The position numbers and the translations under genes are program-made. From Roseibium sp. MMSF_3412 (GTDB lineage: Bacteria > Pseudomonadota > Alphaproteobacteria > Rhizobiales > Stappiaceae), in NCBI RefSeq assembly GCF_030733265.1, contig NZ_JASHJI010000020.1, forward strand, positions 1 to 64,000: 64,000 nucleotides of DNA. Direction: 5' to 3'. A model generated the notes under the pieces. That model saw nothing but the letters and a program-made list of their open reading frames with translations. It was not told the origin of the DNA and did not search any database. This document shows, piece by piece, positions 1-64,000 of this stretch. Position 1 is the stretch's first letter. Every line of letters starts with the position of its first letter.

Positions 1-213
1 GCCCCCCAACGTCCAGACCGCTACCTGCTCCCGCCGCCCGCGGATGTCAAACGTTCCGACGTTTTGAAGGCCCGGTGCAATCGCGTGCGGGTCCGCACTG
101 CATGCCCTGACGGCCTCGATAAGGTCATTGCTGACAACGATATCCGTGCCAGTGTGGCGGGTCAGGCTTTCCAGGCAGTTGGCGATGGTCAGAGGCCATC
201 CTGAACTCCCATG
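1..213 (-). pseudogene. C-terminal remnant of an adenylate/guanylate cyclase, running off the left edge
   Basis: Read on the minus strand, this stretch gives a peptide with segments such as TIANCLESLTRHTG, TDIVVSNDLI and LQNVGTFDIRGRR. These resemble the end of a class III cyclase domain, where the region after the GDTVN-type motif runs into a conserved LxxxGxxxLRG-like tail. Just upstream the frame meets a stop at 214-216, and no start codon or metal-binding Asp motifs precede the conserved part, so the N-terminal catalytic half is missing in this frame. The 3' end lies beyond position 1. I infer a decayed or frameshifted gene; a sequencing frameshift cannot be excluded. Confidence 0.4.
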
Positions 214-258
214 TCACCGCCTGCGCTGCATCACATTCCGCAATGCGCCCCGCCTCCC

Positions 259-1131
259 TCAGGAGCGCGAGACCTCGTATTTTCCCACGGCGCTCATGTA
301 AAAGATGCAAGGCTCCGCGCCGGTGCAGGTGACCGCGTGCACTGTTGCCCGCCTGGAGCCGAAATAGCTGCCCGGATCGAGCGGTGTGGCCTCAGACAGG
401 CCGGGAGCCTGATGGGTGGCGGTCCCGCTGATGACAACGGCGCGCAGCCAGGCATCGCCCCCGGTTATCGTTCCCTTAAAGCCAGCCGGAAGTTTCAGGA
501 AAGTTCCGTTCTTTTCAGCCTCCGCCGGCGCGCCCCACAGGAACGCCATCTTCGGCTGGTCCGCGCCTTCAGTTGCCCCCGGTGCGTCGACCCAGGCGAC
601 ATCCTCCGCGTCGATCCAGACGATATTGCCGGCCGCGACATTCACCGGAAATTCGCCATTGGCGAAGGCCCGGTCCCTGGGCTGGACGAGATACGGACCC
701 TCCTGGATCTCCAGGAAGGCGCTCGACAGGCCGGCATCTTCGCGCGCGGCCGTGATGTGCGTTGCCCCGGCGGGCTGGGTCCAGAACGAACCCGGCCCCA
801 TCCACATGGGTTCTGCGGCCGGGTCGTCATTGTGAACGGCCCCGCTGATGACGACCGCACGGTAGGTGATGATGTGGATATGCGGCGGCGAGCTGAAGCC
901 CGGCTTGAACCGGATGATGGTGCCGGTCGGCACGTCCTCGCGGATATCGCCCCACAAGACGCCCGCCTGCGGGCCGGCATCGCCGCGCGCCGGGTTCAGC
1001 GGCTGGAAGGCAACGTCTGCGCTCGGCACCACCTCCACCCCCCCGGATGGTTCCGGGTTCTGGGAAGCAGCGGCAACTGCAACAAGCGCGATGACGGCGG
1101 ATGAAGCGACGAGGAGGCTGGAGAAGCGCAT
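259..1131 (-). CDS. Secreted cupin-like protein (DUF4437 type)
   Basis: The 290-residue product begins with a signal peptide-like segment (MRFSSLLVASSAVIALVAVAAA) and is therefore probably periplasmic. It has two cupin-like halves: the first contains PPHIHIITYRAVVISG and GSFWTQPAGATHI, the second AVVISGTATHQ and GSYFGSRRATVHAV. That bicupin layout fits the DUF4437 family, whose reaction is not known. A GGGAG ribosome site lies about 8 bases before the ATG at 1131. It is divergent from a LysR gene 122 bp away, which probably regulates it. The substrate cannot be read from the sequence. Confidence 0.75.
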   Translation of the reverse strand: MRFSSLLVASSAVIALVAVAAASQNPEPSGGVEVVPSADVAFQPLNPARGDAGPQAGVLWGDIREDVPTGTIIRFKPGFSSPPHIHIITYRAVVISGAVHNDDPAAEPMWMGPGSFWTQPAGATHITAAREDAGLSSAFLEIQEGPYLVQPRDRAFANGEFPVNVAAGNIVWIDAEDVAWVDAPGATEGADQPKMAFLWGAPAEAEKNGTFLKLPAGFKGTITGGDAWLRAVVISGTATHQAPGLSEATPLDPGSYFGSRRATVHAVTCTGAEPCIFYMSAVGKYEVSRS

Positions 1132-1253
1132 CTTGAAACTCCCGGGTTCTGGCGCAGCGCACGCGGCGCTTTTCTGTCTCCCGCTTTAAATATGTTCCGC
1201 ATTTCGCTAATAATCGGCGGGTCCTCAAAATTACTATTTGAAAAAACAAAATA

Positions 1254-2210
1254 ATGCCCCTTGATCTGAAGTCCCTGGAATTGTTTGTGCGCGTGGCGGC
1301 ACTCGGCGCGATCGGCAAGGCGGGAGCGGAGTTCGGCCTGTCCGCGACCGCCGCGACCCAGCGTCTGCAGGCGCTGGAGGCAACGATCGGAACGCAGCTG
1401 TTGCACCGGACCACCCGGGCCGTGTCCCTGTCGACGGATGGCGAGATTTTCCTTGCCCATGCCAAGCGCATTCTGGGCGATGTCGAAGAAGCGCTTGCGG
1501 ACATCAGGCCGGACCCCAGGGACATCAAGGGGGAGCTCAGGATCGCCTGTTCAGCGTCCTTCGGCCGCCTGCACATTGCCCCGCATGTGACGGAATTCCT
1601 CCAGAACCACCCCGGCGTTTCGCTTCAGCTTGCCATGAGCGACAGCGTCATCGATATCGTGGAACAGGGGTTCGACATGGCGATCCGCATCGGTGCGCTT
1701 GCGCCCTCGACGCTCAAGGCGCGCAAGCTGGCCGTAAGTCCGAGATGCCTGGTCGCTGCGCCCGGCTATTTGGAACGGCATGGTGTCCCCAACACCCTGG
1801 ACGATCTCAAAAAACACAACTGTCTGGCGCGCGAGGACATGCGCACCTGGTCTCTGGCCGCGCCTGACGGCACAATTCACGATGTCAGGACCAACGGCAA
1901 TTTCTCAAGCACAAGCGCCGAGGCGATCACCGAAGCCGCGCTTTCCGGTCTCGGCATTGCGCGCAAATGCATCTGGGAGATTTCCGATCACCTGACCAAC
2001 GGAACGCTTGTTCAGGTTCTGGAGGGCCATTCCGTCTCGCCCTTCTGGCAGGTCTTCGCCGTCCGCCCGCCGTCGCGCCTGCCCCCGGCCCGCGTGCGCG
2101 CCTTTACGGATTTCCTGGAAGCAAGGTTCAGACACGTGCCGGCCCTGTGCGGCAAGGGGCATGAAGACACAGGCAGCGACACCCGGCCTTTCCGCCGCGC
2201 TGGAGCCTGA
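1254..2210 (+). CDS. LysR-family transcriptional regulator
   Basis: The 318-residue protein has an N-terminal winged HTH at about residues 3-62 (LKSLELFVRVAALGAIGKAG, then SATAATQRLQALE), followed by a LysR substrate-binding domain (residues ~90-295) with the usual LRIACSASFGRLHIAP opening. Length and order are standard. It is transcribed away from the cupin gene and so probably acts on the shared 122-bp intergenic region. The ATG at 1254 has no obvious Shine-Dalgarno sequence. The last ~20 residues are low-complexity and beyond the usual domain end. Confidence 0.88.
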   Translation: MPLDLKSLELFVRVAALGAIGKAGAEFGLSATAATQRLQALEATIGTQLLHRTTRAVSLSTDGEIFLAHAKRILGDVEEALADIRPDPRDIKGELRIACSASFGRLHIAPHVTEFLQNHPGVSLQLAMSDSVIDIVEQGFDMAIRIGALAPSTLKARKLAVSPRCLVAAPGYLERHGVPNTLDDLKKHNCLAREDMRTWSLAAPDGTIHDVRTNGNFSSTSAEAITEAALSGLGIARKCIWEISDHLTNGTLVQVLEGHSVSPFWQVFAVRPPSRLPPARVRAFTDFLEARFRHVPALCGKGHEDTGSDTRPFRRAGA

Positions 2211-2251
2211 GCCCGGTCCCGTTTTCGCGTTGCGATTGAAACTGGCGGCGC

Positions 2252-2281
2252 AAAAAAGCCCCGCCGAAAATCAGCGGGGCT
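2252..2281 (-). terminator. Rho-independent terminator
   Basis: An 8-bp GC-rich stem (AGCCCCGC at 2257-2264 with GCGGGGCT at 2274-2281) is followed on the minus strand by a run of six T. It fits the end of the leftward VPLPA-CTERM transcript, although it lies about 140 bp past that stop codon. Confidence 0.7.
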
Positions 2282-2420
2282 GGAAAGTCGTTCCAGAACG
2301 CACAGACGCGTGCGCCCTTGAATTTTACGACCCGAAGGATGTCTCAAAGGCTGGTGAAACATCCGATTGTGTGCAGACCCGGCGGACCAGCCGCCGAAAT
2401 CTTGTTATCGGGTCCTGTTA

Positions 2421-3041
2421 TCAGGCCTTCTTGCGGCGGCGGCTTGCGAAGCCGGCAAATCCAAGCGCGGTGCCGAGCAGGAGAACGGATGCCGGAAGCG
2501 GAACCACGTTCACCTTGCTGTAGTGAAGCGCCTTGATTTTGAAGTTGTCGTTCTTGTCCCAGGCACCGATGCCGAACATCGTGCCCTGCCAGATGCTGTT
2601 GAACGTGTAGGTCGCAAACCCGGTTCCCGGGATGTTCACGTTACGCGCAATCACACCCAACGGTCCGCCATCGACCGTCGCGAACGAAAATTCGTCGTTG
2701 CTGTCTACGTAGGAGAACGTGACGGCTTCGAGAATGACTTCATGATCGAAGGTGAACTTGACGATGTCGTTTCTGTTGCGGCCGTCAACCTGGTGGCTGT
2801 CGCCCCTGTGGCTGTAGACGCCGAGCCCGGTGCTGTATTGACCGGCAATGCCGCAGCTCAGGCAGATTGAGCCCGCGTTGTTGAAAGTTCCGCCGTCCAC
2901 GGTGACATTGACCACACCATCGGTGTAGACATCCCCGTCGACGTTATAGTCGGTCGGTCCGTTGAAGTAGACCGGAGCCGCTTGAGCGGCCGTTGCACTG
3001 ACTGAAAAGACAATTGCAGCGGCCAAGGTAGCAAGTTTCAT
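2421..3041 (-). CDS. Secreted VPLPA-CTERM sorting-domain protein
   Basis: The ~206-residue protein starts with a signal peptide (MKLATLAAAIVFSVSATAAQA) and ends with VPLPASVLLLGTALG..., a hydrophobic segment and a basic tail RRRKKA. That tripartite tail is the PEP-CTERM/VPLPA-CTERM signal recognised by exosortases, so the protein is probably processed at the inner membrane and exported. The mature part has two Cys residues (CLSCG) and no recognised catalytic motif. The ATG at 3041 is preferred because GGGGG lies about 6 bases upstream; a GTG at 3053 is also in frame. No exosortase gene is in this window. Confidence 0.82.
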   Translation of the reverse strand: MKLATLAAAIVFSVSATAAQAAPVYFNGPTDYNVDGDVYTDGVVNVTVDGGTFNNAGSICLSCGIAGQYSTGLGVYSHRGDSHQVDGRNRNDIVKFTFDHEVILEAVTFSYVDSNDEFSFATVDGGPLGVIARNVNIPGTGFATYTFNSIWQGTMFGIGAWDKNDNFKIKALHYSKVNVVPLPASVLLLGTALGFAGFASRRRKKA

Positions 3042-3463
3042 CACAACCCCCACTTACAAAATTGGATTAATTAACCTTGATATTGCACACATCGCGAAAA
3101 CTACCGAACAACCTGACCTAACGCAAGGCTAAAAATTCCGGCTTGAATTTCCTTTTTTGCGAGATTGCAACGCAGAAAAAAATTAATCTAATTCAATAAG
3201 TTATAAAGAAAATAATGGATTGCAACCTCGCTGTCGGATCGGTAGAAAATGACGCAGGGGAAGCTTCAAAAATGCCCATTTTTCAGCCCGAAACACACCC
3301 ACGATTCGGCGTCATCCAGCACGTTTCCGGCCCCTGCCTTAACCTTCCCGCAGAGGTGCCACAACTCATGCGTTAATCACAATGGGTCCCTCAAGAGCGC
3401 AATCCCGCACCGGCGCGGGCGAACCTGCCAATCGCGCTGACCGGAAACCAAATGAGGAAAAAA
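3042..3463. other. Gene-free AT-rich stretch
   Basis: This 420-bp stretch lies between the VPLPA-CTERM gene and the tRNA. It is markedly AT-rich from about 3055 to 3230 and presumably holds the VPLPA gene promoter. I see no convincing gene or repeat in it. Confidence 0.5.
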
Positions 3464-3540
3464 TGGTGGGCCCGGAGGGACTCGAACCCCCAACCAATCC
3501 GTTATGAGCGGACGGCTCTAACCAATTGAGCTACAGGCCC
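3464..3540 (-). tRNA. tRNA with CAU anticodon, probably tRNA-Ile2 (lysidine type)
   Basis: A complete 77-nt cloverleaf is read on the minus strand, with the CCA encoded (complement of 3464-3466). The acceptor stem GGGCCTG/CGGGCCC contains C4-G69 and C5-G68. The D stem is GCTC/GAGC, the anticodon loop is CTCATAA, and the T loop is TTCGAGT. CAU is shared by Met and Ile2; the C4-G69/C5-G68 pairs and discriminator A are features used by TilS for Ile2, so I favour isoleucine, although automatic tools may call it Met. A run of six T follows the gene and can serve as terminator. Confidence 0.93.
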
Positions 3541-3835
3541 ACGGCCCGGTAATCGGTAAGCCGGTTGCCGGGCACACAGTCCCTATACCATGGCGAACCG
3601 GCTGGGCAAGTGCTTTGCATGGTCAAACCGAAAAAGGTCCTGGAAAGACCGGGCATTGCGGCCGCTCGCGGGTGTTGAGGCAGAACTTAGCCGAAGCCCC
3701 GGGATCGGCGCGGACGGCACCGCGCCATGCGCTCCATCGGATCACCAAGAAAATGGTTCCGTTCCCTTAAGGCTTGAGGTCTAAACTGACACCGTATCTG
3801 ACACGCCCGCCGATGGACCAAAAGCCGGAGCCGAC

Positions 3836-4903
3836 ATGCGAAGTCCCCTTCTGACCGCAACCCTGACGGTCCTTCTCATCTGCATGATCGGCTGGCTGCT
3901 GGTCGTCGGACGTTCGCTGCTGCTGCCCTTCGTGATCGCGCTCATCGTCTGGTACATGATCAACTCGCTCGCCCACGCGTTCCAGAAGATCCCGATCGGA
4001 CCCTGGCGCCTGCCCGGGTTCGTCGCTTTCACCTTCGCCCTTCTGGCCATCTTCGCCGCCAGTACCGTCGTGCTCGACATCGTCACCGTCAATCTTGCCC
4101 AGCTCGCCCAGGACGCGCCCACCTACCAGCGGCGCCTTGAGGAAATCTTCGACCAGTTCTCGTCCCATTTCGACCTGAACGATCCGATCGAACTGAAAGA
4201 CCTCCTGCCGGACAGCGTCGTCCCGCGCATGGTGACGGCAGGCGCGAGCCTGGTCACGACGCTGGCGGGCTCCGCCAGCCTTGTCTTCATCTATGTCCTC
4301 TTTCTGGTGCTGGAGCAGTCCACCTTCGACCGCAAGTTCGAACGCCTGTTCGCAACGCCCGAGCGTGCGCAGTCCGCCTTCGCGATCCGTGCGGAAATCA
4401 ACCGCTCGATAATGCATTACTTTTCGATCAAGACCGCGGTCTCGGTCGCGACCGGTGCCCTGACCAGCCTCGTCCTGATCCTGATCGGCCTGCCTTACGC
4501 GGCTCTTTTCGGCTTCATCGCCTTCCTGTTGAACTACATTCCGACGATCGGCTCGCTGATCGGGGTTATTTTCCCGAGCCTGCTTGCCGTTGTCTATTAC
4601 GACACGCTCGGCCCCTTCTTCGCGATCGCCACCGGTCTCGGTCTCATTCAGTTCGCCATCGGCAATCTTGTGGAGCCCAAGCTGATGGGCTCGAACCTCA
4701 ACCTCTCGGGCCTTGTCATCATGCTCTCGCTGGCCTTCTGGGGCGCGATCTGGGGCATTGTCGGTATGGTCCTGTGTGTGCCCCTCACCGTGATGATCGT
4801 CATTGTCTGCGCGCGCTTCGAAAGTTCGCGCCCGATTGCCGTCCTGCTATCGGAGACCGGTGAGGTCGGCTTTGAAAAGCAGAAGGGTACGGGATCGGTC
4901 TGA
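3836..4903 (+). CDS. AI-2E family (UPF0118/PerM-like) membrane transporter
   Basis: The 355-residue protein has about seven to eight hydrophobic segments: an N-terminal pair (residues ~5-45), one near 60-85, then a cluster from ~125 onward. It carries the family's conserved C-terminal region, including LNYIPTIGSLIGVIFP and GNLVEPKLMG. These motifs define the AI-2E/PerM exporter family. Substrates vary in the family (autoinducer-2, ions, others), so the cargo is unknown. GGAG lies 5 bases before the ATG. It reads in the same direction as the SIMPL gene 124 bp downstream. Confidence 0.9.
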   Translation: MRSPLLTATLTVLLICMIGWLLVVGRSLLLPFVIALIVWYMINSLAHAFQKIPIGPWRLPGFVAFTFALLAIFAASTVVLDIVTVNLAQLAQDAPTYQRRLEEIFDQFSSHFDLNDPIELKDLLPDSVVPRMVTAGASLVTTLAGSASLVFIYVLFLVLEQSTFDRKFERLFATPERAQSAFAIRAEINRSIMHYFSIKTAVSVATGALTSLVLILIGLPYAALFGFIAFLLNYIPTIGSLIGVIFPSLLAVVYYDTLGPFFAIATGLGLIQFAIGNLVEPKLMGSNLNLSGLVIMLSLAFWGAIWGIVGMVLCVPLTVMIVIVCARFESSRPIAVLLSETGEVGFEKQKGTGSV

Positions 4904-5027
4904 ATTCCGTGGCACCCTGAACCAAGCCTTTGAAAATGAACGGAAGCTGAACCGGCGAGCCTTATCCGTGCCGCAATGGCCACCCATGTTCACGCACACG
5001 TGAAATACAGCCTGAAAGGATTTTTCA

Positions 5028-5789
5028 ATGACAGGTTTTATCGCCGTGCTGCGCGGCAAAAGACTGGCTTTCGTGCATGGCTTCGCCCTCGCGGTGGGGC
5101 TTGCACTGGCGCTTTCAACCGCGATCCCGTCTTCCGCGCAGGAGACGGTGCCGTCCAGTGGCACCATCACCATGGACGGCCGGGGCACGGTTACCGTTGC
5201 CCCCGACATGGCGGTGATCACCACCAATGTCGCCACCACCGGCAAGACGGCAGCCGATGCGCTGTCGGAAAACTCGGCGGCGATCGCCAAGGTGATCGAT
5301 GCCATCAAGAATGCCGGTATCGAGGCAAAGGATATCCAGACGCGCGGCTTCGGCATCTATCCGCGCTATGAGCGCATCACGGACGGGTCCAACCGCCAGC
5401 CGAACATTATCGGCTACGAGGTCCGCAACGGGGTCGAGGTCAATATCCGCGACATCGCCAAACTCGGCGATATCCTGTCCCTGGTTGTCGACAGCGGCGC
5501 GAATTCCGTCGACGGCATCCGTTTCGACGTAAGCGACCCGGCCGAGAAGCTCGACGAAGCGCGCAAGAAGGCCGTCGAGGCCGCACGCCACAAGGCGGAA
5601 GTCTTTGCAAGCGCCGCCGGCGTTGAACTCGGCGAGATCCTGTCGATATCGGAAACCGGCACGCAGGTGCCGCGCCCGCAGATGATGCGCGCGAGTGCCG
5701 TGATGGCCGCCAGCCCCGAGTCCGTGCCGATCGAGGCCGGTGAGGAAACCATCGGCGCCAACGTCACGATCCAGTGGGCGCTGAAGTAG
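5028..5789 (+). CDS. SIMPL domain (DUF541) periplasmic protein
   Basis: The 253-residue protein has an N-terminal signal peptide ending near SSAQ (residues ~1-38) and then a SIMPL/DUF541 domain opening with ITMDGRGTVTVAPDMAVI. The domain continues through IQTRGFGIYPRYE and DEARKKAVEAARHKAEVFA, hallmarks of the family. SIMPL proteins (BP26/OMP28, YggE) are periplasmic and linked to oxidative stress tolerance; the biochemical role is unsettled. AAAGGA lies upstream of the ATG. The gene converges on the GNAT gene across a GC-rich inverted repeat around 5808-5833. Confidence 0.9.
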   Translation: MTGFIAVLRGKRLAFVHGFALAVGLALALSTAIPSSAQETVPSSGTITMDGRGTVTVAPDMAVITTNVATTGKTAADALSENSAAIAKVIDAIKNAGIEAKDIQTRGFGIYPRYERITDGSNRQPNIIGYEVRNGVEVNIRDIAKLGDILSLVVDSGANSVDGIRFDVSDPAEKLDEARKKAVEAARHKAEVFASAAGVELGEILSISETGTQVPRPQMMRASAVMAASPESVPIEAGEETIGANVTIQWALK

Positions 5790-5833
5790 CGCACCCATAC
5801 CTGGCTTCCCGGTCCCGCATGCGGGGGACCGGG

Positions 5834-6421
5834 TCAGAACTTCCGGTACCAGACCTGCATCGGCTTTTCGGTCTCTGACGCGTCACCGATATCCTGCCAG
5901 GGAAATGTAACGATCACACCGTCCAGTTTCTTGTAGCCGCGCTTGCGCCAGAACGGGTCCAGCGGCCGGTAAGCTGCCGGCCGCATCGGATGATCGTCCG
6001 GCCGGATGACACCGCAGAAGACAGCCTCGCCGAAGCCCAGTTTCTTCGCATGGGCCTCGCGCTCGTCGAAAAAGCGATGACCGATGCCCTGGCCGCGATA
6101 GGCCGGATCAAGCACGGATTCGGCAAGATAGAAGATCTTCTCCGGATCATAGCCGCGCTCCCGCAGCGGCTGCTGGAACGCCTCGTATTCATCGCCGAGC
6201 GGCTCGCCGGTGGCAGCGCCCACCAGCTGTGCACCGTCATAGGCGCCCACGATCAGGGCGCCCTCGGTCTCCGCATAGCGCTGCAGGTATTTCGCCTCGT
6301 ACTCCATGGAACCGTCATAAAGATACGGCCAGTCGTGAAAAACGGATATCCGCAGCCGGGCGAGGTCCCCGAGTGCATTTTTCAGGTCTTCGCCTGTTAA
6401 AGTTCTTATCTCGACCGGCAC
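5834..6421 (-). CDS. GNAT-family N-acetyltransferase
   Basis: The ~195-residue protein has the GNAT core: LIVGAYDGAQLVGAATG (beta4 region), then FYLAESVLDPAYRGQGIGHRFF, which contains the acetyl-CoA binding R/Q-x-x-G-x-G/A signature as RGQGIG. The C-terminal part includes RPAAYRPLDPFWRKRGY, typical of this subgroup. The acceptor substrate is unknown. A GTG at 6421 with GAGAGGG six bases upstream is the preferred start; a TTG at 6436 is also in frame. It is divergent from speD. Confidence 0.88.
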   Translation of the reverse strand: MPVEIRTLTGEDLKNALGDLARLRISVFHDWPYLYDGSMEYEAKYLQRYAETEGALIVGAYDGAQLVGAATGEPLGDEYEAFQQPLRERGYDPEKIFYLAESVLDPAYRGQGIGHRFFDEREAHAKKLGFGEAVFCGVIRPDDHPMRPAAYRPLDPFWRKRGYKKLDGVIVTFPWQDIGDASETEKPMQVWYRKF

Positions 6422-6606
6422 ACCTAACCCTCTCAAACAACGGCATGATTTTCAGCACCGATCGGACCAGCCCGGAGCGATCCTGTTTGCATCGCAACAT
6501 CGGCTCCAGAATTTTGCAGATTTCCCATTGAGATTAAACACTCTTTTCTGTAAGGAGTGCGCTCCGGAAATTACACCGGGGACATCTGCTGGTTTGGGAG
6601 AGCGAT

Positions 6607-7164
6607 ATGGAAAGCAACGCCCTCTTCGAACTGGGGATGGACTTGGAGGCTCGTGTAGCAGAAGACGCAATCAGCGTTGCCGAGCCAAGAAGCACCACCC
6701 AGAGGGAAGAAAACGTTTCTAATGCGGCCGCCGGCATCTTTGCCGATGACCGCCTGGATCACTTCATTCAGAAGGAAGGGGTCCACTGCGCTGGTGCGCA
6801 TCTGATTATTGATCTTTACGACGCCGAGAGGCTCGACGATCTGCCCCATGTCGAACAGGCTCTGCGCGCCTGTGTCAACGAAGCAGGCGCGACCCTCTTG
6901 CACATCCACCTGCACCCGTTCGAACCGACCGGCGTGTCAGGTGTCGCCGTGCTGGCGGAAAGCCACATTTCCGTCCACACCTGGCCCGAGGCGGGTTACG
7001 CGGCGTTCGACGTTTTCATGTGCGGCGATGCCAAGCCTGAAAAATGCGTCGACGTTTTGCGCAACGCCTTCAATCCGGGCAAGACCGCGGTCTCCGAATT
7101 GCTGCGCGGGCGCGAGGTTGCCAACCAGCTGTCGAAACCGCACACGCTGGAAGCGGCCGAATGA
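6607..7164 (+). CDS. speD: S-adenosylmethionine decarboxylase proenzyme
   Basis: This makes decarboxylated AdoMet, the aminopropyl donor for spermidine. The product is 185 residues, with the prokaryotic SpeH-type core beginning near residue 58 (GVHCAGAHLIIDLYDAERLD). The self-cleavage site AE-SHISVHTWPE is present, giving a pyruvoyl group from Ser119 after cleavage behind Glu118. C-terminal FDVFMCGDAKPEKC is also conserved. The first ~55 residues are an extension beyond the minimal family length. The ATG at 6607 has GGGAG upstream. It overlaps speE by ATGA, so the two are translationally coupled. Confidence 0.95.
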   Translation: MESNALFELGMDLEARVAEDAISVAEPRSTTQREENVSNAAAGIFADDRLDHFIQKEGVHCAGAHLIIDLYDAERLDDLPHVEQALRACVNEAGATLLHIHLHPFEPTGVSGVAVLAESHISVHTWPEAGYAAFDVFMCGDAKPEKCVDVLRNAFNPGKTAVSELLRGREVANQLSKPHTLEAAE

Positions 7165-8033
7165 GCGACGGACTGGTCTTCAACGAAACCCTTTATCCGG
7201 GGGTTCAGGTCAGCTACGGCTGCGACCGGATCCTCTACCAGGAAAAGACGGAGCACCAGGACCTGGTGCTCTTTTCCAACCCGGTCTTCGGCAAGATCCT
7301 GATGCTGGACGGGGTGACCCAGGTCACCACGGCGGACGAGTTCATCTATCACGAGATGATGTCCCACGTGCCGATCATCGCCCACGGCGCGGCAAGGAAC
7401 GTCCTCATTGTCGGCGGCGGCGATTGCGGCCTCGCCGAGGAAGTTCTCAAGCACCGGACGGTCGAGAAGCTGGTTCAGGTGGAAATCGATGCCTCGGTGG
7501 TGGAGTTCTCCAAGGAACACTTCGCGGATTTCAATACCGGTGTCGTCGAAGATCCGCGTTTTGAACTGGTCATTGCCGACGGCATGAAATTTGCCGCTGA
7601 GACCGATCGCACATTCGACGTCGTCATCGTCGACAGCACCGATCCGCATGGCCCCGGTGCCGTTCTCTTTTCCGAAGAGTTCTACCGAAACGTTCACAGC
7701 ATGCTGACACCCGGCGGTGTCCTGGTAACGCAGAACGGTGTGCCGTTCCTGCAGCGCGACGAACTGGTGACGAGCATCGAGCGTTTCTCCCGCATCTTCA
7801 AGGATGCGGCTGCGTATATCGCGGCAATCCCGACCTATTTCGGCGGTCACATGACGCTGGGCTGGGCGACCGACAATGCCGATCTGCGCAGGCAGGCGGC
7901 AACCGTGCTGGAAGAGCGCTTTAGTGCGGCCGGTTTCCAGACCAGGTATTACACACCTGACGTGCACGCTGCTGCATTCGCCCTGCCCCGCTTCATTCTG
8001 GATGCTGTCGAAGAAGGCCGCACCAGGGCCTGA
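7161..8033 (+). CDS. speE: Spermidine synthase (polyamine aminopropyltransferase)
   Basis: This enzyme transfers the aminopropyl group of decarboxylated AdoMet to putrescine. The 290-residue protein shows the family order: N-terminal beta domain (QVSYGCDRILYQEKTEHQDL), LMLDGVTQVTTADEFIYHEM, the AdoMet-binding loop VLIVGGGDCGLAEEVLKH, and the catalytic segment IVDSTDPHGPGAVLFSEEFY. The glycine-rich loop has Cys where most members have Gly (GGGDGG). The start at 7161 forms the ATGA overlap with speD and removes a 39-residue in-frame extension lying inside speD. Confidence 0.95.
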   Translation: MSDGLVFNETLYPGVQVSYGCDRILYQEKTEHQDLVLFSNPVFGKILMLDGVTQVTTADEFIYHEMMSHVPIIAHGAARNVLIVGGGDCGLAEEVLKHRTVEKLVQVEIDASVVEFSKEHFADFNTGVVEDPRFELVIADGMKFAAETDRTFDVVIVDSTDPHGPGAVLFSEEFYRNVHSMLTPGGVLVTQNGVPFLQRDELVTSIERFSRIFKDAAAYIAAIPTYFGGHMTLGWATDNADLRRQAATVLEERFSAAGFQTRYYTPDVHAAAFALPRFILDAVEEGRTRA

Positions 8034-8061
8034 GAGGATTGACCTCCATTGTGCAGACGCG

Positions 8062-8101
8062 CTGTTGCCCGGAGGGACTGGCTTTGGGCTCCGGGCAACA
8101 G
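8062..8101. terminator. Long perfect stem-loop between convergent speE and chemoreceptor genes
   Basis: CTGTTGCCCGGAG (8062-8074) is the exact inverted repeat of 8089-8101, giving a 13-bp stem with a 14-base loop. No T run follows on either strand, so it may be a bidirectional transcript end or an RNA-stabilising structure rather than a classical intrinsic terminator. Confidence 0.5.
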
Positions 8102-8143
8102 GCAGCAGACAAGTCGCACAGGCGAACCGAATGCGCTTTTTCG

Positions 8144-10147
8144 TTAAGCAGCCGCAACGCTGTCGAGGAACTCGTCGATTACCTGGCGAAGCTGTTCGGT
8201 GTTGTTGGAGACACCTTTCGCCGCTGAAAGCACGCGTTCTGCCGTGCTCTGGCTTTCATCTGCGGCCTGCCGCACACCGACAATATTCTCCGAAACCCCA
8301 TTGGATCCTGCTGCCGCAGAGCGGACATTTTCCGAAATTTCAGCGGTCGAGCTTCCCTGTTCCTCCACGGCTGCGGAAATCGTTTCGGTGGCCGAGGACA
8401 CTTCCCTCATCGTCTCCGCAATGCCGCGAATGGCATCCACGGAGCTTTCGGTCTCTTTCTGGATATCGGTGATCTGGGTCGAAATCGCTTCCGTTGCCTT
8501 GGCGGTCTGGGTTGCAAGCTCTTTCACTTCCGACGCCACCACGGCGAAGCCTTTTCCGGCCTCTCCAGCACGCGCGGCTTCGATCGTCGCGTTCAGGGCA
8601 AGCAGATTCGTCTGTTCCGCGATGCCCTGGATGAGAAGGATCACTTCACCGATCTTGTCAGCTGAATCCGCGAGGCCGGCAATCTTCGCATCAGTCTCGA
8701 TGGTGGCACCGGTCGCCTGCTCCACGATACTCCGGGTCTGGCCGACCTGACGCGAAATCTCGCTGATCGAGGTGGACAGGGTTTCCGCGGCCATTGCAAC
8801 GGCTTCGACATTTTTGGAGGCATCGAGGGACGCATTCGAAACGCTGTCCGCCTGCGCCGTCGTCTGGGATGCGATCGAGGAAAGGCTGCCGGCGGATGCT
8901 TCCATCTCCCGGTTCTCCGAATTGACCGCGTCGAGCACGCTCCGAACGGTTTCCCGGAACTCACCGATGAGGCCGTCCACCTTCGTTTGACGGCCGGCAC
9001 GCACCTCCTGTTCGAGCTTGGTTTCGCCCAGGAGTGCCGCACGTTCAACAGAGGCGTTCTTGAAGAACTGGACGGTCTCCGCCATTTCGCCAAACTCGGT
9101 TTTGAAGCCAAGCATGGGAACGTCGGTCTCGATATTGCCGTCCGCCAGCGCCTTCATCGTGTCGTTCAGCTGGTTGATCGGGCGGGAGATGCTTCTTCCG
9201 ATAAGCAATCCGAGAAAAATACCCACGGCCAGAATGCTGATGCTTGCAAACAGGAAGGTCTTGTCGGTGTTGCTGATCGTGGATTCGAAATTCGCATTGG
9301 CAACGTCCTGCCCCTCAGTCGTGACCTCCCGGATTTTGGCAAAGTCCGGCTGCATCTCGGCAAAAATCTTGCTCAACTGCTTCGTTTCGGGCTGGAGGAT
9401 CATCGCCGTTTCCGCATAGGCCTTGAAGCCTGTCTGGTAACCGTCCATGAGCGTTGAAAGTTCGGATGTCAGTTCAGCAGAGAGCGTCGCGTCATTGAGA
9501 ATTGCATCGAATTCCTCGCGCCGCTTGTCGATCCGGGCAACGTATTTCTCCGCGCCACGCATCATGAAATCCTTCTCATGACGGCGCATCATCAGCATTT
9601 TCACCGTCAGGGCGTCCATTTCGGCAGTTTTCAGGAGCTCTTCGACATTGTGAACAGCCTTGCGAAGGTCGCCTTCAAGCCCTTCCTTCTCGTTCAGTCC
9701 GATCTTGATGTGCAGATCGGAAACCGCATGAAATTGCTGGCTGTGACGCGCGACATCGGACTTCAGGTTCTGGATGCTCTCGGAGGCAACGCCCGCGGCT
9801 TCGAGCTGCGACATTTGCTCCAGCGCGCTGTCCACGGTCTTGACGGCCTTGTCGTATTTGTCGATGTACTTGGTATCTCTGCGCAGAAGAAAGTCCTTTT
9901 CGCTGCGCCGCATCTGCAACGCACCGATTTCAACGGCCTGACCAAGTCTGTACAAGGTCGCATACTGGTTTTTGCTTTCAAGGGAAGCTTGCGTACCCGC
10001 CCTTCCCGCGATGTAGGTGATGCCGAGTGCCGAAACGGCAAAGATCGACAGCAGAACCAATAGATTGATGCGTGTTCGGATTCGAAGGCGGTCGAAGAAG
10101 CCCGCAGAAACACGATTTTTGTGGGCACTGTTAGGCGTATCAGACAT
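8144..10147 (-). CDS. Methyl-accepting chemotaxis protein with helical bimodular (HBM) sensor
   Basis: The ~667-residue receptor has an N-terminal membrane anchor ([20 protein letters not shown]) and a long periplasmic helical sensor. The sensor contains two similar segments, [20 protein letters not shown] and [20 protein letters not shown], typical of HBM sensors. A second membrane helix ([18 protein letters not shown]), a HAMP linker and a signalling domain with the hairpin [20 protein letters not shown] follow. It transmits ligand binding to CheA/CheW. The ATG at 10147 with GGGGAGC upstream is preferred over a TTG at 10171. The ligand is not predictable. There are no che genes nearby, so it is an orphan receptor. 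Confidence 0.93.
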
Positions 10148-10608
10148 TGTGCAAGCTCCCCCCAGAGCCAAGTCAATAGGTCTGCGTCAGAAGAAGTCAG
10201 TGAGTTTAGTCTTCTGAAAATTCGCATTGAGAGTTTGCACACGTCAGTTAATATTGGATAAAATTATAATGAACAAAATCTTGTGATCAGAAATTCTTAA
10301 AAGAAGGCGGCACAACAAGGCGCTTCATCTTTGATTGCAAAAATATATACTTGCAACCCAAGAGACGTATCCCATCATGTACTCTCTGGCCCAGCCGGGC
10401 CAAAACGGTACACTATGCCAAGGTTTAATTTGCCTGAGATCGCACATTCGCCTGCAAACCCGGTCCTGGCTGCTTGCCTGTCAGGCGGAAGGCGCTGGCG
10501 TGATCCGGGTCGTGTGACGGCTTCAAGACACGCGGTTCGGGTCACAGCTTGAAGTACCAACGGAACCTTACGAACCAAGGCGCGTGTCAGACACCCATGA
10601 CGCGCTTC
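10148..10608. other. Gene-free stretch upstream of the chemoreceptor
   Basis: This 460-bp stretch holds the chemoreceptor promoter region (AT-rich around 10225-10300) and the 3' flank of the MFS gene. I see no supported gene; short open frames lack ribosome sites and family motifs. Confidence 0.45.
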
Positions 10609-11829
10609 TTAAAGGGATCGGATCCGGTGATCCACACTCGCCTTTGATACAGGTGTGGGATCAACAGGTACCGCTTCGGCATCGCCTGGACTGTATGCCG
10701 TCGGCAGGTCGATCTTGGAAACCACCTGGATAAGGATGAAGCAGCTCGACATCAGCGTGAAGACGACCAGGACGTGGTCGAAATCGAAATGGCTGGTCAG
10801 TTGCCCGAACATCGCCGAGCCAATGATTTGACCGACCGGCAGCATGAAGAACAGGACCGCAACAACAGTCGGTGCATGGGTCCGCGAAATCCGCCCGGCC
10901 CAGATAAGGTACATGGCGGTTCCCGTCATGTAGAAAACCCCGAACAGGCCGGCGGCAATAAAGGCAAGCGTTGCGGAGTGTTCCGCCATTGTCAGCACAA
11001 GTGCGGACGCTCCGAGGCCGACAAAGGAGATCGAATGCATCTCGGCAAGCGACAGTTTCGCAACGAGATCCCCGCACAATCCACCCAACAGGCCGGCAAT
11101 GCCGAGAGCGATCCAGAACAGGCTGATTTCCGGAGCGCTCCAGTCGGCGAGGCCGACGAGGCTGAGGCCCCCTCCGGTCCAGATCGCGGCGCTGACCATG
11201 CCGAAAAGCAGGGCGCTCGACGCAGCCTGATGCAGACCGGGTGACTTGAAAATTCGCACAAGAGAACCGGGACACGTAGCAACGGCCGGCCGTTTCGGCA
11301 CAGCGAAAAGTGCGGCCAGAGACAGCGCGACGGAAACAAGTGCGAACACCAGAAAACACTCGCGCCAGGTATTGGCAAACTGCAGCGCCGTGATGCTTGC
11401 AGCGACGATGCCGACGCCTGTTCCCGCATTGATGATGCTGACCGCGCGTTCCTTGTAACGGCCGCAGGCAACGCTGACACCGGCGACGAGCGGCGGCATC
11501 GACAGCCCGGACCCGATACCGATAAACGAAAGCGAGGCGAGCAGGTAGGCCTGTGACTGCGCAAGGCTGACGGTCATCGCCCCCAGTGCCGCGAACGCCA
11601 TCGCCGCAATCACGGTGACGCGCGCACCCCATCTTTCCGTCAGATAGGCCGCAACGAGCAGCGCGGCACATGTTCCTGCGTAGACACTGCAGGCAAGCAG
11701 GGCCGTGTCGTCATGATCGAGCCGGAATTCGTTCTGGATAGACGGAAGAAACTGCCCGAAGGCAAAGCGCACGCCGTAGGTAATTGCGATAACCCATGCA
11801 CCGACCACGACAAACAGATAGCCCCTCAT
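10609..11829 (-). CDS. Major facilitator superfamily permease
   Basis: The ~406-residue protein has twelve hydrophobic segments in two halves of six. It begins MRGYLFVVVGAWVIAITYGVR. The first half carries LTERWGARVTVIAAMAFAALG, matching the loop 2-3 motif of the family. The overall look is of the oxalate/formate- or monocarboxylate-type branch (NreB/OFA-like), but the substrate is uncertain. AGGGA lies about 7 bases before the ATG at 11829; an in-frame extension of 30 residues upstream is unlikely to be translated. Confidence 0.85.
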   Translation of the reverse strand: MRGYLFVVVGAWVIAITYGVRFAFGQFLPSIQNEFRLDHDDTALLACSVYAGTCAALLVAAYLTERWGARVTVIAAMAFAALGAMTVSLAQSQAYLLASLSFIGIGSGLSMPPLVAGVSVACGRYKERAVSIINAGTGVGIVAASITALQFANTWRECFLVFALVSVALSLAALFAVPKRPAVATCPGSLVRIFKSPGLHQAASSALLFGMVSAAIWTGGGLSLVGLADWSAPEISLFWIALGIAGLLGGLCGDLVAKLSLAEMHSISFVGLGASALVLTMAEHSATLAFIAAGLFGVFYMTGTAMYLIWAGRISRTHAPTVVAVLFFMLPVGQIIGSAMFGQLTSHFDFDHVLVVFTLMSSCFILIQVVSKIDLPTAYSPGDAEAVPVDPTPVSKASVDHRIRSL

Positions 11830-12498
11830 AACAACATCCCTATGAAATCTGGAACTGTATGAATTCTGATAAACGGCCTCGTACGTGCGGTTCTGAAAAC
11901 ACGCCGCGCGCACACCCAACCGGGCTACCTTTGGATATGTGTCCGGGGCATTTGGATAAAACAGTAGAAAGAGACGAACGTCAGGAATTCAGAAAAAGTG
12001 TGATTTACATCTCAGTATTCGCCTGAAAATACAACCCGATACACACGTAAAAGCTTTGTATACTTAGATCTTCCGCAAGGGTAAAAACGGGAGCAATGCG
12101 GCGGGAACCTGCTGTGGGGCATCGCGGTGGTTCAATCGCTGAACCGGCTCTACAGTCTTGTACGAAACCTGGCCTCACTTCGCCTCACCTGGCGTGGCGG
12201 TCCCGATGACAGATTTGACAATCAGTGAATTCCGTACAATATCTGCATAATTGCGGATGGATTTTCACAATGAAACATGAGTAAATGGGACTGAGTTCCG
12301 AAGAGGAATCCTCGATCACATATCAGTATTTTCATATTTAATATTATAAGTATTGCAGAAAATTTTTACGCGCTTAAGCTGCTGAATATCAAAACTAACT
12401 TGGACGCTGTAAATCCGCCCATGGCTTAGCGCTTAGCCAAAGGTTTCAGCAATGTACGACTGTTTTTACTCGAACACGGATTTGCGGGACCTCTCGCA
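11830..12498. other. Gene-free stretch before the cyclase operon
   Basis: This 669-bp stretch is AT-rich near 12240-12400 and presumably contains the promoters of the MFS gene (leftward) and the cyclase operon (rightward). A short rightward frame at about 12079-12229 (peptide segment SLNRLYSLVRNLASLRLTWR) has no clear start or ribosome site and may be a gene relic. Nothing else is supported. Confidence 0.4.
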
Positions 12499-14292
12499 AT
12501 GATCTCGACCTCGTACAAGGACATTTTTACGCTCGGTACGGGGCTTTTGCGGGTGAACAGAGCGGTTCTGTTCGCTGACGTTGTTGATTCAGTGCGCCTG
12601 TTTGAGGTGGATGAGGAAGGCACGGTTCTCCGCTGGGTCGGCTTCGTGGACAGTCTTGAACGCAAGCTGGCGGAGTCGGGACAGGGCCGTCTGGTCAAAC
12701 GCATGGGCGACGGCTTGCTGGCGGAATTCGACGATGCCGGCGATGCGGCGCGCACGGCGCTGGAAATTCAGGCCTCGATTGAAAAGGTCAACGAGAACCT
12801 CGCCCCCGACCGGCGCATCGAACTGCGCATCGGTCTTGATATCGGAGAGATCCTGCACAGCGCCGATCAGGACCTCTATGGCCAGCACGTCAACACCGCC
12901 GCCCGGTTGTCGGCCGCGTCGCGTGCGGGGCAGATCGTGACCAGCGCGGCCATCCGCAACGAACTGGCCAGCGACCCTGATGCGGAATTTGAAGATATCG
13001 GTGAGTTGCACCTGAAGAACCTGCCGCGGCCGGTCAGCGCCTACGTGTTGCGCAACCGCGATGAAGCACAAAGCGTGACGCCCAAGATCGCTGCAAAGGA
13101 TCTTCAGCCGACAATCGCCGTTCTGCCGCTCGTATCTCCCTCGGTGTCCCAGGAAACGATGGTCTGGTCGAACCTGATCACCGAAGATCTGGTCGGCGCA
13201 CTGGCAAAGTCTCCCGCGCTCAGTGTGATCTCCAATCTGTCGACGGCAAGCTTCCGGGCAAAGGCTCTGGAACTGGAGGACATCCGCACAAAACTGAGCG
13301 CGGACTTTATCGTGACCGGGTCCTTCCGGCAGTCGCCTGACCAGACAATTCTGGACCTGGAACTGATCGAGACCCGCACCGGTCTGGTCGTTTTGTCGGA
13401 ACGTCTGGAGTTCGATACATCCGAGCTTCTTCAGCGCAACACCATATTCAGCGACCTTGCCAACAGGATGCACGGCGCTCTTTTGAACCGGGAGATGAAG
13501 CGCGCCCTCTCCGCCCCTCTTCCCACGCTTGAGGGTTACGCGATCCTGTTCGGGGCCATCGCGCTGATGAACCGGTTGTCCAGGCAGGACTTCGAGCTGG
13601 CAAGGGAACTGCTCGACGGATTGATCGAGCGCGTGCCGCATGCCCCCTCCGCCCTTGCCTGGAAGGCACGCTGGCATGTTCTCAAGGTCCAGCAGGGCTG
13701 GGCGGACGATCCGGCCCTTGAGGCGAAGCTTGCGCTGGATTGTACCGAGCGAGCGCTGGACATTGACCCGCAGAACTCGGCGGCCCTGGTCGCCGAGGGC
13801 TTCGTGCGAAACAATCTCTTGCATGATCTGGATGAGGCGGAGGAACTGTTCGACAGTGCACTCGAGCTGACACCGAACGATGCCACCGGACGCGCATTGC
13901 GGGCCGGGCTTTATACCTTTCGGGGAGAAGGAGCCAAGGCAGCTCAGGATGCGGAACAAGCGCTGCATCTGGCGCCGCTCGACCCGAACCGGTTTTTCTT
14001 TCAGGCCATGGCAGCCGGTGCCAGTCTTGCGAACAAGGACAATCAGCGCGCCCTGGAACTGGCCGCCAGTTCGCTGCGGTTGAACCGGTCCCATACCTCC
14101 ACCTTGCGCGTCAAGGCCGTCGCGGAATGGCGATTGGGCAAGCACGAGGACGCCAGAAAGACACTCGCCAAACTTCTGAAAAAACAACCGAATTTTACAA
14201 TCAGCTGGTGGCGGAAGTCATCGCCTGCAGCGGATTTTGAGATGGGGCGGGCGTTTGCCCGCTCTCTGAAGGAGCTGGGGGTGCCGGACTAG
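12499..14292 (+). CDS. Class III adenylate/guanylate cyclase with TolB-like and TPR domains
   Basis: The 597-residue protein has a cyclase domain at about 18-180 with both metal-Asp motifs (AVLFADVVDSVRLF and VKRMGDGLLAEF) and LYGQHVNTAARLSAAS. It is followed by a TolB-like segment (~205-320; TIAVLPLVSPS, ADFIVTGSFRQ) and a C-terminal TPR region (~370-590). This cyclase-TolB-like-TPR architecture is common in Hyphomicrobiales and is thought to make cAMP. No membrane helix is visible, so it is cytosolic. It is the first of three closely spaced genes (40-bp gap to the next). The start at 12499 lacks a strong ribosome site; a GTG at 12553 is an alternative. Confidence 0.88.
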   Translation: MISTSYKDIFTLGTGLLRVNRAVLFADVVDSVRLFEVDEEGTVLRWVGFVDSLERKLAESGQGRLVKRMGDGLLAEFDDAGDAARTALEIQASIEKVNENLAPDRRIELRIGLDIGEILHSADQDLYGQHVNTAARLSAASRAGQIVTSAAIRNELASDPDAEFEDIGELHLKNLPRPVSAYVLRNRDEAQSVTPKIAAKDLQPTIAVLPLVSPSVSQETMVWSNLITEDLVGALAKSPALSVISNLSTASFRAKALELEDIRTKLSADFIVTGSFRQSPDQTILDLELIETRTGLVVLSERLEFDTSELLQRNTIFSDLANRMHGALLNREMKRALSAPLPTLEGYAILFGAIALMNRLSRQDFELARELLDGLIERVPHAPSALAWKARWHVLKVQQGWADDPALEAKLALDCTERALDIDPQNSAALVAEGFVRNNLLHDLDEAEELFDSALELTPNDATGRALRAGLYTFRGEGAKAAQDAEQALHLAPLDPNRFFFQAMAAGASLANKDNQRALELAASSLRLNRSHTSTLRVKAVAEWRLGKHEDARKTLAKLLKKQPNFTISWWRKSSPAADFEMGRAFARSLKELGVPD

Positions 14293-14332
14293 CGGACATG
14301 CCTTTGAACAGCATTGGTGAAAGGAGCGCAGC

Positions 14333-15529
14333 ATGGCGAATTCAGGAGGGTTTGGACCCGAAGGAAGCCTGGGAAGTCTTGGAAGCCTCGGGAGCCTTGG
14401 AAGTCTGGGGAGTTTGGGAAGCCTCGGCAGTTTGGGCAGCCTTGGCAGCCTGGGAAGCCTTGGAAGCCTTGGCAGCCTTGGATCCGCATCGGCGAACCCG
14501 CCGCTGCTGGTCCAGGCCCTGATCACCAATCGCGACGGCATTGCCGGCAGCTTTGAGCCTGTTGCGCCAGGTGATGTCGATGCGGGAAGCCAGGAAAGCA
14601 CCGCTTATCTCGAACGGCTTTCGGCGGGTGTGCGCTCAAGCATCTTTGCACTGGAACTCGGATCGCGCGTCGGCTTCAAGTTCGATGGCGGCGATGCGAA
14701 TGTCTATCACTTGCAAACCGAATACGGCACGTCGGAAACCAAGTACCAGCTGCTCATGGAGATGAAACGTCCGACGCAGGAGATTTTTGCCGATCAGCTG
14801 ACGATGATCGCCAATTACGCGGACTTGCGTGCCGACCGGGCGGGTGAAATCATCTCCCAGCTGGCAACGCCTCTTGAGTTCCTGCGTTCCATCGCCTTTG
14901 TCGATCCGGCCCGGACGCCGTTCACCGTGGAATTGCTGGGCATGTCTCTCTGGCTCGCGAACTACGTTGAAATGCGCGTCAAATATGCGCTCGGCTGCAA
15001 ACGTCCGGTCGAATGGTCTCCGCAGATCCAGCCGATGATCTGGACACCGACCCATGGCAGCCTGCCGAGTGGACATGCCACCGAAGCCTTCTGCATGGCG
15101 CAGGTGCTCTGGCGGTTGCTTCAGGATACGGGAACAGAGCCCTATTCCGGCGGGCTCTGGGGCGAGATGATGATGCGCCAGGCAGCGCGCATAGCGATCA
15201 ACCGGACCGTGGCAGGTGTCCATTTTCCGGTCGACAGTGCAGCCGGAGCCGTCCTCGGGCTTAATCTTGGCGAGTATTTCGTCAAAAGATCCATGCAGAT
15301 TGCGCCGGACAAGGGATGGAAGTTCGACGGAACGTTGTTCAAGGACGCGTCCGGGTCCGCGGAAGGCCTCGATTTCGACTGGCGGCAATATTACGACTTT
15401 GCCTCCACGCCGCCGGGGCTGAAGGCCGGCGTTGCCTGGGTGACTGAAGCAGGCTTCCAGAATTCCGCTCCGGACGCGCCGTCTCTGCCCCTCGGCTGGC
15501 TTTGGACCAAAGCCAAGGCGGAATGGTAA
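14333..15529 (+). CDS. PAP2-superfamily vanadium-haloperoxidase-like enzyme with Gly-Ser-Leu repeats
   Basis: The 398-residue protein carries the full acid-phosphatase/vanadium haloperoxidase signature: K217-x6-R224-P (KYALGCKRP), P-S246-G-H248 (LPSGHAT), and R291-x5-H297-x3-D301 (RTVAGVHFPVD). These residues bind vanadate or phosphate, so it may oxidise halides or hydrolyse phosphoesters; sequence alone does not decide, but the overall layout resembles bacterial vanadium haloperoxidases. Residues 11-49 are thirteen tandem GSL triplets. No signal peptide or membrane span is seen. GAAAGGAG lies upstream of the ATG. It sits between a cyclase (40-bp gap) and a subtilase (43-bp gap). Confidence 0.85.
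   Translation: MANSGGFGPEGSLGSLGSLGSLGSLGSLGSLGSLGSLGSLGSLGSLGSLGSASANPPLLVQALITNRDGIAGSFEPVAPGDVDAGSQESTAYLERLSAGVRSSIFALELGSRVGFKFDGGDANVYHLQTEYGTSETKYQLLMEMKRPTQEIFADQLTMIANYADLRADRAGEIISQLATPLEFLRSIAFVDPARTPFTVELLGMSLWLANYVEMRVKYALGCKRPVEWSPQIQPMIWTPTHGSLPSGHATEAFCMAQVLWRLLQDTGTEPYSGGLWGEMMMRQAARIAINRTVAGVHFPVDSAAGAVLGLNLGEYFVKRSMQIAPDKGWKFDGTLFKDASGSAEGLDFDWRQYYDFASTPPGLKAGVAWVTEAGFQNSAPDAPSLPLGWLWTKAKAEW
14363..14479 (+). repeat. Thirteen in-frame 9-bp repeats encoding Gly-Ser-Leu
   Basis: The consensus unit is GGNAGYCTN. Thirteen copies run without interruption, varying mainly at third codon positions, and a partial GS follows. Because the unit is 9 bp, gain or loss of copies keeps the frame. 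The synonymous variation suggests selection on the peptide rather than recent slippage alone. Confidence 0.95.
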
Positions 15530-15572
15530 GACAACCCTTTTTTGATAAATTCCGAACGAGATGGAGGCTGCC

Positions 15573-17774
15573 ATGGTCTTTACCTGGCACGAATTTGGCA
15601 GTGGCGACATTGTCCTCAATCCGGAAGCGGACTTTCGCTTGAACACCCTGAGCCGCGCAATCTCGGTGGATCTGAAAACCGATGCGGACGACATCTGGTG
15701 GTTGATCGTGGTGCAACCCGCGATCGACCCGAAGACGAATGAAAACTATACGCTTCTGGATATCTGGGAGTTTGCCAGACACCTCGGGCTGGGAGACGAC
15801 CCGGGAGACTTTCTTCTGATACCGCCGGAATACTCGCAAGACTTTCGGAAAGTCGCGGCGCCGGAGACTGTCACCTTCTACGCGCGCCGGAACTATCTGA
15901 ACCGGGTCAACCGCTATGTGCTCGACCCCCGGGCAAACCAGACCGGGATAGCCTGGTTCGAAGTCGGGCCCGCCTTTCGACCGGACGACATCGTCATCCA
16001 GTCGGACCCCTTCATCATCGCGCAACCAACGGAATTCGAGGTGCCGGAAGGCTCGGTTGTCATGGCCGTCATCGACAATGGCATCGCTGTCGGGCACGAG
16101 CTCTTTCGTGGGCTTGATGCTGCTGCCGGCACATCCAGGGTCGCGTTCTTCTGGAACATGGATGGTGTTCCCTCAGATGATTTGCCGCCCTCCCCACATG
16201 TTGAACCGGCGACGGTCGGCAATGTCTGGACCGGGAACGGACTGACCCAGCAACTTGGCGGCAACATGCATAACGGTGTCCTCGACGACGCCGCCTTCTA
16301 TCAATCCATAGGCGCGATTGACTGGTCCAAACGCCGGCACACGCCGATCGCGCACCGGCTGTCGCACGGAACGCACGTTATGGGACTGGCCGCAGGGTTT
16401 CCCTCTGATGGAACGGATCCCGCAGACGCCGAAAAGCGGCCGATTATCGCGGTCAACCTGCGCACGTCGGATGTTCAGGATCCCTCGGGCAGCCTCTTCG
16501 CGACCTGGCTGGAACAGGCCTTGTTCTTCATTCTCGACCGTCATAAGCGGATCAGCATCAAGGGCCGCAAGGGTGTCCGCCCTCCGCTTGTCATCAATTT
16601 CAGTTTCGGGAACTACGCCGGCCCGCATGACGGCACCGGCGCCATCGAGAAGAAAATCGGCGGCGCTCTGAGCAAGGCGTCACACGACAAGATCAAATGC
16701 GAATTTGTTCTACCTGCCGGAAATGGAAACGAAAGCCGTTGCCACGCGCGCATAGAAATCGACAGCGGCCACACCCGCGAGAAGTCGCTTGACTGGCGCG
16801 TCCAGCCCTCTGATCGCAGTCTGTCGGCCCTGCAGATCTGGCTGGACGAGAAAGGAGCGGTTGCCGATGACTACGTCACCCTGACAGTTGACGGGCCGGG
16901 AGGGATCGAACCGGTTGAAGTCCCCTCGCACCACCCTGTTGCCTGGCAGGAGTTGCTGAATGAAGAGGGCGAAAGGCTTGGGCTGGTCTATTTCCTTGGC
17001 GCCAATGTCGGTCCGTTCAAGCGCGGTCATTTCGGCGTGTTGCTCTATGCGACCGACAGCCCGGAAGATGTCGGTCCGTTCGCGCCGTCAGGCTTGTGGA
17101 AGATGCACCTGGAAGCACCGGAAAAATCCGGTGACGTTGGCGCGAGAGCCTGGGTCATTCGGGACGAAACGCTGCCCGGGTATCCCGTGTTCGGACGGCA
17201 GTCCTATTTCGATGATCCGCTCTATGCTGAGTTCTTCGAACCGGGTCTGCCAATCAATCCGCTAGACCGGCCGTTGATCGGCGGGCGTCTGGGATATGAC
17301 CCGCTCGCGACATCTGCGCTGGTCCGGCGCGCCGGCACGTTGAGCGGTTTTGCCAGCGGTGACAGGACGGTCGTCATTTCCGGCTTCGTCAATACGGACC
17401 CGAGAGAAGACTGCCCGATCGCGCTTTATTCGGCTTCCGGACCGACCAACAACCCCGCCAAGACCGGACCGGACGCGTCCGCCCAAAGTAATGACAGTAT
17501 CGTCATGCCGGGTGTGTTGAGCGCCGGGTCCGCGAGCGGTTCCTTTGTCGCGATGCCCGGCACCAGCGTTTCCGCACCGCAGGTGGCGCGCTGGATTGCC
17601 GATGAGCTCGCTATGGGCAAGGCGGCCGGACCGGCAGAGGTCCGTGCCGCCGCCGGCGCGATGGACCCTCCGGGCGGAAGCACCAAACCGCCTGACACGC
17701 GCTCCGGCGGCGGGCGGATGCTGGAGCTTCCGATCCTGTTCGGACAGTCCCGCTGGCCGGGCTCGTCCAGGTAA
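15573..17774 (+). CDS. Subtilisin-like serine peptidase (S8 family)
   Basis: The ~733-residue peptidase has the catalytic triad in order: Asp168 (VVMAVIDNGIAVGHE), His265 (LSHGTHVMGLAAG) and Ser665 (MPGTSVSAPQVARW). The oxyanion-hole Asn is probably in FVLPAGNGNE. The His-Ser distance of 400 residues is far larger than in plain subtilisins and includes an inserted beta-rich region (~400-600). An N-terminal ~150-residue domain is not recognised, and there is no signal peptide, so an intracellular role is likely. GGAGG five bases before the ATG at 15573 decides the start over 15561. It is the last gene of the cyclase-haloperoxidase unit. Confidence 0.88.
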   Translation: MVFTWHEFGSGDIVLNPEADFRLNTLSRAISVDLKTDADDIWWLIVVQPAIDPKTNENYTLLDIWEFARHLGLGDDPGDFLLIPPEYSQDFRKVAAPETVTFYARRNYLNRVNRYVLDPRANQTGIAWFEVGPAFRPDDIVIQSDPFIIAQPTEFEVPEGSVVMAVIDNGIAVGHELFRGLDAAAGTSRVAFFWNMDGVPSDDLPPSPHVEPATVGNVWTGNGLTQQLGGNMHNGVLDDAAFYQSIGAIDWSKRRHTPIAHRLSHGTHVMGLAAGFPSDGTDPADAEKRPIIAVNLRTSDVQDPSGSLFATWLEQALFFILDRHKRISIKGRKGVRPPLVINFSFGNYAGPHDGTGAIEKKIGGALSKASHDKIKCEFVLPAGNGNESRCHARIEIDSGHTREKSLDWRVQPSDRSLSALQIWLDEKGAVADDYVTLTVDGPGGIEPVEVPSHHPVAWQELLNEEGERLGLVYFLGANVGPFKRGHFGVLLYATDSPEDVGPFAPSGLWKMHLEAPEKSGDVGARAWVIRDETLPGYPVFGRQSYFDDPLYAEFFEPGLPINPLDRPLIGGRLGYDPLATSALVRRAGTLSGFASGDRTVVISGFVNTDPREDCPIALYSASGPTNNPAKTGPDASAQSNDSIVMPGVLSAGSASGSFVAMPGTSVSAPQVARWIADELAMGKAAGPAEVRAAAGAMDPPGGSTKPPDTRSGGGRMLELPILFGQSRWPGSSR

Positions 17775-17814
17775 CAGGCCGGAGCGGCGCACGCAGCGCC
17801 ACTCCGGCGAAGCG

Positions 17815-18708
17815 TCAGCTGTTGTTGTTTCCGAGCGCGTCCAGCAACGTGCCGAGATTATGCTGGAACATGGCAAGGTAGCTGGTGGCAGGTCCGCCGC
17901 GCTCTGACAGGGCGTCGGAGTAAAGACGGCCACCGATCTCGATTCCCGTCTCGTCCGAGATCTGCTGCACGAGCGCGGGGCTGGTGATGTTCTCCACGAA
18001 CAATGCGGCCGCACCCTGCTCCTTGAGCTGCGCGATGAGAGCGGCGAGATCACGGGCGGACGGCTCCGCTTCCGTGTCGATACCGACCGGAGCAAGGAAG
18101 GTCAGCCCATAGGCGTCGGCAAGGTATCCGAAGGCATCGTGGGCAGTCACGACCGTGCGGCGATCTTCCGGCAGCGCCGCCAGGCGCGTGCGGGTTTCCT
18201 TGTCGAGTGCTTCCAGCTTTGCGATGTAAGCCTCGGCATTTGCCTTGAAGTCGTCGGCGTGATCCGGAATGGCCCTGGACATGGCATCGGCGACGTTGCG
18301 GACATAGATCACACCGTTCGACAGGGAGTTCCAGGCGTGCGGGTCGGTCTCTCCGTCCACCATGACCGGCGTCACGCCTTCGGTGGCAATGTGCACGGTG
18401 GCTTCGGTGCCGGATTCCGAAATCAGCGTGTCGGACCAGGTCTCGAAGCCGAGGCCGTTGACGAAGATGATGTCGGCTTCGGCAACGGCGCGGGCATCGG
18501 CAACCGACGGCTGATAAACATGCGCATCCGCATCCGGTCCGACGATGGTTGTGACTTCGGCATGGTCGCCGACCACTTGTTCCACCATATCCCCGAGGAT
18601 CGAGAAACTGGCGACGATCTTGACGTCTTCATGCGCAGCGGCCGGCAATGCAGCTGCCATCAGCGATGAGGCCATCAGACCTGCGGCCAGGGTTTTCAAA
18701 AAGGTCAT
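17815..18708 (-). CDS. Metal ABC transporter substrate-binding protein (ZnuA/MntC-like)
   Basis: The 297-residue periplasmic protein has a signal peptide (MTFLKTLAAGLMASSLMAAALPAAA). Cluster A-I metal-binding motifs are present: His in DADAHVYQPS, His in ETDPHAWNS, VVTAHDAFGYLADAYGL with a further His, and a Glu/Asp region near LFVENITSP and GGRLYSDALS. There is no His-rich loop of the kind seen in ZnuA. Zinc or manganese would be the default call, but the operon lies downstream of a cobalamin riboswitch, pointing to cobalt. Its start overlaps the permease stop by 4 bases. Confidence 0.9.
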   Translation of the reverse strand: MTFLKTLAAGLMASSLMAAALPAAAHEDVKIVASFSILGDMVEQVVGDHAEVTTIVGPDADAHVYQPSVADARAVAEADIIFVNGLGFETWSDTLISESGTEATVHIATEGVTPVMVDGETDPHAWNSLSNGVIYVRNVADAMSRAIPDHADDFKANAEAYIAKLEALDKETRTRLAALPEDRRTVVTAHDAFGYLADAYGLTFLAPVGIDTEAEPSARDLAALIAQLKEQGAAALFVENITSPALVQQISDETGIEIGGRLYSDALSERGGPATSYLAMFQHNLGTLLDALGNNNS

Positions 18709-19607
18709 TGGATCCTCTCTTCAGCATAGGATTGTTCGACAGAAGGTTTTGCTCCCGGCGACGGTTTGCGCAACCGGCCGCCGAAGCCGAGCGGCCCGAA
18801 CAGGGCCGAAATCAGAAAGAAGCCGCCGGCAACCAGGACGATCGCCGGACCGGACGGTGTCTCGGGGAAAAAATACGACAGGGTCAGACCGATCCAACAG
18901 CTTGCAAGCGCAAACAGAAATCCGAGCACAAGCTGACCTGTAATCGTACTTGCCCAATAGCGCGCCGCGGTCGCAGGCAGGATCATCAGGCCGACGGCCA
19001 TCAATGTCCCGAGCGTTTTGAACGCGGCAAGCAGGTTCAGAACCAGAAGCAGCATGAAGCCCTGATCTACGAGCCATGGCCGCCGTGTCTGGGATTCGAA
19101 AAATATGGGATCGCAGGTACTGACGATGAGCGGCCGAAGGAGAAAGGCAAAGGCGACAAGTGTCACCGCTGCAACGCCGCCGACCAGCATCATGGAAGCG
19201 TCGTCGATCCCGAGGATCGACCCGAACAGGAAGCTCTTGAGCGGCACTGCCGACCCGGCTGCGGACAGAATGAAGATACCGGCGGCCAGGGCAATGAGAT
19301 AGAGCGAGGCGAGGCTGGCGTCACTGCGCAGGATCGTCTTGCGCGCAAGCAGGGCCGTCAGAATGGCAACGCCGACGCCTGCAACCAGCCCGCCGATGAG
19401 CAACGACATGACCGACAATCCCGCAGCGACGAACCCGATCACGATCCCCGGCGTGATCGCGTGGGCCATCGCCTCGCCGGCCAGCGACAGACGGCGAAGC
19501 ACGAGAAAGGCCCCGATGGGTGCAACGGAAGCCGACAGCACGGTCGTCGCAACGAACGCGCGTCGCATGAAGGCAAAGCTCCACATCTCGGCGAACAGCT
19601 CAAGCAT
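18705..19607 (-). CDS. Metal ABC transporter permease (ZnuB-like)
   Basis: The ~300-residue inner-membrane protein has eight to nine hydrophobic segments and the ABC-3 permease motif with early FLVLRRLSLAGEAMAHAI, which contacts the ATPase. The ATG at 19607 (MLELFAEMWSFAF) is chosen because it overlaps the ATPase stop by 8 bases, typical of coupled translation; a longer reading would extend further into the ATPase gene. The 3' end overlaps the binding-protein start by ATGA. It forms the channel of the same cobalt or zinc uptake system. Confidence 0.9.
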   Translation of the reverse strand: MLELFAEMWSFAFMRRAFVATTVLSASVAPIGAFLVLRRLSLAGEAMAHAITPGIVIGFVAAGLSVMSLLIGGLVAGVGVAILTALLARKTILRSDASLASLYLIALAAGIFILSAAGSAVPLKSFLFGSILGIDDASMMLVGGVAAVTLVAFAFLLRPLIVSTCDPIFFESQTRRPWLVDQGFMLLLVLNLLAAFKTLGTLMAVGLMILPATAARYWASTITGQLVLGFLFALASCWIGLTLSYFFPETPSGPAIVLVAGGFFLISALFGPLGFGGRLRKPSPGAKPSVEQSYAEERIQ

Positions 19608-20358
19608 GGGCCTGCCCCTTCTGTTCAATGGAACCTCTGAACATCCAGGACGCCTGGCTCTGCGACAGGTACCCGTGGGCCACGAGCAGATCCGGTGTCA
19701 GGACTTCCGCCACGGAGCCATGTGTCGCCGCTCCGTTGCCGAGCAGAAGCGCATGGCTGCAGTGATCAAGAACCGAGGACAGGTCATGAACGACCAGCAC
19801 CACAGCGCGGTTTTCCTCGCGCCAGCGCTTGATGATCGACAGAAGATGTGCCTCGGTGCTCTGGTCGACCGCGGCAAAAGGTTCATCCAGCAGGATCAGG
19901 GGGGCGTCCTGCAATATGACGCGGGCGAAGAGAGCCCGTTGAAGTTGCCCGCCTGAGAGTGTGTGCAGCGAACGGTCCGCCAGATCGGGAATGCCGGCTT
20001 CTTCCAAAGCCGCCGCCACGCGATTGCGTCCGCCCCGGCCAAGACCCGACCACAGGTCAAACCCGCGCCAGGCCCCCATTGCAACGAGATCGCGAACACG
20101 GATCGGAAACCGCCTGTCAAACTCCGTCAACTGCGCCAGGTAGCCGATCTCACCCGGTCGGCCGGAGGGCCAGTGAAGGCGTCCGGCAAGCGGGTCCATC
20201 AGGCCAAGCAGCATCTTGACGAATGTGCTCTTGCCCGAACCGTTTGCTCCAAGCACCGCCAGCGTCGTTCCCGCCTTCATGTCCAGCGACAAATGCTTGA
20301 ACAGCGTAAGGTCCGGATAGCCCAGGGACAGATTGCGGAGTTCCAGGACGGCCGCCAT
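19600..20358 (-). CDS. Metal ABC transporter ATP-binding protein (ZnuC-like)
   Basis: The ~252-residue ATPase has Walker A (VLGANGSGKSTFVKM), Q-loop (LAQLTEFDRRF), signature (LSGGQLQRALFAR), Walker B (LILLDEPFAAVD) and the switch His (VVHDLSSV). The ATG at 20358 is chosen because the conserved fold begins there (MAAVLELRNLSLGYP) and GGCGGTG precedes it. The 55 residues that could be read upstream lie over a separate small frame. It powers the permease encoded next. Confidence 0.92.
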   Translation of the reverse strand: MAAVLELRNLSLGYPDLTLFKHLSLDMKAGTTLAVLGANGSGKSTFVKMLLGLMDPLAGRLHWPSGRPGEIGYLAQLTEFDRRFPIRVRDLVAMGAWRGFDLWSGLGRGGRNRVAAALEEAGIPDLADRSLHTLSGGQLQRALFARVILQDAPLILLDEPFAAVDQSTEAHLLSIIKRWREENRAVVLVVHDLSSVLDHCSHALLLGNGAATHGSVAEVLTPDLLVAHGYLSQSQASWMFRGSIEQKGQAHA

Positions 20359-20495
20359 CACAGCACCGCCCAGATCAGAAGCCAGAGAAGGCCGGAAAAT
20401 GCGAGCGCACCTGCGGCGAGAGCCGCAACGCTCATCTCGGTCAGGCAGGAAAGCCGGCTCCTCGGTATTTCGCCACTGGAAATGTGCCGCGCCAT
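20358..20495 (-). CDS. Small single-span membrane protein in the riboswitch-controlled metal operon
   Basis: A 45-residue frame begins MARHISSGEIPRSRLSCLTE and ends in one hydrophobic helix (SVAALAAGALAFSGLLWLLI, residues 22-41). GGGAGCGG lies about 5 bases before its ATG at 20495. Its TGA overlaps the ATPase ATG as TGATG, indicating coupled translation. I do not recognise a family. Small helper membrane proteins exist in cobalt transport (CbtB, CbiN), but no shared motif is visible; an accessory role in the transporter is inference. Confidence 0.55.
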   Translation of the reverse strand: MARHISSGEIPRSRLSCLTEMSVAALAAGALAFSGLLWLLIWAVL

Positions 20496-20546
20496 CAGCC
20501 CGCTCCCGGACGTGATGCGGCAACTGAAGTCAGCGGGGCCGTGAAA

Positions 20547-20666
20547 CTAGCCCTGGCGTGATGTCCCCGCAATCGGGATGGTCGAGTGGTTTGGCGCATC
20601 GCCCCCTCCGTATGGACGGGGATCTGGCAGAACCATATCTTTGAACGGTGGAACCGTTTTGCGCAT
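20547..20666 (-). CDS. Possible 39-residue peptide between riboswitch and transporter genes
   Basis: This short frame begins MRKTVPPFKDMVLPDPRPYG and ends IAGTSRQG. GGTGGGAG lies about 6-9 bases before its ATG. It is the first frame after the cobalamin riboswitch and so could be a leader peptide or a small protein. It is Pro/Gly-rich with no membrane segment. I do not recognise it; coding status rests only on the ribosome site and position. Confidence 0.35.
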   Translation of the reverse strand: MRKTVPPFKDMVLPDPRPYGGGDAPNHSTIPIAGTSRQG

Positions 20667-20708
20667 GGACGTCTCCCACCGGGACACCCCGCCCGGATAA
20701 GTTAAGGT

Positions 20709-20906
20709 TGCGATGGCAGGTCTCCTGACTCGCGGGTCCAAGCTTTCCCGTACCTTCCCGAGCCTTCGTGTAACATGGCCCAGTGGCGTTCATCGGGGTT
20801 GCTCACCGCTCACAGTTGCGGGGGCAGTCACGGATTTAGCGCCCTTCAGGCTCTTCCTCACCGTGTTCCCTTTTCATCTCGCAGCCGTTTTCATTCTGCG
20901 AGAACC
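20709..20906 (-). promoter_or_regulatory. Cobalamin (B12) riboswitch
   Basis: Read on the minus strand, the region carries the ordered conserved blocks of the cobalamin aptamer: GGGAACACGGTG, then CCCCGCAACTGTGAGCGG, then GCCACTGGG, then GGGAAGG, and the terminal B12 box AGTCAGGAGACCTGCC (around 20715-20731). These elements and their spacing are diagnostic. It would switch off downstream expression when adenosylcobalamin is plentiful. The downstream genes are the two tiny frames and the ZnuABC-like operon, not B12 synthesis genes. Confidence 0.93.
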
Positions 20907-21072
20907 ATCAGTTGGCAAACTATTTTCTCAGCTAAAAATAATCAACACGTATTTGTGCTTACGGATCGGCTCCGGAGACCTGGCCGGCATGGCCGGAGCC
21001 ACGACAGCGGCAAGTACACACGATGCATCAGGGACTGGATCCCTTCGCGGCCCCGACCCGTCTGCTGCACGT

Positions 21073-22170
21073 CTAGTCCCGCGCTTCCAGCCACGTCTGC
21101 GCCGAAGCCATCTGCCCCGAGACAATACCCTCAGCCAGTTTTTGTCCGACGACGGCGCCGAACTTGTATCCATGTCCGGAACAGGCCGACACGATGGTTA
21201 CCTTGTCCTCGCTCGCAGCGAAGAAGTGCTCGTCAGCCGTGAACGTGTAGGCGCAGGTCACAACATCGTCGACACGGTATTCCTCGATCCGTGAAAACGG
21301 TGGTGAGAAGTGGTTGCGCAATGTTTCCCCCTCTCCCGCTTTCGGCACCCGATCCTGGTTCGGCGGCGCCTTGTATTTGTGAATGCCGGCACCGAACTTG
21401 AGGCCGGTCCCGGCGACGGGAGGAAGAATGTAGCCGTCAACGGGACCACCGGGATCAAGAATCGCGGGTGAACGCTCCCATGCCTCTGCAAGATCATCTG
21501 GAGGCGTGAGATAGACCACGGCCGTGCGATAGGTCGTCAGGTTTTTTGCCAGCCTTGGAAAGAGACCGAGTGTCCAGGCGCCTGCGGTGACGATCACATG
21601 ATCACCTGTCAGACCCTCGCCGCCTGCAAGGGTCACGGACCCGGCAGCGGCATCGACGGCGGCGACTTCCGCATTCTCACGCACATCCGCACCCTGTGCC
21701 CGCAACCAGTCGCGCAGATCCGAAGCGATTTTCTGGCACAGGAGAACGCCACCTTCGTCGCTGACAAGCCCGTAGCGGATCGTTTCCGGATCAACGAAGG
21801 GAAACCGCGCAGCGGTTTCTTCAGGCGTCAGATCCTCAAACGGATAGCCACCTTCGACGAGACCCTTCCGGTAGTCTTCGCCGCCATCGTCTTCGGACTG
21901 GGACATCACCATGAAGCCGGTGTCCACCAGATGCTTTTCGCCCAGGTCTTCCCACATCTCGTCCCACGCCGAATAGGCGTCACCGATCCGCCGTTGATAC
22001 CCGCCCTGCCCGCCATAGGCGCGGCGAATGATCCGGTGCTGGTCGCCCGACGCGGAGAGCGGGTTCGGGATCGGTCCCTGCTCGAGCAGTGTGACCGGGA
22101 CACCGCGCTTGGTCAGCGCCCAGGCAGTGGAAAGACCGGAGATGCCGGCTCCGACAACGAGTATTGTCAT
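21073..22170 (-). CDS. FAD-dependent amino-acid/amine oxidase (DAO family, monomeric sarcosine oxidase-like)
   Basis: The 365-residue protein starts with a dinucleotide-binding motif (ILVVGAGISGLSTAWALTKRG). It has the DAO-type C-terminus including SACSGHGYKFGAVVGQKLAEG, where the Gly-His-Gly-Tyr-Lys region in sarcosine oxidase-like enzymes lies near the flavin. It probably oxidises a secondary or D-configured amine or amino acid. It lies between the cobalt operon and the RpiR/TRAP cluster, on the same strand as rpiR with a 246-bp gap, and may belong functionally with the amino-acid catabolic genes to the right. Confidence 0.88.
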   Translation of the reverse strand: MTILVVGAGISGLSTAWALTKRGVPVTLLEQGPIPNPLSASGDQHRIIRRAYGGQGGYQRRIGDAYSAWDEMWEDLGEKHLVDTGFMVMSQSEDDGGEDYRKGLVEGGYPFEDLTPEETAARFPFVDPETIRYGLVSDEGGVLLCQKIASDLRDWLRAQGADVRENAEVAAVDAAAGSVTLAGGEGLTGDHVIVTAGAWTLGLFPRLAKNLTTYRTAVVYLTPPDDLAEAWERSPAILDPGGPVDGYILPPVAGTGLKFGAGIHKYKAPPNQDRVPKAGEGETLRNHFSPPFSRIEEYRVDDVVTCAYTFTADEHFFAASEDKVTIVSACSGHGYKFGAVVGQKLAEGIVSGQMASAQTWLEARD

Positions 22171-22416
22171 GAAAGAAGTCCTGCGGTTTGGTACCGCAGA
22201 TTACCCGGCGCGGCCATGGAAGCAAGCGGCGATTTATCGCTTGGTCCGCATACCGGTTATGTGCTTGCCGACATCTTGAATCACTTGTTTAAGCCGCTCA
22301 CAAAGCACATGAACGGGCAAGTTCTGTTCATGTTGCGCTTTAAGTGCGGACGACGGGCATTCCCCATTGAGATCAATGTTTTGCGCTGAATACCGGACTC
22401 TGTTCGGCAGCTTCGC

Positions 22417-23331
22417 CTAATCCCCCAGGGGCTGTGGTCCGGTGCGCCCGTGATAGGCCGTGAGGGAAGCCCGGATACGGCGCAGGTTCTCCGTTGTGTG
22501 GTCGGAACGCAGCTGGGCAACCGCCATGGCAAGAGCGTCGATGATGACCAGATAGGCGTAGCGCGATGCCGTTGGTTTGTAGATATCCGGGTCTTCCGGA
22601 AGATCGATCTGCAAGGCGCAATCGACGGATCGCGCAAGTGTGCTGCCCGACCTGGTGATCGCCAGTGTGGCCGCACCGTAGCCCGCCGCGATTTCTGCGG
22701 CACTGACGATTTCATCCGCCTCACCGCTGGAGGAGATCAGCAGGATGACATCGGACTTGGAAAGGGTCGCCGCCCGCATCTGCAGGAGATAGCTGTCAGA
22801 GACCGCCACTGTCGCAACGCCGAGACGGAACAGCCTGTTGGACGCCTCCTGCGCCAGCATGGAAGAGCCCCCGCCGACGCCGCCGACAAGCACGGTACGC
22901 GCCTTGGCGATATGATCTTTTGCCGTCTCGAACACCTCCCCGTCGAGTTGTTTGCGCATGACATTCAGGGACGCGGAAAGAGCGCCGATCACCTGATCGA
23001 GAAATCCGGAAACCGTCTCCGATTCCGGCCGATCGCCGACATCGAGATATTGAAGGCTGACCGCTAGGTTCTGCGCCAGCCGGATCTTGAATTCGCGGAA
23101 CCCGTCGCAACCCATCGTCCGACAGAACCGCACCACGGTCGGTGTGCTGACGTCACACGCCTTCGCCACTTCTGCAATCGTCATGGCGCTGATGCGCTCC
23201 AGATTGGCTGAAACGAAATCGGCAACCTTCTGTTCCCTGGTCGAGAGCTGGCCCTCGGATTTCTTCAGATTGGAAATCACGTCGACAGCCGCGTGTCCCA
23301 GTCCCTCGTCTATTTTCAATCGTGCCTGCAT
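22417..23331 (-). CDS. MurR/RpiR-family transcriptional regulator with SIS domain
   Basis: The 304-residue regulator has an N-terminal HTH_6 domain (~15-95; MTIAEVAKACDVSTPTVVRF) and a SIS sugar-phosphate-binding domain (~140-270; ARTVLVGGVGGGSSMLAQEA). It is transcribed away from the TRAP transporter genes, and palindromes in the shared region suggest it represses or activates that operon and itself. SIS ligands are usually phosphorylated sugars, but RpiR regulators next to amino-acid and amine catabolic genes are also known, so the effector is open. Confidence 0.92.
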   Translation of the reverse strand: MQARLKIDEGLGHAAVDVISNLKKSEGQLSTREQKVADFVSANLERISAMTIAEVAKACDVSTPTVVRFCRTMGCDGFREFKIRLAQNLAVSLQYLDVGDRPESETVSGFLDQVIGALSASLNVMRKQLDGEVFETAKDHIAKARTVLVGGVGGGSSMLAQEASNRLFRLGVATVAVSDSYLLQMRAATLSKSDVILLISSSGEADEIVSAAEIAAGYGAATLAITRSGSTLARSVDCALQIDLPEDPDIYKPTASRYAYLVIIDALAMAVAQLRSDHTTENLRRIRASLTAYHGRTGPQPLGD

Positions 23332-23349
23332 GATACCTCGCCCTCATTC

Positions 23350-23364
23350 TGTAACTCGGTTACA
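23350..23364. promoter_or_regulatory. Palindromic operator candidate for the RpiR regulator
   Basis: TGTAAC-TCG-GTTACA is a perfect 6+3+6 inverted repeat lying 19 bases upstream of the rpiR start codon. The RpiR assignment is inferred from position. Confidence 0.55.
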
Positions 23365-23409
23365 AAATTTGGTCAATAAACGCACCTATTTACTGGTTGA
23401 AGACGGTAA

Positions 23410-23430
23410 TTTTGTAATTAAGTGACAAAA
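23410..23430. promoter_or_regulatory. Second inverted repeat in the rpiR-TRAP intergenic region
   Basis: TTTTGTAA-N5-TGACAAAA is a near-perfect inverted repeat (outer TTTTGT/ACAAAA exact) placed upstream of the TRAP operon. It shares the TGTAA core with the site at 23350, so it may be a second regulator site. Confidence 0.4.
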
Positions 23431-23495
23431 ATACCTTGACTCACTCCCCAATCCCGCGAAATTATCTAACGGAGTTTCATGCGGGAGGGGCGAAC

Positions 23496-23999
23496 TTGAA
23501 AATCCTGGCAGAAAGAATCGGCAGAAGGCTGAACCGGCTGATCGAAGCGGTCGTCGCAGTCCTGATGCTGGCGCTTGTCATCGATGTCTGGATCGGCGTC
23601 ATCGACCGCTACTGGTTTCACTGGCAATTGCCCTGGCCGGAAACGCTCGCCCGCTACCTGATGATCTGGGCAGCGCTGCTGGCGGTCTCGTCCGGCATCG
23701 CCCGCCGCGAGCATATCGGCCTGACATCCTTCCTGATGAAGCTGCCTTTCACTGTGCGGCGCGGCGTGCTCATCGTGATCGACCTGCTGGCGATCGCTCT
23801 TTTTGCCTATGTGCTCTGGTTCGGTGTCGGCTTTGCCCAGAGCGGCGCATCCCGGCAGGCCATGATCTTCGGCGCGACACTGGAACCGTTTTTCTGGGCC
23901 GTTCCCGCCTCCGCCTTCCTTGCCATCGTGCAGCTCGTCCTGGTCCTTTTGCGCGATCAGGGTCTTCAGCTCGACGTATCTGCGGAGGCACGGGCATGA
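23496..23999 (+). CDS. TRAP transporter small permease (DctQ-type)
   Basis: The ~168-residue protein has four membrane helices and the DctQ-type motif region (WPETLARYLMIWAALLAVSSGIARREHIGL). It partners the large permease to form a TRAP solute:sodium symporter. I chose the TTG at 23496 (MKILAERIGRRLNRL) because GGGAGG lies 7 bases upstream; an in-frame TTG at 23436 lacks a ribosome site. It overlaps the next gene by ATGA. Confidence 0.88.
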   Translation: MKILAERIGRRLNRLIEAVVAVLMLALVIDVWIGVIDRYWFHWQLPWPETLARYLMIWAALLAVSSGIARREHIGLTSFLMKLPFTVRRGVLIVIDLLAIALFAYVLWFGVGFAQSGASRQAMIFGATLEPFFWAVPASAFLAIVQLVLVLLRDQGLQLDVSAEARA

Positions 24000-25282
24000 T
24001 TGTCGCCGTTACTTTTGTGCTCCTGATCCTGTTCGGCATGCCGATCGGTTTTGCCATCGGACTTGCCGGCGTCGTCGGACTGATCGACATGGGCGGCGGG
24101 CCGAACTTCCTGGCCATCGGGCCAAGCAAGATCTTCAATGGCCTGAACATCTTTCCGTTCCTCGCCATGCCATTCTTCATTCTGGCCGGCGAGATCATGA
24201 ACGGTATCGGCATCACTGACCGGCTGGTGAAACTTGCGCAGGTTCTGGTCGGCCGCTTTCGCGGCGGCCTCGCCCATACCAACATGCTCGCCTCCGTCTT
24301 CTTTGCAGGTTTGACCGGGTCGGCAACCGCAGACGCCGCCGCCTTTGGCCGGACGCTGGTCCCGGCGATGGAAAAGGAAGGCTATTCACGCGATTACGCC
24401 TGCGCCGTCACCGCGGCAGGTTCGATCATCGGCCCGACCATTCCCCCATCTGGTCTCATGGTCGTCTACGGATCGCTCATGGGCGTTTCCATTGGCGGCC
24501 TGTTCGCGGCCGGCATCCTGCCCGGCCTCGTCATCTGTCTGGTCTGCATGGGCGTCATCGTCATTGGCGGAAAACGCGAGAACCTTCCCAAGGCGGCCCG
24601 GGGCGCCACCTTGCGCGAGGTCTGGGACACGTTCGTGTCGTCGCTGACCGCACTCCTGATGCCGATCATCATTCTGGGCGGCATACTCGGCGGCGTCGTC
24701 ACGCCGACGGAAGCGGCATCGATCGCGGTCGCCTATGCCCTTTTCATCGGGATCTTCGTCTATCGGACGCTGAACATGCGCGACTTCTATTCCATGCTCG
24801 TGCGCACGGCGCGGATTACCGGCGTCATTTTCGTGATCATCGCCTTTGCCGGCATTCTCGGCTGGTGGATGAGCTTTGAGCGCATTCCGCAGATGCTGGC
24901 CGGAACGGTCCTCGGCATCTCCGAAAATCCCTATGCGGTCATCGCCATCATCATCGGGATCCTGCTGATCGTGGGCATGGTGATGGACATCACCGCCATC
25001 CTGATCATTCTGGCTCCCGTTCTTGTGCCGCTTACCGAGCAGATCGGGCTGGAGCCGATCCATGCGGGCATCATTTTCGTCCTGGCACTGAACATCTCCC
25101 TGATGACACCGCCGGTCGGGGCCTGCCTGTTCGTCCTGTCCTCCGTCACCGGGGAAAAGCTGGAGCGGATCGCGGTCAAGCTGATGCCGTTCCTGATCGC
25201 CGAAATCACCATCCTGTTCCTGTTCGCATTCTGGGAGGACGCGGCGCTGTTTCTGCCGCGCGCCTTCGGATTTGCCCAATAG
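23996..25282 (+). CDS. TRAP transporter large permease (DctM-type)
   Basis: The 428-residue protein has about twelve hydrophobic segments and family motifs such as IGFAIGLAGVVGL near the N-terminus, GSATADAAAFGRTLVPAME, GSIIGPTIPPSGLMVVYG, and NISLMTPPVGACLFVLSSV. It is the ion-coupled transmembrane engine of the TRAP system and overlaps the small permease gene by 4 bases. Substrate specificity is set by the DctP partner encoded 27 bp downstream. Confidence 0.93.
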   Translation: MIVAVTFVLLILFGMPIGFAIGLAGVVGLIDMGGGPNFLAIGPSKIFNGLNIFPFLAMPFFILAGEIMNGIGITDRLVKLAQVLVGRFRGGLAHTNMLASVFFAGLTGSATADAAAFGRTLVPAMEKEGYSRDYACAVTAAGSIIGPTIPPSGLMVVYGSLMGVSIGGLFAAGILPGLVICLVCMGVIVIGGKRENLPKAARGATLREVWDTFVSSLTALLMPIIILGGILGGVVTPTEAASIAVAYALFIGIFVYRTLNMRDFYSMLVRTARITGVIFVIIAFAGILGWWMSFERIPQMLAGTVLGISENPYAVIAIIIGILLIVGMVMDITAILIILAPVLVPLTEQIGLEPIHAGIIFVLALNISLMTPPVGACLFVLSSVTGEKLERIAVKLMPFLIAEITILFLFAFWEDAALFLPRAFGFAQ

Positions 25283-25309
25283 ACCACGTCTTCAACTGAG
25301 GAGGTAATC

Positions 25310-26356
25310 ATGAAGACTTTGAAGAAGGGGTTCGTTGCAGGCGCCGTGCTCGCACTGACCGCAACCACCGCACTGGCCGAGGGCGGTGTCATCCGCTTCG
25401 GTCATGACAACAAGACCGACCCGTTCGAAAACCCGGCCCACGCCTGCACGGCGGTGTTCTCCAACATCGTTGCCGCCGACACCAATGGCAGCGTGACCGT
25501 CGAGGTCTTCGGCTCCAACCAGCTCGGGTCTGCCGCCGAGCATGTCGACCAGGTGCGCAACGGGGTCATCCAGGCAACCCTGACGTCAACAGGTGCGCTT
25601 GCCAGCTACTATCCGCGCATCGACGTTCTGAACCTTCCCTTCGCCTTCGCCAACAACGCATCCACCTATTCCGTTTTCGACGGCCCCTTCGGTGAAGCGC
25701 TGGCGGCAGACATCGAGGAAACGCTCGGCGATGTCGTCGTGCTCGGCTTTCCGGACACGGGCGGCTTCTTCGCCGTAACCAATTCCCAGCGGCCAATCGC
25801 GGATCTCGACGACTTCAACGGCATCCGCATCCGCACAATGACGCTGCCTTCGCACCAGAAGATCGTCCAGGCACTGGGCGCGGAAGCCTATCCGCTGAGC
25901 TGGGGCGAGGTTTATTCCGGCCTTCAGACCGGCGTGATCGACGGACAGATGAACCCCGTGCCGATCATTTCCTTCGCGAATTTCGCCGAGGTCCAGAAGT
26001 ACATGACGCTGACCAACCACCTGTTCTCGCCCTATACCTTCATGGTCAACCGCGCGTTTTTTGAAGGCCTGAGCGAGGCGGAGCAGGACACCTTGCGCGT
26101 TGCGGCAGAAAACTGCGTTGCTGCCAGCCGTGGCCTCTCGCGCATCATCGAGGCGTCCGACCGGGGCCTTGCGGGTCTCATGGACAAGATCGAGGTGACC
26201 GCCCTGACGGACGATCAGCGCAAGGCCATGGCGGGTGCGACACAGCCTGCTTTCGAGACCCATGTCGCCGAGAACCTCGATGCCAAGGCGACCGAACTGC
26301 TCACGCTCTTCAAAAGCGAAGTGGAAGCTGCCAACGGCAGCAGCTACCTGAACTGA
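25310..26356 (+). CDS. TRAP transporter substrate-binding protein (DctP-type)
   Basis: The 348-residue periplasmic binding protein has a signal peptide (MKTLKKGFVAGAVLALTATTALA) and the DctP signature FNGIRIRTMTLPSHQKIVQA, whose Arg pairs with a substrate carboxylate, followed by WGEVYSGLQTGVIDGQMNP. GAGGAGG precedes its ATG. The gene order small permease-large permease-binding protein is standard apart from the binding protein being last. Downstream genes suggest the substrate is an amino acid or short peptide-like carboxylate. Confidence 0.93.
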   Translation: MKTLKKGFVAGAVLALTATTALAEGGVIRFGHDNKTDPFENPAHACTAVFSNIVAADTNGSVTVEVFGSNQLGSAAEHVDQVRNGVIQATLTSTGALASYYPRIDVLNLPFAFANNASTYSVFDGPFGEALAADIEETLGDVVVLGFPDTGGFFAVTNSQRPIADLDDFNGIRIRTMTLPSHQKIVQALGAEAYPLSWGEVYSGLQTGVIDGQMNPVPIISFANFAEVQKYMTLTNHLFSPYTFMVNRAFFEGLSEAEQDTLRVAAENCVAASRGLSRIIEASDRGLAGLMDKIEVTALTDDQRKAMAGATQPAFETHVAENLDAKATELLTLFKSEVEAANGSSYLN

Positions 26357-26405
26357 CGTAGAGTATGACCTAAGGTCCTCCCTGGCTTGGGGAGCTCCGG
26401 CTCCC

Positions 26406-26675
26406 CTAGGTGATGGACCCATAAATGAGACTGAAATGGCATGCGAAATGGCGAAATCCCGTTAGGAAGGGTGCGCGGAGCGGGCTTCCTGCCCGGTCAA
26501 GCACGCTAACGCCACGGGGTGAAGCCATTTCCATGTCCTTCGGATTTGACCGGATTGCGCCTCCTCCGCGTTGCGAAAGGCTTGAAAATACGCCGCATTT
26601 CCTGCGCTTCCGCTCCTTGACGAGAAGCAATCCGCCTCAAACCATTTCGGCCTCATTTATGGGTCCATCACCTAG
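26406..26675 (+). mobile_element. MITE-like element, copy 1
   Basis: A 270-bp element is bounded by CTAG at both ends. The terminal inverted repeats begin GGTGATGGACCCATAAATGA, and about 24 bp including CTAG match perfectly between the ends. Copies occur at 38488-38757 (inverted), 42426-42695 (~95% alike by eye) and 42692-42961 (diverged). CTAG borders with apparent TA duplication match the target habit of IS630-family transposases, so it is probably a non-autonomous IS630-type MITE. It lies between dctP and the M81 gene, ending 28 bp before the latter's ATG. Confidence 0.85.
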
Positions 26676-26703
26676 CCATCTTTTCACTCTGACCGGGGTT
26701 TTC

Positions 26704-28170
26704 ATGCGCGTTTTTTGTGCGTCCGTCGCGACCGAGACCAACACTTTTTCTCCCTTGAGAACGGACTTTTCGGACTTTGAACAGAGCTTCTATGCACCGC
26801 CCGGCGAACACCCGGAAACACCGACGCTGTGCAGCGCCGTGTTCCCAGCGTTGCGCAAGCGCGCCGCACGTGGCGAGGTCGAGCTGATCGAAGGAACCGC
26901 AACGTGGGCCGAGCCCGGCGGCCTGTTGAGCGCCCCGACATGGCAGCGCCTGCGCGCCGAGGTTCTCGGCCAGCTAAAGGCAGCGTTGCCGCTCGACGCT
27001 GTCGTCTTCGGATTGCACGGCGCCATGATCGCCGATGGCTGCGTTGACTGCGAGGGCGATCTCCTGGAGGCCGCACGCGAGATCGCGGGCCCTGACTGCC
27101 GGATCGGAGCGACCTTTGACCCGCATAGCCACCTGAGTGAAAAACGGACGCGAAACGCCGACATCGTCACCGTCTTCAAGGAGTTTCCGCACACGGATTT
27201 TGTCGAGACCGGTGAGGCTTGTGCCGATCTGACACTCAAGGCCGCGCGCGGCGAAATCACGCCCGTTACAAGCGTTTTCGATGTCCGCATGATCGACGTT
27301 CTGCCAACCAGCCTTCAGCCGATGCGGGGCTTCATCGACAGGCTGAACGCACTCGAGCGCTCCGGTGAAATCCTTTCCGCATCGGTCATCCACGGTTTCA
27401 TGGCTGGAGACTCGCCCGATCTCGGGGCCAAGATCATCGTGACAACAAATGACGACAAGGCACGCGGCAACCGGCTCGCGCGCGATCTCGGGATGGAACT
27501 TTTCGGTTTCCGCGGGCGGGCAGCGCCGGAGTTTCTGCCACCCGTGGACGCCCTGGTCCGCGCAGACAAAAGCCCCCGTTCACCGGTTGTCATCGCGGAT
27601 GTCTGGGACAACCCCGGCGGCGGTGTCGCCGGCGATTCGACAATTCTGCTTCAACACGTGCTTGACCTCGGCCTGAAAGGCGTCGCACTCGGCACGATCT
27701 GGGATCCGATGGCAGTTCGGCTGTGTTTTGCCGCCGGTGAAGGCGCCGCGTTCGATCTCCGTTTCGGCGGCAAGACCTCGGCCCATGCCGGGCAGCCGAT
27801 CGATGCACGGGTTCGCGTGACCCGGCTGGTGGAAAATGCCGTTCAGAGCTTCGGTGCCTCCGTCGTGCCGCTCGGCAACAGTGCGGCGATCCGGATCGGG
27901 GATCTTGATATCGTCCTCAATACCAACCGGGCCCAGGCTTTTTCGCCCGATCTCTTCACAAATCTCGGCATCGATCTGGAGACAAAACGGATCCTCATCG
28001 TCAAGTCGACGAACCATTTCCACGGGGCTTTTGCACCGATCGCGGGAGAAATTCTTTATGCTGCCGTCGAAGGGCCTTATCCTAGCGACCCGCGCCGGAC
28101 CGCCTACACCCGTTTGAAACGCGAGATATGGCCGATGGTAGACAATCCCCATCACGAGGAACTCGCATGA
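26704..28170 (+). CDS. M81-family metallopeptidase (MlrC-like)
   Basis: The 488-residue protein has the MlrC N-terminal motif (FCASVATETNTFSPLRTDF), metal-site segments FGLHGAMIADGCVDCEGD and TFDPHSHLSEKRT, and the MlrC C-terminal domain (DVWDNPGGGVAGDST; KSTNHFHGAF). MlrC was first known from microcystin degradation, but most family members are of unknown peptide-like substrate and often sit beside TRAP or ABC transporters. The open frame continues upstream through the MITE, but homology starts at the ATG at 26704. The MITE lies directly upstream and no strong ribosome site remains. The stop overlaps the next gene by ATGA. Confidence 0.9.
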   Translation: MRVFCASVATETNTFSPLRTDFSDFEQSFYAPPGEHPETPTLCSAVFPALRKRAARGEVELIEGTATWAEPGGLLSAPTWQRLRAEVLGQLKAALPLDAVVFGLHGAMIADGCVDCEGDLLEAAREIAGPDCRIGATFDPHSHLSEKRTRNADIVTVFKEFPHTDFVETGEACADLTLKAARGEITPVTSVFDVRMIDVLPTSLQPMRGFIDRLNALERSGEILSASVIHGFMAGDSPDLGAKIIVTTNDDKARGNRLARDLGMELFGFRGRAAPEFLPPVDALVRADKSPRSPVVIADVWDNPGGGVAGDSTILLQHVLDLGLKGVALGTIWDPMAVRLCFAAGEGAAFDLRFGGKTSAHAGQPIDARVRVTRLVENAVQSFGASVVPLGNSAAIRIGDLDIVLNTNRAQAFSPDLFTNLGIDLETKRILIVKSTNHFHGAFAPIAGEILYAAVEGPYPSDPRRTAYTRLKREIWPMVDNPHHEELA

Positions 28171-29225
28171 TTTTCCCGACCCTCGACACACCTTGCGTCC
28201 TGGTGGACCTGGACATAGCCGAGGCCAATATCCGCAGGTACCAGGCCCATTGCGACGGCAACGGCTTGAGGTTGCGACCGCACATCAAGACGCACAAACT
28301 GCCGCGCCTGGCAAAATACCAGGTCGCGCAGGGTGCCGTCGGCATCACCTGCCAGAAGGTCAGCGAAGCCGAGGTGATGATCGCCGAGGGCGGCATCGAT
28401 GATGTCCTGATCACCTACAACATTCTGGGAGACACCAAGACGGCACGCCTGCGCGCGTTGTCCGAGAAAGTCCGGCTTTCTGTCGTCGCCGATAATGAAA
28501 CCGTCGCCAAGGGTCTGAGCAGGGCGTTCGCTGATGCAGCAAGACCGCTGACCGTGCTTGTCGAATGCAACACCGGCGCCGACCGCTGCGGTGTTGCTTC
28601 TCCGGCTGCCGCTCAAGAGATTGCCCGCCTGATCAACAGTCTGCCGGGGCTTGAATTCGGCGGACTGATGACATTCCCTCCGGTTGGCCGGATGAACGAG
28701 GCCGAGATCTGGCTGAACGAGGCCAAAACCCTGATCGAAGCCCAAGGACTTGAGGTGAAGGTGGTTTCTTCCGGCGGCTCGCCCGACATGTGGCAAACCC
28801 ACGGCCAGGGGCCAGTCACGGAACACCGGATCGGCACCTATGTCTACAACGACCGTTCGCTGGTCGCCCACGGGGCCTGCACCTGGCAGGATTGCGCGCT
28901 CACGGTGCTGGCAACCGTCGTCTCCGTTCCTTCCCCGAACCATGCAATCGTCGACTCCGGGTCGAAAGTTTTGACCACGGATCTCTTCGGTCAGGTAGGC
29001 CACGGCCACGTGCTTGGCCGCGATGATCTGGCAATCGATCAGCTCAGCGAGGAACACGGGCGTATCGTCTCCGATGGTCCGATCAATCTGACCGTCGGTG
29101 AAAGACTGCGGATCGTGCCCAATCACGCCTGCGTGGTCGCCAACATGCTGGACAGGGTCGAGGGCGTGCGCGGGCCGGATCTCATCGGGCCAATGCCTGT
29201 TGCGGCGCGCGGCCAGGTGTGGTGA
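28167..29225 (+). CDS. DSD1-family PLP enzyme (D-threonine aldolase / D-serine dehydratase-like)
   Basis: The 352-residue protein has the fold-type III alanine racemase-like N-terminal domain with PLP lysine in RPHIKTHKLP. A C-terminal domain contains NHACVVANM, whose His-x-Cys matches the zinc pair of eukaryotic D-serine dehydratase. The expected reactions are cleavage of D-threonine-like 3-hydroxy amino acids or dehydration of D-serine. The ATGA overlap with the M81 gene shows coupled expression. Together with RidA and the TRAP system it suggests catabolism of a D-amino-acid derivative. Confidence 0.88.
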   Translation: MIFPTLDTPCVLVDLDIAEANIRRYQAHCDGNGLRLRPHIKTHKLPRLAKYQVAQGAVGITCQKVSEAEVMIAEGGIDDVLITYNILGDTKTARLRALSEKVRLSVVADNETVAKGLSRAFADAARPLTVLVECNTGADRCGVASPAAAQEIARLINSLPGLEFGGLMTFPPVGRMNEAEIWLNEAKTLIEAQGLEVKVVSSGGSPDMWQTHGQGPVTEHRIGTYVYNDRSLVAHGACTWQDCALTVLATVVSVPSPNHAIVDSGSKVLTTDLFGQVGHGHVLGRDDLAIDQLSEEHGRIVSDGPINLTVGERLRIVPNHACVVANMLDRVEGVRGPDLIGPMPVAARGQVW

Positions 29226-29290
29226 TCCCGGCGCCTGGTCGAACCTGAATTTCAGTCGTCTATTCGAACCCCTCAACAACGGAGATTTAT

Positions 29291-29677
29291 ATGCCTATCG
29301 AACGCATCGGCGTGGAACGAACCGGAGCCGGCGGACAGAACCTGCCCTTTTCACCCGCTGTCAGGGCCGGCGACTTCGTGTTCATCTCTGGCCAGGTGGC
29401 AATGAAGGAAAACGGCGAGATTGAGCCCGGCGGGATCGAAGCCCAGACGAGACGGACTATGGACAATGTTGTCGCCGTTCTGGCAAAGGCAGGCTGCACG
29501 CTCGAGGATGTCGCCAAGGTCAATGTCTGGCTGGACGACACGCGGGACTTCTGGACCTTCAACAAGATCTACGCGAGTTACTTTCCGAACGGCGCTCCCG
29601 CCCGCTCGACGGTGAAGTCACAACTGATGGTCGACGCAAAGATCGAAATAGACGTTGTTGCCTACAAGCCTTTGTGA
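29291..29677 (+). CDS. RidA-family (YjgF/UK114) enamine/imine deaminase
   Basis: The 128-residue protein spans the RidA fold with FVFISGQVAMKENGEI, TRRTMDNVVAVLAKAGCTLEDVAKVNVWL, and the catalytic Arg-Glu region (PARSTVKSQL...KIEIDVVA). RidA proteins hydrolyse reactive 2-aminoacrylate-type intermediates. That fits the upstream PLP dehydratase-like enzyme, which could release such enamines. It is the last gene of the TRAP-M81-DSD1 run and is followed by a terminator. Confidence 0.92.
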   Translation: MPIERIGVERTGAGGQNLPFSPAVRAGDFVFISGQVAMKENGEIEPGGIEAQTRRTMDNVVAVLAKAGCTLEDVAKVNVWLDDTRDFWTFNKIYASYFPNGAPARSTVKSQLMVDAKIEIDVVAYKPL

Positions 29678-29698
29678 GGGCCGGCTGAAGCAGCAGCA

Positions 29699-29730
29699 GG
29701 ATGCGCGGCGCACCGCGCATCCTTGTTTCT
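29699..29730 (+). terminator. Intrinsic terminator after ridA
   Basis: GGATGCGCGG (29699-29708) pairs perfectly with CCGCGCATCC (29713-29722) around a CGCA loop, followed by TTGTTTCT. It separates the catabolic operon from dddL. Confidence 0.75.
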
Positions 29731-29862
29731 GCCGCTGCGCGCGATTGCCCTGAATTTCCTGTCGCTGCATTGCGCCAATTGGCGCGGAAACTGCTTGTTG
29801 ATTTCCACCGCATGGGTGCTATGTCCCGCGCAGGATCCGGAATTCAGCAACGAGGCAACAGC

Positions 29863-30555
29863 GTGCTAGAGGAAGACAAGGCAAACGGCGAGATCAGCCC
29901 GCCGGAGGATTATCTGTCCAATTACCCGGACTGGGGCTATCTGCTGCGCGAATTCTATGAAGCCTACCGCTTTCTGTCTTCCGGTGGCAGCGACAAGATC
30001 CGGTCGCATCAGCGGTCCGTGCGCGAAGCCATCAGCCGCGTCAGCAGGTCAAAGACGGTCATCGACTTCGGTGAGCCTGCCCAAAAACCGGTCACGGCGC
30101 ATCTGAAAAGGGCGCTGGACGAAGGCAGGCTTGAACGGACGGCACCGTTGATCCGCGCGATTGAGAGCGTCCAGGGGCAACTTGCCTGGCAATACGGATA
30201 CGAGAAAGTGCCGCGCGGGCTCAGCAAGAGCTATGCCTATGCGGAGCTGTGTGGCCCGAACGGTCCGGTCCTGACGACCGAAGTCATCCTTGGCCTTGTG
30301 CTGTTCGCACCCGGATGCGTCTATCCATCCCACGCGCACAGCGGCATCTCGGAGAGCTATATCTGTCTTTCGGGAGCCGTTTCGGAAAACCATCAGGGTG
30401 TTTACGCGCCCGGCTCCATGATCTTCAACCCGCCCGAGCACACGCACCGGATCACGGTGTCAAAGCTTGAACCCGCCCTCCTTGCCTATGCCTGGACGGG
30501 ACCACAGGACAAACTTGCCAGCCAGAAAATGGTGTTCAGCCGCAAGCGTAAATAA
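29863..30555 (+). CDS. dddL: DMSP lyase, DddL type
   Basis: This is predicted to cleave dimethylsulfoniopropionate into dimethyl sulfide and acrylate. The C-terminal cupin contains the metal-site set: His157 and His159 and Glu164 in YPSHAHSGISESYICL, a tyrosine nearby, and a late His in FNPPEHTHRIT. N-terminal segments (YLLREFYEAYRF, YGYEKVPRGLSKSYAYAELCG) resemble DddL rather than DddQ/DddW. With the GTG at 29863 (GAGG 7 bases upstream) the length is 230 residues, the usual DddL size; ATGs at 29812 and 29821 are alternatives without ribosome sites. DddL is known from related marine Stappiaceae. It probably has its own promoter. Confidence 0.82.
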   Translation: MLEEDKANGEISPPEDYLSNYPDWGYLLREFYEAYRFLSSGGSDKIRSHQRSVREAISRVSRSKTVIDFGEPAQKPVTAHLKRALDEGRLERTAPLIRAIESVQGQLAWQYGYEKVPRGLSKSYAYAELCGPNGPVLTTEVILGLVLFAPGCVYPSHAHSGISESYICLSGAVSENHQGVYAPGSMIFNPPEHTHRITVSKLEPALLAYAWTGPQDKLASQKMVFSRKRK

Positions 30556-30567
30556 GCGGTCAAACCC

Positions 30568-31416
30568 TTAAGCGGCTTCGGCGTCTTTGTCGATCACACG
30601 GCTGATCGTGAGCCTGGCAGGCTGAAGACGGCCATCGTCTGACACCCACCCTGGTTCACTGACCAGTTTCTCGCACTCGATCCCGAGCGCGGGAAAACTG
30701 AGACCCATGGAATGGGCAAGGGCCACACGGTCTCCGGGTTTCGGATTGAGGCCGCAACAGACCTCGCGCGTTCCCATCTTCAGGTGATGGGCGATATCCC
30801 ATTCCAGAACGACACCATTGTGCCGGGTAACGACCCAGCAATGCGCATCGTCGCAGCATCCGTTCTTTTCCTGCGGAAAGAAGTAGCCGGTCAGGTAGCC
30901 TGCGTCAAAGCCGGCGGCACGCAGCGATGCAATCAGGTAGGTGTTGATGTCGACACAGGACCCTTCGGTCAGCCCGCAGGAAAGGTAAGGTACCTCGTCG
31001 CAGCCGTCGTTGAAGCGAACGTCCGCATGCCCGTAGCGGAACTTTTCGGCGCAGGAGTTCACCAGCGCCTGGATCGCGGCGTGACCGTCCGTCTGCGTCT
31101 CGGCGATGTTGATCGCATCAAACACAAGCGCCTCGGCTGCGCGCGTGAACCTGTTCCGGTGTGGCGTGAAGATGCTGTCCGGGTAGCCGGGGCCGCCTTC
31201 CCTATATCTGTAGCGAACCTCGACCTGCTGCCCCGGTTCCGGAACAACGACCGCCACGATCTGGCCTGTCGTTGTCTCGCCGGTCAGGGTGTAGTTGCCG
31301 CCTGCGACTGCGAAGTGAACCGGCATCTGGTGCGGGGTCGGCAGGCCGACGGGAACAAGCAGTTTCCGGCTCGCGCCTTCATGTGGGGCGACAGTGACCG
31401 ATACATGCGTGTTCAT
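30568..31416 (-). CDS. Transglutaminase-like cysteine protease domain protein
   Basis: The 282-residue protein has a C-terminal transglutaminase-like core: nucleophile region EGSCVDINTYLIASLRAAGFD, His in DDAHCWVV, and Asp in VLEWDIAHH, giving a complete Cys-His-Asp triad. An N-terminal beta domain (~residues 1-105) precedes it. There is no signal peptide. Prokaryotic relatives are mostly uncharacterised peptidases. It is downstream of the arsR-permease pair on the same strand, 10 bp past the permease stop, so it may be part of that transcript. Confidence 0.85.
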   Translation of the reverse strand: MNTHVSVTVAPHEGASRKLLVPVGLPTPHQMPVHFAVAGGNYTLTGETTTGQIVAVVVPEPGQQVEVRYRYREGGPGYPDSIFTPHRNRFTRAAEALVFDAINIAETQTDGHAAIQALVNSCAEKFRYGHADVRFNDGCDEVPYLSCGLTEGSCVDINTYLIASLRAAGFDAGYLTGYFFPQEKNGCCDDAHCWVVTRHNGVVLEWDIAHHLKMGTREVCCGLNPKPGDRVALAHSMGLSFPALGIECEKLVSEPGWVSDDGRLQPARLTISRVIDKDAEAA

Positions 31417-31426
31417 CGAGCAGTCC

Positions 31427-32542
31427 TCAGATTGCGAGCTGGAAAATCAGGCCGGACAGGACCGCTCCGGCAAAGCCGAGCCCGAGATAGGTTGCAAAAA
31501 CCTGCGGCTTCACAAGGGACCACACAGCCGCCATGGCGGGGATCGAGCTGACCGCGCCGGCGATCATGAAGGCCATGGCCGCTCCCGCGCTCATGCCCTG
31601 TTCCATGAGGCCCGCCAGCAGAGGCGGCGCGACATAGCTGTTCAGGTAAGCCGGCATGCCGACCAGCGCGGAAATTGCGATTGAGCCGATACCCTCGCCG
31701 CCGACAACACCTGCGATCAGATTGGCCGGGACATAGGTGACAAGCGCGGCTTCCAGCACATAGGCCAGCGCCAGCCACTTCACCAGGAAGAACGCATTTG
31801 CCTTGAGTTCAGCGCCAAACTTCCGGGTACGCTCAGCCTCGCTCCAGAATTTCCAGACAGGTTTGCCAGTCAACGGAGATGCACCGCATCCGCACCCGTT
31901 TGCGGAAGAACCGATCTTGACCGGGTTTGAGAAAGCGCCCGTCTTCAGCAGCATGGAGACGAGGAACCCGCCGAAAAGCCCGAGCGCGACGGCGAATATC
32001 GCCTTGCCTATGGCGAAGGACCAGCCGAGTGCGCCAGCCGTGATCAACAGTGTCGGCGGATCGATCAGCGGCGAAGACAGCCAGAAGGCCATGATAGCGG
32101 ACAGCGGCGCACCGACGGCCAACAGCCCGGCGATGAACGGAATGACTTCGCACGAGCAGAAAGGCGCCAACCCGCCAAAGAGGGCAGCCAGCACGATGGC
32201 CTGCGTCTCGCGCCCCTCGAAGGCACGGGCGACGTAGGCTTCGGCTCCTGCCGCTTTCAGCCACGCGATCAACGCAACTGCAAAAGCAATATAGGGCAAT
32301 GTTCCGAGGAACGCTTTGACTGCAAAACTCACGAAAGGAACGAATTGCACCTGGTCCAGCAGCAGAACCAGAAGCGGGCCGCCGATCACGATCGTCCATG
32401 TTGACAAAAGAGCGTTCCGGCCGGGAAATGACGTCCAGCTCCATTTTGGTTTTTGCGCAGCGCTGCCGTCGGCTGTCGGCCCGCAGCAACGCGTTGCCTC
32501 GTTACCCTGGTCAAGCTCAATGCGATCGATCGTATCCGACAT
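31427..32542 (-). CDS. Metal(loid) efflux permease, UPF0718/ArsP_1-like
   Basis: The ~371-residue protein has eight or more membrane helices and the motif FGGLAPFCSCEVIPFIAGLL, typical of the permease family that includes ArsP-type and SO_0444-type exporters. A central hydrophilic loop contains NGCGCGAS, and a CC pair lies in the N-terminal tail (ATRCCGPT), both plausible metal ligands. The start at 32542 (MSDTIDRIELDQ) is chosen because the preceding in-frame residues overlap arsR out of frame. It is the partner of the ArsR repressor 23 bp upstream. The exported ion is not determined. Confidence 0.85.
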   Translation of the reverse strand: MSDTIDRIELDQGNEATRCCGPTADGSAAQKPKWSWTSFPGRNALLSTWTIVIGGPLLVLLLDQVQFVPFVSFAVKAFLGTLPYIAFAVALIAWLKAAGAEAYVARAFEGRETQAIVLAALFGGLAPFCSCEVIPFIAGLLAVGAPLSAIMAFWLSSPLIDPPTLLITAGALGWSFAIGKAIFAVALGLFGGFLVSMLLKTGAFSNPVKIGSSANGCGCGASPLTGKPVWKFWSEAERTRKFGAELKANAFFLVKWLALAYVLEAALVTYVPANLIAGVVGGEGIGSIAISALVGMPAYLNSYVAPPLLAGLMEQGMSAGAAMAFMIAGAVSSIPAMAAVWSLVKPQVFATYLGLGFAGAVLSGLIFQLAI

Positions 32543-32565
32543 CTGCCTTATCCCTGTCGCAGGCG

Positions 32566-32862
32566 CTAACGGGCGCCTTCGTCCACACAGCATTCTTTCA
32601 ATATGTACCCGGCAAGACCTTCCAGATGATCGAACGCCGCACGATTGACAACCGACCGGCCATCCTTTTCCTGGAGAACGAGGCCTGCTGAAGAAAGAAA
32701 CTTCAGGTGATGCGCGAGCGTGGAAGCAGCCATGCCGGTCCGGCTCTGGATATCGCCGACGGTCAAACCGCTCGGTCCCGCCTTGACCAGCGTCAGCACC
32801 ACCTGCAGACGGGCCTCCGAGCCAAGCGCAGCAAACCCTTGCGCAACTTCTTCCAGGTCCAT
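32566..32862 (-). CDS. ArsR-family metal-sensing repressor
   Basis: The 98-residue winged-helix repressor has the HTH in VGDIQSRTGMAASTLAHHLKFL. It has Cys-Cys near its C-terminus (ILKECCVDEG), a possible metal(loid) site distinct from the classical ELCVCD motif. It controls the adjacent efflux permease. A perfect inverted repeat sits 13 bases upstream of its ATG, as expected for autorepression. Confidence 0.92.
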   Translation of the reverse strand: MDLEEVAQGFAALGSEARLQVVLTLVKAGPSGLTVGDIQSRTGMAASTLAHHLKFLSSAGLVLQEKDGRSVVNRAAFDHLEGLAGYILKECCVDEGAR

Positions 32863-32875
32863 TCCATATCTCCAA

Positions 32876-32897
32876 TATAACTATATTTCTAGTTATA
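32876..32897. promoter_or_regulatory. ArsR operator: inverted repeat upstream of the efflux operon
   Basis: TATAACTA-N6-TAGTTATA is a perfect 8+6+8 inverted repeat in an AT-rich block between arsR and araC. Its form and position fit ArsR/SmtB-type operators. Confidence 0.7.
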
Positions 32898-33027
32898 TAG
32901 TTTTAATCGACGTGTCAAGGGCTACGAGCTTGGGAGAAAAGGTGGCACATGCCTGGTATCAATTCGCTTCCGTGAAGCGACGCCAGCAACATGCGCGGCG
33001 TGCTGCGATTGACTGGAACAAACCGCT

Positions 33028-34056
33028 CTACCTGCGCAACGGCAGCGGCCTACCGCCCTTGGGAAACCTGGTTCCGCGCGTCTGCGATGGCAGTTCGCCG
33101 AACAGCTTGTGATAGTACTTGCTGAACCGGCTCCATTCCCAGAAACCTTCTTCGGCCGCGATATCGCCGATACTGTCATTCAAACGATCACCGTCGAGGA
33201 GTTTCTGTCTTGCGCTGTTCAGCCTGATAACCCGGGCATATGCTGCCGGACCCATGTTCACATTGGACTTGAACGCGATTTCAAGGGTTCGCCTGGAGCT
33301 CTTTGTCGACAGCGACGCAAGGGCATCGGAATGCAGACTGGACTGCATTTGCGACTTGAGCGTTTCACGAGCGGAAACAAAGCGCTCGAACGAGCGGGAG
33401 CTGGTCAGAAAGTCCGGAGTGGGTGGGGCGAGCCACTCGAATGAAAGCGCGTTGGCAAGACCCGAAATCGCGAGATCCCCCAACGCATCCAGATAAGCCT
33501 GTCGCTTCAATGCGCTGGCGCATTGGATAAGGACTTCCATATCCTGCCGCAAACGTGTGGTCAGCCTTGCCGACCTTATGAACTCGGTTCGGCGGCCACG
33601 CGTTGCCAGCCAGTCAGCGACCTCCGGAATCAGAGCTTCATGGCTCAGGAGCACGTCCTGGTCGATGGCAAACAAGGCGGTCGCGCCGCCGGGCCGAAAA
33701 ACCTCAAAACAGTCCGCACAGGGAGGCGAAACACGTAATGTGTCGTCCCCCAGATTCGTTCCGTCGACAAAAAGTGAGGACTGCGGCCCCAGACCGAAAG
33801 CGAACAGGAAAGAGCCGGCTGGGATATTGCCGTCAATTTCCATCACATGACTGTGGTCTTCGATCATCACCAGCAGACCGCCGAAGTCGAGCATTTGCAC
33901 CTTGGAACTGCACTGCCCCTCACCCAGCTGAGAAATGCTTATGGAGCTGTCGGGCTTCTGCAAGAAATCCAGACAGTCTTCAATGTCACTCGATGTGAAG
34001 AGAGAGAAGTTGGAGTTCTTTTCTATTGCCTGATCTGGCAGAAACCACAACGCCAT
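33028..34056 (-). CDS. AraC-family transcriptional regulator
   Basis: The 342-residue protein has an unassigned N-terminal ligand domain (~1-220) and a C-terminal AraC double HTH (~235-335), with SRRTLEIAFKSNVNMGPAAYAR and IGDIAAEEGFWEWSRFSKYYHKLFGELPSQT, the classical second-helix region. The N-terminal part resembles regulators carrying a cupin-like AraC_N domain. The target and effector are unknown. The nearest gene read in the same direction is the arsR module; the divergent 294-bp region to its right leads to SDR/LLM genes. Confidence 0.88.
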   Translation of the reverse strand: MALWFLPDQAIEKNSNFSLFTSSDIEDCLDFLQKPDSSISISQLGEGQCSSKVQMLDFGGLLVMIEDHSHVMEIDGNIPAGSFLFAFGLGPQSSLFVDGTNLGDDTLRVSPPCADCFEVFRPGGATALFAIDQDVLLSHEALIPEVADWLATRGRRTEFIRSARLTTRLRQDMEVLIQCASALKRQAYLDALGDLAISGLANALSFEWLAPPTPDFLTSSRSFERFVSARETLKSQMQSSLHSDALASLSTKSSRRTLEIAFKSNVNMGPAAYARVIRLNSARQKLLDGDRLNDSIGDIAAEEGFWEWSRFSKYYHKLFGELPSQTRGTRFPKGGRPLPLRR

Positions 34057-34350
34057 ACGACAAACTCCTCTCCTTTGATGGCGTACTTAATTTAAAACTA
34101 ATTTATCATTACTGCCGGCATTAACAATCAAAGAAATCATATTTCTTGAGGTTTTTTGGAAAATTGTCATTTTTACTGATGCAAAAAACTGTATCAGTCA
34201 TCAGATGTATACTTGAAAAAGTCAATCAATACCTGATTCAGGAAGCCTGGCGAAAAGTGTAAATACCCGCGCCCGGGCCACGCGTGTTTTTCGGCGCGTG
34301 CGCGGCAACAGGCTGCGTAGCGGATACAACGTCCGGACCGGCGATTGCGG

Positions 34351-35154
34351 TCAGACCTCCACCATCGCGTCAACGGCGTCCATCAGTTCGTCGGCCTTCC
34401 GGTCATTCATGCCGTCGGGATGAGGGTTTGAGAAACGGCCGCTGTCATTGTCGAAATATTGACCGCTGGCAGAGGCGAATTCGTCGGCAAGCGCTGCCCG
34501 CAGCAGGATATCGACGCCGATGGAAAGATCGTTTCCGGCCACTCCGAAGCCTTCCTTCACCATCTTGCTGGCGAGCAGGGAACCCGGGTTGACGGCAACG
34601 ATCACCGGCCCGTCCGAGCCAAGCTGCCTGGCAAGGTGCCGCGACCACATGGTCAGTGCAAGTTTGCTTTGAGCATAGGCATCCATCGCGGAGAGGCGCA
34701 CCTTGCCGGCAAGAGCTTGCAGATTGACAGGCGCCTGGGCTGCCGAAGACAGATTGACCACCCGGCTTGAGGCATTCGTGAGTGGCAGAAGGCGTCTTGT
34801 CAGCAATACGGGCGCCAGGAGGTTGACCACGAAACGGATATCGAGGCCATCTTCCGTGACTTCGTTAGCCGTGCGAAGGATGCCTGCATTGTTGATCAGC
34901 ACATCGACCTTTGCGTGCTTTGCAGCAACCTCATCGGCCAGCCGCGCAACATCGCCAAGCCGTGAAAAGTCCGCCTGGTAAACATCCACCTCGCCCCCGC
35001 CGGCAGTTGCCGTGACAGCCTCCCGGGCGGCGGCAAGCTTTTGCGCGGAGCGCCCGTGCAGAAGTACGGTATGTCCTTGCTCGTGCAGTGCCTTGGCCGT
35101 TTCAAGTCCGATCCCGTCGGTCGATCCTGTCACCAGAATTGTCTTGCTCATCAT
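34351..35154 (-). CDS. SDR-family NAD(P)-dependent oxidoreductase
   Basis: The 267-residue protein has the cofactor motif [15 protein letters not shown], the NNAG motif ([11 protein letters not shown]), and a catalytic Ser-Tyr-Lys set ([18 protein letters not shown]), where Tyr-x3-Lys is intact. Its overall look is that of retinol dehydrogenase/oxidoreductase-like SDRs, substrate unknown. Its ATG lies 8 bp after the LLM gene stop and carries AAGG, so the two are probably an operon. Confidence 0.92.
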
Positions 35155-35162
35155 GGTCCACC

Positions 35163-36131
35163 TTAATGTGTGAAGTCGGCAACGATTTCGTCGGAAAGCC
35201 GTTTCAGGGTTGTTTCGATATCGGCCTGATTGAAACGCAGATTGAGGGCGACATGGTTGACGCCGATCGATTCAAGCGTTTTCAGGTAGGTGCGCAGATG
35301 ATTGACACCCAGCCGGAAGCCGAGATGGATCGGTTGCGGGTCGGCATCCGCCGCGGCAGCAAGGTCGATATAGAGCGGTTGCATGACCGGCTTGTCAAAC
35401 GCCTCAAGCGCCCTGGTATTCTGCCTGTAGTCGCCGATTACCTGTTGCTGCGCCTGCATGTTGCGCGGATAGGTCATCCAGCCGTCGCCGTTCGCCGCGA
35501 TCCAGTCCGGGGCTTGCTGGCTGCCACCGGTGATCAGCATCGGCACTTTCCCCGCCACCGGCTTCGGCAGCATGTCCATGCCGGGTTCAGGTGTGCCATG
35601 CATGTTCGTGAATTGCGGACGGGTGGCGGCCATCTGCCGGATATAGGCGAAACTTTCCCTAAAGCGTGCCCCCCTGTCGCCGAACGACATGTTGAGCGCT
35701 GGGTATTCTTCCGGCCGGTCTCCGGAGGCAACCCCAAGAAGGAGCCGGCCGCCCGAAAGCGCGTCCGCGCTGGCTGCCGCCTTTGCAACATGCGCCGGAT
35801 GGCGCAGCGGCAAAATGATGCTGGCAACGCCCAGAGCGATCCGCTCGGTTCCCGCCGCGAGATATCCAAGATAGACGAACGGATCGAACATCTGCCCGGC
35901 ATCACCGAAGGAAGGCACGTTGAAAGGCACGTCGCGCAGCCAGACGGACGAAAACCCGAGTTGTTCGGCAAGTTGCACGCGCTCCAGATGCCAGTTCATC
36001 CCGGGAACCGCACCCATGCCGTAGTTTTCAAGCGGCACGACCAGTCCGAGAGACAGCCGGTTGGGCTTGAAGACCGTGTTGTATGACCGGTTGATCTGTT
36101 CAAACCCGGTCCTGTCCAAACGATTGAGCAT
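35163..36131 (-). CDS. LLM-class flavin-dependent oxidoreductase (luciferase-like)
   Basis: The ~322-residue protein begins with a TIM-barrel strand ([14 protein letters not shown]) and has family motifs [54 protein letters not shown] and [16 protein letters not shown]. Such enzymes use reduced FMN or F420; the N-terminus and length suit the TIGR03571-like bacterial group. The ATG at 36131 has GAGGGC six bases upstream and is preferred over the upstream start at 36167. Confidence 0.9.
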
Positions 36132-36246
36132 TTTTTGCCCTCGCTGCGTTCGAAGTCTTGTATTCAACGAACTGCTTCGACCTTCATTTCAACTCTATCG
36201 CAACCGTCCCGCACCGTCGCGGAACGGTTTCACGCCACACCTGTCC

Positions 36247-36549
36247 TCAGGCCAGGTCGTCCTTGCCTTCGATCAGGAAGTGAAAGCTGTTCGACCCTTC
36301 GGTCCGGGCTTTCAGGAAAGGAGCATATTCCGCATCATTCATGAAATTGACCGCAGCTTCCCTGGACGGCCACTCGATCACGATCCGCAGCGCCGCCTCG
36401 TCTGCGGCACCCTCCATCTGTTCATGCGACGCGGTGCGCGCCAGGTATTTGCCGCCATGCTGAGCGACCAGCCGGTTTGCCGGGCCGATATAGCCGGGGA
36501 TCCAGTCTTCCGCCGTCGGTGTCACGGCGAGCACGGAGTAATACGCCAT
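36247..36549 (-). CDS. DUF1330-family small protein
   Basis: The ~100-residue dimeric alpha/beta-barrel-type protein begins MAYYSVLAVTPTAEDWIPGY, with HGGKYLARTASHEQMEG and VIEWPSREAAVNFMNDAEYAPF, all typical of DUF1330. No enzymatic role is established. GAGGATC precedes the ATG at 36549. It is divergent from a LysR gene 124 bp away, which may regulate it. Confidence 0.88.
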   Translation of the reverse strand: MAYYSVLAVTPTAEDWIPGYIGPANRLVAQHGGKYLARTASHEQMEGAADEAALRIVIEWPSREAAVNFMNDAEYAPFLKARTEGSNSFHFLIEGKDDLA

Positions 36550-36673
36550 CTCAATTGATCCTCTGTTTGCAGTGGCTGCGGGCTCCGCAACCTCGGCAAA
36601 CACATAAAGATCTTGAATTTTGGTATAAACAGGTAATTTCTAAGTACATAATTCGGATTTTGGATATAATCAA

Positions 36674-37582
36674 ATGGACACAGACAGCTTGCGGCTCTTC
36701 GTTCTGGCCGCGGAAAAACTGAACATAAGCGCGGCCGGGCGCGAACTTGGCATGCCGCCCGCCGTTGCCAGCAACCGGTTGGCGAAGCTGGAGCAAAGTC
36801 TCGGTTCTGATCTCATGCACCGCTCGACGCGAAAGGTGGCATTGTCTGTCGAAGGTGCCGAGTTTCTGCCCTTCGCGCGGGAGATCCTGGCCCAGGAAGA
36901 CGCCGCAAGGGCTGCCCTGGGTCTCTCCAGTCCACAGGTGAGCGGCCTGCTTCGCTTCGCGGCATCAAGCACCTTCGCGCAGCTCTACATCATTCCGCTG
37001 CTGCCCGAATTCCTGGCGAGATATCCCGAAATCAAGCTCGATCTCAAGCTATCCGACACGCGCTTCGACCTGATTGAAGGCAGTTACGATCTGGCGCTGC
37101 GCAACTCCGCCGTTGAAGACAGCAGCCTGAAATTCCGCAAACTCGCTGACGACACCCGCATTCTGTGTGCGTCACCGGACTATCTGCGCCGTCACGGAAG
37201 CCCGTCAAAGCCCTCCGATCTCGTCAATCATCAGATCATCGCCTTTCAGGACCTCACTCCGAAACCATTGATCGGTCCCGCCGGCACAATCGGACAGTTT
37301 GACCCGCGCGCCGCCGGGAGCCGTCTGGTCATGGACGACGGCCGCTCTTTGAAACTCGCGACCGTCTCAGGCGCTGGCATTTCCATGAATTCCCTCTGGA
37401 ACACTCATGCTGAGCTGAAAGCCGGATCGTTGGTCAGGGTCCTGCCCGACTATGAAGTCGACGACCGGTCCGTGCTGTGGTTCGTCTATCCGAAATCGAA
37501 TGTGCTGACTGGAAAAGTCAGGGTCTTTATCGACTTCCTCCTGGAAAAGATCGGCAAGGCGCCCGTGTGGACCAGCGCCTGA
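36674..37582 (+). CDS. LysR-family transcriptional regulator
   Basis: The 302-residue protein has an N-terminal HTH (DSLRLFVLAAEKLNISAAGR, MPPAVASNRLAKLEQSLGSDL) and a LysR effector domain from residue ~88 (SGLLRFAASSTFAQLYIIPLLPEF). Length and order are standard. It resembles the DsdC/YafC-like group acting on nearby oxidoreductases. It is divergent from the DUF1330 gene, with the LLM/SDR genes beyond it. Confidence 0.92.
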   Translation: MDTDSLRLFVLAAEKLNISAAGRELGMPPAVASNRLAKLEQSLGSDLMHRSTRKVALSVEGAEFLPFAREILAQEDAARAALGLSSPQVSGLLRFAASSTFAQLYIIPLLPEFLARYPEIKLDLKLSDTRFDLIEGSYDLALRNSAVEDSSLKFRKLADDTRILCASPDYLRRHGSPSKPSDLVNHQIIAFQDLTPKPLIGPAGTIGQFDPRAAGSRLVMDDGRSLKLATVSGAGISMNSLWNTHAELKAGSLVRVLPDYEVDDRSVLWFVYPKSNVLTGKVRVFIDFLLEKIGKAPVWTSA

Positions 37583-37594
37583 TACCCGGTGTGC

Positions 37595-38065
37595 TCAGTT
37601 GCAGCAGCCTGACGCGGAAGAACCGCAGCAACCACTGTTGTCTGTTGCGGCGACATGCTCAAGCGCCGGTTTGCAGTGGGCACGCACGTCGCGCAGCCGA
37701 ACAGCAACCGCACGGCCGCGCAGCTCCGGCGCAGCCAGGTCGTAGATCCGCATTCCCTGGTTCTCGTGTGCAAACTCAACCTGCAGCGGGCTTTCGCCAA
37801 GCCCGGTCAGCCTCGCTATGCTCTGTTCAAGAATACTGTTGAACTTTCCAACCTTCATATGACTGCCACCTTGGCCATCGAGCAACTGCAATGCGGCCTC
37901 CGTCCAGGAGGCGAGGCGTCCACCACAGTCAATACTGCCGACCTTCGCAAGTTTGAATTCCGTGACATGATAGCCCGCGCCGATTGTCCCCTCCCCGGTC
38001 TGAAAGATCAGTGGCAGATCGGCGGGCATTTTCTGCAATCCGTCCAGCAGCGATTGGGGTGTCAT
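37595..38065 (-). CDS. DUF6428-family protein beside an ArsR regulator
   Basis: The 156-residue protein (MTPQSLLDGLQKMPADLPLI at the start, AGYHVTEFKLAKVGSIDCGG, then SWTEAALQLLDG) matches the short Cys-ended proteins commonly divergent from or next to ArsR genes. The C-terminus CCGSSASGCC holds four cysteines, plausibly metal- or metalloid-binding. Its function is unknown. It shares a 79-bp divergent promoter with the ArsR gene, including two identical-half-site operators. Confidence 0.75.
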   Translation of the reverse strand: MTPQSLLDGLQKMPADLPLIFQTGEGTIGAGYHVTEFKLAKVGSIDCGGRLASWTEAALQLLDGQGGSHMKVGKFNSILEQSIARLTGLGESPLQVEFAHENQGMRIYDLAAPELRGRAVAVRLRDVRAHCKPALEHVAATDNSGCCGSSASGCCN

Positions 38066-38079
38066 GGCGGCAACCTTTC

Positions 38080-38099
38080 ATTTCAAGTTTTGTTGAAAT
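38080..38099. promoter_or_regulatory. ArsR operator site 1
   Basis: ATTTCAA-N6-TTGAAAT is a perfect 7+6+7 inverted repeat just upstream of the DUF6428 start. Confidence 0.75.
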
Positions 38100-38124
38100 A
38101 CAGTCTAAACAGAAATCAGGACTC

Positions 38125-38144
38125 ATTTCAAGAAAGTTTGAAAT
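38125..38144. promoter_or_regulatory. ArsR operator site 2
   Basis: It has the same half-sites and spacing as the site at 38080 (ATTTCAA-N6-TTGAAAT), ending directly at the arsR ATG. The pair lies 45 bp apart centre to centre, close to four helical turns, on one face of the DNA. Confidence 0.75.
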
Positions 38145-38471
38145 ATGAATGAAACAGGTGCCCTGGCTGCCTTCGCGTCGATCTCCAGCGCAACGCGTCT
38201 GCGCATTCTCAAACGGCTTGTCGAAGCAGGCAGCGACGGTCTGACCGCCGGCGAGATTGCAGAGACTGTCGGCGCAACGCCTTCCAGAACATCGTTTCAC
38301 CTGTCCAACATGTCGGACGCGGGCCTGGTGACCTCAACACGGCACGCACGGCAGATCACCTACCGGATCGACTTCGCGACCGTTGGGGCCTTGATGCGTT
38401 ACCTTCTGGAAGACTGCTGCAAAAACAACGCGACAGTCAGGGCGTGTTGCCTTCCGGGCAGTGGCTGCTGA
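38145..38471 (+). CDS. ArsR-family transcriptional repressor
   Basis: The 108-residue winged-helix protein has the HTH in TAGEIAETVGATPSRTSFHLSNM. Its C-terminal half is Cys-rich (LEDCCKNNATVRACCLPGSGC), giving five or more thiols for As/Sb or another soft metal. No ribosome site is visible because the operator abuts the ATG; translation may be leaderless or start downstream. It is divergent from the Cys-tailed DUF6428 gene. Confidence 0.9.
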   Translation: MNETGALAAFASISSATRLRILKRLVEAGSDGLTAGEIAETVGATPSRTSFHLSNMSDAGLVTSTRHARQITYRIDFATVGALMRYLLEDCCKNNATVRACCLPGSGC

Positions 38472-38487
38472 TCTGACCGGATCAGAC

Positions 38488-38757
38488 CTGGGTGATCGGC
38501 CCATGAATGAGGCGGAAAGGGTTTGAGGCGGCTTGCTGCTCGTCAAGGATCGGCAAGCGCAGGAAACGGGATTCATTTTCAAGCCTTTCGCAACGCGGAG
38601 GAGGCGCAAGCCGGTCAAATCCGAAGGACATGAAAACGGCTTCACCCCGTGGCGTCAGCGCGCTTGACCGGGCAAGAAGCCCGCTCCACGCACCCTTCCT
38701 GACGGGATTTCGCCATTTCGCATGCCATTCCACTCTCGTTCATGGGTCTGTCACTTA
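38488..38757 (-). mobile_element. MITE-like element, copy 4 (inverted, most decayed ends)
   Basis: This is a 270-bp copy in the opposite orientation. The left end reads CTGGGTGATCGGCCCATGAA and the right end the complement of TTAAGTGACAGACCCATGAA, so the terminal repeats have diverged more than in the other copies. The interior matches the minus-strand reading of copies 1 and 2. Its right border TTA forms the stop codon of the leftward SDR gene. Confidence 0.8.
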
Positions 38758-39444
38758 AAATCGCTCCACATGCGGGCGCAGTTCGATCTCGTTTGTCCAG
38801 ATGCTGCGATGCTGGCGCGTCATCTCCAGATATGTCTTCGCGATCGCGTCAGGATCCAGCGTCTTTTCCGGATCGTTGTAGGGAGCACCGCGTTCGGCAC
38901 TGTGAATGGCCCCGTCGATAACGAAATGCACCACGTGGATGTTCTTCGGATGAAGTTCCCGGGACAGTGACTGACAGAGCCCTCTGAGCGCAAATTTCCC
39001 CATCGCGAAAGCCGCTGATTGCGGGAACCCCTTGATGCCGGCGGATGCGCCGGTGAACAGCAACGTGCCTGCTTGGTTCGGAACCATGCGTTTCGCCGCT
39101 TCGTGGGCGACAAGAAAGGCCCCCCACGCGGTGACGTCGAGGGCGGCGCGCACTTTCTCAGGATCGAGTTGCTCAATCGGACCCTTGGTCCGGCCGCTTG
39201 GATTGTAGACGACAACGTCCGGAGTTGCCTCGTCGGCGTCAAGCGCGTCAAACAGGCGCTTGACCCCGGCCTGGCTCGTGGCATCGCACGCATAGGCCCT
39301 TGCACCGGTCTCCCGGCACAGGTCGTCCAGCTTGTCCGGATTGCGCGCCGCCAGGAAGACCCGATAGCCTGCTTGCGAATAGACACGTGCAAGCGAAGCG
39401 CTCAGCCCCGACCCGGCACCAACAATCAATGCATTTTTTGCCAT
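38755..39444 (-). CDS. SDR-family oxidoreductase
   Basis: The ~229-residue protein has the cofactor motif IVGAGSGLSASLARVYSQAG and conserved internal segments (DVVVYNPSGRTKG; LLFTGASAGIKGF). The usual Tyr-x3-Lys is replaced by FAMGKFAL, where Tyr appears as Phe, so activity is uncertain. The stop TAA lies at the border of the MITE copy, so the ancestral C-terminus may have been altered by insertion. The ATG at 39444 is chosen from the fold start (MAKNALIVGAG). Confidence 0.85.
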   Translation of the reverse strand: MAKNALIVGAGSGLSASLARVYSQAGYRVFLAARNPDKLDDLCRETGARAYACDATSQAGVKRLFDALDADEATPDVVVYNPSGRTKGPIEQLDPEKVRAALDVTAWGAFLVAHEAAKRMVPNQAGTLLFTGASAGIKGFPQSAAFAMGKFALRGLCQSLSRELHPKNIHVVHFVIDGAIHSAERGAPYNDPEKTLDPDAIAKTYLEMTRQHRSIWTNEIELRPHVERF

Positions 39445-39993
39445 GACCCTGCTCCTTGGACACACCCTTTGCTGTTACTTGGGGACGCGATCGGGATTTG
39501 CCCAGTCAACAGCCTGTGTCCGTGGTGCCGCACGCACGACCACGAGCCGCTTTACGGTCGGCCTTTTCAGCAACTCATTGGCTGCGCGCGGCGTATCGCG
39601 CGGTTCCCTTTGAAGCGGACCTTAATGGCGAGTGCACCTCAGAGATTTTCATCGGGAAATTGACGCCGGACCGGAATCGATAATACCGTTCAATATTGCT
39701 TCGGACGGAATAAGCATTTTGATCTTTTTTACTGGTCCAGATCCTGGTTTCAGGATTGACACAATGGCAGAGACTGATCGGACTGCAATAAACAACAGAG
39801 CCAGAGGGGCAGACAGAGGTCAGGGCTTTTACCTGAAAACCGGGTAGAGGCCGAGGGTGGCAAGCATGCCTGGGGAGGCATTTATGGCATTGATTTTATT
39901 ATGGGTATTTGGTTTTAAGAAATTTGTTTCAATGACCAGCCCTCTTGTCTCGTTCACGCCGGCGGTCTGCGCATCACAAAACGGATCGCCGAA
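39445..39993. other. Gene-free stretch
   Basis: This 549-bp stretch lies between the SDR gene and the large membrane-anchored protein. It contains only short frames without ribosome sites or recognisable motifs. Promoters of both flanking genes must lie here. Confidence 0.4.
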
Positions 39994-41829
39994 ATGACCT
40001 GTGCATGGATGAACGGTGTCACGGTCCACCTGCCCCGATCGGCCACACGCCTTCCTGTTGCCGCCTTGTTGACTGTGTTCTGGATAGCGCTTTTCGGCGG
40101 CGGCCAGGCAAGTGCGGACTGGATCAACCTGACAAGCGCGGAAAAACTGCCGAATATCGCTGAAATCACGGTGCGCGAAGATCGGGTCCATCTTGTTCTT
40201 CAGCTGTCCGAAGACAGCCTGGACATGATGGATGAATTGCTGAGTGACGACATGCGGCGCGAGCGGGGGATCGAACCGGAGCCGATCGAACAAAGGATGG
40301 AGCGCTTCGCCCGGGACAAGTTCCAGATAGTTGCAGACAGCGCAGACGCGCTGACTGCGACATGGCGCTTTTCCGAACCCCGGGCGCGAAAGGACCGGTC
40401 GTCTCCGGTGAACGGGGTCGTCCACCCGCTGACGCGCCAAAAAGCGCCCGAACCGCCCGACAACAGCCGGGTGCTTCACGCCGAAATCGACTATTTCTTT
40501 GAGCAAAGACCGAACACACTCACCTTCATTCCACCCCTGGATGACAGCGGTCGTGCCGCGCTCGACATCGGTTTTATCGTCTTCCAGAAAGGCGTGCCCG
40601 TCATCGATTTCCGGAGGCTCACCGGCCCGGCGACGCTCATGATCAATTGGGAGGATCCCTGGTATTCCGCTTTCGAGAACCCGAGCCTGACGCGCCATCA
40701 CCGTTGGCCCATCATGTCGTTTATCTATGTCGAACCGCGGGAAGTCAGGCACGAAGTCATGCTGAGACTGCAGGACCTGCAAGACTGGGCCGGCGTGAAC
40801 ATTGACGGAAACGCAAGAATTACCGAGGACGGGCGAAGCCGCATTCTGGAGGCAGCCAGCCGTTTTTTCGAAGACAAGAACCCTGTTATCATAGACGGCA
40901 CCCCGGCTGAACCGGCGACCGTCTTCTCGGAATTTCTGGATCTTACCCTCGCCGGCGTTCAGGTCATAGGCGATGACCGGACCCTGGACCCGGCAACCGC
41001 AGTGCTCGGCGTGACCCTGTCCTACCCGGTTGGACAAATGCCTGAGGAAGTCACCACGATCTGGCAACTCTTCAGCGACCGGATTGAAACCGTGCCGGTA
41101 ACCTCGATAGATCCTGTCGGTCCGTTTCCCTCCGAGTTCGGTGTCACCTACCCGTCTCACACCTGGACGAACCGTCTGTTGCGATATGAGGAACCCGGCG
41201 TTGCCACGGTTCCGGTCACCGATCAGAGGGCCATGAAGCTTCCCCTGCTCACGATCGTGCTTGCCGTTTTCGCATTGAACGCGGCCGCATTCGCTCTCAA
41301 GGCGAGTAAATGGGCGAGGTTCATCGGCTTTGCCGCGGCCCTCATCTTCGCCACGGGAGCTGCCGCAACAACCGACCGTTTCATTGCAACCCTTCCCAAT
41401 CCGTTTGCCAACTTGCCGGGCGAAAATGAAGCCCAAAACGCGATCCGGTCCGTCTTTGAGAATGCCAACGCCGCGTTCTACGAGATCAAGGACAAGGAAT
41501 TTGACGCCGAGCTCTCGAAATTCGTGGCTGAAGGATTGGCGCAAATCGTTTCAATCGAACTTGAGCGGGCCAACCGCATCGAATTGCCGGGGGGCATGAC
41601 GGCCCGTGTCGGCGACATTCGTGACGTCAAAATCACCGAGATACGCCCGCTCGACGCCGGCCGCGGGTTTTCAGCGCTTGCGCAATGGTCCGCCGAAGCC
41701 GTTGGCCAGCACTGGGGCTACCTGCATTTGAAAGATCTTGATCTGCAGGCGCGCGTCGAAATGATCGAGGATGATCGGGTCTGGCGGCTTGCCGGTCTGA
41801 CCAACCTCACAATCGAGATCAGGGAGTAG
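39994..41829 (+). CDS. Large secreted/membrane-anchored protein of unknown function
   Basis: The 611-residue protein has an N-terminal signal peptide (~residues 12-41, ending GGGQASA). A ~370-residue beta-rich extracytoplasmic region follows, then two closely spaced membrane helices (~410-450; LPLLTIVLAVFALNAAAFAL, GFAAALIFATGAAA) and a C-terminal domain (~460-611) after the loop with NANAAFYEIKDKEFDAELSKF. I do not recognise a family. The soluble-TM-TM-soluble layout suggests a periplasmic sensor or assembly factor with both soluble parts on the same side. It stands alone between the SDR and NTF2-like genes. A second ATG at 40009 is possible. Confidence 0.75.
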   Translation: MTCAWMNGVTVHLPRSATRLPVAALLTVFWIALFGGGQASADWINLTSAEKLPNIAEITVREDRVHLVLQLSEDSLDMMDELLSDDMRRERGIEPEPIEQRMERFARDKFQIVADSADALTATWRFSEPRARKDRSSPVNGVVHPLTRQKAPEPPDNSRVLHAEIDYFFEQRPNTLTFIPPLDDSGRAALDIGFIVFQKGVPVIDFRRLTGPATLMINWEDPWYSAFENPSLTRHHRWPIMSFIYVEPREVRHEVMLRLQDLQDWAGVNIDGNARITEDGRSRILEAASRFFEDKNPVIIDGTPAEPATVFSEFLDLTLAGVQVIGDDRTLDPATAVLGVTLSYPVGQMPEEVTTIWQLFSDRIETVPVTSIDPVGPFPSEFGVTYPSHTWTNRLLRYEEPGVATVPVTDQRAMKLPLLTIVLAVFALNAAAFALKASKWARFIGFAAALIFATGAAATTDRFIATLPNPFANLPGENEAQNAIRSVFENANAAFYEIKDKEFDAELSKFVAEGLAQIVSIELERANRIELPGGMTARVGDIRDVKITEIRPLDAGRGFSALAQWSAEAVGQHWGYLHLKDLDLQARVEMIEDDRVWRLAGLTNLTIEIRE

Positions 41830-41844
41830 GCAACAAAGGGAAGC

Positions 41845-42294
41845 TCAGCTGGCACTGGCGTCTTCGCCGGTGCCGGTCTCGCCCGGCCCCTCAACCTGAT
41901 CAATCCAGTTCTGGAGATTGTAGTAGGTGGTGATGCGCGCGATCTTTCCGTCCCGGATCTCAAAGAAGCTCCCCGCCGGAAGATCGTAGGTCTGTCCGTT
42001 GGCAGGCGGCAGCCCCTCATCGGTCGCAATGTAGGTGCCGTGCACGATAAACTCGGCTGCTGCGCGGTCGCCTTCTTCGTTGACGAAGAGAACAATATCA
42101 GAGAGCCGTTCCTTGTAGCAGCGCGTCATGTGCACGTTGAAGGACCAGAACTTGTCCTTGCCGACGCGTCGCTCCCCCTGATTGACGTCGTGAATGAGAT
42201 CTTCGGCGACGAGGCTCTCCATCTTCTTGGTATCACCGGCATTGAAAGCGGCGAAGTAAGTATCGATCAGAAAGCGGGATTGCTTGTTCGGCAT
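41845..42294 (-). CDS. NTF2/SnoaL-like (ketosteroid isomerase-related) protein
   Basis: The ~149-residue protein has the cone-shaped NTF2 fold pattern: FLIDTYFAAFNAGDTKKMESLVAEDLIHDVNQGE, WSFNVHMTRCYKERLSDIVLFV, and a C-terminal FFEIRDGKIARITTYYNLQNWIDQV, typical of ketosteroid isomerase-related proteins. The reaction is unknown. The ATG at 42294 is chosen; a GTG at 42306 is in frame. It converges with the 611-residue gene with a 15-bp gap. Confidence 0.88.
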   Translation of the reverse strand: MPNKQSRFLIDTYFAAFNAGDTKKMESLVAEDLIHDVNQGERRVGKDKFWSFNVHMTRCYKERLSDIVLFVNEEGDRAAAEFIVHGTYIATDEGLPPANGQTYDLPAGSFFEIRDGKIARITTYYNLQNWIDQVEGPGETGTGEDASAS

Positions 42295-42425
42295 GTCGTC
42301 TCGCACAAATTGGATTGCAACTCACCGGCGAGTTTGCCTGCGGTGCGAACGCCACGCAAGGGATATGACCGCCCGTTCTTTACAAAGGCTTGTCAGCCTG
42401 AAGCGCGCTGCCCCCTATCGGGGGG

Positions 42426-42695
42426 CTAGGTGATGGACCCATAAATGAGACTGAAATGGCATGCGAAATGGCGAAATCACGTCAGGAAGAGTGTGCGGAG
42501 CGGGCTTCCTGCCCGGTCAAGCACGCTGACGCCACGGGGTGATGCCATTTCCATGTCCTTCGGATTTGACCGGCTTGCGCCTCTTCGGCGTTGCGAAAGG
42601 CTTGAAAATGCGCCGCATTTCCTGCGCTTCCGCTCCTTGACGAGAAGCAAGCCACCTCAAACCATTTCGGCCTCATTTATGGGTCCATCACCTAG
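42426..42695 (+). mobile_element. MITE-like element, copy 2
   Basis: This is a 270-bp element in the same orientation as copy 1 and differing from it at roughly a dozen positions by eye. Both ends carry CTAG and the GGTGATGGACCCATAA inverted repeat. Its right CTAG (42692-42695) is shared with the next element. Confidence 0.88.
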
Positions 42696-42961
42696 GGTAC
42701 GGACCCATAAATGACGCCGATTTGGCGGCAGAAATGGCAAAATCTCGTGAGGAAGCGTGTGCAGAGCGGGCTTTATGCCCGGTCAAGCGCGGTGACGCTG
42801 CGAGATACAGCCATTTTGCCGTCCTTCGGATTTGGCCGTTTTGGCCATCTTCAACGTCGCGAAAGGCTTGAAAATGAACCACATTTCCTGCGCTTTCGCT
42901 CCTTGCAGTTGGTCAAAACGATCCAAACCAAATTGACTTCATTTATGGGTCCGTACCCTAA
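42692..42961 (+). mobile_element. MITE-like element, copy 3 (diverged subfamily)
   Basis: This element is about 270 bp with terminal repeats TAGGGTACGGACCCATAAATGA at the left and the exact complement at the right. The interior aligns with copies 1 and 2 only loosely but has the same layout and open reading direction. Its left end abuts the CTAG border of copy 2, consistent with insertion into that CTAG. Confidence 0.85.
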
Positions 42962-43193
42962 GCCTCTGGAGATAATTCAGATTGTTGCGAAAAAGCAACA
43001 TATAGTGACACAATTACATCATATGCGAAACGTCGTACAATTACCACTTGCAACCTGACAGCGACTTGCCGTATCAACCCGCCACCGATGAATTGTCCGG
43101 TGCAGATATCAATGGTTCGGCTATCTTTGCCACCCGCGTGATCCGGCTCTGCCGCATTCATGTACGGATGCTGCTCTGGAATATCGGTCGCCA

Positions 43194-43269
43194 GCGCGTG
43201 TAGCTCAGCAGGTAGAGCATCGGGCATGTTGCCCGACGGTCACAGGTTCAAGTCCTGTCATGTGTACCA
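43194..43269 (+). ncRNA. tRNA-like element 1: full cloverleaf with CCA but no usable anticodon
   Basis: The 76-nt element folds as follows. The acceptor GCGCGTG/CATGTGT has several G-T pairs. The D stem is GCTC/GAGC with loop AGCAGGTA, and the T arm is ACAGG-TTCAAGT-CCTGT. Discriminator A and encoded CCA (43267-43269) follow. The anticodon arm TCGGG-CATGTTG-CCCGA lacks U33, and an inner C-G pair can close it to a 5-base loop. It is therefore unlikely to decode. I infer a tRNA mimic or decoy; a decayed tRNA is the alternative, but the intact acceptor-T half and CCA argue for selection. Confidence 0.6.
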
Positions 43270-43343
43270 CGGATAGCTCAGTTTGGTTAGAGCATCGGGT
43301 TTCACCCCGACTGTCGTGGGTTCGATTCCCACTCCAACCGGCA
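43270..43343 (+). ncRNA. tRNA-like element 2: intact D, anticodon and T arms, broken acceptor
   Basis: Directly after the CCA of element 1, a D stem GCTC/GAGC (43276-43293), an anticodon-type arm TCGGG/CCCGA with a 6-base loop TTTCAC, and a T arm GTGGG-TTCGATT-CCCAC are present. The 3' strand TCCAACC has no complementary 5' strand beyond three pairs, because the sequence before the D arm is occupied by element 1. The end reads GGCA rather than CCA. It shares the TCGGG/CCCGA stem with element 1. Confidence 0.5.
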
Positions 43344-43383
43344 AACCCTGTGGGTTCGGGTTCGACTCCCGGTAACTGCCCCA
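43340..43383 (+). ncRNA. tRNA-like element 3: acceptor-T-arm minihelix with CCA
   Basis: GGCA (43340-43343) can pair with TGCC (43377-43380), enclosing a T arm TCGGG-TTCGACT-CCCGG and followed by CCA at 43381-43383. There is no room for D and anticodon arms. A minihelix of this kind is the part of tRNA recognised by CCA-handling and processing enzymes. Confidence 0.45.
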
Positions 43384-43391
43384 TTGGGGCG

Positions 43392-43412
43392 ACAGCTTCA
43401 GGTGCTGTTTTT
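43392..43412 (+). terminator. Intrinsic terminator after the tRNA-like array
   Basis: ACAGC (43392-43396) pairs with GCTGT (43404-43408) around a 7-base loop and is followed by a T run to 43412. It follows the last CCA by 8 bases, so the array can be a short independent transcript, with read-through to slipin possible. Confidence 0.6.
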
Positions 43413-43757
43413 AAAAAGGGATCTGAAGGGATCTTGCGGACGCAGGAGGCGTAGCCCTGTCTTCGGACATGGCGCGCGGATTGCCGACGCCAGGCGCCCT
43501 CGCCCGGTTGCCGTCGATGGCTGCGCTGCGATTTTGCCGGACGTGCTCCTTTTCGAAGGGGTGCTACCCGCCTCACCGCCGCAAGGCCCTCTGGCCGGAA
43601 ACCCGGTGGGAGCCCTCGTGCTCTCTTCAGGTCTCCAGACCTGTTCAGTTCTTCGCCCCGGATCGCCCGATGGACGTTCCGGAAACCACCAACCGCAAAC
43701 CAGACATCAACATGAAAGGACAGCCAAGTGCCTTAGAGCCATGGAAGGAGTATCGAA
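43413..43757 (+). other. Long leader before the slipin gene
   Basis: This 345-bp stretch lies between the tRNA-like array and slipin. Open frames here overlap the slipin start and show no family motifs, so I do not call a gene. AAGGAG seven bases before 43758 is the slipin ribosome site. Confidence 0.4.
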
Positions 43758-44912
43758 ATGATGACTATTCTCGACAAAATTCGCGGGCGAACCCGCGTTG
43801 TGATTTCCGAAAACGAACGAGCGGTTCACCTCGTCAGAGGTGAGATCCAGGGCATCCTCGAACCGGGCGAACACAGTCTGAAAAACGGCCGTGGTACGCT
43901 CGTGGTGGAACGGCAGTCACTGGCATCGCCCGAGTTCAGGTCCGGTTATGAGAAGGCACTTTTCGATAAGCTCCCTGACGTGGCCGAAAAGCACCTGACC
44001 GTCGTGCGGACCCGGTCCGCCGAGGTTGCGATTGTCGAACGGGACGGACAGATCCACAAGGTTCTGGGTCCTGATGAACGGCTTGTTCTTTGGACGGCTG
44101 CAGGACCGTGGACCTGGGAATTGATCGACACGCAGGAACAGCCGGAACTGCCGCAGAAACTGATGCGCAGGCTGGGCGATGCAAAGCAGACGCAACAGTT
44201 TGAAATCGTTCGGGTGAGCGAGGGAAACGTTGCCCTGTTCTTTGTCGACGGCATCCTGACCCGGACGCTCAAGGCAGGTGTGCACGCGTTCTGGAAGGCC
44301 GGACGGTCGCTGACCCAGAAGCTTATCGACCTGAAACGGCAGAGCCTCGACGTTACGGGACAGGAACTCCTGACGCTTGACCGTGTCACGATCCGGATCA
44401 ACCTGTCAGCGGAATTTCGCGTCGTTGACCCGGTCAAGGCTGCGCAGGACGTCAAGGACTTCACCGACACGCTGCACCGGGCGCTCCAGGTGGTGTTCCG
44501 GAAGCAACTCGGCGCGCTGAAGCTGGATCAGATCCTCGAGCGCAAGGGCGAGGTCAACGCGGAGGCAACCGCCCGGATCCAGTCGGACATGGCTGCGATC
44601 GGTCTGGAGATCCACGATATCGTCCTGAAGGATGTGATCCTGCCGGGCGAAATGCGTGAGATCCTCAACAAGGTTGTTACGGCTGAAAAAGAGGCCGAAG
44701 CCAACGTGATCCGGCGCCGGGAAGAAACCAACGCAACCCGTTCACTTCTGAACACGGCCAAGGTCATGGCGGAAAATCCGGTCATGCTGCGGCTGAAGGA
44801 ACTGGAAGCGCTGGAATCGATCGCCGCAAAAGTGGATCGACTGACGGTCCACAACGGAACCGGAGGCTTGATGAACGATCTTGTCAAGCTGCGCGACGAC
44901 AGCGCGGCGTAA
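43758..44912 (+). CDS. Slipin-family (SPFH/band-7) protein
   Basis: The 384-residue protein has an SPFH/band-7 domain at about 150-320 (LFFVDGILTRTLKAGVHAFW, SLDVTGQELLTLDRVTIRIN, RKQLGALKLDQILERKGEVN) and a coiled-coil tail (VVTAEKEAEANVIRRREETN). The N-terminal ~140 residues hold a second, degenerate copy of the same opening (HLVRGEIQGILEPGEHSLKN). It lacks the N-terminal membrane hairpin of typical slipins. SPFH proteins form ring or cage oligomers. Its placement between a tRNA-like array and a KptA gene suggests an RNA-repair scaffold role, which is inference. Confidence 0.88.
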   Translation: MMTILDKIRGRTRVVISENERAVHLVRGEIQGILEPGEHSLKNGRGTLVVERQSLASPEFRSGYEKALFDKLPDVAEKHLTVVRTRSAEVAIVERDGQIHKVLGPDERLVLWTAAGPWTWELIDTQEQPELPQKLMRRLGDAKQTQQFEIVRVSEGNVALFFVDGILTRTLKAGVHAFWKAGRSLTQKLIDLKRQSLDVTGQELLTLDRVTIRINLSAEFRVVDPVKAAQDVKDFTDTLHRALQVVFRKQLGALKLDQILERKGEVNAEATARIQSDMAAIGLEIHDIVLKDVILPGEMREILNKVVTAEKEAEANVIRRREETNATRSLLNTAKVMAENPVMLRLKELEALESIAAKVDRLTVHNGTGGLMNDLVKLRDDSAA

Positions 44913-44918
44913 CATCGG

Positions 44919-44953
44919 TCGGCGCGGGGCAACCCGCGCCGATTTCTTTTTTT
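44919..44953 (+). terminator. Strong intrinsic terminator after slipin
   Basis: A perfect 10-bp stem (TCGGCGCGGG / CCCGCGCCGA, 44919-44928 with 44933-44942, loop GCAA) is followed by TTTCTTTTTTT. It separates slipin from kptA, so kptA probably has its own promoter. Confidence 0.85.
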
Positions 44954-45041
44954 ACACCGCCTCGGTCTAGAACTGGGGCCAGTTTACAATGTTTCTTGAG
45001 ACCCCGGCTCAAGGCCGGGGCGGCACGAAAAAATACCTAAA

Positions 45042-45593
45042 ATGCAAAACACCACAAAAATCTCCAAACAGCTGTCGTTCTGGCTGAGGCATTGTCCGCA
45101 GGACGCCGGCCTGGTTCTGTCCGAAACGGGTTGGGCAGATGTCGGCGCTGTTTTGAAAGCACTCGAAACGAAGGGCATGTCTTGCAACGCCGCCCGGCTC
45201 GGCCAGGTCGTCGCTTCAAACGACAAGCAACGCTTTGAACTTTCTCAAGACGGCAGTTCAATTCGAGCGCGACAAGGGCACTCCGTTCAGATCGACCTTG
45301 AATTGGCACCCGTCACCCCGCCGCACACGCTATTTCACGGAACTGCGGAACGCTTTCTCTCTTCGATCCTGGACGAAGGATTGAAACCGATGCGGCGTCA
45401 TCATGTGCATCTGTCCGGCAATCCCGATACGGCACTCAAGGTTGGCAAAAGGCACGGCAAGCCTGTTGTCCTGCTGGTCGATGCCGAAAGAATGGTCGCC
45501 GAGGGGCACCTCTTTTACCGGACAGAAAACGGCGTCTGGCTCACGTCATCCGTACCTGTGGGCTTTCTGGCAAGGAATTCCGGCAAAGTGTGA
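45042..45593 (+). CDS. kptA: RNA 2'-phosphotransferase, KptA/Tpt1
   Basis: The 183-residue protein transfers the 2'-phosphate of ligated RNA to NAD+, the last step of fungal-type tRNA splicing. It has the full Tpt1 pattern: SFWLRHCPQDAGL (Arg16-His17), VASNDKQRFELS (Arg64), IRARQGHS, LFHGTAERFLSSILDEGL and RRHHVHLS (Arg119), plus RHGKPVVLLVDA. The catalytic Arg-His-Arg-Arg set is intact. Bacteria mostly lack the pathway that makes 2'-phosphate junctions, so the natural role is debated. A hairpin (CCCCGGC/GCCGGGG, 45002-45020) precedes the start. Confidence 0.95.
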   Translation: MQNTTKISKQLSFWLRHCPQDAGLVLSETGWADVGAVLKALETKGMSCNAARLGQVVASNDKQRFELSQDGSSIRARQGHSVQIDLELAPVTPPHTLFHGTAERFLSSILDEGLKPMRRHHVHLSGNPDTALKVGKRHGKPVVLLVDAERMVAEGHLFYRTENGVWLTSSVPVGFLARNSGKV

Positions 45594-45665
45594 CGTAGCG
45601 ACATTGACGAAAACCGGCAATCAGCTGACACTTTCGGCATGATTTTTTAAAGAGCTGGTTTGACG

Positions 45666-46571
45666 ATGAAGTTTCCTGCATCCCGCCTGTTAGTTGACAC
45701 GCATTCCTGCCCGAGTTGCTTCGGTGTTCCATTGCCGATCGTCTGGAAGTGCGCCTGGACCGTCTGGACCGGCAAGTCGCCCCAGGCGCGTATGACGGAC
45801 TTGTGCCTTTGCCTTGGCCCCCCACCGCCGATCGGCGGAGACCCGATCATGAGCGGTGCATTCAATGTTCTCGTGGAAGGCCTTCCGGCGGCACGCATGA
45901 CCGACCTGACCCTCAAAGCCGGTACACTCGTAACCGGCTATCCCCGAGTTCTGATTGGAATGCAGGCCGGCGGAGGCGGTGGCGGTGGCGGTGGCGGCGG
46001 AGCAGGCGCAGTTGGACCCGGACCAGTTGGCAAAACCAATGTCGGGCCGTCCATTGTCGTTGAAGGGACCGAGGATTTTAGAGAGAAAACCGTACAGGCA
46101 CTCGCAAAAATCGCCCAGACCCCGTCAGGAAACAAGCTTCTCAACGATCTCCACACTTCCGGCAAGACGATCACGATCGTAGAGACGACCGGTGGAAACG
46201 AAGTCACCGACTTTGATGCCAACGGCGGATTGGATGCCAGCGGTAAACCCGGGTCCGGTTGTGATACGACTGTGCACTACAATCCAAATACAACCACGCT
46301 TGGACCGGATGAGCCCTGGATGACCCGGCCACCCGAAATTGGCCTTGCCCATGAGCTGATCCACTCCTCGCACGCTGCAAACGGCGAATTGGATTTTACT
46401 GAGGTGGACAATGATGGACAGGCAGATCCCTCCGATCCGACAAAAAAGACTCAGGTTATCAAGGAAGAAGCAAGGACCGTTGGATTTCCGCCCCACGACA
46501 ACGAACCCTATAGCGAGAACAAGATCAGGGACGAGTGGGACCCCAAGCAGCCCCAACGCCCATACTATTAA
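45666..46571 (+). CDS. PAAR-domain effector with C-terminal zinc metallopeptidase (M91-like)
   Basis: The ~301-residue protein opens with a PAAR-type domain (~1-105; CLCLGPPPPIGGDPIMSGAF, GLPAARMTDLTLKAGTLVTG). A run of eleven glycines forms a linker. A toxin domain (~130-301) has the zinc motif IGLAHELIHSSHAANGELD, with HExxH and a further Glu as in peptidase M91/NleD-like enzymes. PAAR proteins tip the type VI secretion spike, so this is a likely antibacterial or host-directed effector. The ATG at 45666 is preferred over TTG at 45660. No T6SS structural genes are in the window. Confidence 0.82.
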   Translation: MKFPASRLLVDTHSCPSCFGVPLPIVWKCAWTVWTGKSPQARMTDLCLCLGPPPPIGGDPIMSGAFNVLVEGLPAARMTDLTLKAGTLVTGYPRVLIGMQAGGGGGGGGGGGAGAVGPGPVGKTNVGPSIVVEGTEDFREKTVQALAKIAQTPSGNKLLNDLHTSGKTITIVETTGGNEVTDFDANGGLDASGKPGSGCDTTVHYNPNTTTLGPDEPWMTRPPEIGLAHELIHSSHAANGELDFTEVDNDGQADPSDPTKKTQVIKEEARTVGFPPHDNEPYSENKIRDEWDPKQPQRPYY

Positions 46572-46584
46572 TCGGCGCAATTTC

Positions 46585-47214
46585 ATGGCAGGACTGACGA
46601 CAGCCAGCCTCGCCTGCATTATCGACGAAAAGGCAGACGCAATGTCGGCAATCACAAATCAGAACGGTGACATGACTCTGTCCGCGCAAATGCGCCAGGA
46701 CGGCATCTTCATGATGTTGACCTACCAGGTCACCAACACCTCCGATAGCACCCTCTATTTGTTCGACGTTCTCCACGACCAATTCGATGGAGCGGTTTTC
46801 CCCCTGGTTGATGCGTGTTATGCATCTCTGGAACAGGGGCAGCTTGTTCTGAGCCGCCAGATCGTTGCTGTGCCAAAAGGCACGCTGGTCGAATACGTAA
46901 ACATTCCTTTTGTAACTGCAATCAAACCGGGATTCTCGGTAGAAAAGACCGTACGGCAAGTACAGCCCGTTTTTCCGTGGTCACCCTATACTGATCGCGA
47001 TCGGATACCTGAAGCAAAAGGTGTTATCCAGATGAGTGCCTGGTTCCGTGTAGGGTACTTCCTGGGCGTCGAGGGAACGAGCGACCTGATCAAGGCGATG
47101 CCAACCGACCAGGGCACTCGCCCCGCATTCAGTCCTTTTCCATATGCGTCGCAAAAGACGCTGATGACCGGCCCCCTCGGCAACATCGCTGTCTACGATA
47201 TGGGACAGAACTAA
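46585..47214 (+). CDS. Candidate immunity protein paired with the PAAR effector
   Basis: This protein of ~209 residues or more follows the effector by 13 bp. Upstream of the ATG at 46585 the frame continues to a TTG near 46477 with AGGA in front; that longer form contains RRNFMAGLTTASLACII, a Tat-like signal, and would send the protein to the periplasm, where a peptidase effector may act. The ATG version lacks the twin arginine. I do not recognise a domain (HDQFDGAVFPLVDACYASLE, ASQKTLMTGPLGNIAVYDMG). The immunity role is inferred from position. It overlaps the DUF930 gene tail by 4 bases, convergent. Confidence 0.55.
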   Translation: MAGLTTASLACIIDEKADAMSAITNQNGDMTLSAQMRQDGIFMMLTYQVTNTSDSTLYLFDVLHDQFDGAVFPLVDACYASLEQGQLVLSRQIVAVPKGTLVEYVNIPFVTAIKPGFSVEKTVRQVQPVFPWSPYTDRDRIPEAKGVIQMSAWFRVGYFLGVEGTSDLIKAMPTDQGTRPAFSPFPYASQKTLMTGPLGNIAVYDMGQN

Positions 47215-48647
47215 AACTGGGACAGTCCGCGAGCGAGCCACTGAGACCGGGGGATCTCTTCTCCAATCTTGAAGCTGAACCTTTCGACCCGCGTCACGCC
47301 TGCGTTCGTCTCACACCGGAAAGCGATATCAAACCAGCGCCCGAGGCTGCGAAACGCAACGCGTTGGTATTCCAGCACCGTTCCCCCTCTTGCGCGTGCA
47401 CGCGGCAGCGCTTCCGGCGGCACCGGGCTGACAGCGGTAAGCTGTGCATCCAGCTCGGTCATGCAGAGCAGGCTCAACCGTTCTCCTTCCGTGAGGCCCC
47501 GCATTCTCGAGGTGATGCGCGGATTGTTGGCGGAATAGATCTGCCGCGCCTGGATGTGGCCCGGACGGCGCACGGTTCCGGCAGAAGATGACGCCGACGA
47601 CGAAGCGGACGGCGTGGCACGGGCGACCTGCCGCGCCGGTTTGGGCGCTGGCGGCGCTGCGCTGACAATCGGCCCAACCGTGCCGAAATCATCGGGCGCA
47701 ATCTCGTCCGCATCGCCGACATTCACCTCAGCCTCCGTTCCGGCCTCGGCCAGTTCCACCGGTTTCGGCTGCGGTTCGGGCGTGACATCCGTTTCCGTTT
47801 CACTGACCGGACCTGCGAGCGGATCGAAGTCGTCGGCAACCTCGGTCTCCAAGGGTGTGTCCGGCGTGGTTTCCTCCGTTGCCACGATCTCTTCTTCAGG
47901 CACGTCTTGTTCTGGCAACTCTTCGTCCGGAGCATCTGCCTCGGCCGTATCGGTCTCGGCAAGGTCTTCTTCAATGGCGGGTTCGTCAGCCGGCTCGGAC
48001 GTCACCACGTCCTCATTCACCTCTTCCGCCACTTCCTCGGCAACGTCCTCTGCAACATCGCTGTCTTCCGTTCCGGCGTCGGCGATCTGCTCGGCCTCGT
48101 CCAATGGCTCCGTCTCTTCGGTTTCCTGCGTCTCTTCCGTCTCCGCGACTTCTTCCTCGACGGGTTCCTGAAGAGGCTGAAGCTCGGTGTCCTGCGGTTC
48201 GGGGTCTTCCTCGGCAAATTCCTGAACCGCTTCCTGAATGGAGGGAGGCGGCGGGGTGTCCGCGGTTTCTTCCTCTTCAGGCGCGGGAGCCGGTTCGGGC
48301 GGCGGCTCTTCTGTCTCTTCTTCGGTTTCCTCTTGCTCGGGTGCCGGTTCAGGCGGGAGATTTTCCTCCTGCTCGTCTTGCTCTTCCGGTTGTTCTTCGC
48401 TCTGGGGCTGATCTTCGGCTTGTTCTTCTGCCGCGGCGTCCTCTTCCGCTGGGGCAGGCAACGTGATGATTTCCACCTCGACAGGCTCCTGGCCGGGTTC
48501 CGTCACATAGCCGGAAATGCCCCCCAGAAGGACAAGCGCAAGCGCCCCGTGAAGGACGAGCGAAGTCGCAAGCCCCCAGGTAAAAGTCTGCCGGTCTTCT
48601 TTGGCCGCCTCGATCATCGGACGGTTCATATCTGCGATTATGGCCAA
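47211..48647 (-). CDS. TonB-like membrane protein with acidic linker and DUF930 domain
   Basis: The ~478-residue protein has one N-terminal membrane helix (~28-46; LATSLVLHGALALVLLGG) like TonB/TolA. A ~250-residue linker follows, dominated by Glu, Asp, Pro and Gln. The globular C-terminus (~375-478; RQIYSANNPRITSRMRGLTE, LSLLCMTELDAQL) matches DUF930. The linker would span the periplasm. Its function is unknown; DUF930 occurs in Hyphomicrobiales. The TTG at 48647 has GAGGG seven bases upstream; an ATG at 48629 is the alternative. It reads the same way as rpoD but is separated by a terminator. Confidence 0.82.
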   Translation of the reverse strand: MAIIADMNRPMIEAAKEDRQTFTWGLATSLVLHGALALVLLGGISGYVTEPGQEPVEVEIITLPAPAEEDAAAEEQAEDQPQSEEQPEEQDEQEENLPPEPAPEQEETEEETEEPPPEPAPAPEEEETADTPPPPSIQEAVQEFAEEDPEPQDTELQPLQEPVEEEVAETEETQETEETEPLDEAEQIADAGTEDSDVAEDVAEEVAEEVNEDVVTSEPADEPAIEEDLAETDTAEADAPDEELPEQDVPEEEIVATEETTPDTPLETEVADDFDPLAGPVSETETDVTPEPQPKPVELAEAGTEAEVNVGDADEIAPDDFGTVGPIVSAAPPAPKPARQVARATPSASSSASSSAGTVRRPGHIQARQIYSANNPRITSRMRGLTEGERLSLLCMTELDAQLTAVSPVPPEALPRARARGGTVLEYQRVAFRSLGRWFDIAFRCETNAGVTRVERFSFKIGEEIPRSQWLARGLSQF

Positions 48648-48709
48648 AAAAGAGCCCTCGACCGAGTTTCCGCAATCACCATTTCTTCAAATGAGTTCCA
48701 GATCGTAAA

Positions 48710-48738
48710 CAAAAAACCCGGCATCGAAGCCGGGTTTT
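48710..48738 (-). terminator. Intrinsic terminator of rpoD
   Basis: A 10-bp stem (AAAACCCGGC at 48713-48722 with GCCGGGTTTT at 48729-48738) is followed on the minus strand by a T-rich run, 28 bp past the rpoD stop. Confidence 0.85.
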
Positions 48739-48765
48739 CGCAAATATCTCGAACTGCGCAGCGTC

Positions 48766-50763
48766 TTAGCTGTCCAGGAAGGAACGCAGTTTGCGGGACC
48801 GGCTCGGGTGCTTGAGCTTGCGCAGCGCCTTTGCCTCGATCTGGCGGATACGTTCGCGGGTCACCGAGAACTGCTGACCGACTTCTTCCAGCGTGTGGTC
48901 CGTATTCATGCCGATGCCGAAGCGCATTCTGAGGACACGCTCCTCGCGCGGCGTCAGCGAAGCCAGAACGCGTGTGGTCGTTTCACGCAGGTTCGACTGG
49001 ATCGCCGCGTCGATCGGCAGCACGGCGTTCTTGTCTTCAATGAAATCGCCGAGATGCGAATCTTCCTCGTCACCGATCGGCGTTTCGAGCGAGATCGGCT
49101 CCTTGGCGATCTTCAGAACCTTGCGCACCTTTTCCAGCGGCATCTGCAGCTTTTCGGCCAGCTCTTCCGGGGTCGGTTCACGGCCGATCTCATGCAGCAT
49201 CTGGCGCGACGTCCGGACGATCTTGTTAATCGTCTCGATCATGTGCACCGGAATACGGATCGTCCGTGCCTGGTCCGCGATGGACCGGGTGATGGCCTGT
49301 CGGATCCACCAAGTCGCGTAGGTGGAGAACTTGTAACCGCGCCGGTACTCGAATTTGTCGACCGCCTTCATCAGGCCGATATTGCCTTCCTGAATGAGAT
49401 CCAGGAATTGCAGGCCGCGATTGGTGTATTTCTTGGCGATCGAGATCACGAGACGCAGGTTCGCCTCGACCATTTCCTTCTTGGCGATGCGCGCTTCGCG
49501 CTCGCCCTTTTGCACCATGGCGACGATGCGGCGGAATTCGGTGATCTCAAGACCGGTTTCGGTTGCAAGCGTCTGGATATCCTGACGCAGCTCGCGGACG
49601 GTCTCTTTTTCCTTGGCGATGAAGTTCTTCCAGCCGCGCGTCGACAGGTTGGCGACCTTGCGCAGCCAGTTCGGATCAAGTTCGGCACCCTGGTACTGTT
49701 TCAGGAAGTCGGTGCGGTCGACATTGTAGCTGTCGGCCAGACGCAGCAGGCGGCCTTCGTAACCCATCAGCCGCTTGTTGATGTCATAGAGCTGGGCAAC
49801 GAGAGCATCGATGCGGTTCTGATTGAGCGACAGGCTCTTCACATCGACGATGATGTCTTCTTTCAGCTTCTTGTAGCGGCGCTCCTGGCTGGGCGACAGG
49901 GTCTTGTTGGCCAGTTTGTTCTCGACCAGTTGATCCTGAAGGCGGCGCAGTTTCTTGTAGTTGTCGGCAATGTTGTCGAACGTTTCCAGGACGCCGGGCT
50001 TCAGCTCCGCTTCCATCGCGGAGAGGGAAACGTTGGATTCGAACTCGTCGTCGTCCTCTTCCTCGCCCTCGCCTTCCGCGTTTTCGTTCTCCGTATCTTC
50101 CGAAGCGCCTTCCGGTGCCTTTTCTTCGCGGGAGTCGCTCGGAGCGACATCATCGTTTGCCACCTGCGGTCCGGCCTTGGCATCCGGGCCGGCATAGGTC
50201 GCTTCCAGGTCGATAATGTCGCGCAGGAGAACCTGGGCTTCGTTGAGTTCGTCGCGCCAGATGATAATGGCCTGGAACGTCAGCGGGCTTTCGCAAAGAC
50301 CTGCAATCATTGCCTCGCGGCCGGCCTCGATGCGCTTGGCAATCGCGATCTCGCCTTCGCGGGACAACAGTTCGACAGACCCCATCTCGCGCAGATACAT
50401 GCGCACCGGGTCATCGGTCCTGTCTGCAGGTTCCTTGGTGGTGGTGGTCTTTGCAACGGCGGTCGTGGTTGTCGTGGCCAGTTCGCCGCCATCGACTTCT
50501 TCCGGGCCATCCTCGGCTTCATCGGAATCGATCACATTGATGCCCATGTCGGACAGCATCGACATCGTGTCTTCGATCTTCTCCGAAGAGACCTGTTCGG
50601 AAGGCAGGACCTCGTTCAGCTCGTCATAAGTGACGTAGCCGCGTTTCTTCGCGGCCTTGATCATCTTTTTGACGGCGGCATCCGACAAATCGAGAAGCGG
50701 GCCGTCCGGACCGTCCGTGCTTGCTTCCTGGTTTTCGTCTGCTTGCGTCGCTTTGGCTACCAT
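48766..50763 (-). CDS. rpoD: RNA polymerase primary sigma factor RpoD
   Basis: The 665-residue housekeeping sigma-70 has region 1.1 (~30-90; [20 protein letters not shown]) and an acidic non-conserved region typical of alphaproteobacteria (~200-245, [17 protein letters not shown]). Region 2 ([32 protein letters not shown]), region 3 and region 4 ([40 protein letters not shown]) follow. All core motifs are intact. The order yqeY-dnaG-rpoD is a variant of the macromolecular synthesis operon. The 495-bp gap before it indicates its own promoters. Confidence 0.98.
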
Positions 50764-51258
50764 ATTGTGCTCCAGTTCGCGACCGCGGTGGTCGCGCAGC
50801 GCTCTATTTCCGGCTTCAAACCAACCTGCCCTTTGCGCGCCGGCATTTTCGTGCGGCGGCGTCCGAAGGAATCAGTCTTGTCAGATTTGTAAACCGTGTC
50901 CCTTAAGTCCCAATTAACCGTGCGCATTTCGACATTGACATTTCTTGTTATCAACGAAGCACACAGCCTTTTGTTGAGGCACGCGCACGTACGCATGCCG
51001 AAGCGGTTTTCAAACGGGTCTGCAGCGTTTTTAGACTATTGACCGCGAGCAGGCTTGGGCTCCGGCGCTCGAATGCTGCAAAACCCCTATTTAGCTCGGC
51101 GCGCACGATTCGCAAGTGTGATTCGTCACCGGTCAATCGGAAAATGCAATTTTTTGGCGTCTCACACACGTTTGGAGCCGAATTCGGAAAATTCAGACCG
51201 TGCTTTCACTTCTGGTCCGACACATCTGCGCACGTATCGGCCGCTTCGGCCAAAGCCG
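50764..51258. other. Gene-free region between dnaG and rpoD
   Basis: This 495-bp stretch lies upstream of rpoD on the minus strand and should contain its promoters and any heat-shock control. I see no supported gene or RNA; exact promoter boxes could not be assigned with confidence. Confidence 0.5.
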
Positions 51259-53187
51259 CTATTGTGCAGCAGCGACAGGGGGCGACGTCCTGATCTTCTT
51301 CGCCCGCTCGGCAAGATCCGCCTCGTCGCGCGCGCACTCCTCGCGTCTCCGGCTCAGGTCCTGTGTCAGCGCCTGAATACGTGCCCAGGAATTTTCGTCC
51401 AGTTGCTCGTCCGCGTTGGCCAGTTCGCCGGAGAGTTCCTCTTCAAGCGCATTGAGTTCGAGCTGATCCAGAAAATGCAGGTAGGCCGCCTCCACGAAAT
51501 CTTCGGGCGGATTGGATTTCAGAAGCGGGAACCGGTGGTTCAGTACCGAGAATTCCGCTTTGCGCTGTTCCTGCAGGCCGATCGTCTCCAGCATCATTTC
51601 GTTCATGATCTCGCGCAAGGGTTCGTCGAACGAACTTGTCAGTTGCGCGATCGGAGCTGCCTCGAGGTCATCGACAATCCTGCAAAGAACATCGCGCAAC
51701 TGAAGGTGCAGATCGTTGGTAAAAGGCAGCCCGGAAAAGCGCTCGAAATTCCGGTCAAGCAAATGCGGAAACCGCATGCAAATACCGAGCACCAGGCGTT
51801 CCGTGCCAAAGGCGTTGCTGGTGGCGACCCGCTCTCGCGCAAGACCAAGTCCTGAGGGATTGTCGGATGTCTTCTTTCCGTCCCGGCGGTTCTGTCTCGC
51901 CTGCTCGAAAAACAGGTTCGACAGCTTGAACTTGAGGTCGAGCTGATAGCGCCGCCTGACGCGTTCATCGCGAATGGTGCCGATCAGGTCGTCGAAGCGC
52001 TTTTCCAGCGCGGCCTTGCGTTCAGGTGTGTCAATCCGCGAAGCCGAAATCTCGCGTTCCCAGACGGCATCGAATAGGGCCTGCGCCTTACCGACTTCCT
52101 GCCGAAACCCGTCCAGCCCCTTTTCCTTGACCAGGTCATCAGGATCCATGCCGTCGGGAAGAAAACTGAACTGAAAGGAATATCCGCTTCGCAGGACCGG
52201 AAAGATCCGGTCGATCGCGCGATGCGCGGCGGAAACGCCGGCGGCATCGCCGTCGAAACAGATCACCGGCTCGGGCGCAAACTTCCACAGCCGGACAACC
52301 TGATCCTCAGTGAATGCCGTGCCGAGGGAAGCAACGACATGCTGTATCCCCGCCTGCCAGAGCGCAATGGCATCCAGATACCCCTCCACCACAACCGCTT
52401 CCCCGGTCTTGAAGGCCGGCTCACGCGCGCGATGCGCGTTGAACAGCATGACGCCCTTGTGAAACAGGGGTGTTTCCGGAGAGTTGAGATATTTCGGCTG
52501 GCCGTCCGGCAACAGCGTTCGCCCGCCGAACGCCACCACTCGGCCCCTGTCGTCCTGGATCGGGATCATCAGGCGTCCACGAAACCGGTCATAGCCCGGA
52601 CGTCCGTCATCCGGGCGGATTACCAGCCCGGCTTCCACCATCGCGGTTTCCGGAACGTCCCTGTCGGCAAGGTACGACTTCAGCGCATTCCGGCTGTCCG
52701 GTGCATAGCCGAAGCGGAATTCCCTGAGCGTTTGAGGCATCAGCCCCCGCTTCGCGGTATAGGCTCTGGCCTGTTCACCGCGCGGCCCGGCATATTCGCT
52801 CTGGAAGAACTGTGCCGCCATCTCGCAGATATCGGCGAGCCCGGCCCGCTTCTTTTCGCGTTTCGCCGCCTGGGGGTCCGGCGCCGGCAAAGCGACACCG
52901 GCCTGCTCCGCCAGACGTTCAACGGATTCTGGAAAACTCAGTCCCTCGGTCTCGCACACAAACGTGAAATGATCGCCCGAGGCACCACAGCCGAAACACT
53001 TGTAACGGTTGCGCCGGTCATCGACGTGAAAGCTCGGGCTCTTTTCCTGGTGGAACGGGCAGCAGGCCCAATAATCACCCTTGCCGGGCTGTGTTTTGCG
53101 GCGATCCCAGGTTACGCGCCTTGCGACTATGTCCGAGAGCGTCAGCCGGGCACGGATTTCATCGAGAAGACGCGGTTCAAATCGCAT
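51259..53187 (-). CDS. dnaG: DNA primase
   Basis: The 642-residue primase has the N-terminal CHC2 zinc finger (CCPFHQEKSPSFHV...KCFGCGASGD), a central Toprim fold (EAVVVEGYLDAIALWQAG; ICFDGDAAGVSAAHRAIDRI), and a C-terminal helicase-binding region (~430-640). It makes RNA primers at the replication fork with DnaB. The DALPRP-like segment MIPIQDDRGRVVAFGGRTL is also conserved. It lies upstream of rpoD on the same strand and 203 bp downstream of yqeY. Confidence 0.97.
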   Translation of the reverse strand: MRFEPRLLDEIRARLTLSDIVARRVTWDRRKTQPGKGDYWACCPFHQEKSPSFHVDDRRNRYKCFGCGASGDHFTFVCETEGLSFPESVERLAEQAGVALPAPDPQAAKREKKRAGLADICEMAAQFFQSEYAGPRGEQARAYTAKRGLMPQTLREFRFGYAPDSRNALKSYLADRDVPETAMVEAGLVIRPDDGRPGYDRFRGRLMIPIQDDRGRVVAFGGRTLLPDGQPKYLNSPETPLFHKGVMLFNAHRAREPAFKTGEAVVVEGYLDAIALWQAGIQHVVASLGTAFTEDQVVRLWKFAPEPVICFDGDAAGVSAAHRAIDRIFPVLRSGYSFQFSFLPDGMDPDDLVKEKGLDGFRQEVGKAQALFDAVWEREISASRIDTPERKAALEKRFDDLIGTIRDERVRRRYQLDLKFKLSNLFFEQARQNRRDGKKTSDNPSGLGLARERVATSNAFGTERLVLGICMRFPHLLDRNFERFSGLPFTNDLHLQLRDVLCRIVDDLEAAPIAQLTSSFDEPLREIMNEMMLETIGLQEQRKAEFSVLNHRFPLLKSNPPEDFVEAAYLHFLDQLELNALEEELSGELANADEQLDENSWARIQALTQDLSRRREECARDEADLAERAKKIRTSPPVAAAQ

Positions 53188-53390
53188 GAGCAGAACGAAG
53201 GATCAACTGTGTGGCAAGACAAACCCGGCGGTTGCTTGAACCACCGCCGGACCGGTCAGCAAAGATAGAATGAGTTTACCGGCAGCGCCAGTGCCACTGC
53301 ACTGAAGTGCCCATATTCGGCAAACCTGTTGATGGCCGTTTGAAAACCGACCCGTTTCGGGAACAGGTTTTCCGGTGAACGGCGAACCCG

Positions 53391-53906
53391 TCAGTTTTCG
53401 GCGACATCGTCTCCGCCCTTGGACGCGTGGTATCCGTTCGCCTCGCTTCGCAGCATTTCCTTCACGAAGCACGAAGCCTGAACGAAATCCATCTTGCCCG
53501 GGTAGCGGCTTTTCAGTTCGCTCATGCAGCGCCCGATATCCCGCAGGCCGTGCGCGTCGATATCCTTGACGGTCTCCTCGCACAGCGACCGGATTTCCTC
53601 ATCGCTCAGTTGAACGGGCAGAAATTCACGGATGATCTGCTGCTCGACCCGTTCCTGCTCCGCAAGATCGAGCTGCCCGCTGGTCTCGAACTCCTCGGCC
53701 GATGTCTCGCGTTGACGGATCATTTTCTGAAGGATCTCGATGACTTGGGTCTCACCGACACCGTCCTTGCCGTTGTCGCGTGCGGCCGCTTCTCTGTCCT
53801 TGACGGCTGTCTGGATCAGGCGAAGTGTTGCGCATCTGCGCTTGTCGCCGTCTTCCTGCGCCAATTTGAGCGCAGAACCGATTCTTTCGCGCAATTCGTC
53901 GCGCAT
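53391..53906 (-). CDS. GatB/YqeY domain-containing protein
   Basis: The 171-residue protein has the YqeY pattern: MRDELRERIGSALKLAQEDG, RLIQTAVKDREAAARDNGKD, IEILQKMIRQRETSAEEFET and EQQIIREFLPVQLSDEEI. The fold matches the tRNA-binding tail of the GatB amidotransferase subunit, but stand-alone members have no settled function. YqeY next to dnaG-rpoD replaces rpsU of the enterobacterial operon. The C-terminus extends ~20 residues past the usual end. It is divergent from carA. Confidence 0.93.
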   Translation of the reverse strand: MRDELRERIGSALKLAQEDGDKRRCATLRLIQTAVKDREAAARDNGKDGVGETQVIEILQKMIRQRETSAEEFETSGQLDLAEQERVEQQIIREFLPVQLSDEEIRSLCEETVKDIDAHGLRDIGRCMSELKSRYPGKMDFVQASCFVKEMLRSEANGYHASKGGDDVAEN

Positions 53907-54140
53907 GGTTCACCCTATCCCTGCCGCACTGAGCCCTCGGGCGGATTGACGCCCTTCCACAACGCTCAGTCAAGCTATTGAATTTTAACGATCTTTTTTC
54001 AAAGGATCAATATTGACGATCCCGGTCGCTTCCCATAGAGTCCCGCGCTTGATGCAGACGGCTATTTGCATGCAACTTTGCCTGCCACAGACGCCTATCC
54101 TGCAGCGCATGATGTCACCAACAGACTTTGGATACAAGAC

Positions 54141-55322
54141 ATGACGACTGCAGACGCATGGTCTGAGACCCCGGCGACCGCCCTGCTTGTGCTTTCGGAC
54201 GGCAGCGTGATTGAGGGGCAGGGTCTCGGTGCCACCGGCCAAGCCGTTGGTGAGATTTGCTTTAACACCGCGATGACCGGTTATCAGGAGATCCTGACCG
54301 ACCCTTCTTATTCGGGTCAGATCATCACGTTCACATTTCCGCATATAGGAAATGTCGGCGCGAATGACGAGGACATTGAAACGGTCAACATGGCCGCATC
54401 AAGCGGAATTCGCGGTGTTGTGCTGGCGGCCTCGATCACGGATCCGGCGAACTACAGATCGGCCCGGCATCTCGATGCATGGCTGAAATCGCGCAACCTG
54501 ATCGGAATTTGCGGTGTCGACACCCGCGCCCTGACGGCGCTGATCCGCGAGAAAGGCGTTCCGAACGGGGTCATCGCGCATGCGCCCGACGGTCGTTTCG
54601 ATTTGCCGGCGCTCAAGACGGCAGCGGCAGAGTGGCCGGGGCTGGTCGGCATGGATCTCGCAAAAGACGCATCGACAACACAATCCCATCCGTGGTCGCA
54701 GACAACATGGAAATGGGATGAAGGCTTCGGCGAGGCAAGCGGCGGCGACTACAAGGTCGTCGCGATAGACTTCGGCATCAAGCGGAACATTCTGCGCCTT
54801 CTTTCCGAAGCCGGCTGCAATGTGACCGTTCTGCCGGCAACCGCGACTGCAAGCGATGTGCTGGCCCATGAACCGGATGGCGTGTTCTTGTCGAATGGTC
54901 CGGGGGATCCTGAAGCGACGGGCGAATACTCGGTCGCCATGATCCGGGAAGTCGTTGACAAGGGCGTGCCGACATTCGGCATCTGCCTTGGCCACCAGAT
55001 GCTGGCGCTGGCACTTGGCGGCAACACCGTCAAGATGCACCAGGGCCACCACGGAGCCAATCACCCGGTCTTTGACCATACGACAGGCAAAGTGGAAATC
55101 ACCTCGATGAACCACGGTTTCGCGGTGGATGCCGAGAGCCTACCGGAGAATGTGCAACAGACCCATGTCTCGCTGTTCGACGGATCCAACTGCGGACTGG
55201 CCATCAAGGACAAGCCGGTCTTCTCCGTTCAGTACCACCCCGAAGCGTCTCCGGGACCGCGCGACAGTCACTATCTGTTCAAGCGTTTCACGGATATGAT
55301 GCAGGCCTCAAGGTCAGCCTGA
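54141..55322 (+). CDS. carA: Carbamoyl-phosphate synthase small (glutaminase) subunit
   Basis: The 393-residue subunit hydrolyses glutamine and feeds ammonia to CarB for arginine and pyrimidine synthesis. The N-terminal CPSase domain has FNTAMTGYQEILTDPSYSGQI. The class I amidotransferase domain has FLSNGPGDPEA, the nucleophile in GICLGHQMLALALGG and the catalytic His/Glu in QYHPEASPGPRD. The ATG at 54141 (MTTADAWSETPATALLVLSD) fits homologue length; 25 further residues upstream lack a ribosome site. It is separated from carB by about 2 kb holding two other genes. Confidence 0.97.
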   Translation: MTTADAWSETPATALLVLSDGSVIEGQGLGATGQAVGEICFNTAMTGYQEILTDPSYSGQIITFTFPHIGNVGANDEDIETVNMAASSGIRGVVLAASITDPANYRSARHLDAWLKSRNLIGICGVDTRALTALIREKGVPNGVIAHAPDGRFDLPALKTAAAEWPGLVGMDLAKDASTTQSHPWSQTTWKWDEGFGEASGGDYKVVAIDFGIKRNILRLLSEAGCNVTVLPATATASDVLAHEPDGVFLSNGPGDPEATGEYSVAMIREVVDKGVPTFGICLGHQMLALALGGNTVKMHQGHHGANHPVFDHTTGKVEITSMNHGFAVDAESLPENVQQTHVSLFDGSNCGLAIKDKPVFSVQYHPEASPGPRDSHYLFKRFTDMMQASRSA

Positions 55323-55466
55323 CGCTGTCTGCTCACCGCCGGACGGAAGGTTTCAGCACGGCGCGATGACGGCAAAACTCGGTGACGGAAAGATTCGGCA
55401 AGTGAGTGGATGCCGGACCGGCTCACGCCTGGTCATGTTTTGATTTCACGGACACACAGACACCAA

Positions 55467-55506
55467 CACCCCCGGTCCATATCACGAATCGGGGGTGCGG
55501 TTTTTT
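55467..55506 (+). terminator. Intrinsic terminator downstream of carA
   Basis: CACCCCCG (55467-55474) pairs with CGGGGGTG (55490-55497), followed by CGG and six T (55501-55506). It closes the carA transcript before the convergent MerR gene. Confidence 0.8.
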
Positions 55507-55516
55507 GCGTCGGCGC

Positions 55517-55954
55517 TTAGGCGATCAGTTCGTCGAAAGCGGACAGGATCTGCTCGACTTCAGCAACCTGCTCATCGAGCATCTGTTTCTGCTCTACGAG
55601 GATTTCCTGCTGTCCCTTGCAGATTTCCTGCAATTCGCGGAACTGATCCTGCTTGCTCGCACTGCTCTCGACCAGCTTGATCACGCGCCTGATCTCGGCG
55701 AGCGTCAGCCCGATTTTCTTCGCCTGGGCAATTACGCGCATCCTGGAGACATCCCGGGTGCCGTAGAAGCGGCGTGCGCCTTTGCGAACAGGGTTCAAGA
55801 GCCCTTTTTCTTCGTAGAAGCGCAAGGTTCTGAGCGTTACGTTGAAGCGCTCAGACATTTCTGAGATCGCGAGGGAGCGATCTTCAAGTACCAGTTCGTT
55901 GTCCGGACCGGCTATGTCCGGAACAATGACCATGGTGGTAGCGACATTGTTCAT
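55517..55954 (-). CDS. MerR-family transcriptional regulator
   Basis: The ~145-residue protein has a MerR winged HTH (SEMSERFNVTLRTLRFYEEKGLLNPVRKGARRFYG), followed by RMRVIAQAKKIGLTLAEIRRVIKL and a coiled-coil dimerisation helix ending AEVEQILSAFDELIA. There is no Cys metal-binding motif in the C-terminus, so it is not a CueR/ZntR-type metal sensor. The ATG at 55954 (MNNVATTMVIVPDIAG) is a likely start; the frame upstream is open but unlike the family. It lies between carA and the AT-rich region. Confidence 0.85.
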   Translation of the reverse strand: MNNVATTMVIVPDIAGPDNELVLEDRSLAISEMSERFNVTLRTLRFYEEKGLLNPVRKGARRFYGTRDVSRMRVIAQAKKIGLTLAEIRRVIKLVESSASKQDQFRELQEICKGQQEILVEQKQMLDEQVAEVEQILSAFDELIA

Positions 55955-56890
55955 AATATTTAGCCCGATCTTTTTCTTCTGTTTCGAGTTCGGCCTTTGC
56001 TTGCAGCACCCCTGATTTACCGGTCCCACCTCCGGTACGTCAGGTCCCACTAGCGCATCAACAACGGACGCTCGATTATTGCCATTGCACACGGCACGAA
56101 GCCCCAGCCTTCTGGTGGCCACGACTTACAAGCTAGACTAATACACCTGTTCGACAGTTAAAATCTAGGTAAAAATCAGAATTATTTGTAATTTTTGACA
56201 TAGAATTCAGATTACAAAAAAACAAAACGTGACCAATTATAGAAAGACTAGGGCCCCAACAAACATTAATCACGGGGCTAAAGTTAGATAGTTACACCAA
56301 TATTAATTATCGATAATCTGAAACGAATAAATCACGTTTTCTATGTGAGCGAAATCCTGTCCACGCTTTCTTACGTCGCGGCAGGAAGAGACGGAAAAAC
56401 TACTTAGTTTTCTTTGGCTGCAGATATTTTTTTGTTTTGGTCACCAAATCAATTTTAGATGGTATCTAGGCGAATCAGCAAAAGTAAGTAGCAAATGGCA
56501 GAGGCAACCCGTGATATATCAAATTCCCGGCCACTTCTTTAGCGCGATTACTGGTGCAATTTAATACAGATTGGTATTTTTTGGCCAATTTACGTTGGTG
56601 CAAGTTGTACCTGTCAGCAACTTCCCTTGGAGAAGACTGCAGCGCCAAACCGCTCAGCTGCGGTAGAACGCGCAGATGGCACTCACCAAGGCGCGCGAAA
56701 TCAGCTGAACAGCGGCGATGTGTGCCGCTTTGGGCCTCTTTTGGGCGAACAAATCGTTTGGATGACAAAAAAGAGCACATTGTGCACTTCTTGATTGACA
56801 AAGTGCAGCCCAGGTTATTTTTCTGAGGTCGGTCGGCGTGCAGCACGCAATGCGCTCACGCGAAACTATCGCCTTTGGAACAATCGAAAT
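55955..56890. other. Long AT-rich gene-poor stretch inside the car locus
   Basis: This ~935-bp stretch has strong AT-richness around 56150-56480, unlike the flanks. No frame has convincing coding properties: open frames on both strands near 56475-56846 lack motifs and ribosome sites. It may be horizontally acquired or a decayed region, and it holds the promoters of merR and the HTH gene. Confidence 0.5.
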
Positions 56891-57172
56891 ATGGCCGAAA
56901 ACAAAACAAGAGCCTCTGCGTCGGGCATGACACCCCAACAGTTTCGCCATTGGAGACGTACACTCGGACTGAAGCAGAAAGATGCGGCAGAACGTTTGGG
57001 CCTCAAAAAGCGAATGATCCAGTATTACGAAAAAGGCAATCGGGACGGCAGGCCGGTGGAAATACCGAAATCAATACGTCTGGCCTGCTACGCTTTGTCG
57101 GAGGGGATCGGCGATTTTGACGGCCAGTCGACGACGCCACTCGGCCCAGATGCACTCGAAGCCGACGGATAA
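56891..57172 (+). CDS. Small helix-turn-helix (XRE-like) DNA-binding protein
   Basis: The ~93-residue protein has one HTH: MTPQQFRHWRRTLGLKQKDA followed by AERLGLKKRMIQYYEKGNRD, typical of Xre/Cro-type repressors, then EIPKSIRLACYALSEGIGDF. A single small HTH protein without a toxin partner is common in alphaproteobacteria near phage or plasmid remnants and also in chromosomal regulators. The ATG at 56891 is chosen; the frame upstream is open but unrelated to the fold. Its target is unknown. Confidence 0.75.
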   Translation: MAENKTRASASGMTPQQFRHWRRTLGLKQKDAAERLGLKKRMIQYYEKGNRDGRPVEIPKSIRLACYALSEGIGDFDGQSTTPLGPDALEADG

Positions 57173-57341
57173 GCGTATTTTCGTTCCGGAAAACGCCCGG
57201 ATGTGCCCGGCGCGGGGTTTCCTAGTGGTCCTCTTTTCCCTATAAGACGCGCTCAGCCAACATTGATACTTACCGTTACACCGCGCCAGACCGGATAGCG
57301 ACGACGCTGATCGGGGTGGCCGCTGCGACCTGCGAGCCGAG

Positions 57342-60300
57342 ATGCCCAAACGCACAGATATATCTTCCATCCTGATTATTGGTGCCGGTCCGATTGTCAT
57401 CGGACAGGCCTGCGAATTCGACTATTCAGGCACTCAGGCCTGCAAGGCCCTGCGCGAAGAAGGCTATCGCATCATTCTGGTGAATTCGAATCCGGCGACC
57501 ATCATGACCGATCCGGACCTTGCGGATGCGACCTATATCGAACCGATCACCCCTGAACTGGTCGCAAGGATCATCGAGAAAGAGCGGCCGGACGCGTTGC
57601 TGCCGACAATGGGCGGTCAGACCGCGCTCAACTGTGCGCTCGACCTGGAACAGATGGGCGTTCTGGAAAAATATGGCGTGGAAATGATCGGCGCCCGCGG
57701 CGACGTTATCGAAAAGGCTGAGGATCGCGAAAAGTTTCGCGCTGCGATGGATTCCATCGGACTGGAAAATCCGCGAGCTTCCATCGCATCCTCTCCCGCC
57801 ATTCGCGGCGAAGACGGCAGAATTAAAGGCTACGATCGCAATGCGGGTTACCTCGAAGCCATGCGGGCGCTCGACGAAATCGGCCTTCCGGCCATTATCC
57901 GCCCCGCCTTCACGCTCGGTGGCACCGGCGGCGGTGTCGCCTATAACCGTGAAGAATACGAAACCATCGTGCGCTCCGGCATCGATGCATCTCCCGTCGG
58001 TCAGGTTCTGATCGATGAGAGCCTTCTGGGCTGGAAGGAGTATGAGATGGAAGTGGTCCGCGACAAGGCGGACAACTGCATCATCATCTGCTCGATCGAA
58101 AACGTCGATCCGATGGGTGTTCATACCGGAGACAGCATCACCGTCGCGCCGGCACTGACGCTCACCGACAAGGAATACCAGATCATGCGGGACGCCTCGA
58201 TTGCCGTTCTGCGTGAGATCGGCGTGGAAACCGGTGGGTCCAATGTCCAGTTCGCCGTCAACCCGGACAACGGCCGGCTTGTCGTCATCGAGATGAACCC
58301 GCGGGTCTCGCGGTCCTCGGCGCTGGCCTCCAAGGCAACCGGCTTCCCGATCGCCAAGATCGCGGCGAAGCTTGCCGTCGGCTATACGCTCGACGAACTT
58401 GAAAACGACATTACCGGCGGAGCGACACCTGCTTCCTTCGAACCGACGATCGACTATGTCGTGACCAAGATTCCCCGCTTCGCCTTTGAGAAATTTCCCG
58501 GCTCGGAATCAAACCTGACGACGGCCATGAAGTCGGTCGGCGAGGTCATGGCCATCGGTCGTACCTTCAACGAAAGCCTACAAAAGGCACTCCGCGGCCT
58601 GGAAACGGGTTTGAACGGCTTTGACGAGACCGACATTCCGGGCCTCGACCAGGGCGATGACCGGAACGCTCTGCGTGCCGCTGTCTCCACGGCAACGCCG
58701 ACAAGGCTGCTTAATGTCGCCCAGGCCATGCGGCTCGGCATGTCGATCGAGGAAATTTACCAGGCGAGCGGTATCAACACCTGGTTCCTGGAGCAGATCG
58801 CCGACATTCTGGCGATGGAGGCCAAGGTCCGGAACATCGGACTTCCGCAAGATGCCGCCAACCTGCGCAAGCTGAAGGCAATGGGTTTCTCCGACGCCAG
58901 GCTAGCAAGCCTGGCCGGCCTTGACGCGAACGACGTTGTCAAACTGCGCGGCGAGCTGAACGTTCATCCCGTTTACAAGCGTATTGACACCTGCGCAGCC
59001 GAATTCGCTTCCCCCACCGCCTATATGTATTCGACCTACGAGGCGCCCTTCATGGGCGCGCCTGCCTGCGAAGCCGCGCCTTCGGACCGCAAGAAGGTCG
59101 TCATTCTCGGCGGCGGCCCGAACAGGATCGGCCAGGGCATCGAATTCGACTATTGCTGCTGTCACGCCGCCTTCGCTCTCGACGACGCGGGCTACGAGAC
59201 CATCATGGTCAACTGCAACCCGGAAACGGTCTCGACGGACTACGACACATCCGACCGGCTCTATTTCGAACCGCTCACGCCCGAGGATGTGCTGGAGATC
59301 ATCCGCAAGGAACAGGAAAACGGCACGCTGCACGGCGTGATCGTTCAGTTCGGCGGACAGACACCGCTCAAACTTGCACAGGCCCTGGTGAAGGCGGACG
59401 TGCCGATCCTCGGCACGGCACCGGACATGATCGACCTGGCGGAGGATCGTGACAGGTTCCAGAAGCTTCTGATCAGGCTCGGGCTGAAACAGCCGGAAAA
59501 CGGGATTGCCTATTCGGTCGAGCAGGGTCGGCTGATCGCCGGCCAACTGGGCCTTCCTCTCGTGGTGCGCCCATCCTACGTTCTGGGCGGCCGGGCAATG
59601 CAGATCATCCGCGACGAAGAGGCCTTGAATTCCTACCTGCTCGGCACACTGCCGGAGCTGGTGCCGGCTGAAGTGCGCGCCAAGTATCCCAATGACAAGA
59701 CCGGCCAGATCAACACGGTGCTTGGCACCAATCCGCTGCTGTTCGACCGCTATCTTGAAGGGGCGATCGAGGTCGACGTGGACGCGCTCTGCGACGGCAA
59801 GGACGTGTTTGTCTGTGGCATCATGGAGCATATCGAGGAAGCTGGTATCCATTCCGGCGACAGCGCGTGTTCGCTGCCGCCGTTCTCTCTTTCAGAAGAG
59901 TTGATCGACGAACTCAAGCGCCAGACGACGGCATTGGCGCTTGCTCTTGAGGTCGGCGGTCTCATGAACGTCCAATACGCAATCAAGGACGGCGAGATCT
60001 ACGTTCTTGAAGTCAACCCGCGCGCTTCCCGGACCGTGCCTTTCGTCGCAAAGACCGTTGGAGCCCCGATTGCAAAGATCGCAAGCCGCGTCATGGCCGG
60101 TGAAAGCCTGGCGTCCTTCGGGCTGACCGAAAAGAAACTGGACCACATCGCCGTCAAGGAAGCTGTGTTTCCGTTTGCGCGATTCCCCGGCGTCGACACG
60201 ATCCTGGGGCCGGAAATGCGGTCGACCGGCGAAGTCATGGGGCTCGACACCGCATTCGGCACCGCCTTTGCCAAGTCGCAGATCGGAAGCGGCACCGGTG

Positions 60301-60704
60301 TCCCGGATCAGGGCACGGTGTTCGTCTCCATGCGCGACGTCGACAAGGAAGGCGTCGTGGATGCCGTGAAGAGCCTGGAGGACGCCGGCTTTGCGATCAT
60401 CGCAACCGGCGGCACCCAGAAATACCTTGAGGACCAGGGCATTTCCGTGAAGAAAATCAACAAGGTGCTTGAAGGCCGGCCGCATATCGTCGATGCTGTC
60501 AAGAACGGTGAAGTCCAGCTTGTCTTCAACACGACAGAAGGTGCCCAGGCGATCGCCGATAGCCGGTCAATGCGACGGGCAGCGCTCCTGAACAAGGTTC
60601 CGTACTACACGACCCTTGCCGGATCGGTTGCAGCAGCCAAAGGCATTGCCGCCCGCAAGGCGGGGAGCCTTGAAGTAAGACCTTTACAATCCTACTTCGG
60701 CTAG
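57342..60704 (+). CDS. carB: Carbamoyl-phosphate synthase large subunit
   Basis: The 1120-residue subunit makes carbamoyl phosphate from bicarbonate, ATP and CarA-derived ammonia. It shows duplicated ATP-grasp halves: the first half begins [20 protein letters not shown] and has [20 protein letters not shown]; the second starts [22 protein letters not shown]-terminal MGS-like allosteric domain (~975-1110; [20 protein letters not shown]) binds regulators such as UMP or ornithine. All core segments are intact. The terminator and greA lie directly downstream. Confidence 0.98.
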
Positions 60705-60725
60705 GGCTATTATACTCGTTGACCG

Positions 60726-60762
60726 GCCGGGAAAGCGCGCCTTTCCCGGCTTGGTTTGTTTT
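60726..60762 (+). terminator. Intrinsic terminator after carB
   Basis: GCCGGGAAAG (60726-60735) pairs perfectly with CTTTCCCGGC (60741-60750) around CGCGC, followed by a T-rich tail. Confidence 0.85.
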
Positions 60763-60832
60763 TGTAAATACGCGGTCCTTGAAACGGGCGAGATAAGCCG
60801 ATGGGACCCAATAAGCTGAAGGTCTGAGACCA

Positions 60833-61306
60833 ATGGAAAAAGTTCCGATGACCTCTGCCGGTTACAAAATGCTTCAGGACGAACTGAAGGAACGTACCAC
60901 GGTTGAGCGTCCGCGCATCGTTGATGCCATTGCGGAAGCACGTGCACACGGTGATCTGTCGGAAAACGCCGAATACCATGCGGCGAAGGAAGCCCAGAGC
61001 CTGAATGAAGGCCGTATCGCGGAACTTGAAGACAAGCTGTCGCGCGCCGAAATCATCGACGTGACCAAACTGTCCGGTGAAATCGTCAAATTTGGTGCGA
61101 CCGTGTCCCTGATCGACGAGGATACGGAAGAAGAAAAGAAATACATGATCGTCGGCGACGTTGAATCCGACGTGAAGCAGAACAAGGTCTCGATCTCGTC
61201 TCCGATCGCCCGCGCACTGATCGGCAAGTCGATTGGCGACAGCGTTGAAGTGGCTGCGCCTGGCGGGGCCCGGTCCTACGAGATCGTCGACGTCAAATTC
61301 ATCTGA
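60833..61306 (+). CDS. greA: Transcription elongation factor GreA
   Basis: The 157-residue factor has the N-terminal coiled coil ([40 protein letters not shown], where D and E residues act in transcript cleavage) and a C-terminal globular domain ([20 protein letters not shown]). It rescues backtracked RNA polymerase by stimulating cleavage of the nascent RNA. Length is standard. It follows carB, a pairing common in this order. Confidence 0.97.
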
Positions 61307-61423
61307 ATCTCTGACATTCCAATCGGATATGGTCTGACGTCTGGACAGCGCGAGACCGTTTTCCCTTTGACGCATCCCGGTCAGCCGTTAAGGTGAGAAC
61401 CGGAATGTGTCGGAGGTCAGGTG

Positions 61424-61903
61424 ATGGTCTTTCATGCAATCGGGATGTGGCTCTTGGTGGCCGCCGTCCCGCTTTGGATCTATCGCTGGTATGTGTTTTC
61501 CAGGCTCGATGCGCGCGAGCGCAGGATATTCAAGCGGATCGTCAAGCGGCGTCACGAAAACGCCTATGCGTTTGCCCTGCAGATGTTCGGCTACCTCCTT
61601 GCCCTTGCGGCCGCCGTCATCCTGCTTGTCATGGGCCTGCGCTACATCAAGCAGGGCTCCCTTGAATTCGGCGCCTATCGCGACGTCATGCGCAACCGGC
61701 TCTATTCCGGGGTGGACCCGATCGATCAGGCACTGGACGCCTATCACTATGATCAGATGCTTCCGATCGCGATCATCACGACCTGCGCGCTTCTGAGCGT
61801 CGCCTTCACGCTGGTCGCAACCGCCCTCAGGGACGTATCGCTGATGTCGCGCCTCAACCGCAAGCTGGACGGCATGAAAGAGCGGCAGGCAGCGCTCGAC
61901 TAG
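61424..61903 (+). CDS. Small two- to three-span membrane protein, unknown function
   Basis: The 159-residue protein has hydrophobic segments at ~1-18 (MVFHAIGMWLLVAAVPLWIY), ~48-70 (FGYLLALAAAVILLVMGLRY) and ~110-130 (MLPIAIITTCALLSVAFTLV), with a basic loop (RRIFKRIVKRRHENAYAF) between the first two. I do not recognise a family. GGAGG seven bases before the ATG at 61424 supports the start. It converges with the Lrp gene. Confidence 0.75.
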   Translation: MVFHAIGMWLLVAAVPLWIYRWYVFSRLDARERRIFKRIVKRRHENAYAFALQMFGYLLALAAAVILLVMGLRYIKQGSLEFGAYRDVMRNRLYSGVDPIDQALDAYHYDQMLPIAIITTCALLSVAFTLVATALRDVSLMSRLNRKLDGMKERQAALD

Positions 61904-61916
61904 TCTTTGTTCCAGG

Positions 61917-62387
61917 TCAGGTTTCGATCGGAACGACCGGTTCGTCCTTGGTGCGCCGGATAGTCAGTGCCGTGCGGACACTGTCCACGTTGGCTGCAGC
62001 GGTCAGGTCGCGGATAACGAAGTTCTGGAACGTCTGCAAATCGGGCGACACACACTTCAGCAGGAAATCGACCTCGCCGGACAGCATGTAGCTTTCCCGG
62101 ACCAGCGGCCAGTTCTGAACGGTCTCCTCAAAGGCAATCAGGTCGGCTTCCGTCTGGCTGTGCAAGCCGACCATCGCGAATGCCGTAACATCGTAGCCGA
62201 GCTGCTTCTCATCCAGCAGCGTCCGGTAACCCTGGATGAGACCCGCTTCTTCGAGCGCCCTGACCCGGCGCAGGCACGGAGGTGCGGATATGCCGACACG
62301 GCGCGCCAGCTCCACATTGGTCATCCGGCCGTCGTCTTGCAGTTCTTTCAGGATGTGCCAATCGATGGCATCAAGCCGCGCTTTCAA
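61917..62387 (-). CDS. Lrp/AsnC-family transcriptional regulator
   Basis: The ~156-residue regulator has an N-terminal HTH (LDAIDWHILKELQDDGRMTN, VELARRVGISAPPCLRRVRA) and a C-terminal RAM ligand domain (YDVTAFAMVGLHSQTEADLI, SYMLSGEVDFLLKCVSPDLQ). A TTG at 62387 with AAAGGAG seven bases upstream gives the family length; reading from 62549 would add 54 non-conserved residues. Lrp-type proteins form octamers and respond to amino acids. It is divergent from the ELM1-like gene. Confidence 0.93.
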   Translation of the reverse strand: MKARLDAIDWHILKELQDDGRMTNVELARRVGISAPPCLRRVRALEEAGLIQGYRTLLDEKQLGYDVTAFAMVGLHSQTEADLIAFEETVQNWPLVRESYMLSGEVDFLLKCVSPDLQTFQNFVIRDLTAAANVDSVRTALTIRRTKDEPVVPIET

Positions 62388-62586
62388 ACCTGTCTCCTTT
62401 GAGTCTCGCCTGTCGGACCCGCCTGCAAATAGGTGTTGTTGACCCGACCCGGCACCTTGCCGCGGATCAGGTCTCCACGCTAACTTGTCGACCAGTGACG
62501 AGTTATGATTATTTGCGCGTTTGTGCAAGACTATAACAAAATTGCGCACGATTCTGAAAGATTACGACAGGGGATGTTCTCCTTAG

Positions 62587-63588
62587 ATGCACGATGAGCC
62601 GGAGACCTCTCCCACATCCGTCTGGGTACTGACTGACGGCAAGGCCGGTGACGTCGCCCAGTGTATCGGTGTCGCTGAAGCGCTCGGCGTCCCCTTTTCG
62701 GAGCGAACAGTCGCGCCACGCCCGCCTTTTTCCTGGTGGCTTCCGTACGGGCCGACCGACCCGCGCGAATGGGAAACGCGGCCCGGAAGCCCGATCGCAC
62801 CGCCCTATCCCGATATTGCCATTGCATCCGGCCGCCGGGCTGCCGCCTATCTCCGGCGCATCAAAAGGCGTTCCGGTGGCCAGACCTTCACGGTGTTTTT
62901 GAAGGACCCCAGAACCGGGCCGGACTCGGCGGATCTCATCTGGGTGCCAGAGCATGACCGGCTCCGGGGCCGCAACGTCCTTGCAACCCCCACATCTCCC
63001 CATCGCTTTTCCGCAGAAAAGCTCGCCGGATTGCGCAGCGACAGGACGCCCGAGATCGACAGTCTGGTCCATCCGCGCGTTGCCGTTCTGATTGGCGGCG
63101 ACAGCCGCCACCACACATTCACCGAAAGCGACCAGCACCGCCTTTTGAACGGATTGCGGACCATGGCGTCGGAAGACGGGGCCAGCTTCATGATCACGGC
63201 TTCGCGCCGGACACCACCGGCGCTCGCCTATGGCCTGTCGAGCCTGGCCAAGTCCGGAGGGCATCTGTTCTGGACGGGTGAAGCGCCAAATCCGCTTGGT
63301 CATTACCTGGCAAAGGCGGACGCGATCGTGGCAACCGCCGATTCGACCAACATGATCGGCGAGGCGGCCGCAACCGGAAAACCGCTTCACGTCTTCCATC
63401 CATCGGGCGGTCACAACAAAATCACCGCCTTTTTGACGCGTTTGCAGCGCATGGGTGTTGTTCACCCCTTCCCAGGCCCGCTAAAAACAACTACCTACGA
63501 GCCGATAGATGCCACGCCCCTGATCGCTGACCGGATCAGGACGGCGTTCAGCGCGTCCAGAAAGCGCGAGAGCGAGACAGCGGCTTGA
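62587..63588 (+). CDS. ELM1/DUF1022-like family protein
   Basis: The 333-residue protein has the family opening VWVLTDGKAGDVAQCIGVAE and conserved segments IAIASGRRAAAYLRRI, VAVLIGGDSRHHTFTESD, SFMITASRRTPPALAYGL and VATADSTNMIGEAAATGKPL, the last resembling a glycosyltransferase-like UDP-site. Plant relatives (ELM1) are needed for mitochondrial fission; bacterial members sit near trxB in alphaproteobacteria, and their function is unknown. It lies directly upstream of trxB. Confidence 0.88.
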   Translation: MHDEPETSPTSVWVLTDGKAGDVAQCIGVAEALGVPFSERTVAPRPPFSWWLPYGPTDPREWETRPGSPIAPPYPDIAIASGRRAAAYLRRIKRRSGGQTFTVFLKDPRTGPDSADLIWVPEHDRLRGRNVLATPTSPHRFSAEKLAGLRSDRTPEIDSLVHPRVAVLIGGDSRHHTFTESDQHRLLNGLRTMASEDGASFMITASRRTPPALAYGLSSLAKSGGHLFWTGEAPNPLGHYLAKADAIVATADSTNMIGEAAATGKPLHVFHPSGGHNKITAFLTRLQRMGVVHPFPGPLKTTTYEPIDATPLIADRIRTAFSASRKRESETAA

Positions 63589-63642
63589 ACAGCCGCCGGA
63601 CCCGTTCGGCAGGCAGGATAAAAAGACAGGAAAAGGTGTCTC

Positions 63643-64000
63643 ATGAGCACGGAACACAGCAAGCTCTTGATCGTCGGCTCCGGCCCGGCCGGCTACACCG
63701 CGGCAATCTACGCGGCACGCGCCATGATCGAGCCGACAATGGTCGCCGGCATTCAGCCCGGCGGACAGCTGACGATCACCACGGATGTCGAGAACTATCC
63801 CGGCTTTGCCGACGCGGTCATGGGACCGTGGCTGATGGAGCAGATGCAGAAGCAGGCTGAAAATGTCGGCACGAAGATCATCTACGACACCATCGTCAAG
63901 GCCGACCTGTCGCAGCGGCCGTTCCGTCTGGAAGCGGACAGCGGCACGGTTTTCACCGCCGATACGCTCGTGATCGCAACAGGCGCGCAGGCACGCTGGC
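63643..64000 (+). CDS. trxB: Thioredoxin-disulfide reductase, N-terminal part (runs off the window)
   Basis: The visible 119 residues begin MSTEHSKLLIVGSGPAGYTA with the FAD-binding GxGxxG motif and continue through GGQLTITTDVENYPGFADAV and DTLVIATGAQARW, all characteristic of bacterial thioredoxin reductase. The redox CxxC lies beyond the window edge and cannot be checked. The enzyme reduces thioredoxin with NADPH. The ATG at 63643 follows an AAAAGG-like site. Confidence 0.93.
   Translation, partial: MSTEHSKLLIVGSGPAGYTAAIYAARAMIEPTMVAGIQPGGQLTITTDVENYPGFADAVMGPWLMEQMQKQAENVGTKIIYDTIVKADLSQRPFRLEADSGTVFTADTLVIATGAQARW

Follow-up and report, generated by a model that had tools for sequence, protein, structure and literature searches.

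The window analysed here, the whole stretch of 64,000 nucleotides from Roseibium sp. MMSF_3412 (contig NZ_JASHJI010000020.1), holds tRNA-like sequences upstream of a slipin gene, with a gene for the RNA 2′-phosphotransferase KptA beyond it, and raises the question of what such elements do ahead of a protein-coding gene. The first-pass annotation had suggested a substrate, a decoy or a scaffold RNA for a slipin-organised repair system. Among these three, decoy is the best reading of the array. From the sequence evidence we infer, with a probability of roughly 0.43, that the loops of the leader RNA would act as bait for anticodon nucleases, either as a decoy or as a cleavage sensor in cis. A leader RNA with several such loops would offer a direct handle on the question of how bacteria detect, and live through, the cleavage of anticodons.

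All features lie on the + strand. A structured leader of about 600 nt lies directly ahead of the slipin gene. Upstream of the leader stands a promoter-like sequence, TTGCAA-17-GTATCA (43048..43076), with hexamer columns conserved in an alignment of 18 chosen leaders; a consensus promoter scan passed over this sequence and gave a single promoter-like hit elsewhere, no better than expected by chance. The leader contains a 5′ hairpin that carries a bulge of 2 nt, UA (43134..43167), followed by two tRNA-like elements in tandem: tRNA-like 1 (43194..43269 by ARAGORN, Rfam match 43194-43266), which has an encoded CCA, and tRNA-like 2 (43271..43336, Rfam match 43271-43335), which has a short acceptor stem. 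They score 56 and 44.2 bits against RF00005, both above the gathering score of 29. Three tandem tRNA-like sequences ending in a terminator had been claimed; two of them stand, and the third is a lone T-arm hairpin (43357..43371), recognised by its sequence, together with an isolated anticodon stem-loop (ASL) mimic (43392..43408), whose inner 13 nt are those of the ASL of the genome's own tRNA-Leu(CAG). What had been taken for the terminator is the hairpin of this mimic followed by Ts, and the run of five Ts is found only in the window among 15 leaders compared. Next come a structured domain of about 220 nt (43418..43639), in which 43418-43428 pairs with 43625-43635 to form a closing long-range helix, and a mini-ORF, GTG-CCT-TAG (43728..43736), with a Shine-Dalgarno-like AAAGGA at 43715-43720. 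The bulged hairpin, the domain and the start-X-stop mini-ORF, which make up the rest of the conserved leader, had gone unnoticed. The slipin gene (43758..44912; 384 aa) is separated from kptA (45042..45593) by a strong intrinsic terminator (44917..44944; 12 pairs, then a T-run), as first annotated.

Neither tRNA-like element of the window has a 7-nt anticodon loop with U33: the loop of tRNA-like 1 reads CATGTTG and that of tRNA-like 2 has 6 nt. The window thus shows one clean mimic, the isolated stem-loop; across the parsed leaders, tRNA-like 1 mostly lacks a 7-nt loop. At the thresholds of Rfam 15, the window leader gave only tRNA matches, and so did 12 distant loci; annotation may therefore overlook these elements or label them as tRNAs. 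A YrlA Y RNA identity (RF02553) was rejected: the window scores 32.1 bits against a gathering score of 69, and two ordinary adjacent tRNAs (L118) score 27.7 bits; tandem tRNA folds therefore account for the match. The folding energy of the window leader is not unusual (z -0.93) and was not used as evidence.

The array is real and conserved and is not decaying tRNA debris. In 78 of 80 related loci, ARAGORN predicts tRNA-like genes, placed ~300-620 bp ahead of slipin. Of 52 further loci, 50 have an upstream stretch of 600 nt or more (L148 and L204 fall short and were left out); in 45 of these 50 a T-arm precedes slipin, against 1 of 52 control stretches, and anticodon-loop-like hairpins, T-arm loops excluded, are present in 46, against 10 of 52 (47/50 and 11/52 with some T-arm loops included). 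Covariation, in alignments of chosen representatives (28 leaders, including the 18 of the promoter alignment), supports three parts of the leader: the 5′ hairpin, where 5 of 11 predicted pairs show double changes in 19 of 33 hairpin stretches, the 14 distant ones being left out; the ~220-nt domain, with double changes at 24 of 35 predicted pairs in 22 of 24 sequences; and tRNA-like 2, over 24 sequences on which a canonical cloverleaf chosen by the analyst was imposed. The start-X-stop mini-ORF occurs in 78/81 loci (200 shuffles: mean 0.71/81, maximum 4). Matches to the RNA model R1 were found in 7 of the 347 genomes of the window's order, 7/7 directly upstream of slipin; the other 29 of the 36 slipin genomes gave no R1 match. 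Wherever it was examined, the leader lies in cis to slipin, and it extends up to the slipin start with the conserved mini-ORF. No pair in this analysis is more strictly linked than array and slipin, and for this pair the outcome that would have refuted the first-pass proposal, an adjacency without conservation or an array of random sequence, was not seen. Phage carriage was not seen (0 matches in 50,697 phage records); plasmids gave nine matches, two of which were opened. Of 5426 E. coli genomes, 1621 contain at least 80% of the leader-plus-slipin query. The E. coli and Citrobacter loci retain the slipin with a reduced leader, in which no T-arm was found by the pattern used and L167 has one weak anticodon-loop candidate.

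The bait reading draws on the loops themselves. Seven-nucleotide loops taken from 79 of 81 leaders (L060 is too short and L075 unparsed) and reduced to 67 distinct regions fit Y32-U33-NNN-R37 in 79 of 86 cases, against a mean of 0.34 and a maximum of 2 in 300 shuffles, which are mononucleotide and ignore relatedness. None of these 86 loops has A34 or a stop anticodon; a general avoidance of A34 was considered and dropped, as loops with A34 are present in some distant loci. Outside the anticodon, the similarity of the hairpins is 6.41 of 10 to the cognate tRNA and 4.66 to non-cognates, and 0 of 5000 label permutations reached the cognate value (32 of 38 distinct hairpins, six having no cognate, compared with tRNAs of the window's genome alone). 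In only 4 of the 32 does the cognate hold first place without a tie. The 'degenerate tRNAs' of the first-pass annotation are better described as nearly frozen stems with diversifying anticodon loops. In tRNA-like 2 of 51 Mesorhizobium-type leaders (L020, labelled '-', included), stem columns are almost unchanged while anticodon-loop columns show 5-17 changes, with at least 22 anticodon changes among nine anticodons. The turnover is not confined to the anticodon, since D-loop, variable-loop and one T-loop column vary too.

The neighbouring genes depend on the lineage. KptA is full length (PTS_2-RNA, E 9.1e-51, residues 4-169); its residues 4-176 align with a solved RNA 2′-phosphotransferase, and the Arg-His-Arg-Arg set of the first-pass annotation is putatively catalytic. 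It adjoins slipin in 7 of 11 Stappiaceae loci and in the window, in 0 of 69 near loci outside the Stappiaceae, whose flanks span at most 8 kb and in some cases less, and in 0 of 52 further loci, which rules out KptA as a general partner. The alphaproteobacterial locus is array plus slipin, with a KptA neighbour only in Stappiaceae. Thus, of the co-occurrence proposed at first, array with this slipin subfamily is upheld across alphaproteobacteria and outside the class, and a general unit with KptA, which in the window sits behind the strong terminator, is not. For rtcB the expectation was borne out in 14/14 sampled genomes outside the class, where it lies within 5 kb of slipin; it is absent from the two enteric loci (E. 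coli, Citrobacter). No RtcB was found near alphaproteobacterial loci, including the flanks of the 80 near loci, and the window genome's own RtcBs are on contigs C5 and C15, not beside the array. Among 65 ORFs neighbouring the distant loci (the downstream ORF at L155:8898-11081 left out, two L166 ORFs added) are RtcB 14, RlaP 6 and RtcA 4 times; RtcR makes up 7 of 27 upstream ORFs (one L166 ORF added), and sigma54-like promoter sequences were seen by eye. Greedy ORF neighbour lists were left out, being unreliable in high-GC DNA. Of the 36 slipin genomes among the 347 of the window's order, 20 also have RtcB (6.6 expected; 64 RtcB genomes, two below the family cut-off) and 11 also have KptA (3.3 expected), neither figure being corrected for phylogeny.

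In relatives the leader is kept beside RNA-repair genes, and it may therefore act as bait for tRNA-cutting enzymes or as a sensor of them. The leader RNA would display a small, fast-changing set of anticodon loops, on a tRNA-like fold and on isolated anticodon stem-loops, beside a second tRNA fold whose loop would mostly be unable to decode. Anticodon nucleases would cut these loops as bait. As a decoy, the cut loops would spare cellular tRNAs; as a cis sensor, they would alter the leader and so slipin expression, reporting damage, with the mini-ORF as a possible gate on translation. Slipin would serve as scaffold, with KptA in Stappiaceae and RtcB elsewhere as the healing enzyme. Each displayed loop would name a tRNA, and thus a nuclease class, that the lineage may meet. 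Salmonella YrlA, itself tRNA-like, is not cleaved by nuclease in the excerpted text of PMC7790460, which speaks against a bait that works by being cut. A fuller version, in which an evolving ASL repertoire copying the cell's own tRNAs is replaceable bait in microbial conflict, its cleavage in the slipin mRNA leader is a damage signal gated by the two-codon mini-ORF, and slipin forms a cage-like RNP housing tRNA repair, is speculative and rather unlikely as a whole.

The slipin protein has a Band_7 domain (Pfam, E 1.8e-30) and consists of three tandem beta modules, an SPFH core and a long helix; the AlphaFold model has a mean pLDDT of 84.5, and its N-terminal 195 residues alone reach 93.1. The usual hydrophobic membrane hairpin is missing, as had been noted, no 19-residue segment reaching a hydropathy of 1.6 (maximum 1.25); that value is reached in 8 of 50 aligned slipins. 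As an alternative to bait, the leader could be processed to a stable RNA that binds slipin in the way that tRNA-like Y RNA binds Ro60, giving an RNP platform on which repair takes place, with the loop diversity recruiting substrates. We hold this to be unlikely, though a genuine contender. The strict linkage of array and slipin fits it, TROVE proteins, with a tRNA-like partner, are said to provide an RNP platform in RNA repair (PMC7824862, in part), SPFH proteins assemble into rings forming domes (PMC12624060, in part), and the uncut YrlA (PMC7790460) agrees with it as well. However, RNA binding by slipin is only putative, the YrlA model threshold is not reached, and a purely trans-acting RNA would need neither a leader always in cis nor a conserved mini-ORF joining it to the slipin start.

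tRNA-like 1 suggests a second alternative. Its loop has 7 nt in only 15 of 72 parsed leaders and 4-6 nt in 57, while the encoded CCA and the tRNA fold are kept in many loci, as expected of a processing substrate. The leader might then regulate in cis and sense how tRNAs are processed or modified (RNase P, RNase Z, modification enzymes), not nuclease damage, its mimicry recruiting such enzymes to the slipin mRNA. This would leave the isolated anticodon stem-loops with their many anticodons and rapid turnover unexplained, and we regard it as distinctly improbable. Functional extra tRNA genes that precede slipin by chance, comparable to the tRNA gene clusters that translational stress induces (the trn operon of Anabaena), are very improbable: two elements do exceed the Rfam tRNA threshold, and in Anabaena a trn operon, rtcB and a slipin are under one repressor (PMC10272220, in part), but the 4-6-nt loops of tRNA-like 1, the short acceptor stem of tRNA-like 2, the isolated arms and the replacement of anticodons at a single site inside one genus disfavour them. 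That these are functionless tRNA-gene relics of an integrated element, as the patchy spread might hint (slipin in 36/347 genomes of the order and in 0/5 other genomes of the genus), is the least probable of all given architecture and covariation conserved across families and loops that mimic cognates, unless the covariation is an alignment artefact.

Bait or sensor, the leader would give a role to an SPFH family with a common locus (the 1621 of 5426 E. coli genomes above), and several known systems resemble it in part. The shoulder of the major vault protein (MVP) is SPFH-like, and vaults are ribonucleoproteins (PMC13347060, in part). The predicted slipin model shares with the eukaryotic vault beta modules before an SPFH-type domain and then a long helix, a likeness in the fold of the whole model only; taken by itself, the predicted N-terminal part finds better matches among other SPFH proteins. 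P. aeruginosa PaFlo8 (PA14_60630), likened by description, is an SPFH gene among rtcA, rtcB and rtcR, in a paper whose main text contains the word tRNA 0 times (PMC13086221, in part). The Anabaena TrcR regulon, also compared by description, has rtcB, a tRNA operon and the slipin gene alr0740 controlled by a single repressor whose repression is relieved by translational stress; unlike here, the genes are dispersed and trn is treated as a tRNA gene operon (PMC10272220, in part). YrlA and the Y RNAs (RF02553) share tRNA mimicry with the window leader, which falls below the family threshold. The mini-ORF recalls the lambda bar minigene, a two-codon ORF, in its start-X-stop form, but is here a conserved leader element. 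The loci outside the class are like RtcR-regulated operons in having RtcB, in part RtcR, RtcA and RlaP, and sigma54-like sites by eye. The RtcR-regulated Salmonella rsr-yrlBA-rtcBA is a repair operon with a tRNA-mimicking RNA; in contrast to it, the window has a sigma70-like promoter and no nearby RtcB, slipin replaces Ro60, and several mimics with diverse anticodon loops take the place of one Y RNA.

In the window, the slipin gene (43758-44912, forward strand) is preceded by a leader RNA of ~600 nt, which is structured, conserved and linked to it in cis, and which imitates tRNAs and their anticodon loops. The first-pass annotation had read three tandem tRNA-like sequences here; an Rfam search of the window places two tandem tRNA-like folds above threshold, with only tRNA-like 1 called by ARAGORN, and what was taken for the third is an isolated T-arm hairpin (43357-43371) with another hairpin after it (43392-43408). 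The slipin and KptA (45042-45593, forward strand) genes are as described there, and the strong terminator separating both genes was confirmed. In an alignment of 18 chosen leaders, columns resembling a TTGC/TA promoter come first, then one short and one bulged hairpin, the two tRNA-like folds (1 before 2), some small hairpins, a domain that a long-range helix closes, and a Shine-Dalgarno-like site with a mini-ORF before the slipin start. The window leader alone has an ordinary folding energy (z -0.93). Across 24 sequences, the tRNA-like 2 cloverleaf has 96.8% of its cells paired, double changes in 9 of 18 pairs (4.2 in shuffles) and a covariation score of 0.294 versus 0.110 in shuffles. Double changes also occur in 24/35 pairs of the domain (22 sequences) and 5/11 of the bulged hairpin (19 sequences).

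The pairing of array and slipin held up across genomes. Searching genome contigs with the slipin gave 176 encoding stretches, and the best 80 of these loci were used, mainly from Mesorhizobium, plus Stappiaceae, Shinella, Rhizobium and sphingomonads; the closest named slipin relatives among the matches listed are Roseibium and Labrenzia. ARAGORN found one or two tRNA-like genes 5′ of slipin in 78/80, many with the anticodon left unnamed. One miss results from a locus truncated by a contig end (L060), and at the other (L007) a tRNA-like sequence was nonetheless seen by eye. Slipin profile matches were obtained in 23/398 Pseudomonadota genomes and 36/347 genomes of the window's order, and 52 further loci were drawn from both sets and two enteric plasmid records, 50 of them with 600 nt or more of upstream sequence. 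In 45/50, one or more T-arms with paired stems lie within 900 nt upstream of slipin, compared with 1/52 control stretches (900 nt, beginning 1000 nt downstream from where the slipin match starts); none was found in five (L202, L205, L206, L167 from E. coli and L168 from Citrobacter). Anticodon-loop-like hairpins, leaving out T-arm loops, occur in 46/50 versus 10/52 controls. A covariance model of the domain matched in 7/347 genomes, every time directly upstream of slipin, with no match in the remaining 29 of the 36 slipin genomes.

The anticodons of the leader RNA turn over quickly. In tRNA-like 2, the stem columns are nearly unchanged across 51 mesorhizobia while the anticodon-loop columns show 5-17 changes each, and the triplet has switched between nine anticodons at least 22 times; variation is also seen in the D-loop, the variable loop and one T-loop column. 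tRNA-like 1 behaves differently: of 72 parsed, 44 have a 6-nt loop, 15 a 7-nt loop, 12 a 5-nt loop and one a 4-nt loop. Isolated hairpins sit between tRNA-like 2 and the domain, and 67 distinct regions contain 86 hairpin loops of 7 nt, 79 of which fit Y32-U33-NNN-R37 (means of 300 mononucleotide shuffles: 5.7 loops, 0.34 fits). These 86 loops present 22 distinct anticodons, with A34 and stop anticodons absent. Set against the 40 tRNAs identified in the window's genome, 32/38 distinct hairpins have a cognate, and similarity outside the anticodon is 6.41/10 for cognate versus 4.66 for non-cognate pairs (equalled in 0/5000 label permutations); the cognate is the sole top-ranking tRNA for only 4/32. 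Some hairpins match their tRNA exactly over 13-15 nt: at the window this is Leu(CAG), and at other loci Leu(UAG), Gly(UCC), Ser(UGA) and Asp(GUC).

Just 5′ of slipin, a start-X-stop mini-ORF (GTG-CCT-TAG at 43728-43736 in the window) follows the Shine-Dalgarno-like site in 78/81 loci and was not found at the other three checked (L005, L055, L067); shuffled sequences gave a mean of 0.71/81 and a maximum of 4. It starts with ATG in 60 and GTG in 18, stops with TGA in 57, TAG in 20 and TAA in one, and its middle codon is variable (11 different codons) and missing in one locus.

The SPFH gene that the leader precedes elsewhere adjoins rtcB. Within 5 kb flanks of 19 phylum-sample loci, RtcB is encoded in 14, comprising 14/14 outside the window's class and 0/5 within it; at L166, a distant locus, it lies upstream of slipin rather than downstream. 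Pfam searches gave RtcB 14, RlaP 6 and RtcA 4 times on 65 neighbouring ORFs and RtcR 7 times on 27 upstream ORFs, and sigma54-like sequences were seen by eye 5′ of several leaders in this set. RtcB was not found in the flanks of the 80 near loci. The window's own genome has two RtcB genes, on contigs C5 and C15, unlinked to the array. Array, slipin and KptA, proposed earlier as a unit, are not supported as a general one: KptA adjoins slipin in 7/11 Stappiaceae loci plus the window and in 0/69 others. Kinship ignored, slipin (36 of 347 genomes) occurs together with RtcB (64) in 20 (expected 6.6; p 1e-7) and with KptA (32) in 11 (expected 3.3; p 9e-5). At the E. coli and Citrobacter loci (L167/L168) the leader is reduced, slipin and a nucleotidyltransferase gene sit between rluF and lysC, and RtcB was not found within the stretch examined; in the Citrobacter record, rtcR is annotated upstream and a nucleotidyltransferase downstream. 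At least 80% of a leader-plus-slipin query is present in 1621/5426 E. coli genomes.

Elsewhere in the window, the gene after kptA (45660-46571) encodes a PAAR motif and a Peptidase_M91 (effector-type) domain, and its matches at related loci are partly split or shifted. Read by eye, 42430-42960 and ~38480-38760 look like a small repeat element family: two ~250-bp stretches lie next to each other, inverted copies of GGACCCATAAATGA flank each of them, and their translated sequence has a similar counterpart near 38.5 kb. A cobalamin riboswitch lies at 20698-20924 on the reverse strand (129.3 bits).

We infer that the leader could serve as bait for anticodon nucleases or as a sensor of their cleavage. 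No title or abstract describing the array appeared among the literature matches listed, whose coverage is thin for subscription papers and does not extend to a key 2016 survey. The P. aeruginosa SPFH gene paFlo8 is reported to sit within the rtc locus (PMC13086221), and one repressor is common to a slipin, rtcB and a tRNA operon in Anabaena (PMC10272220). YrlA itself is reported as uncleaved by the nuclease (PMC7790460), and the closest published idea to a bait that we met is the suggestion in that paper that the YrlA tRNA-like domain is a possible competitive inhibitor of the nuclease.
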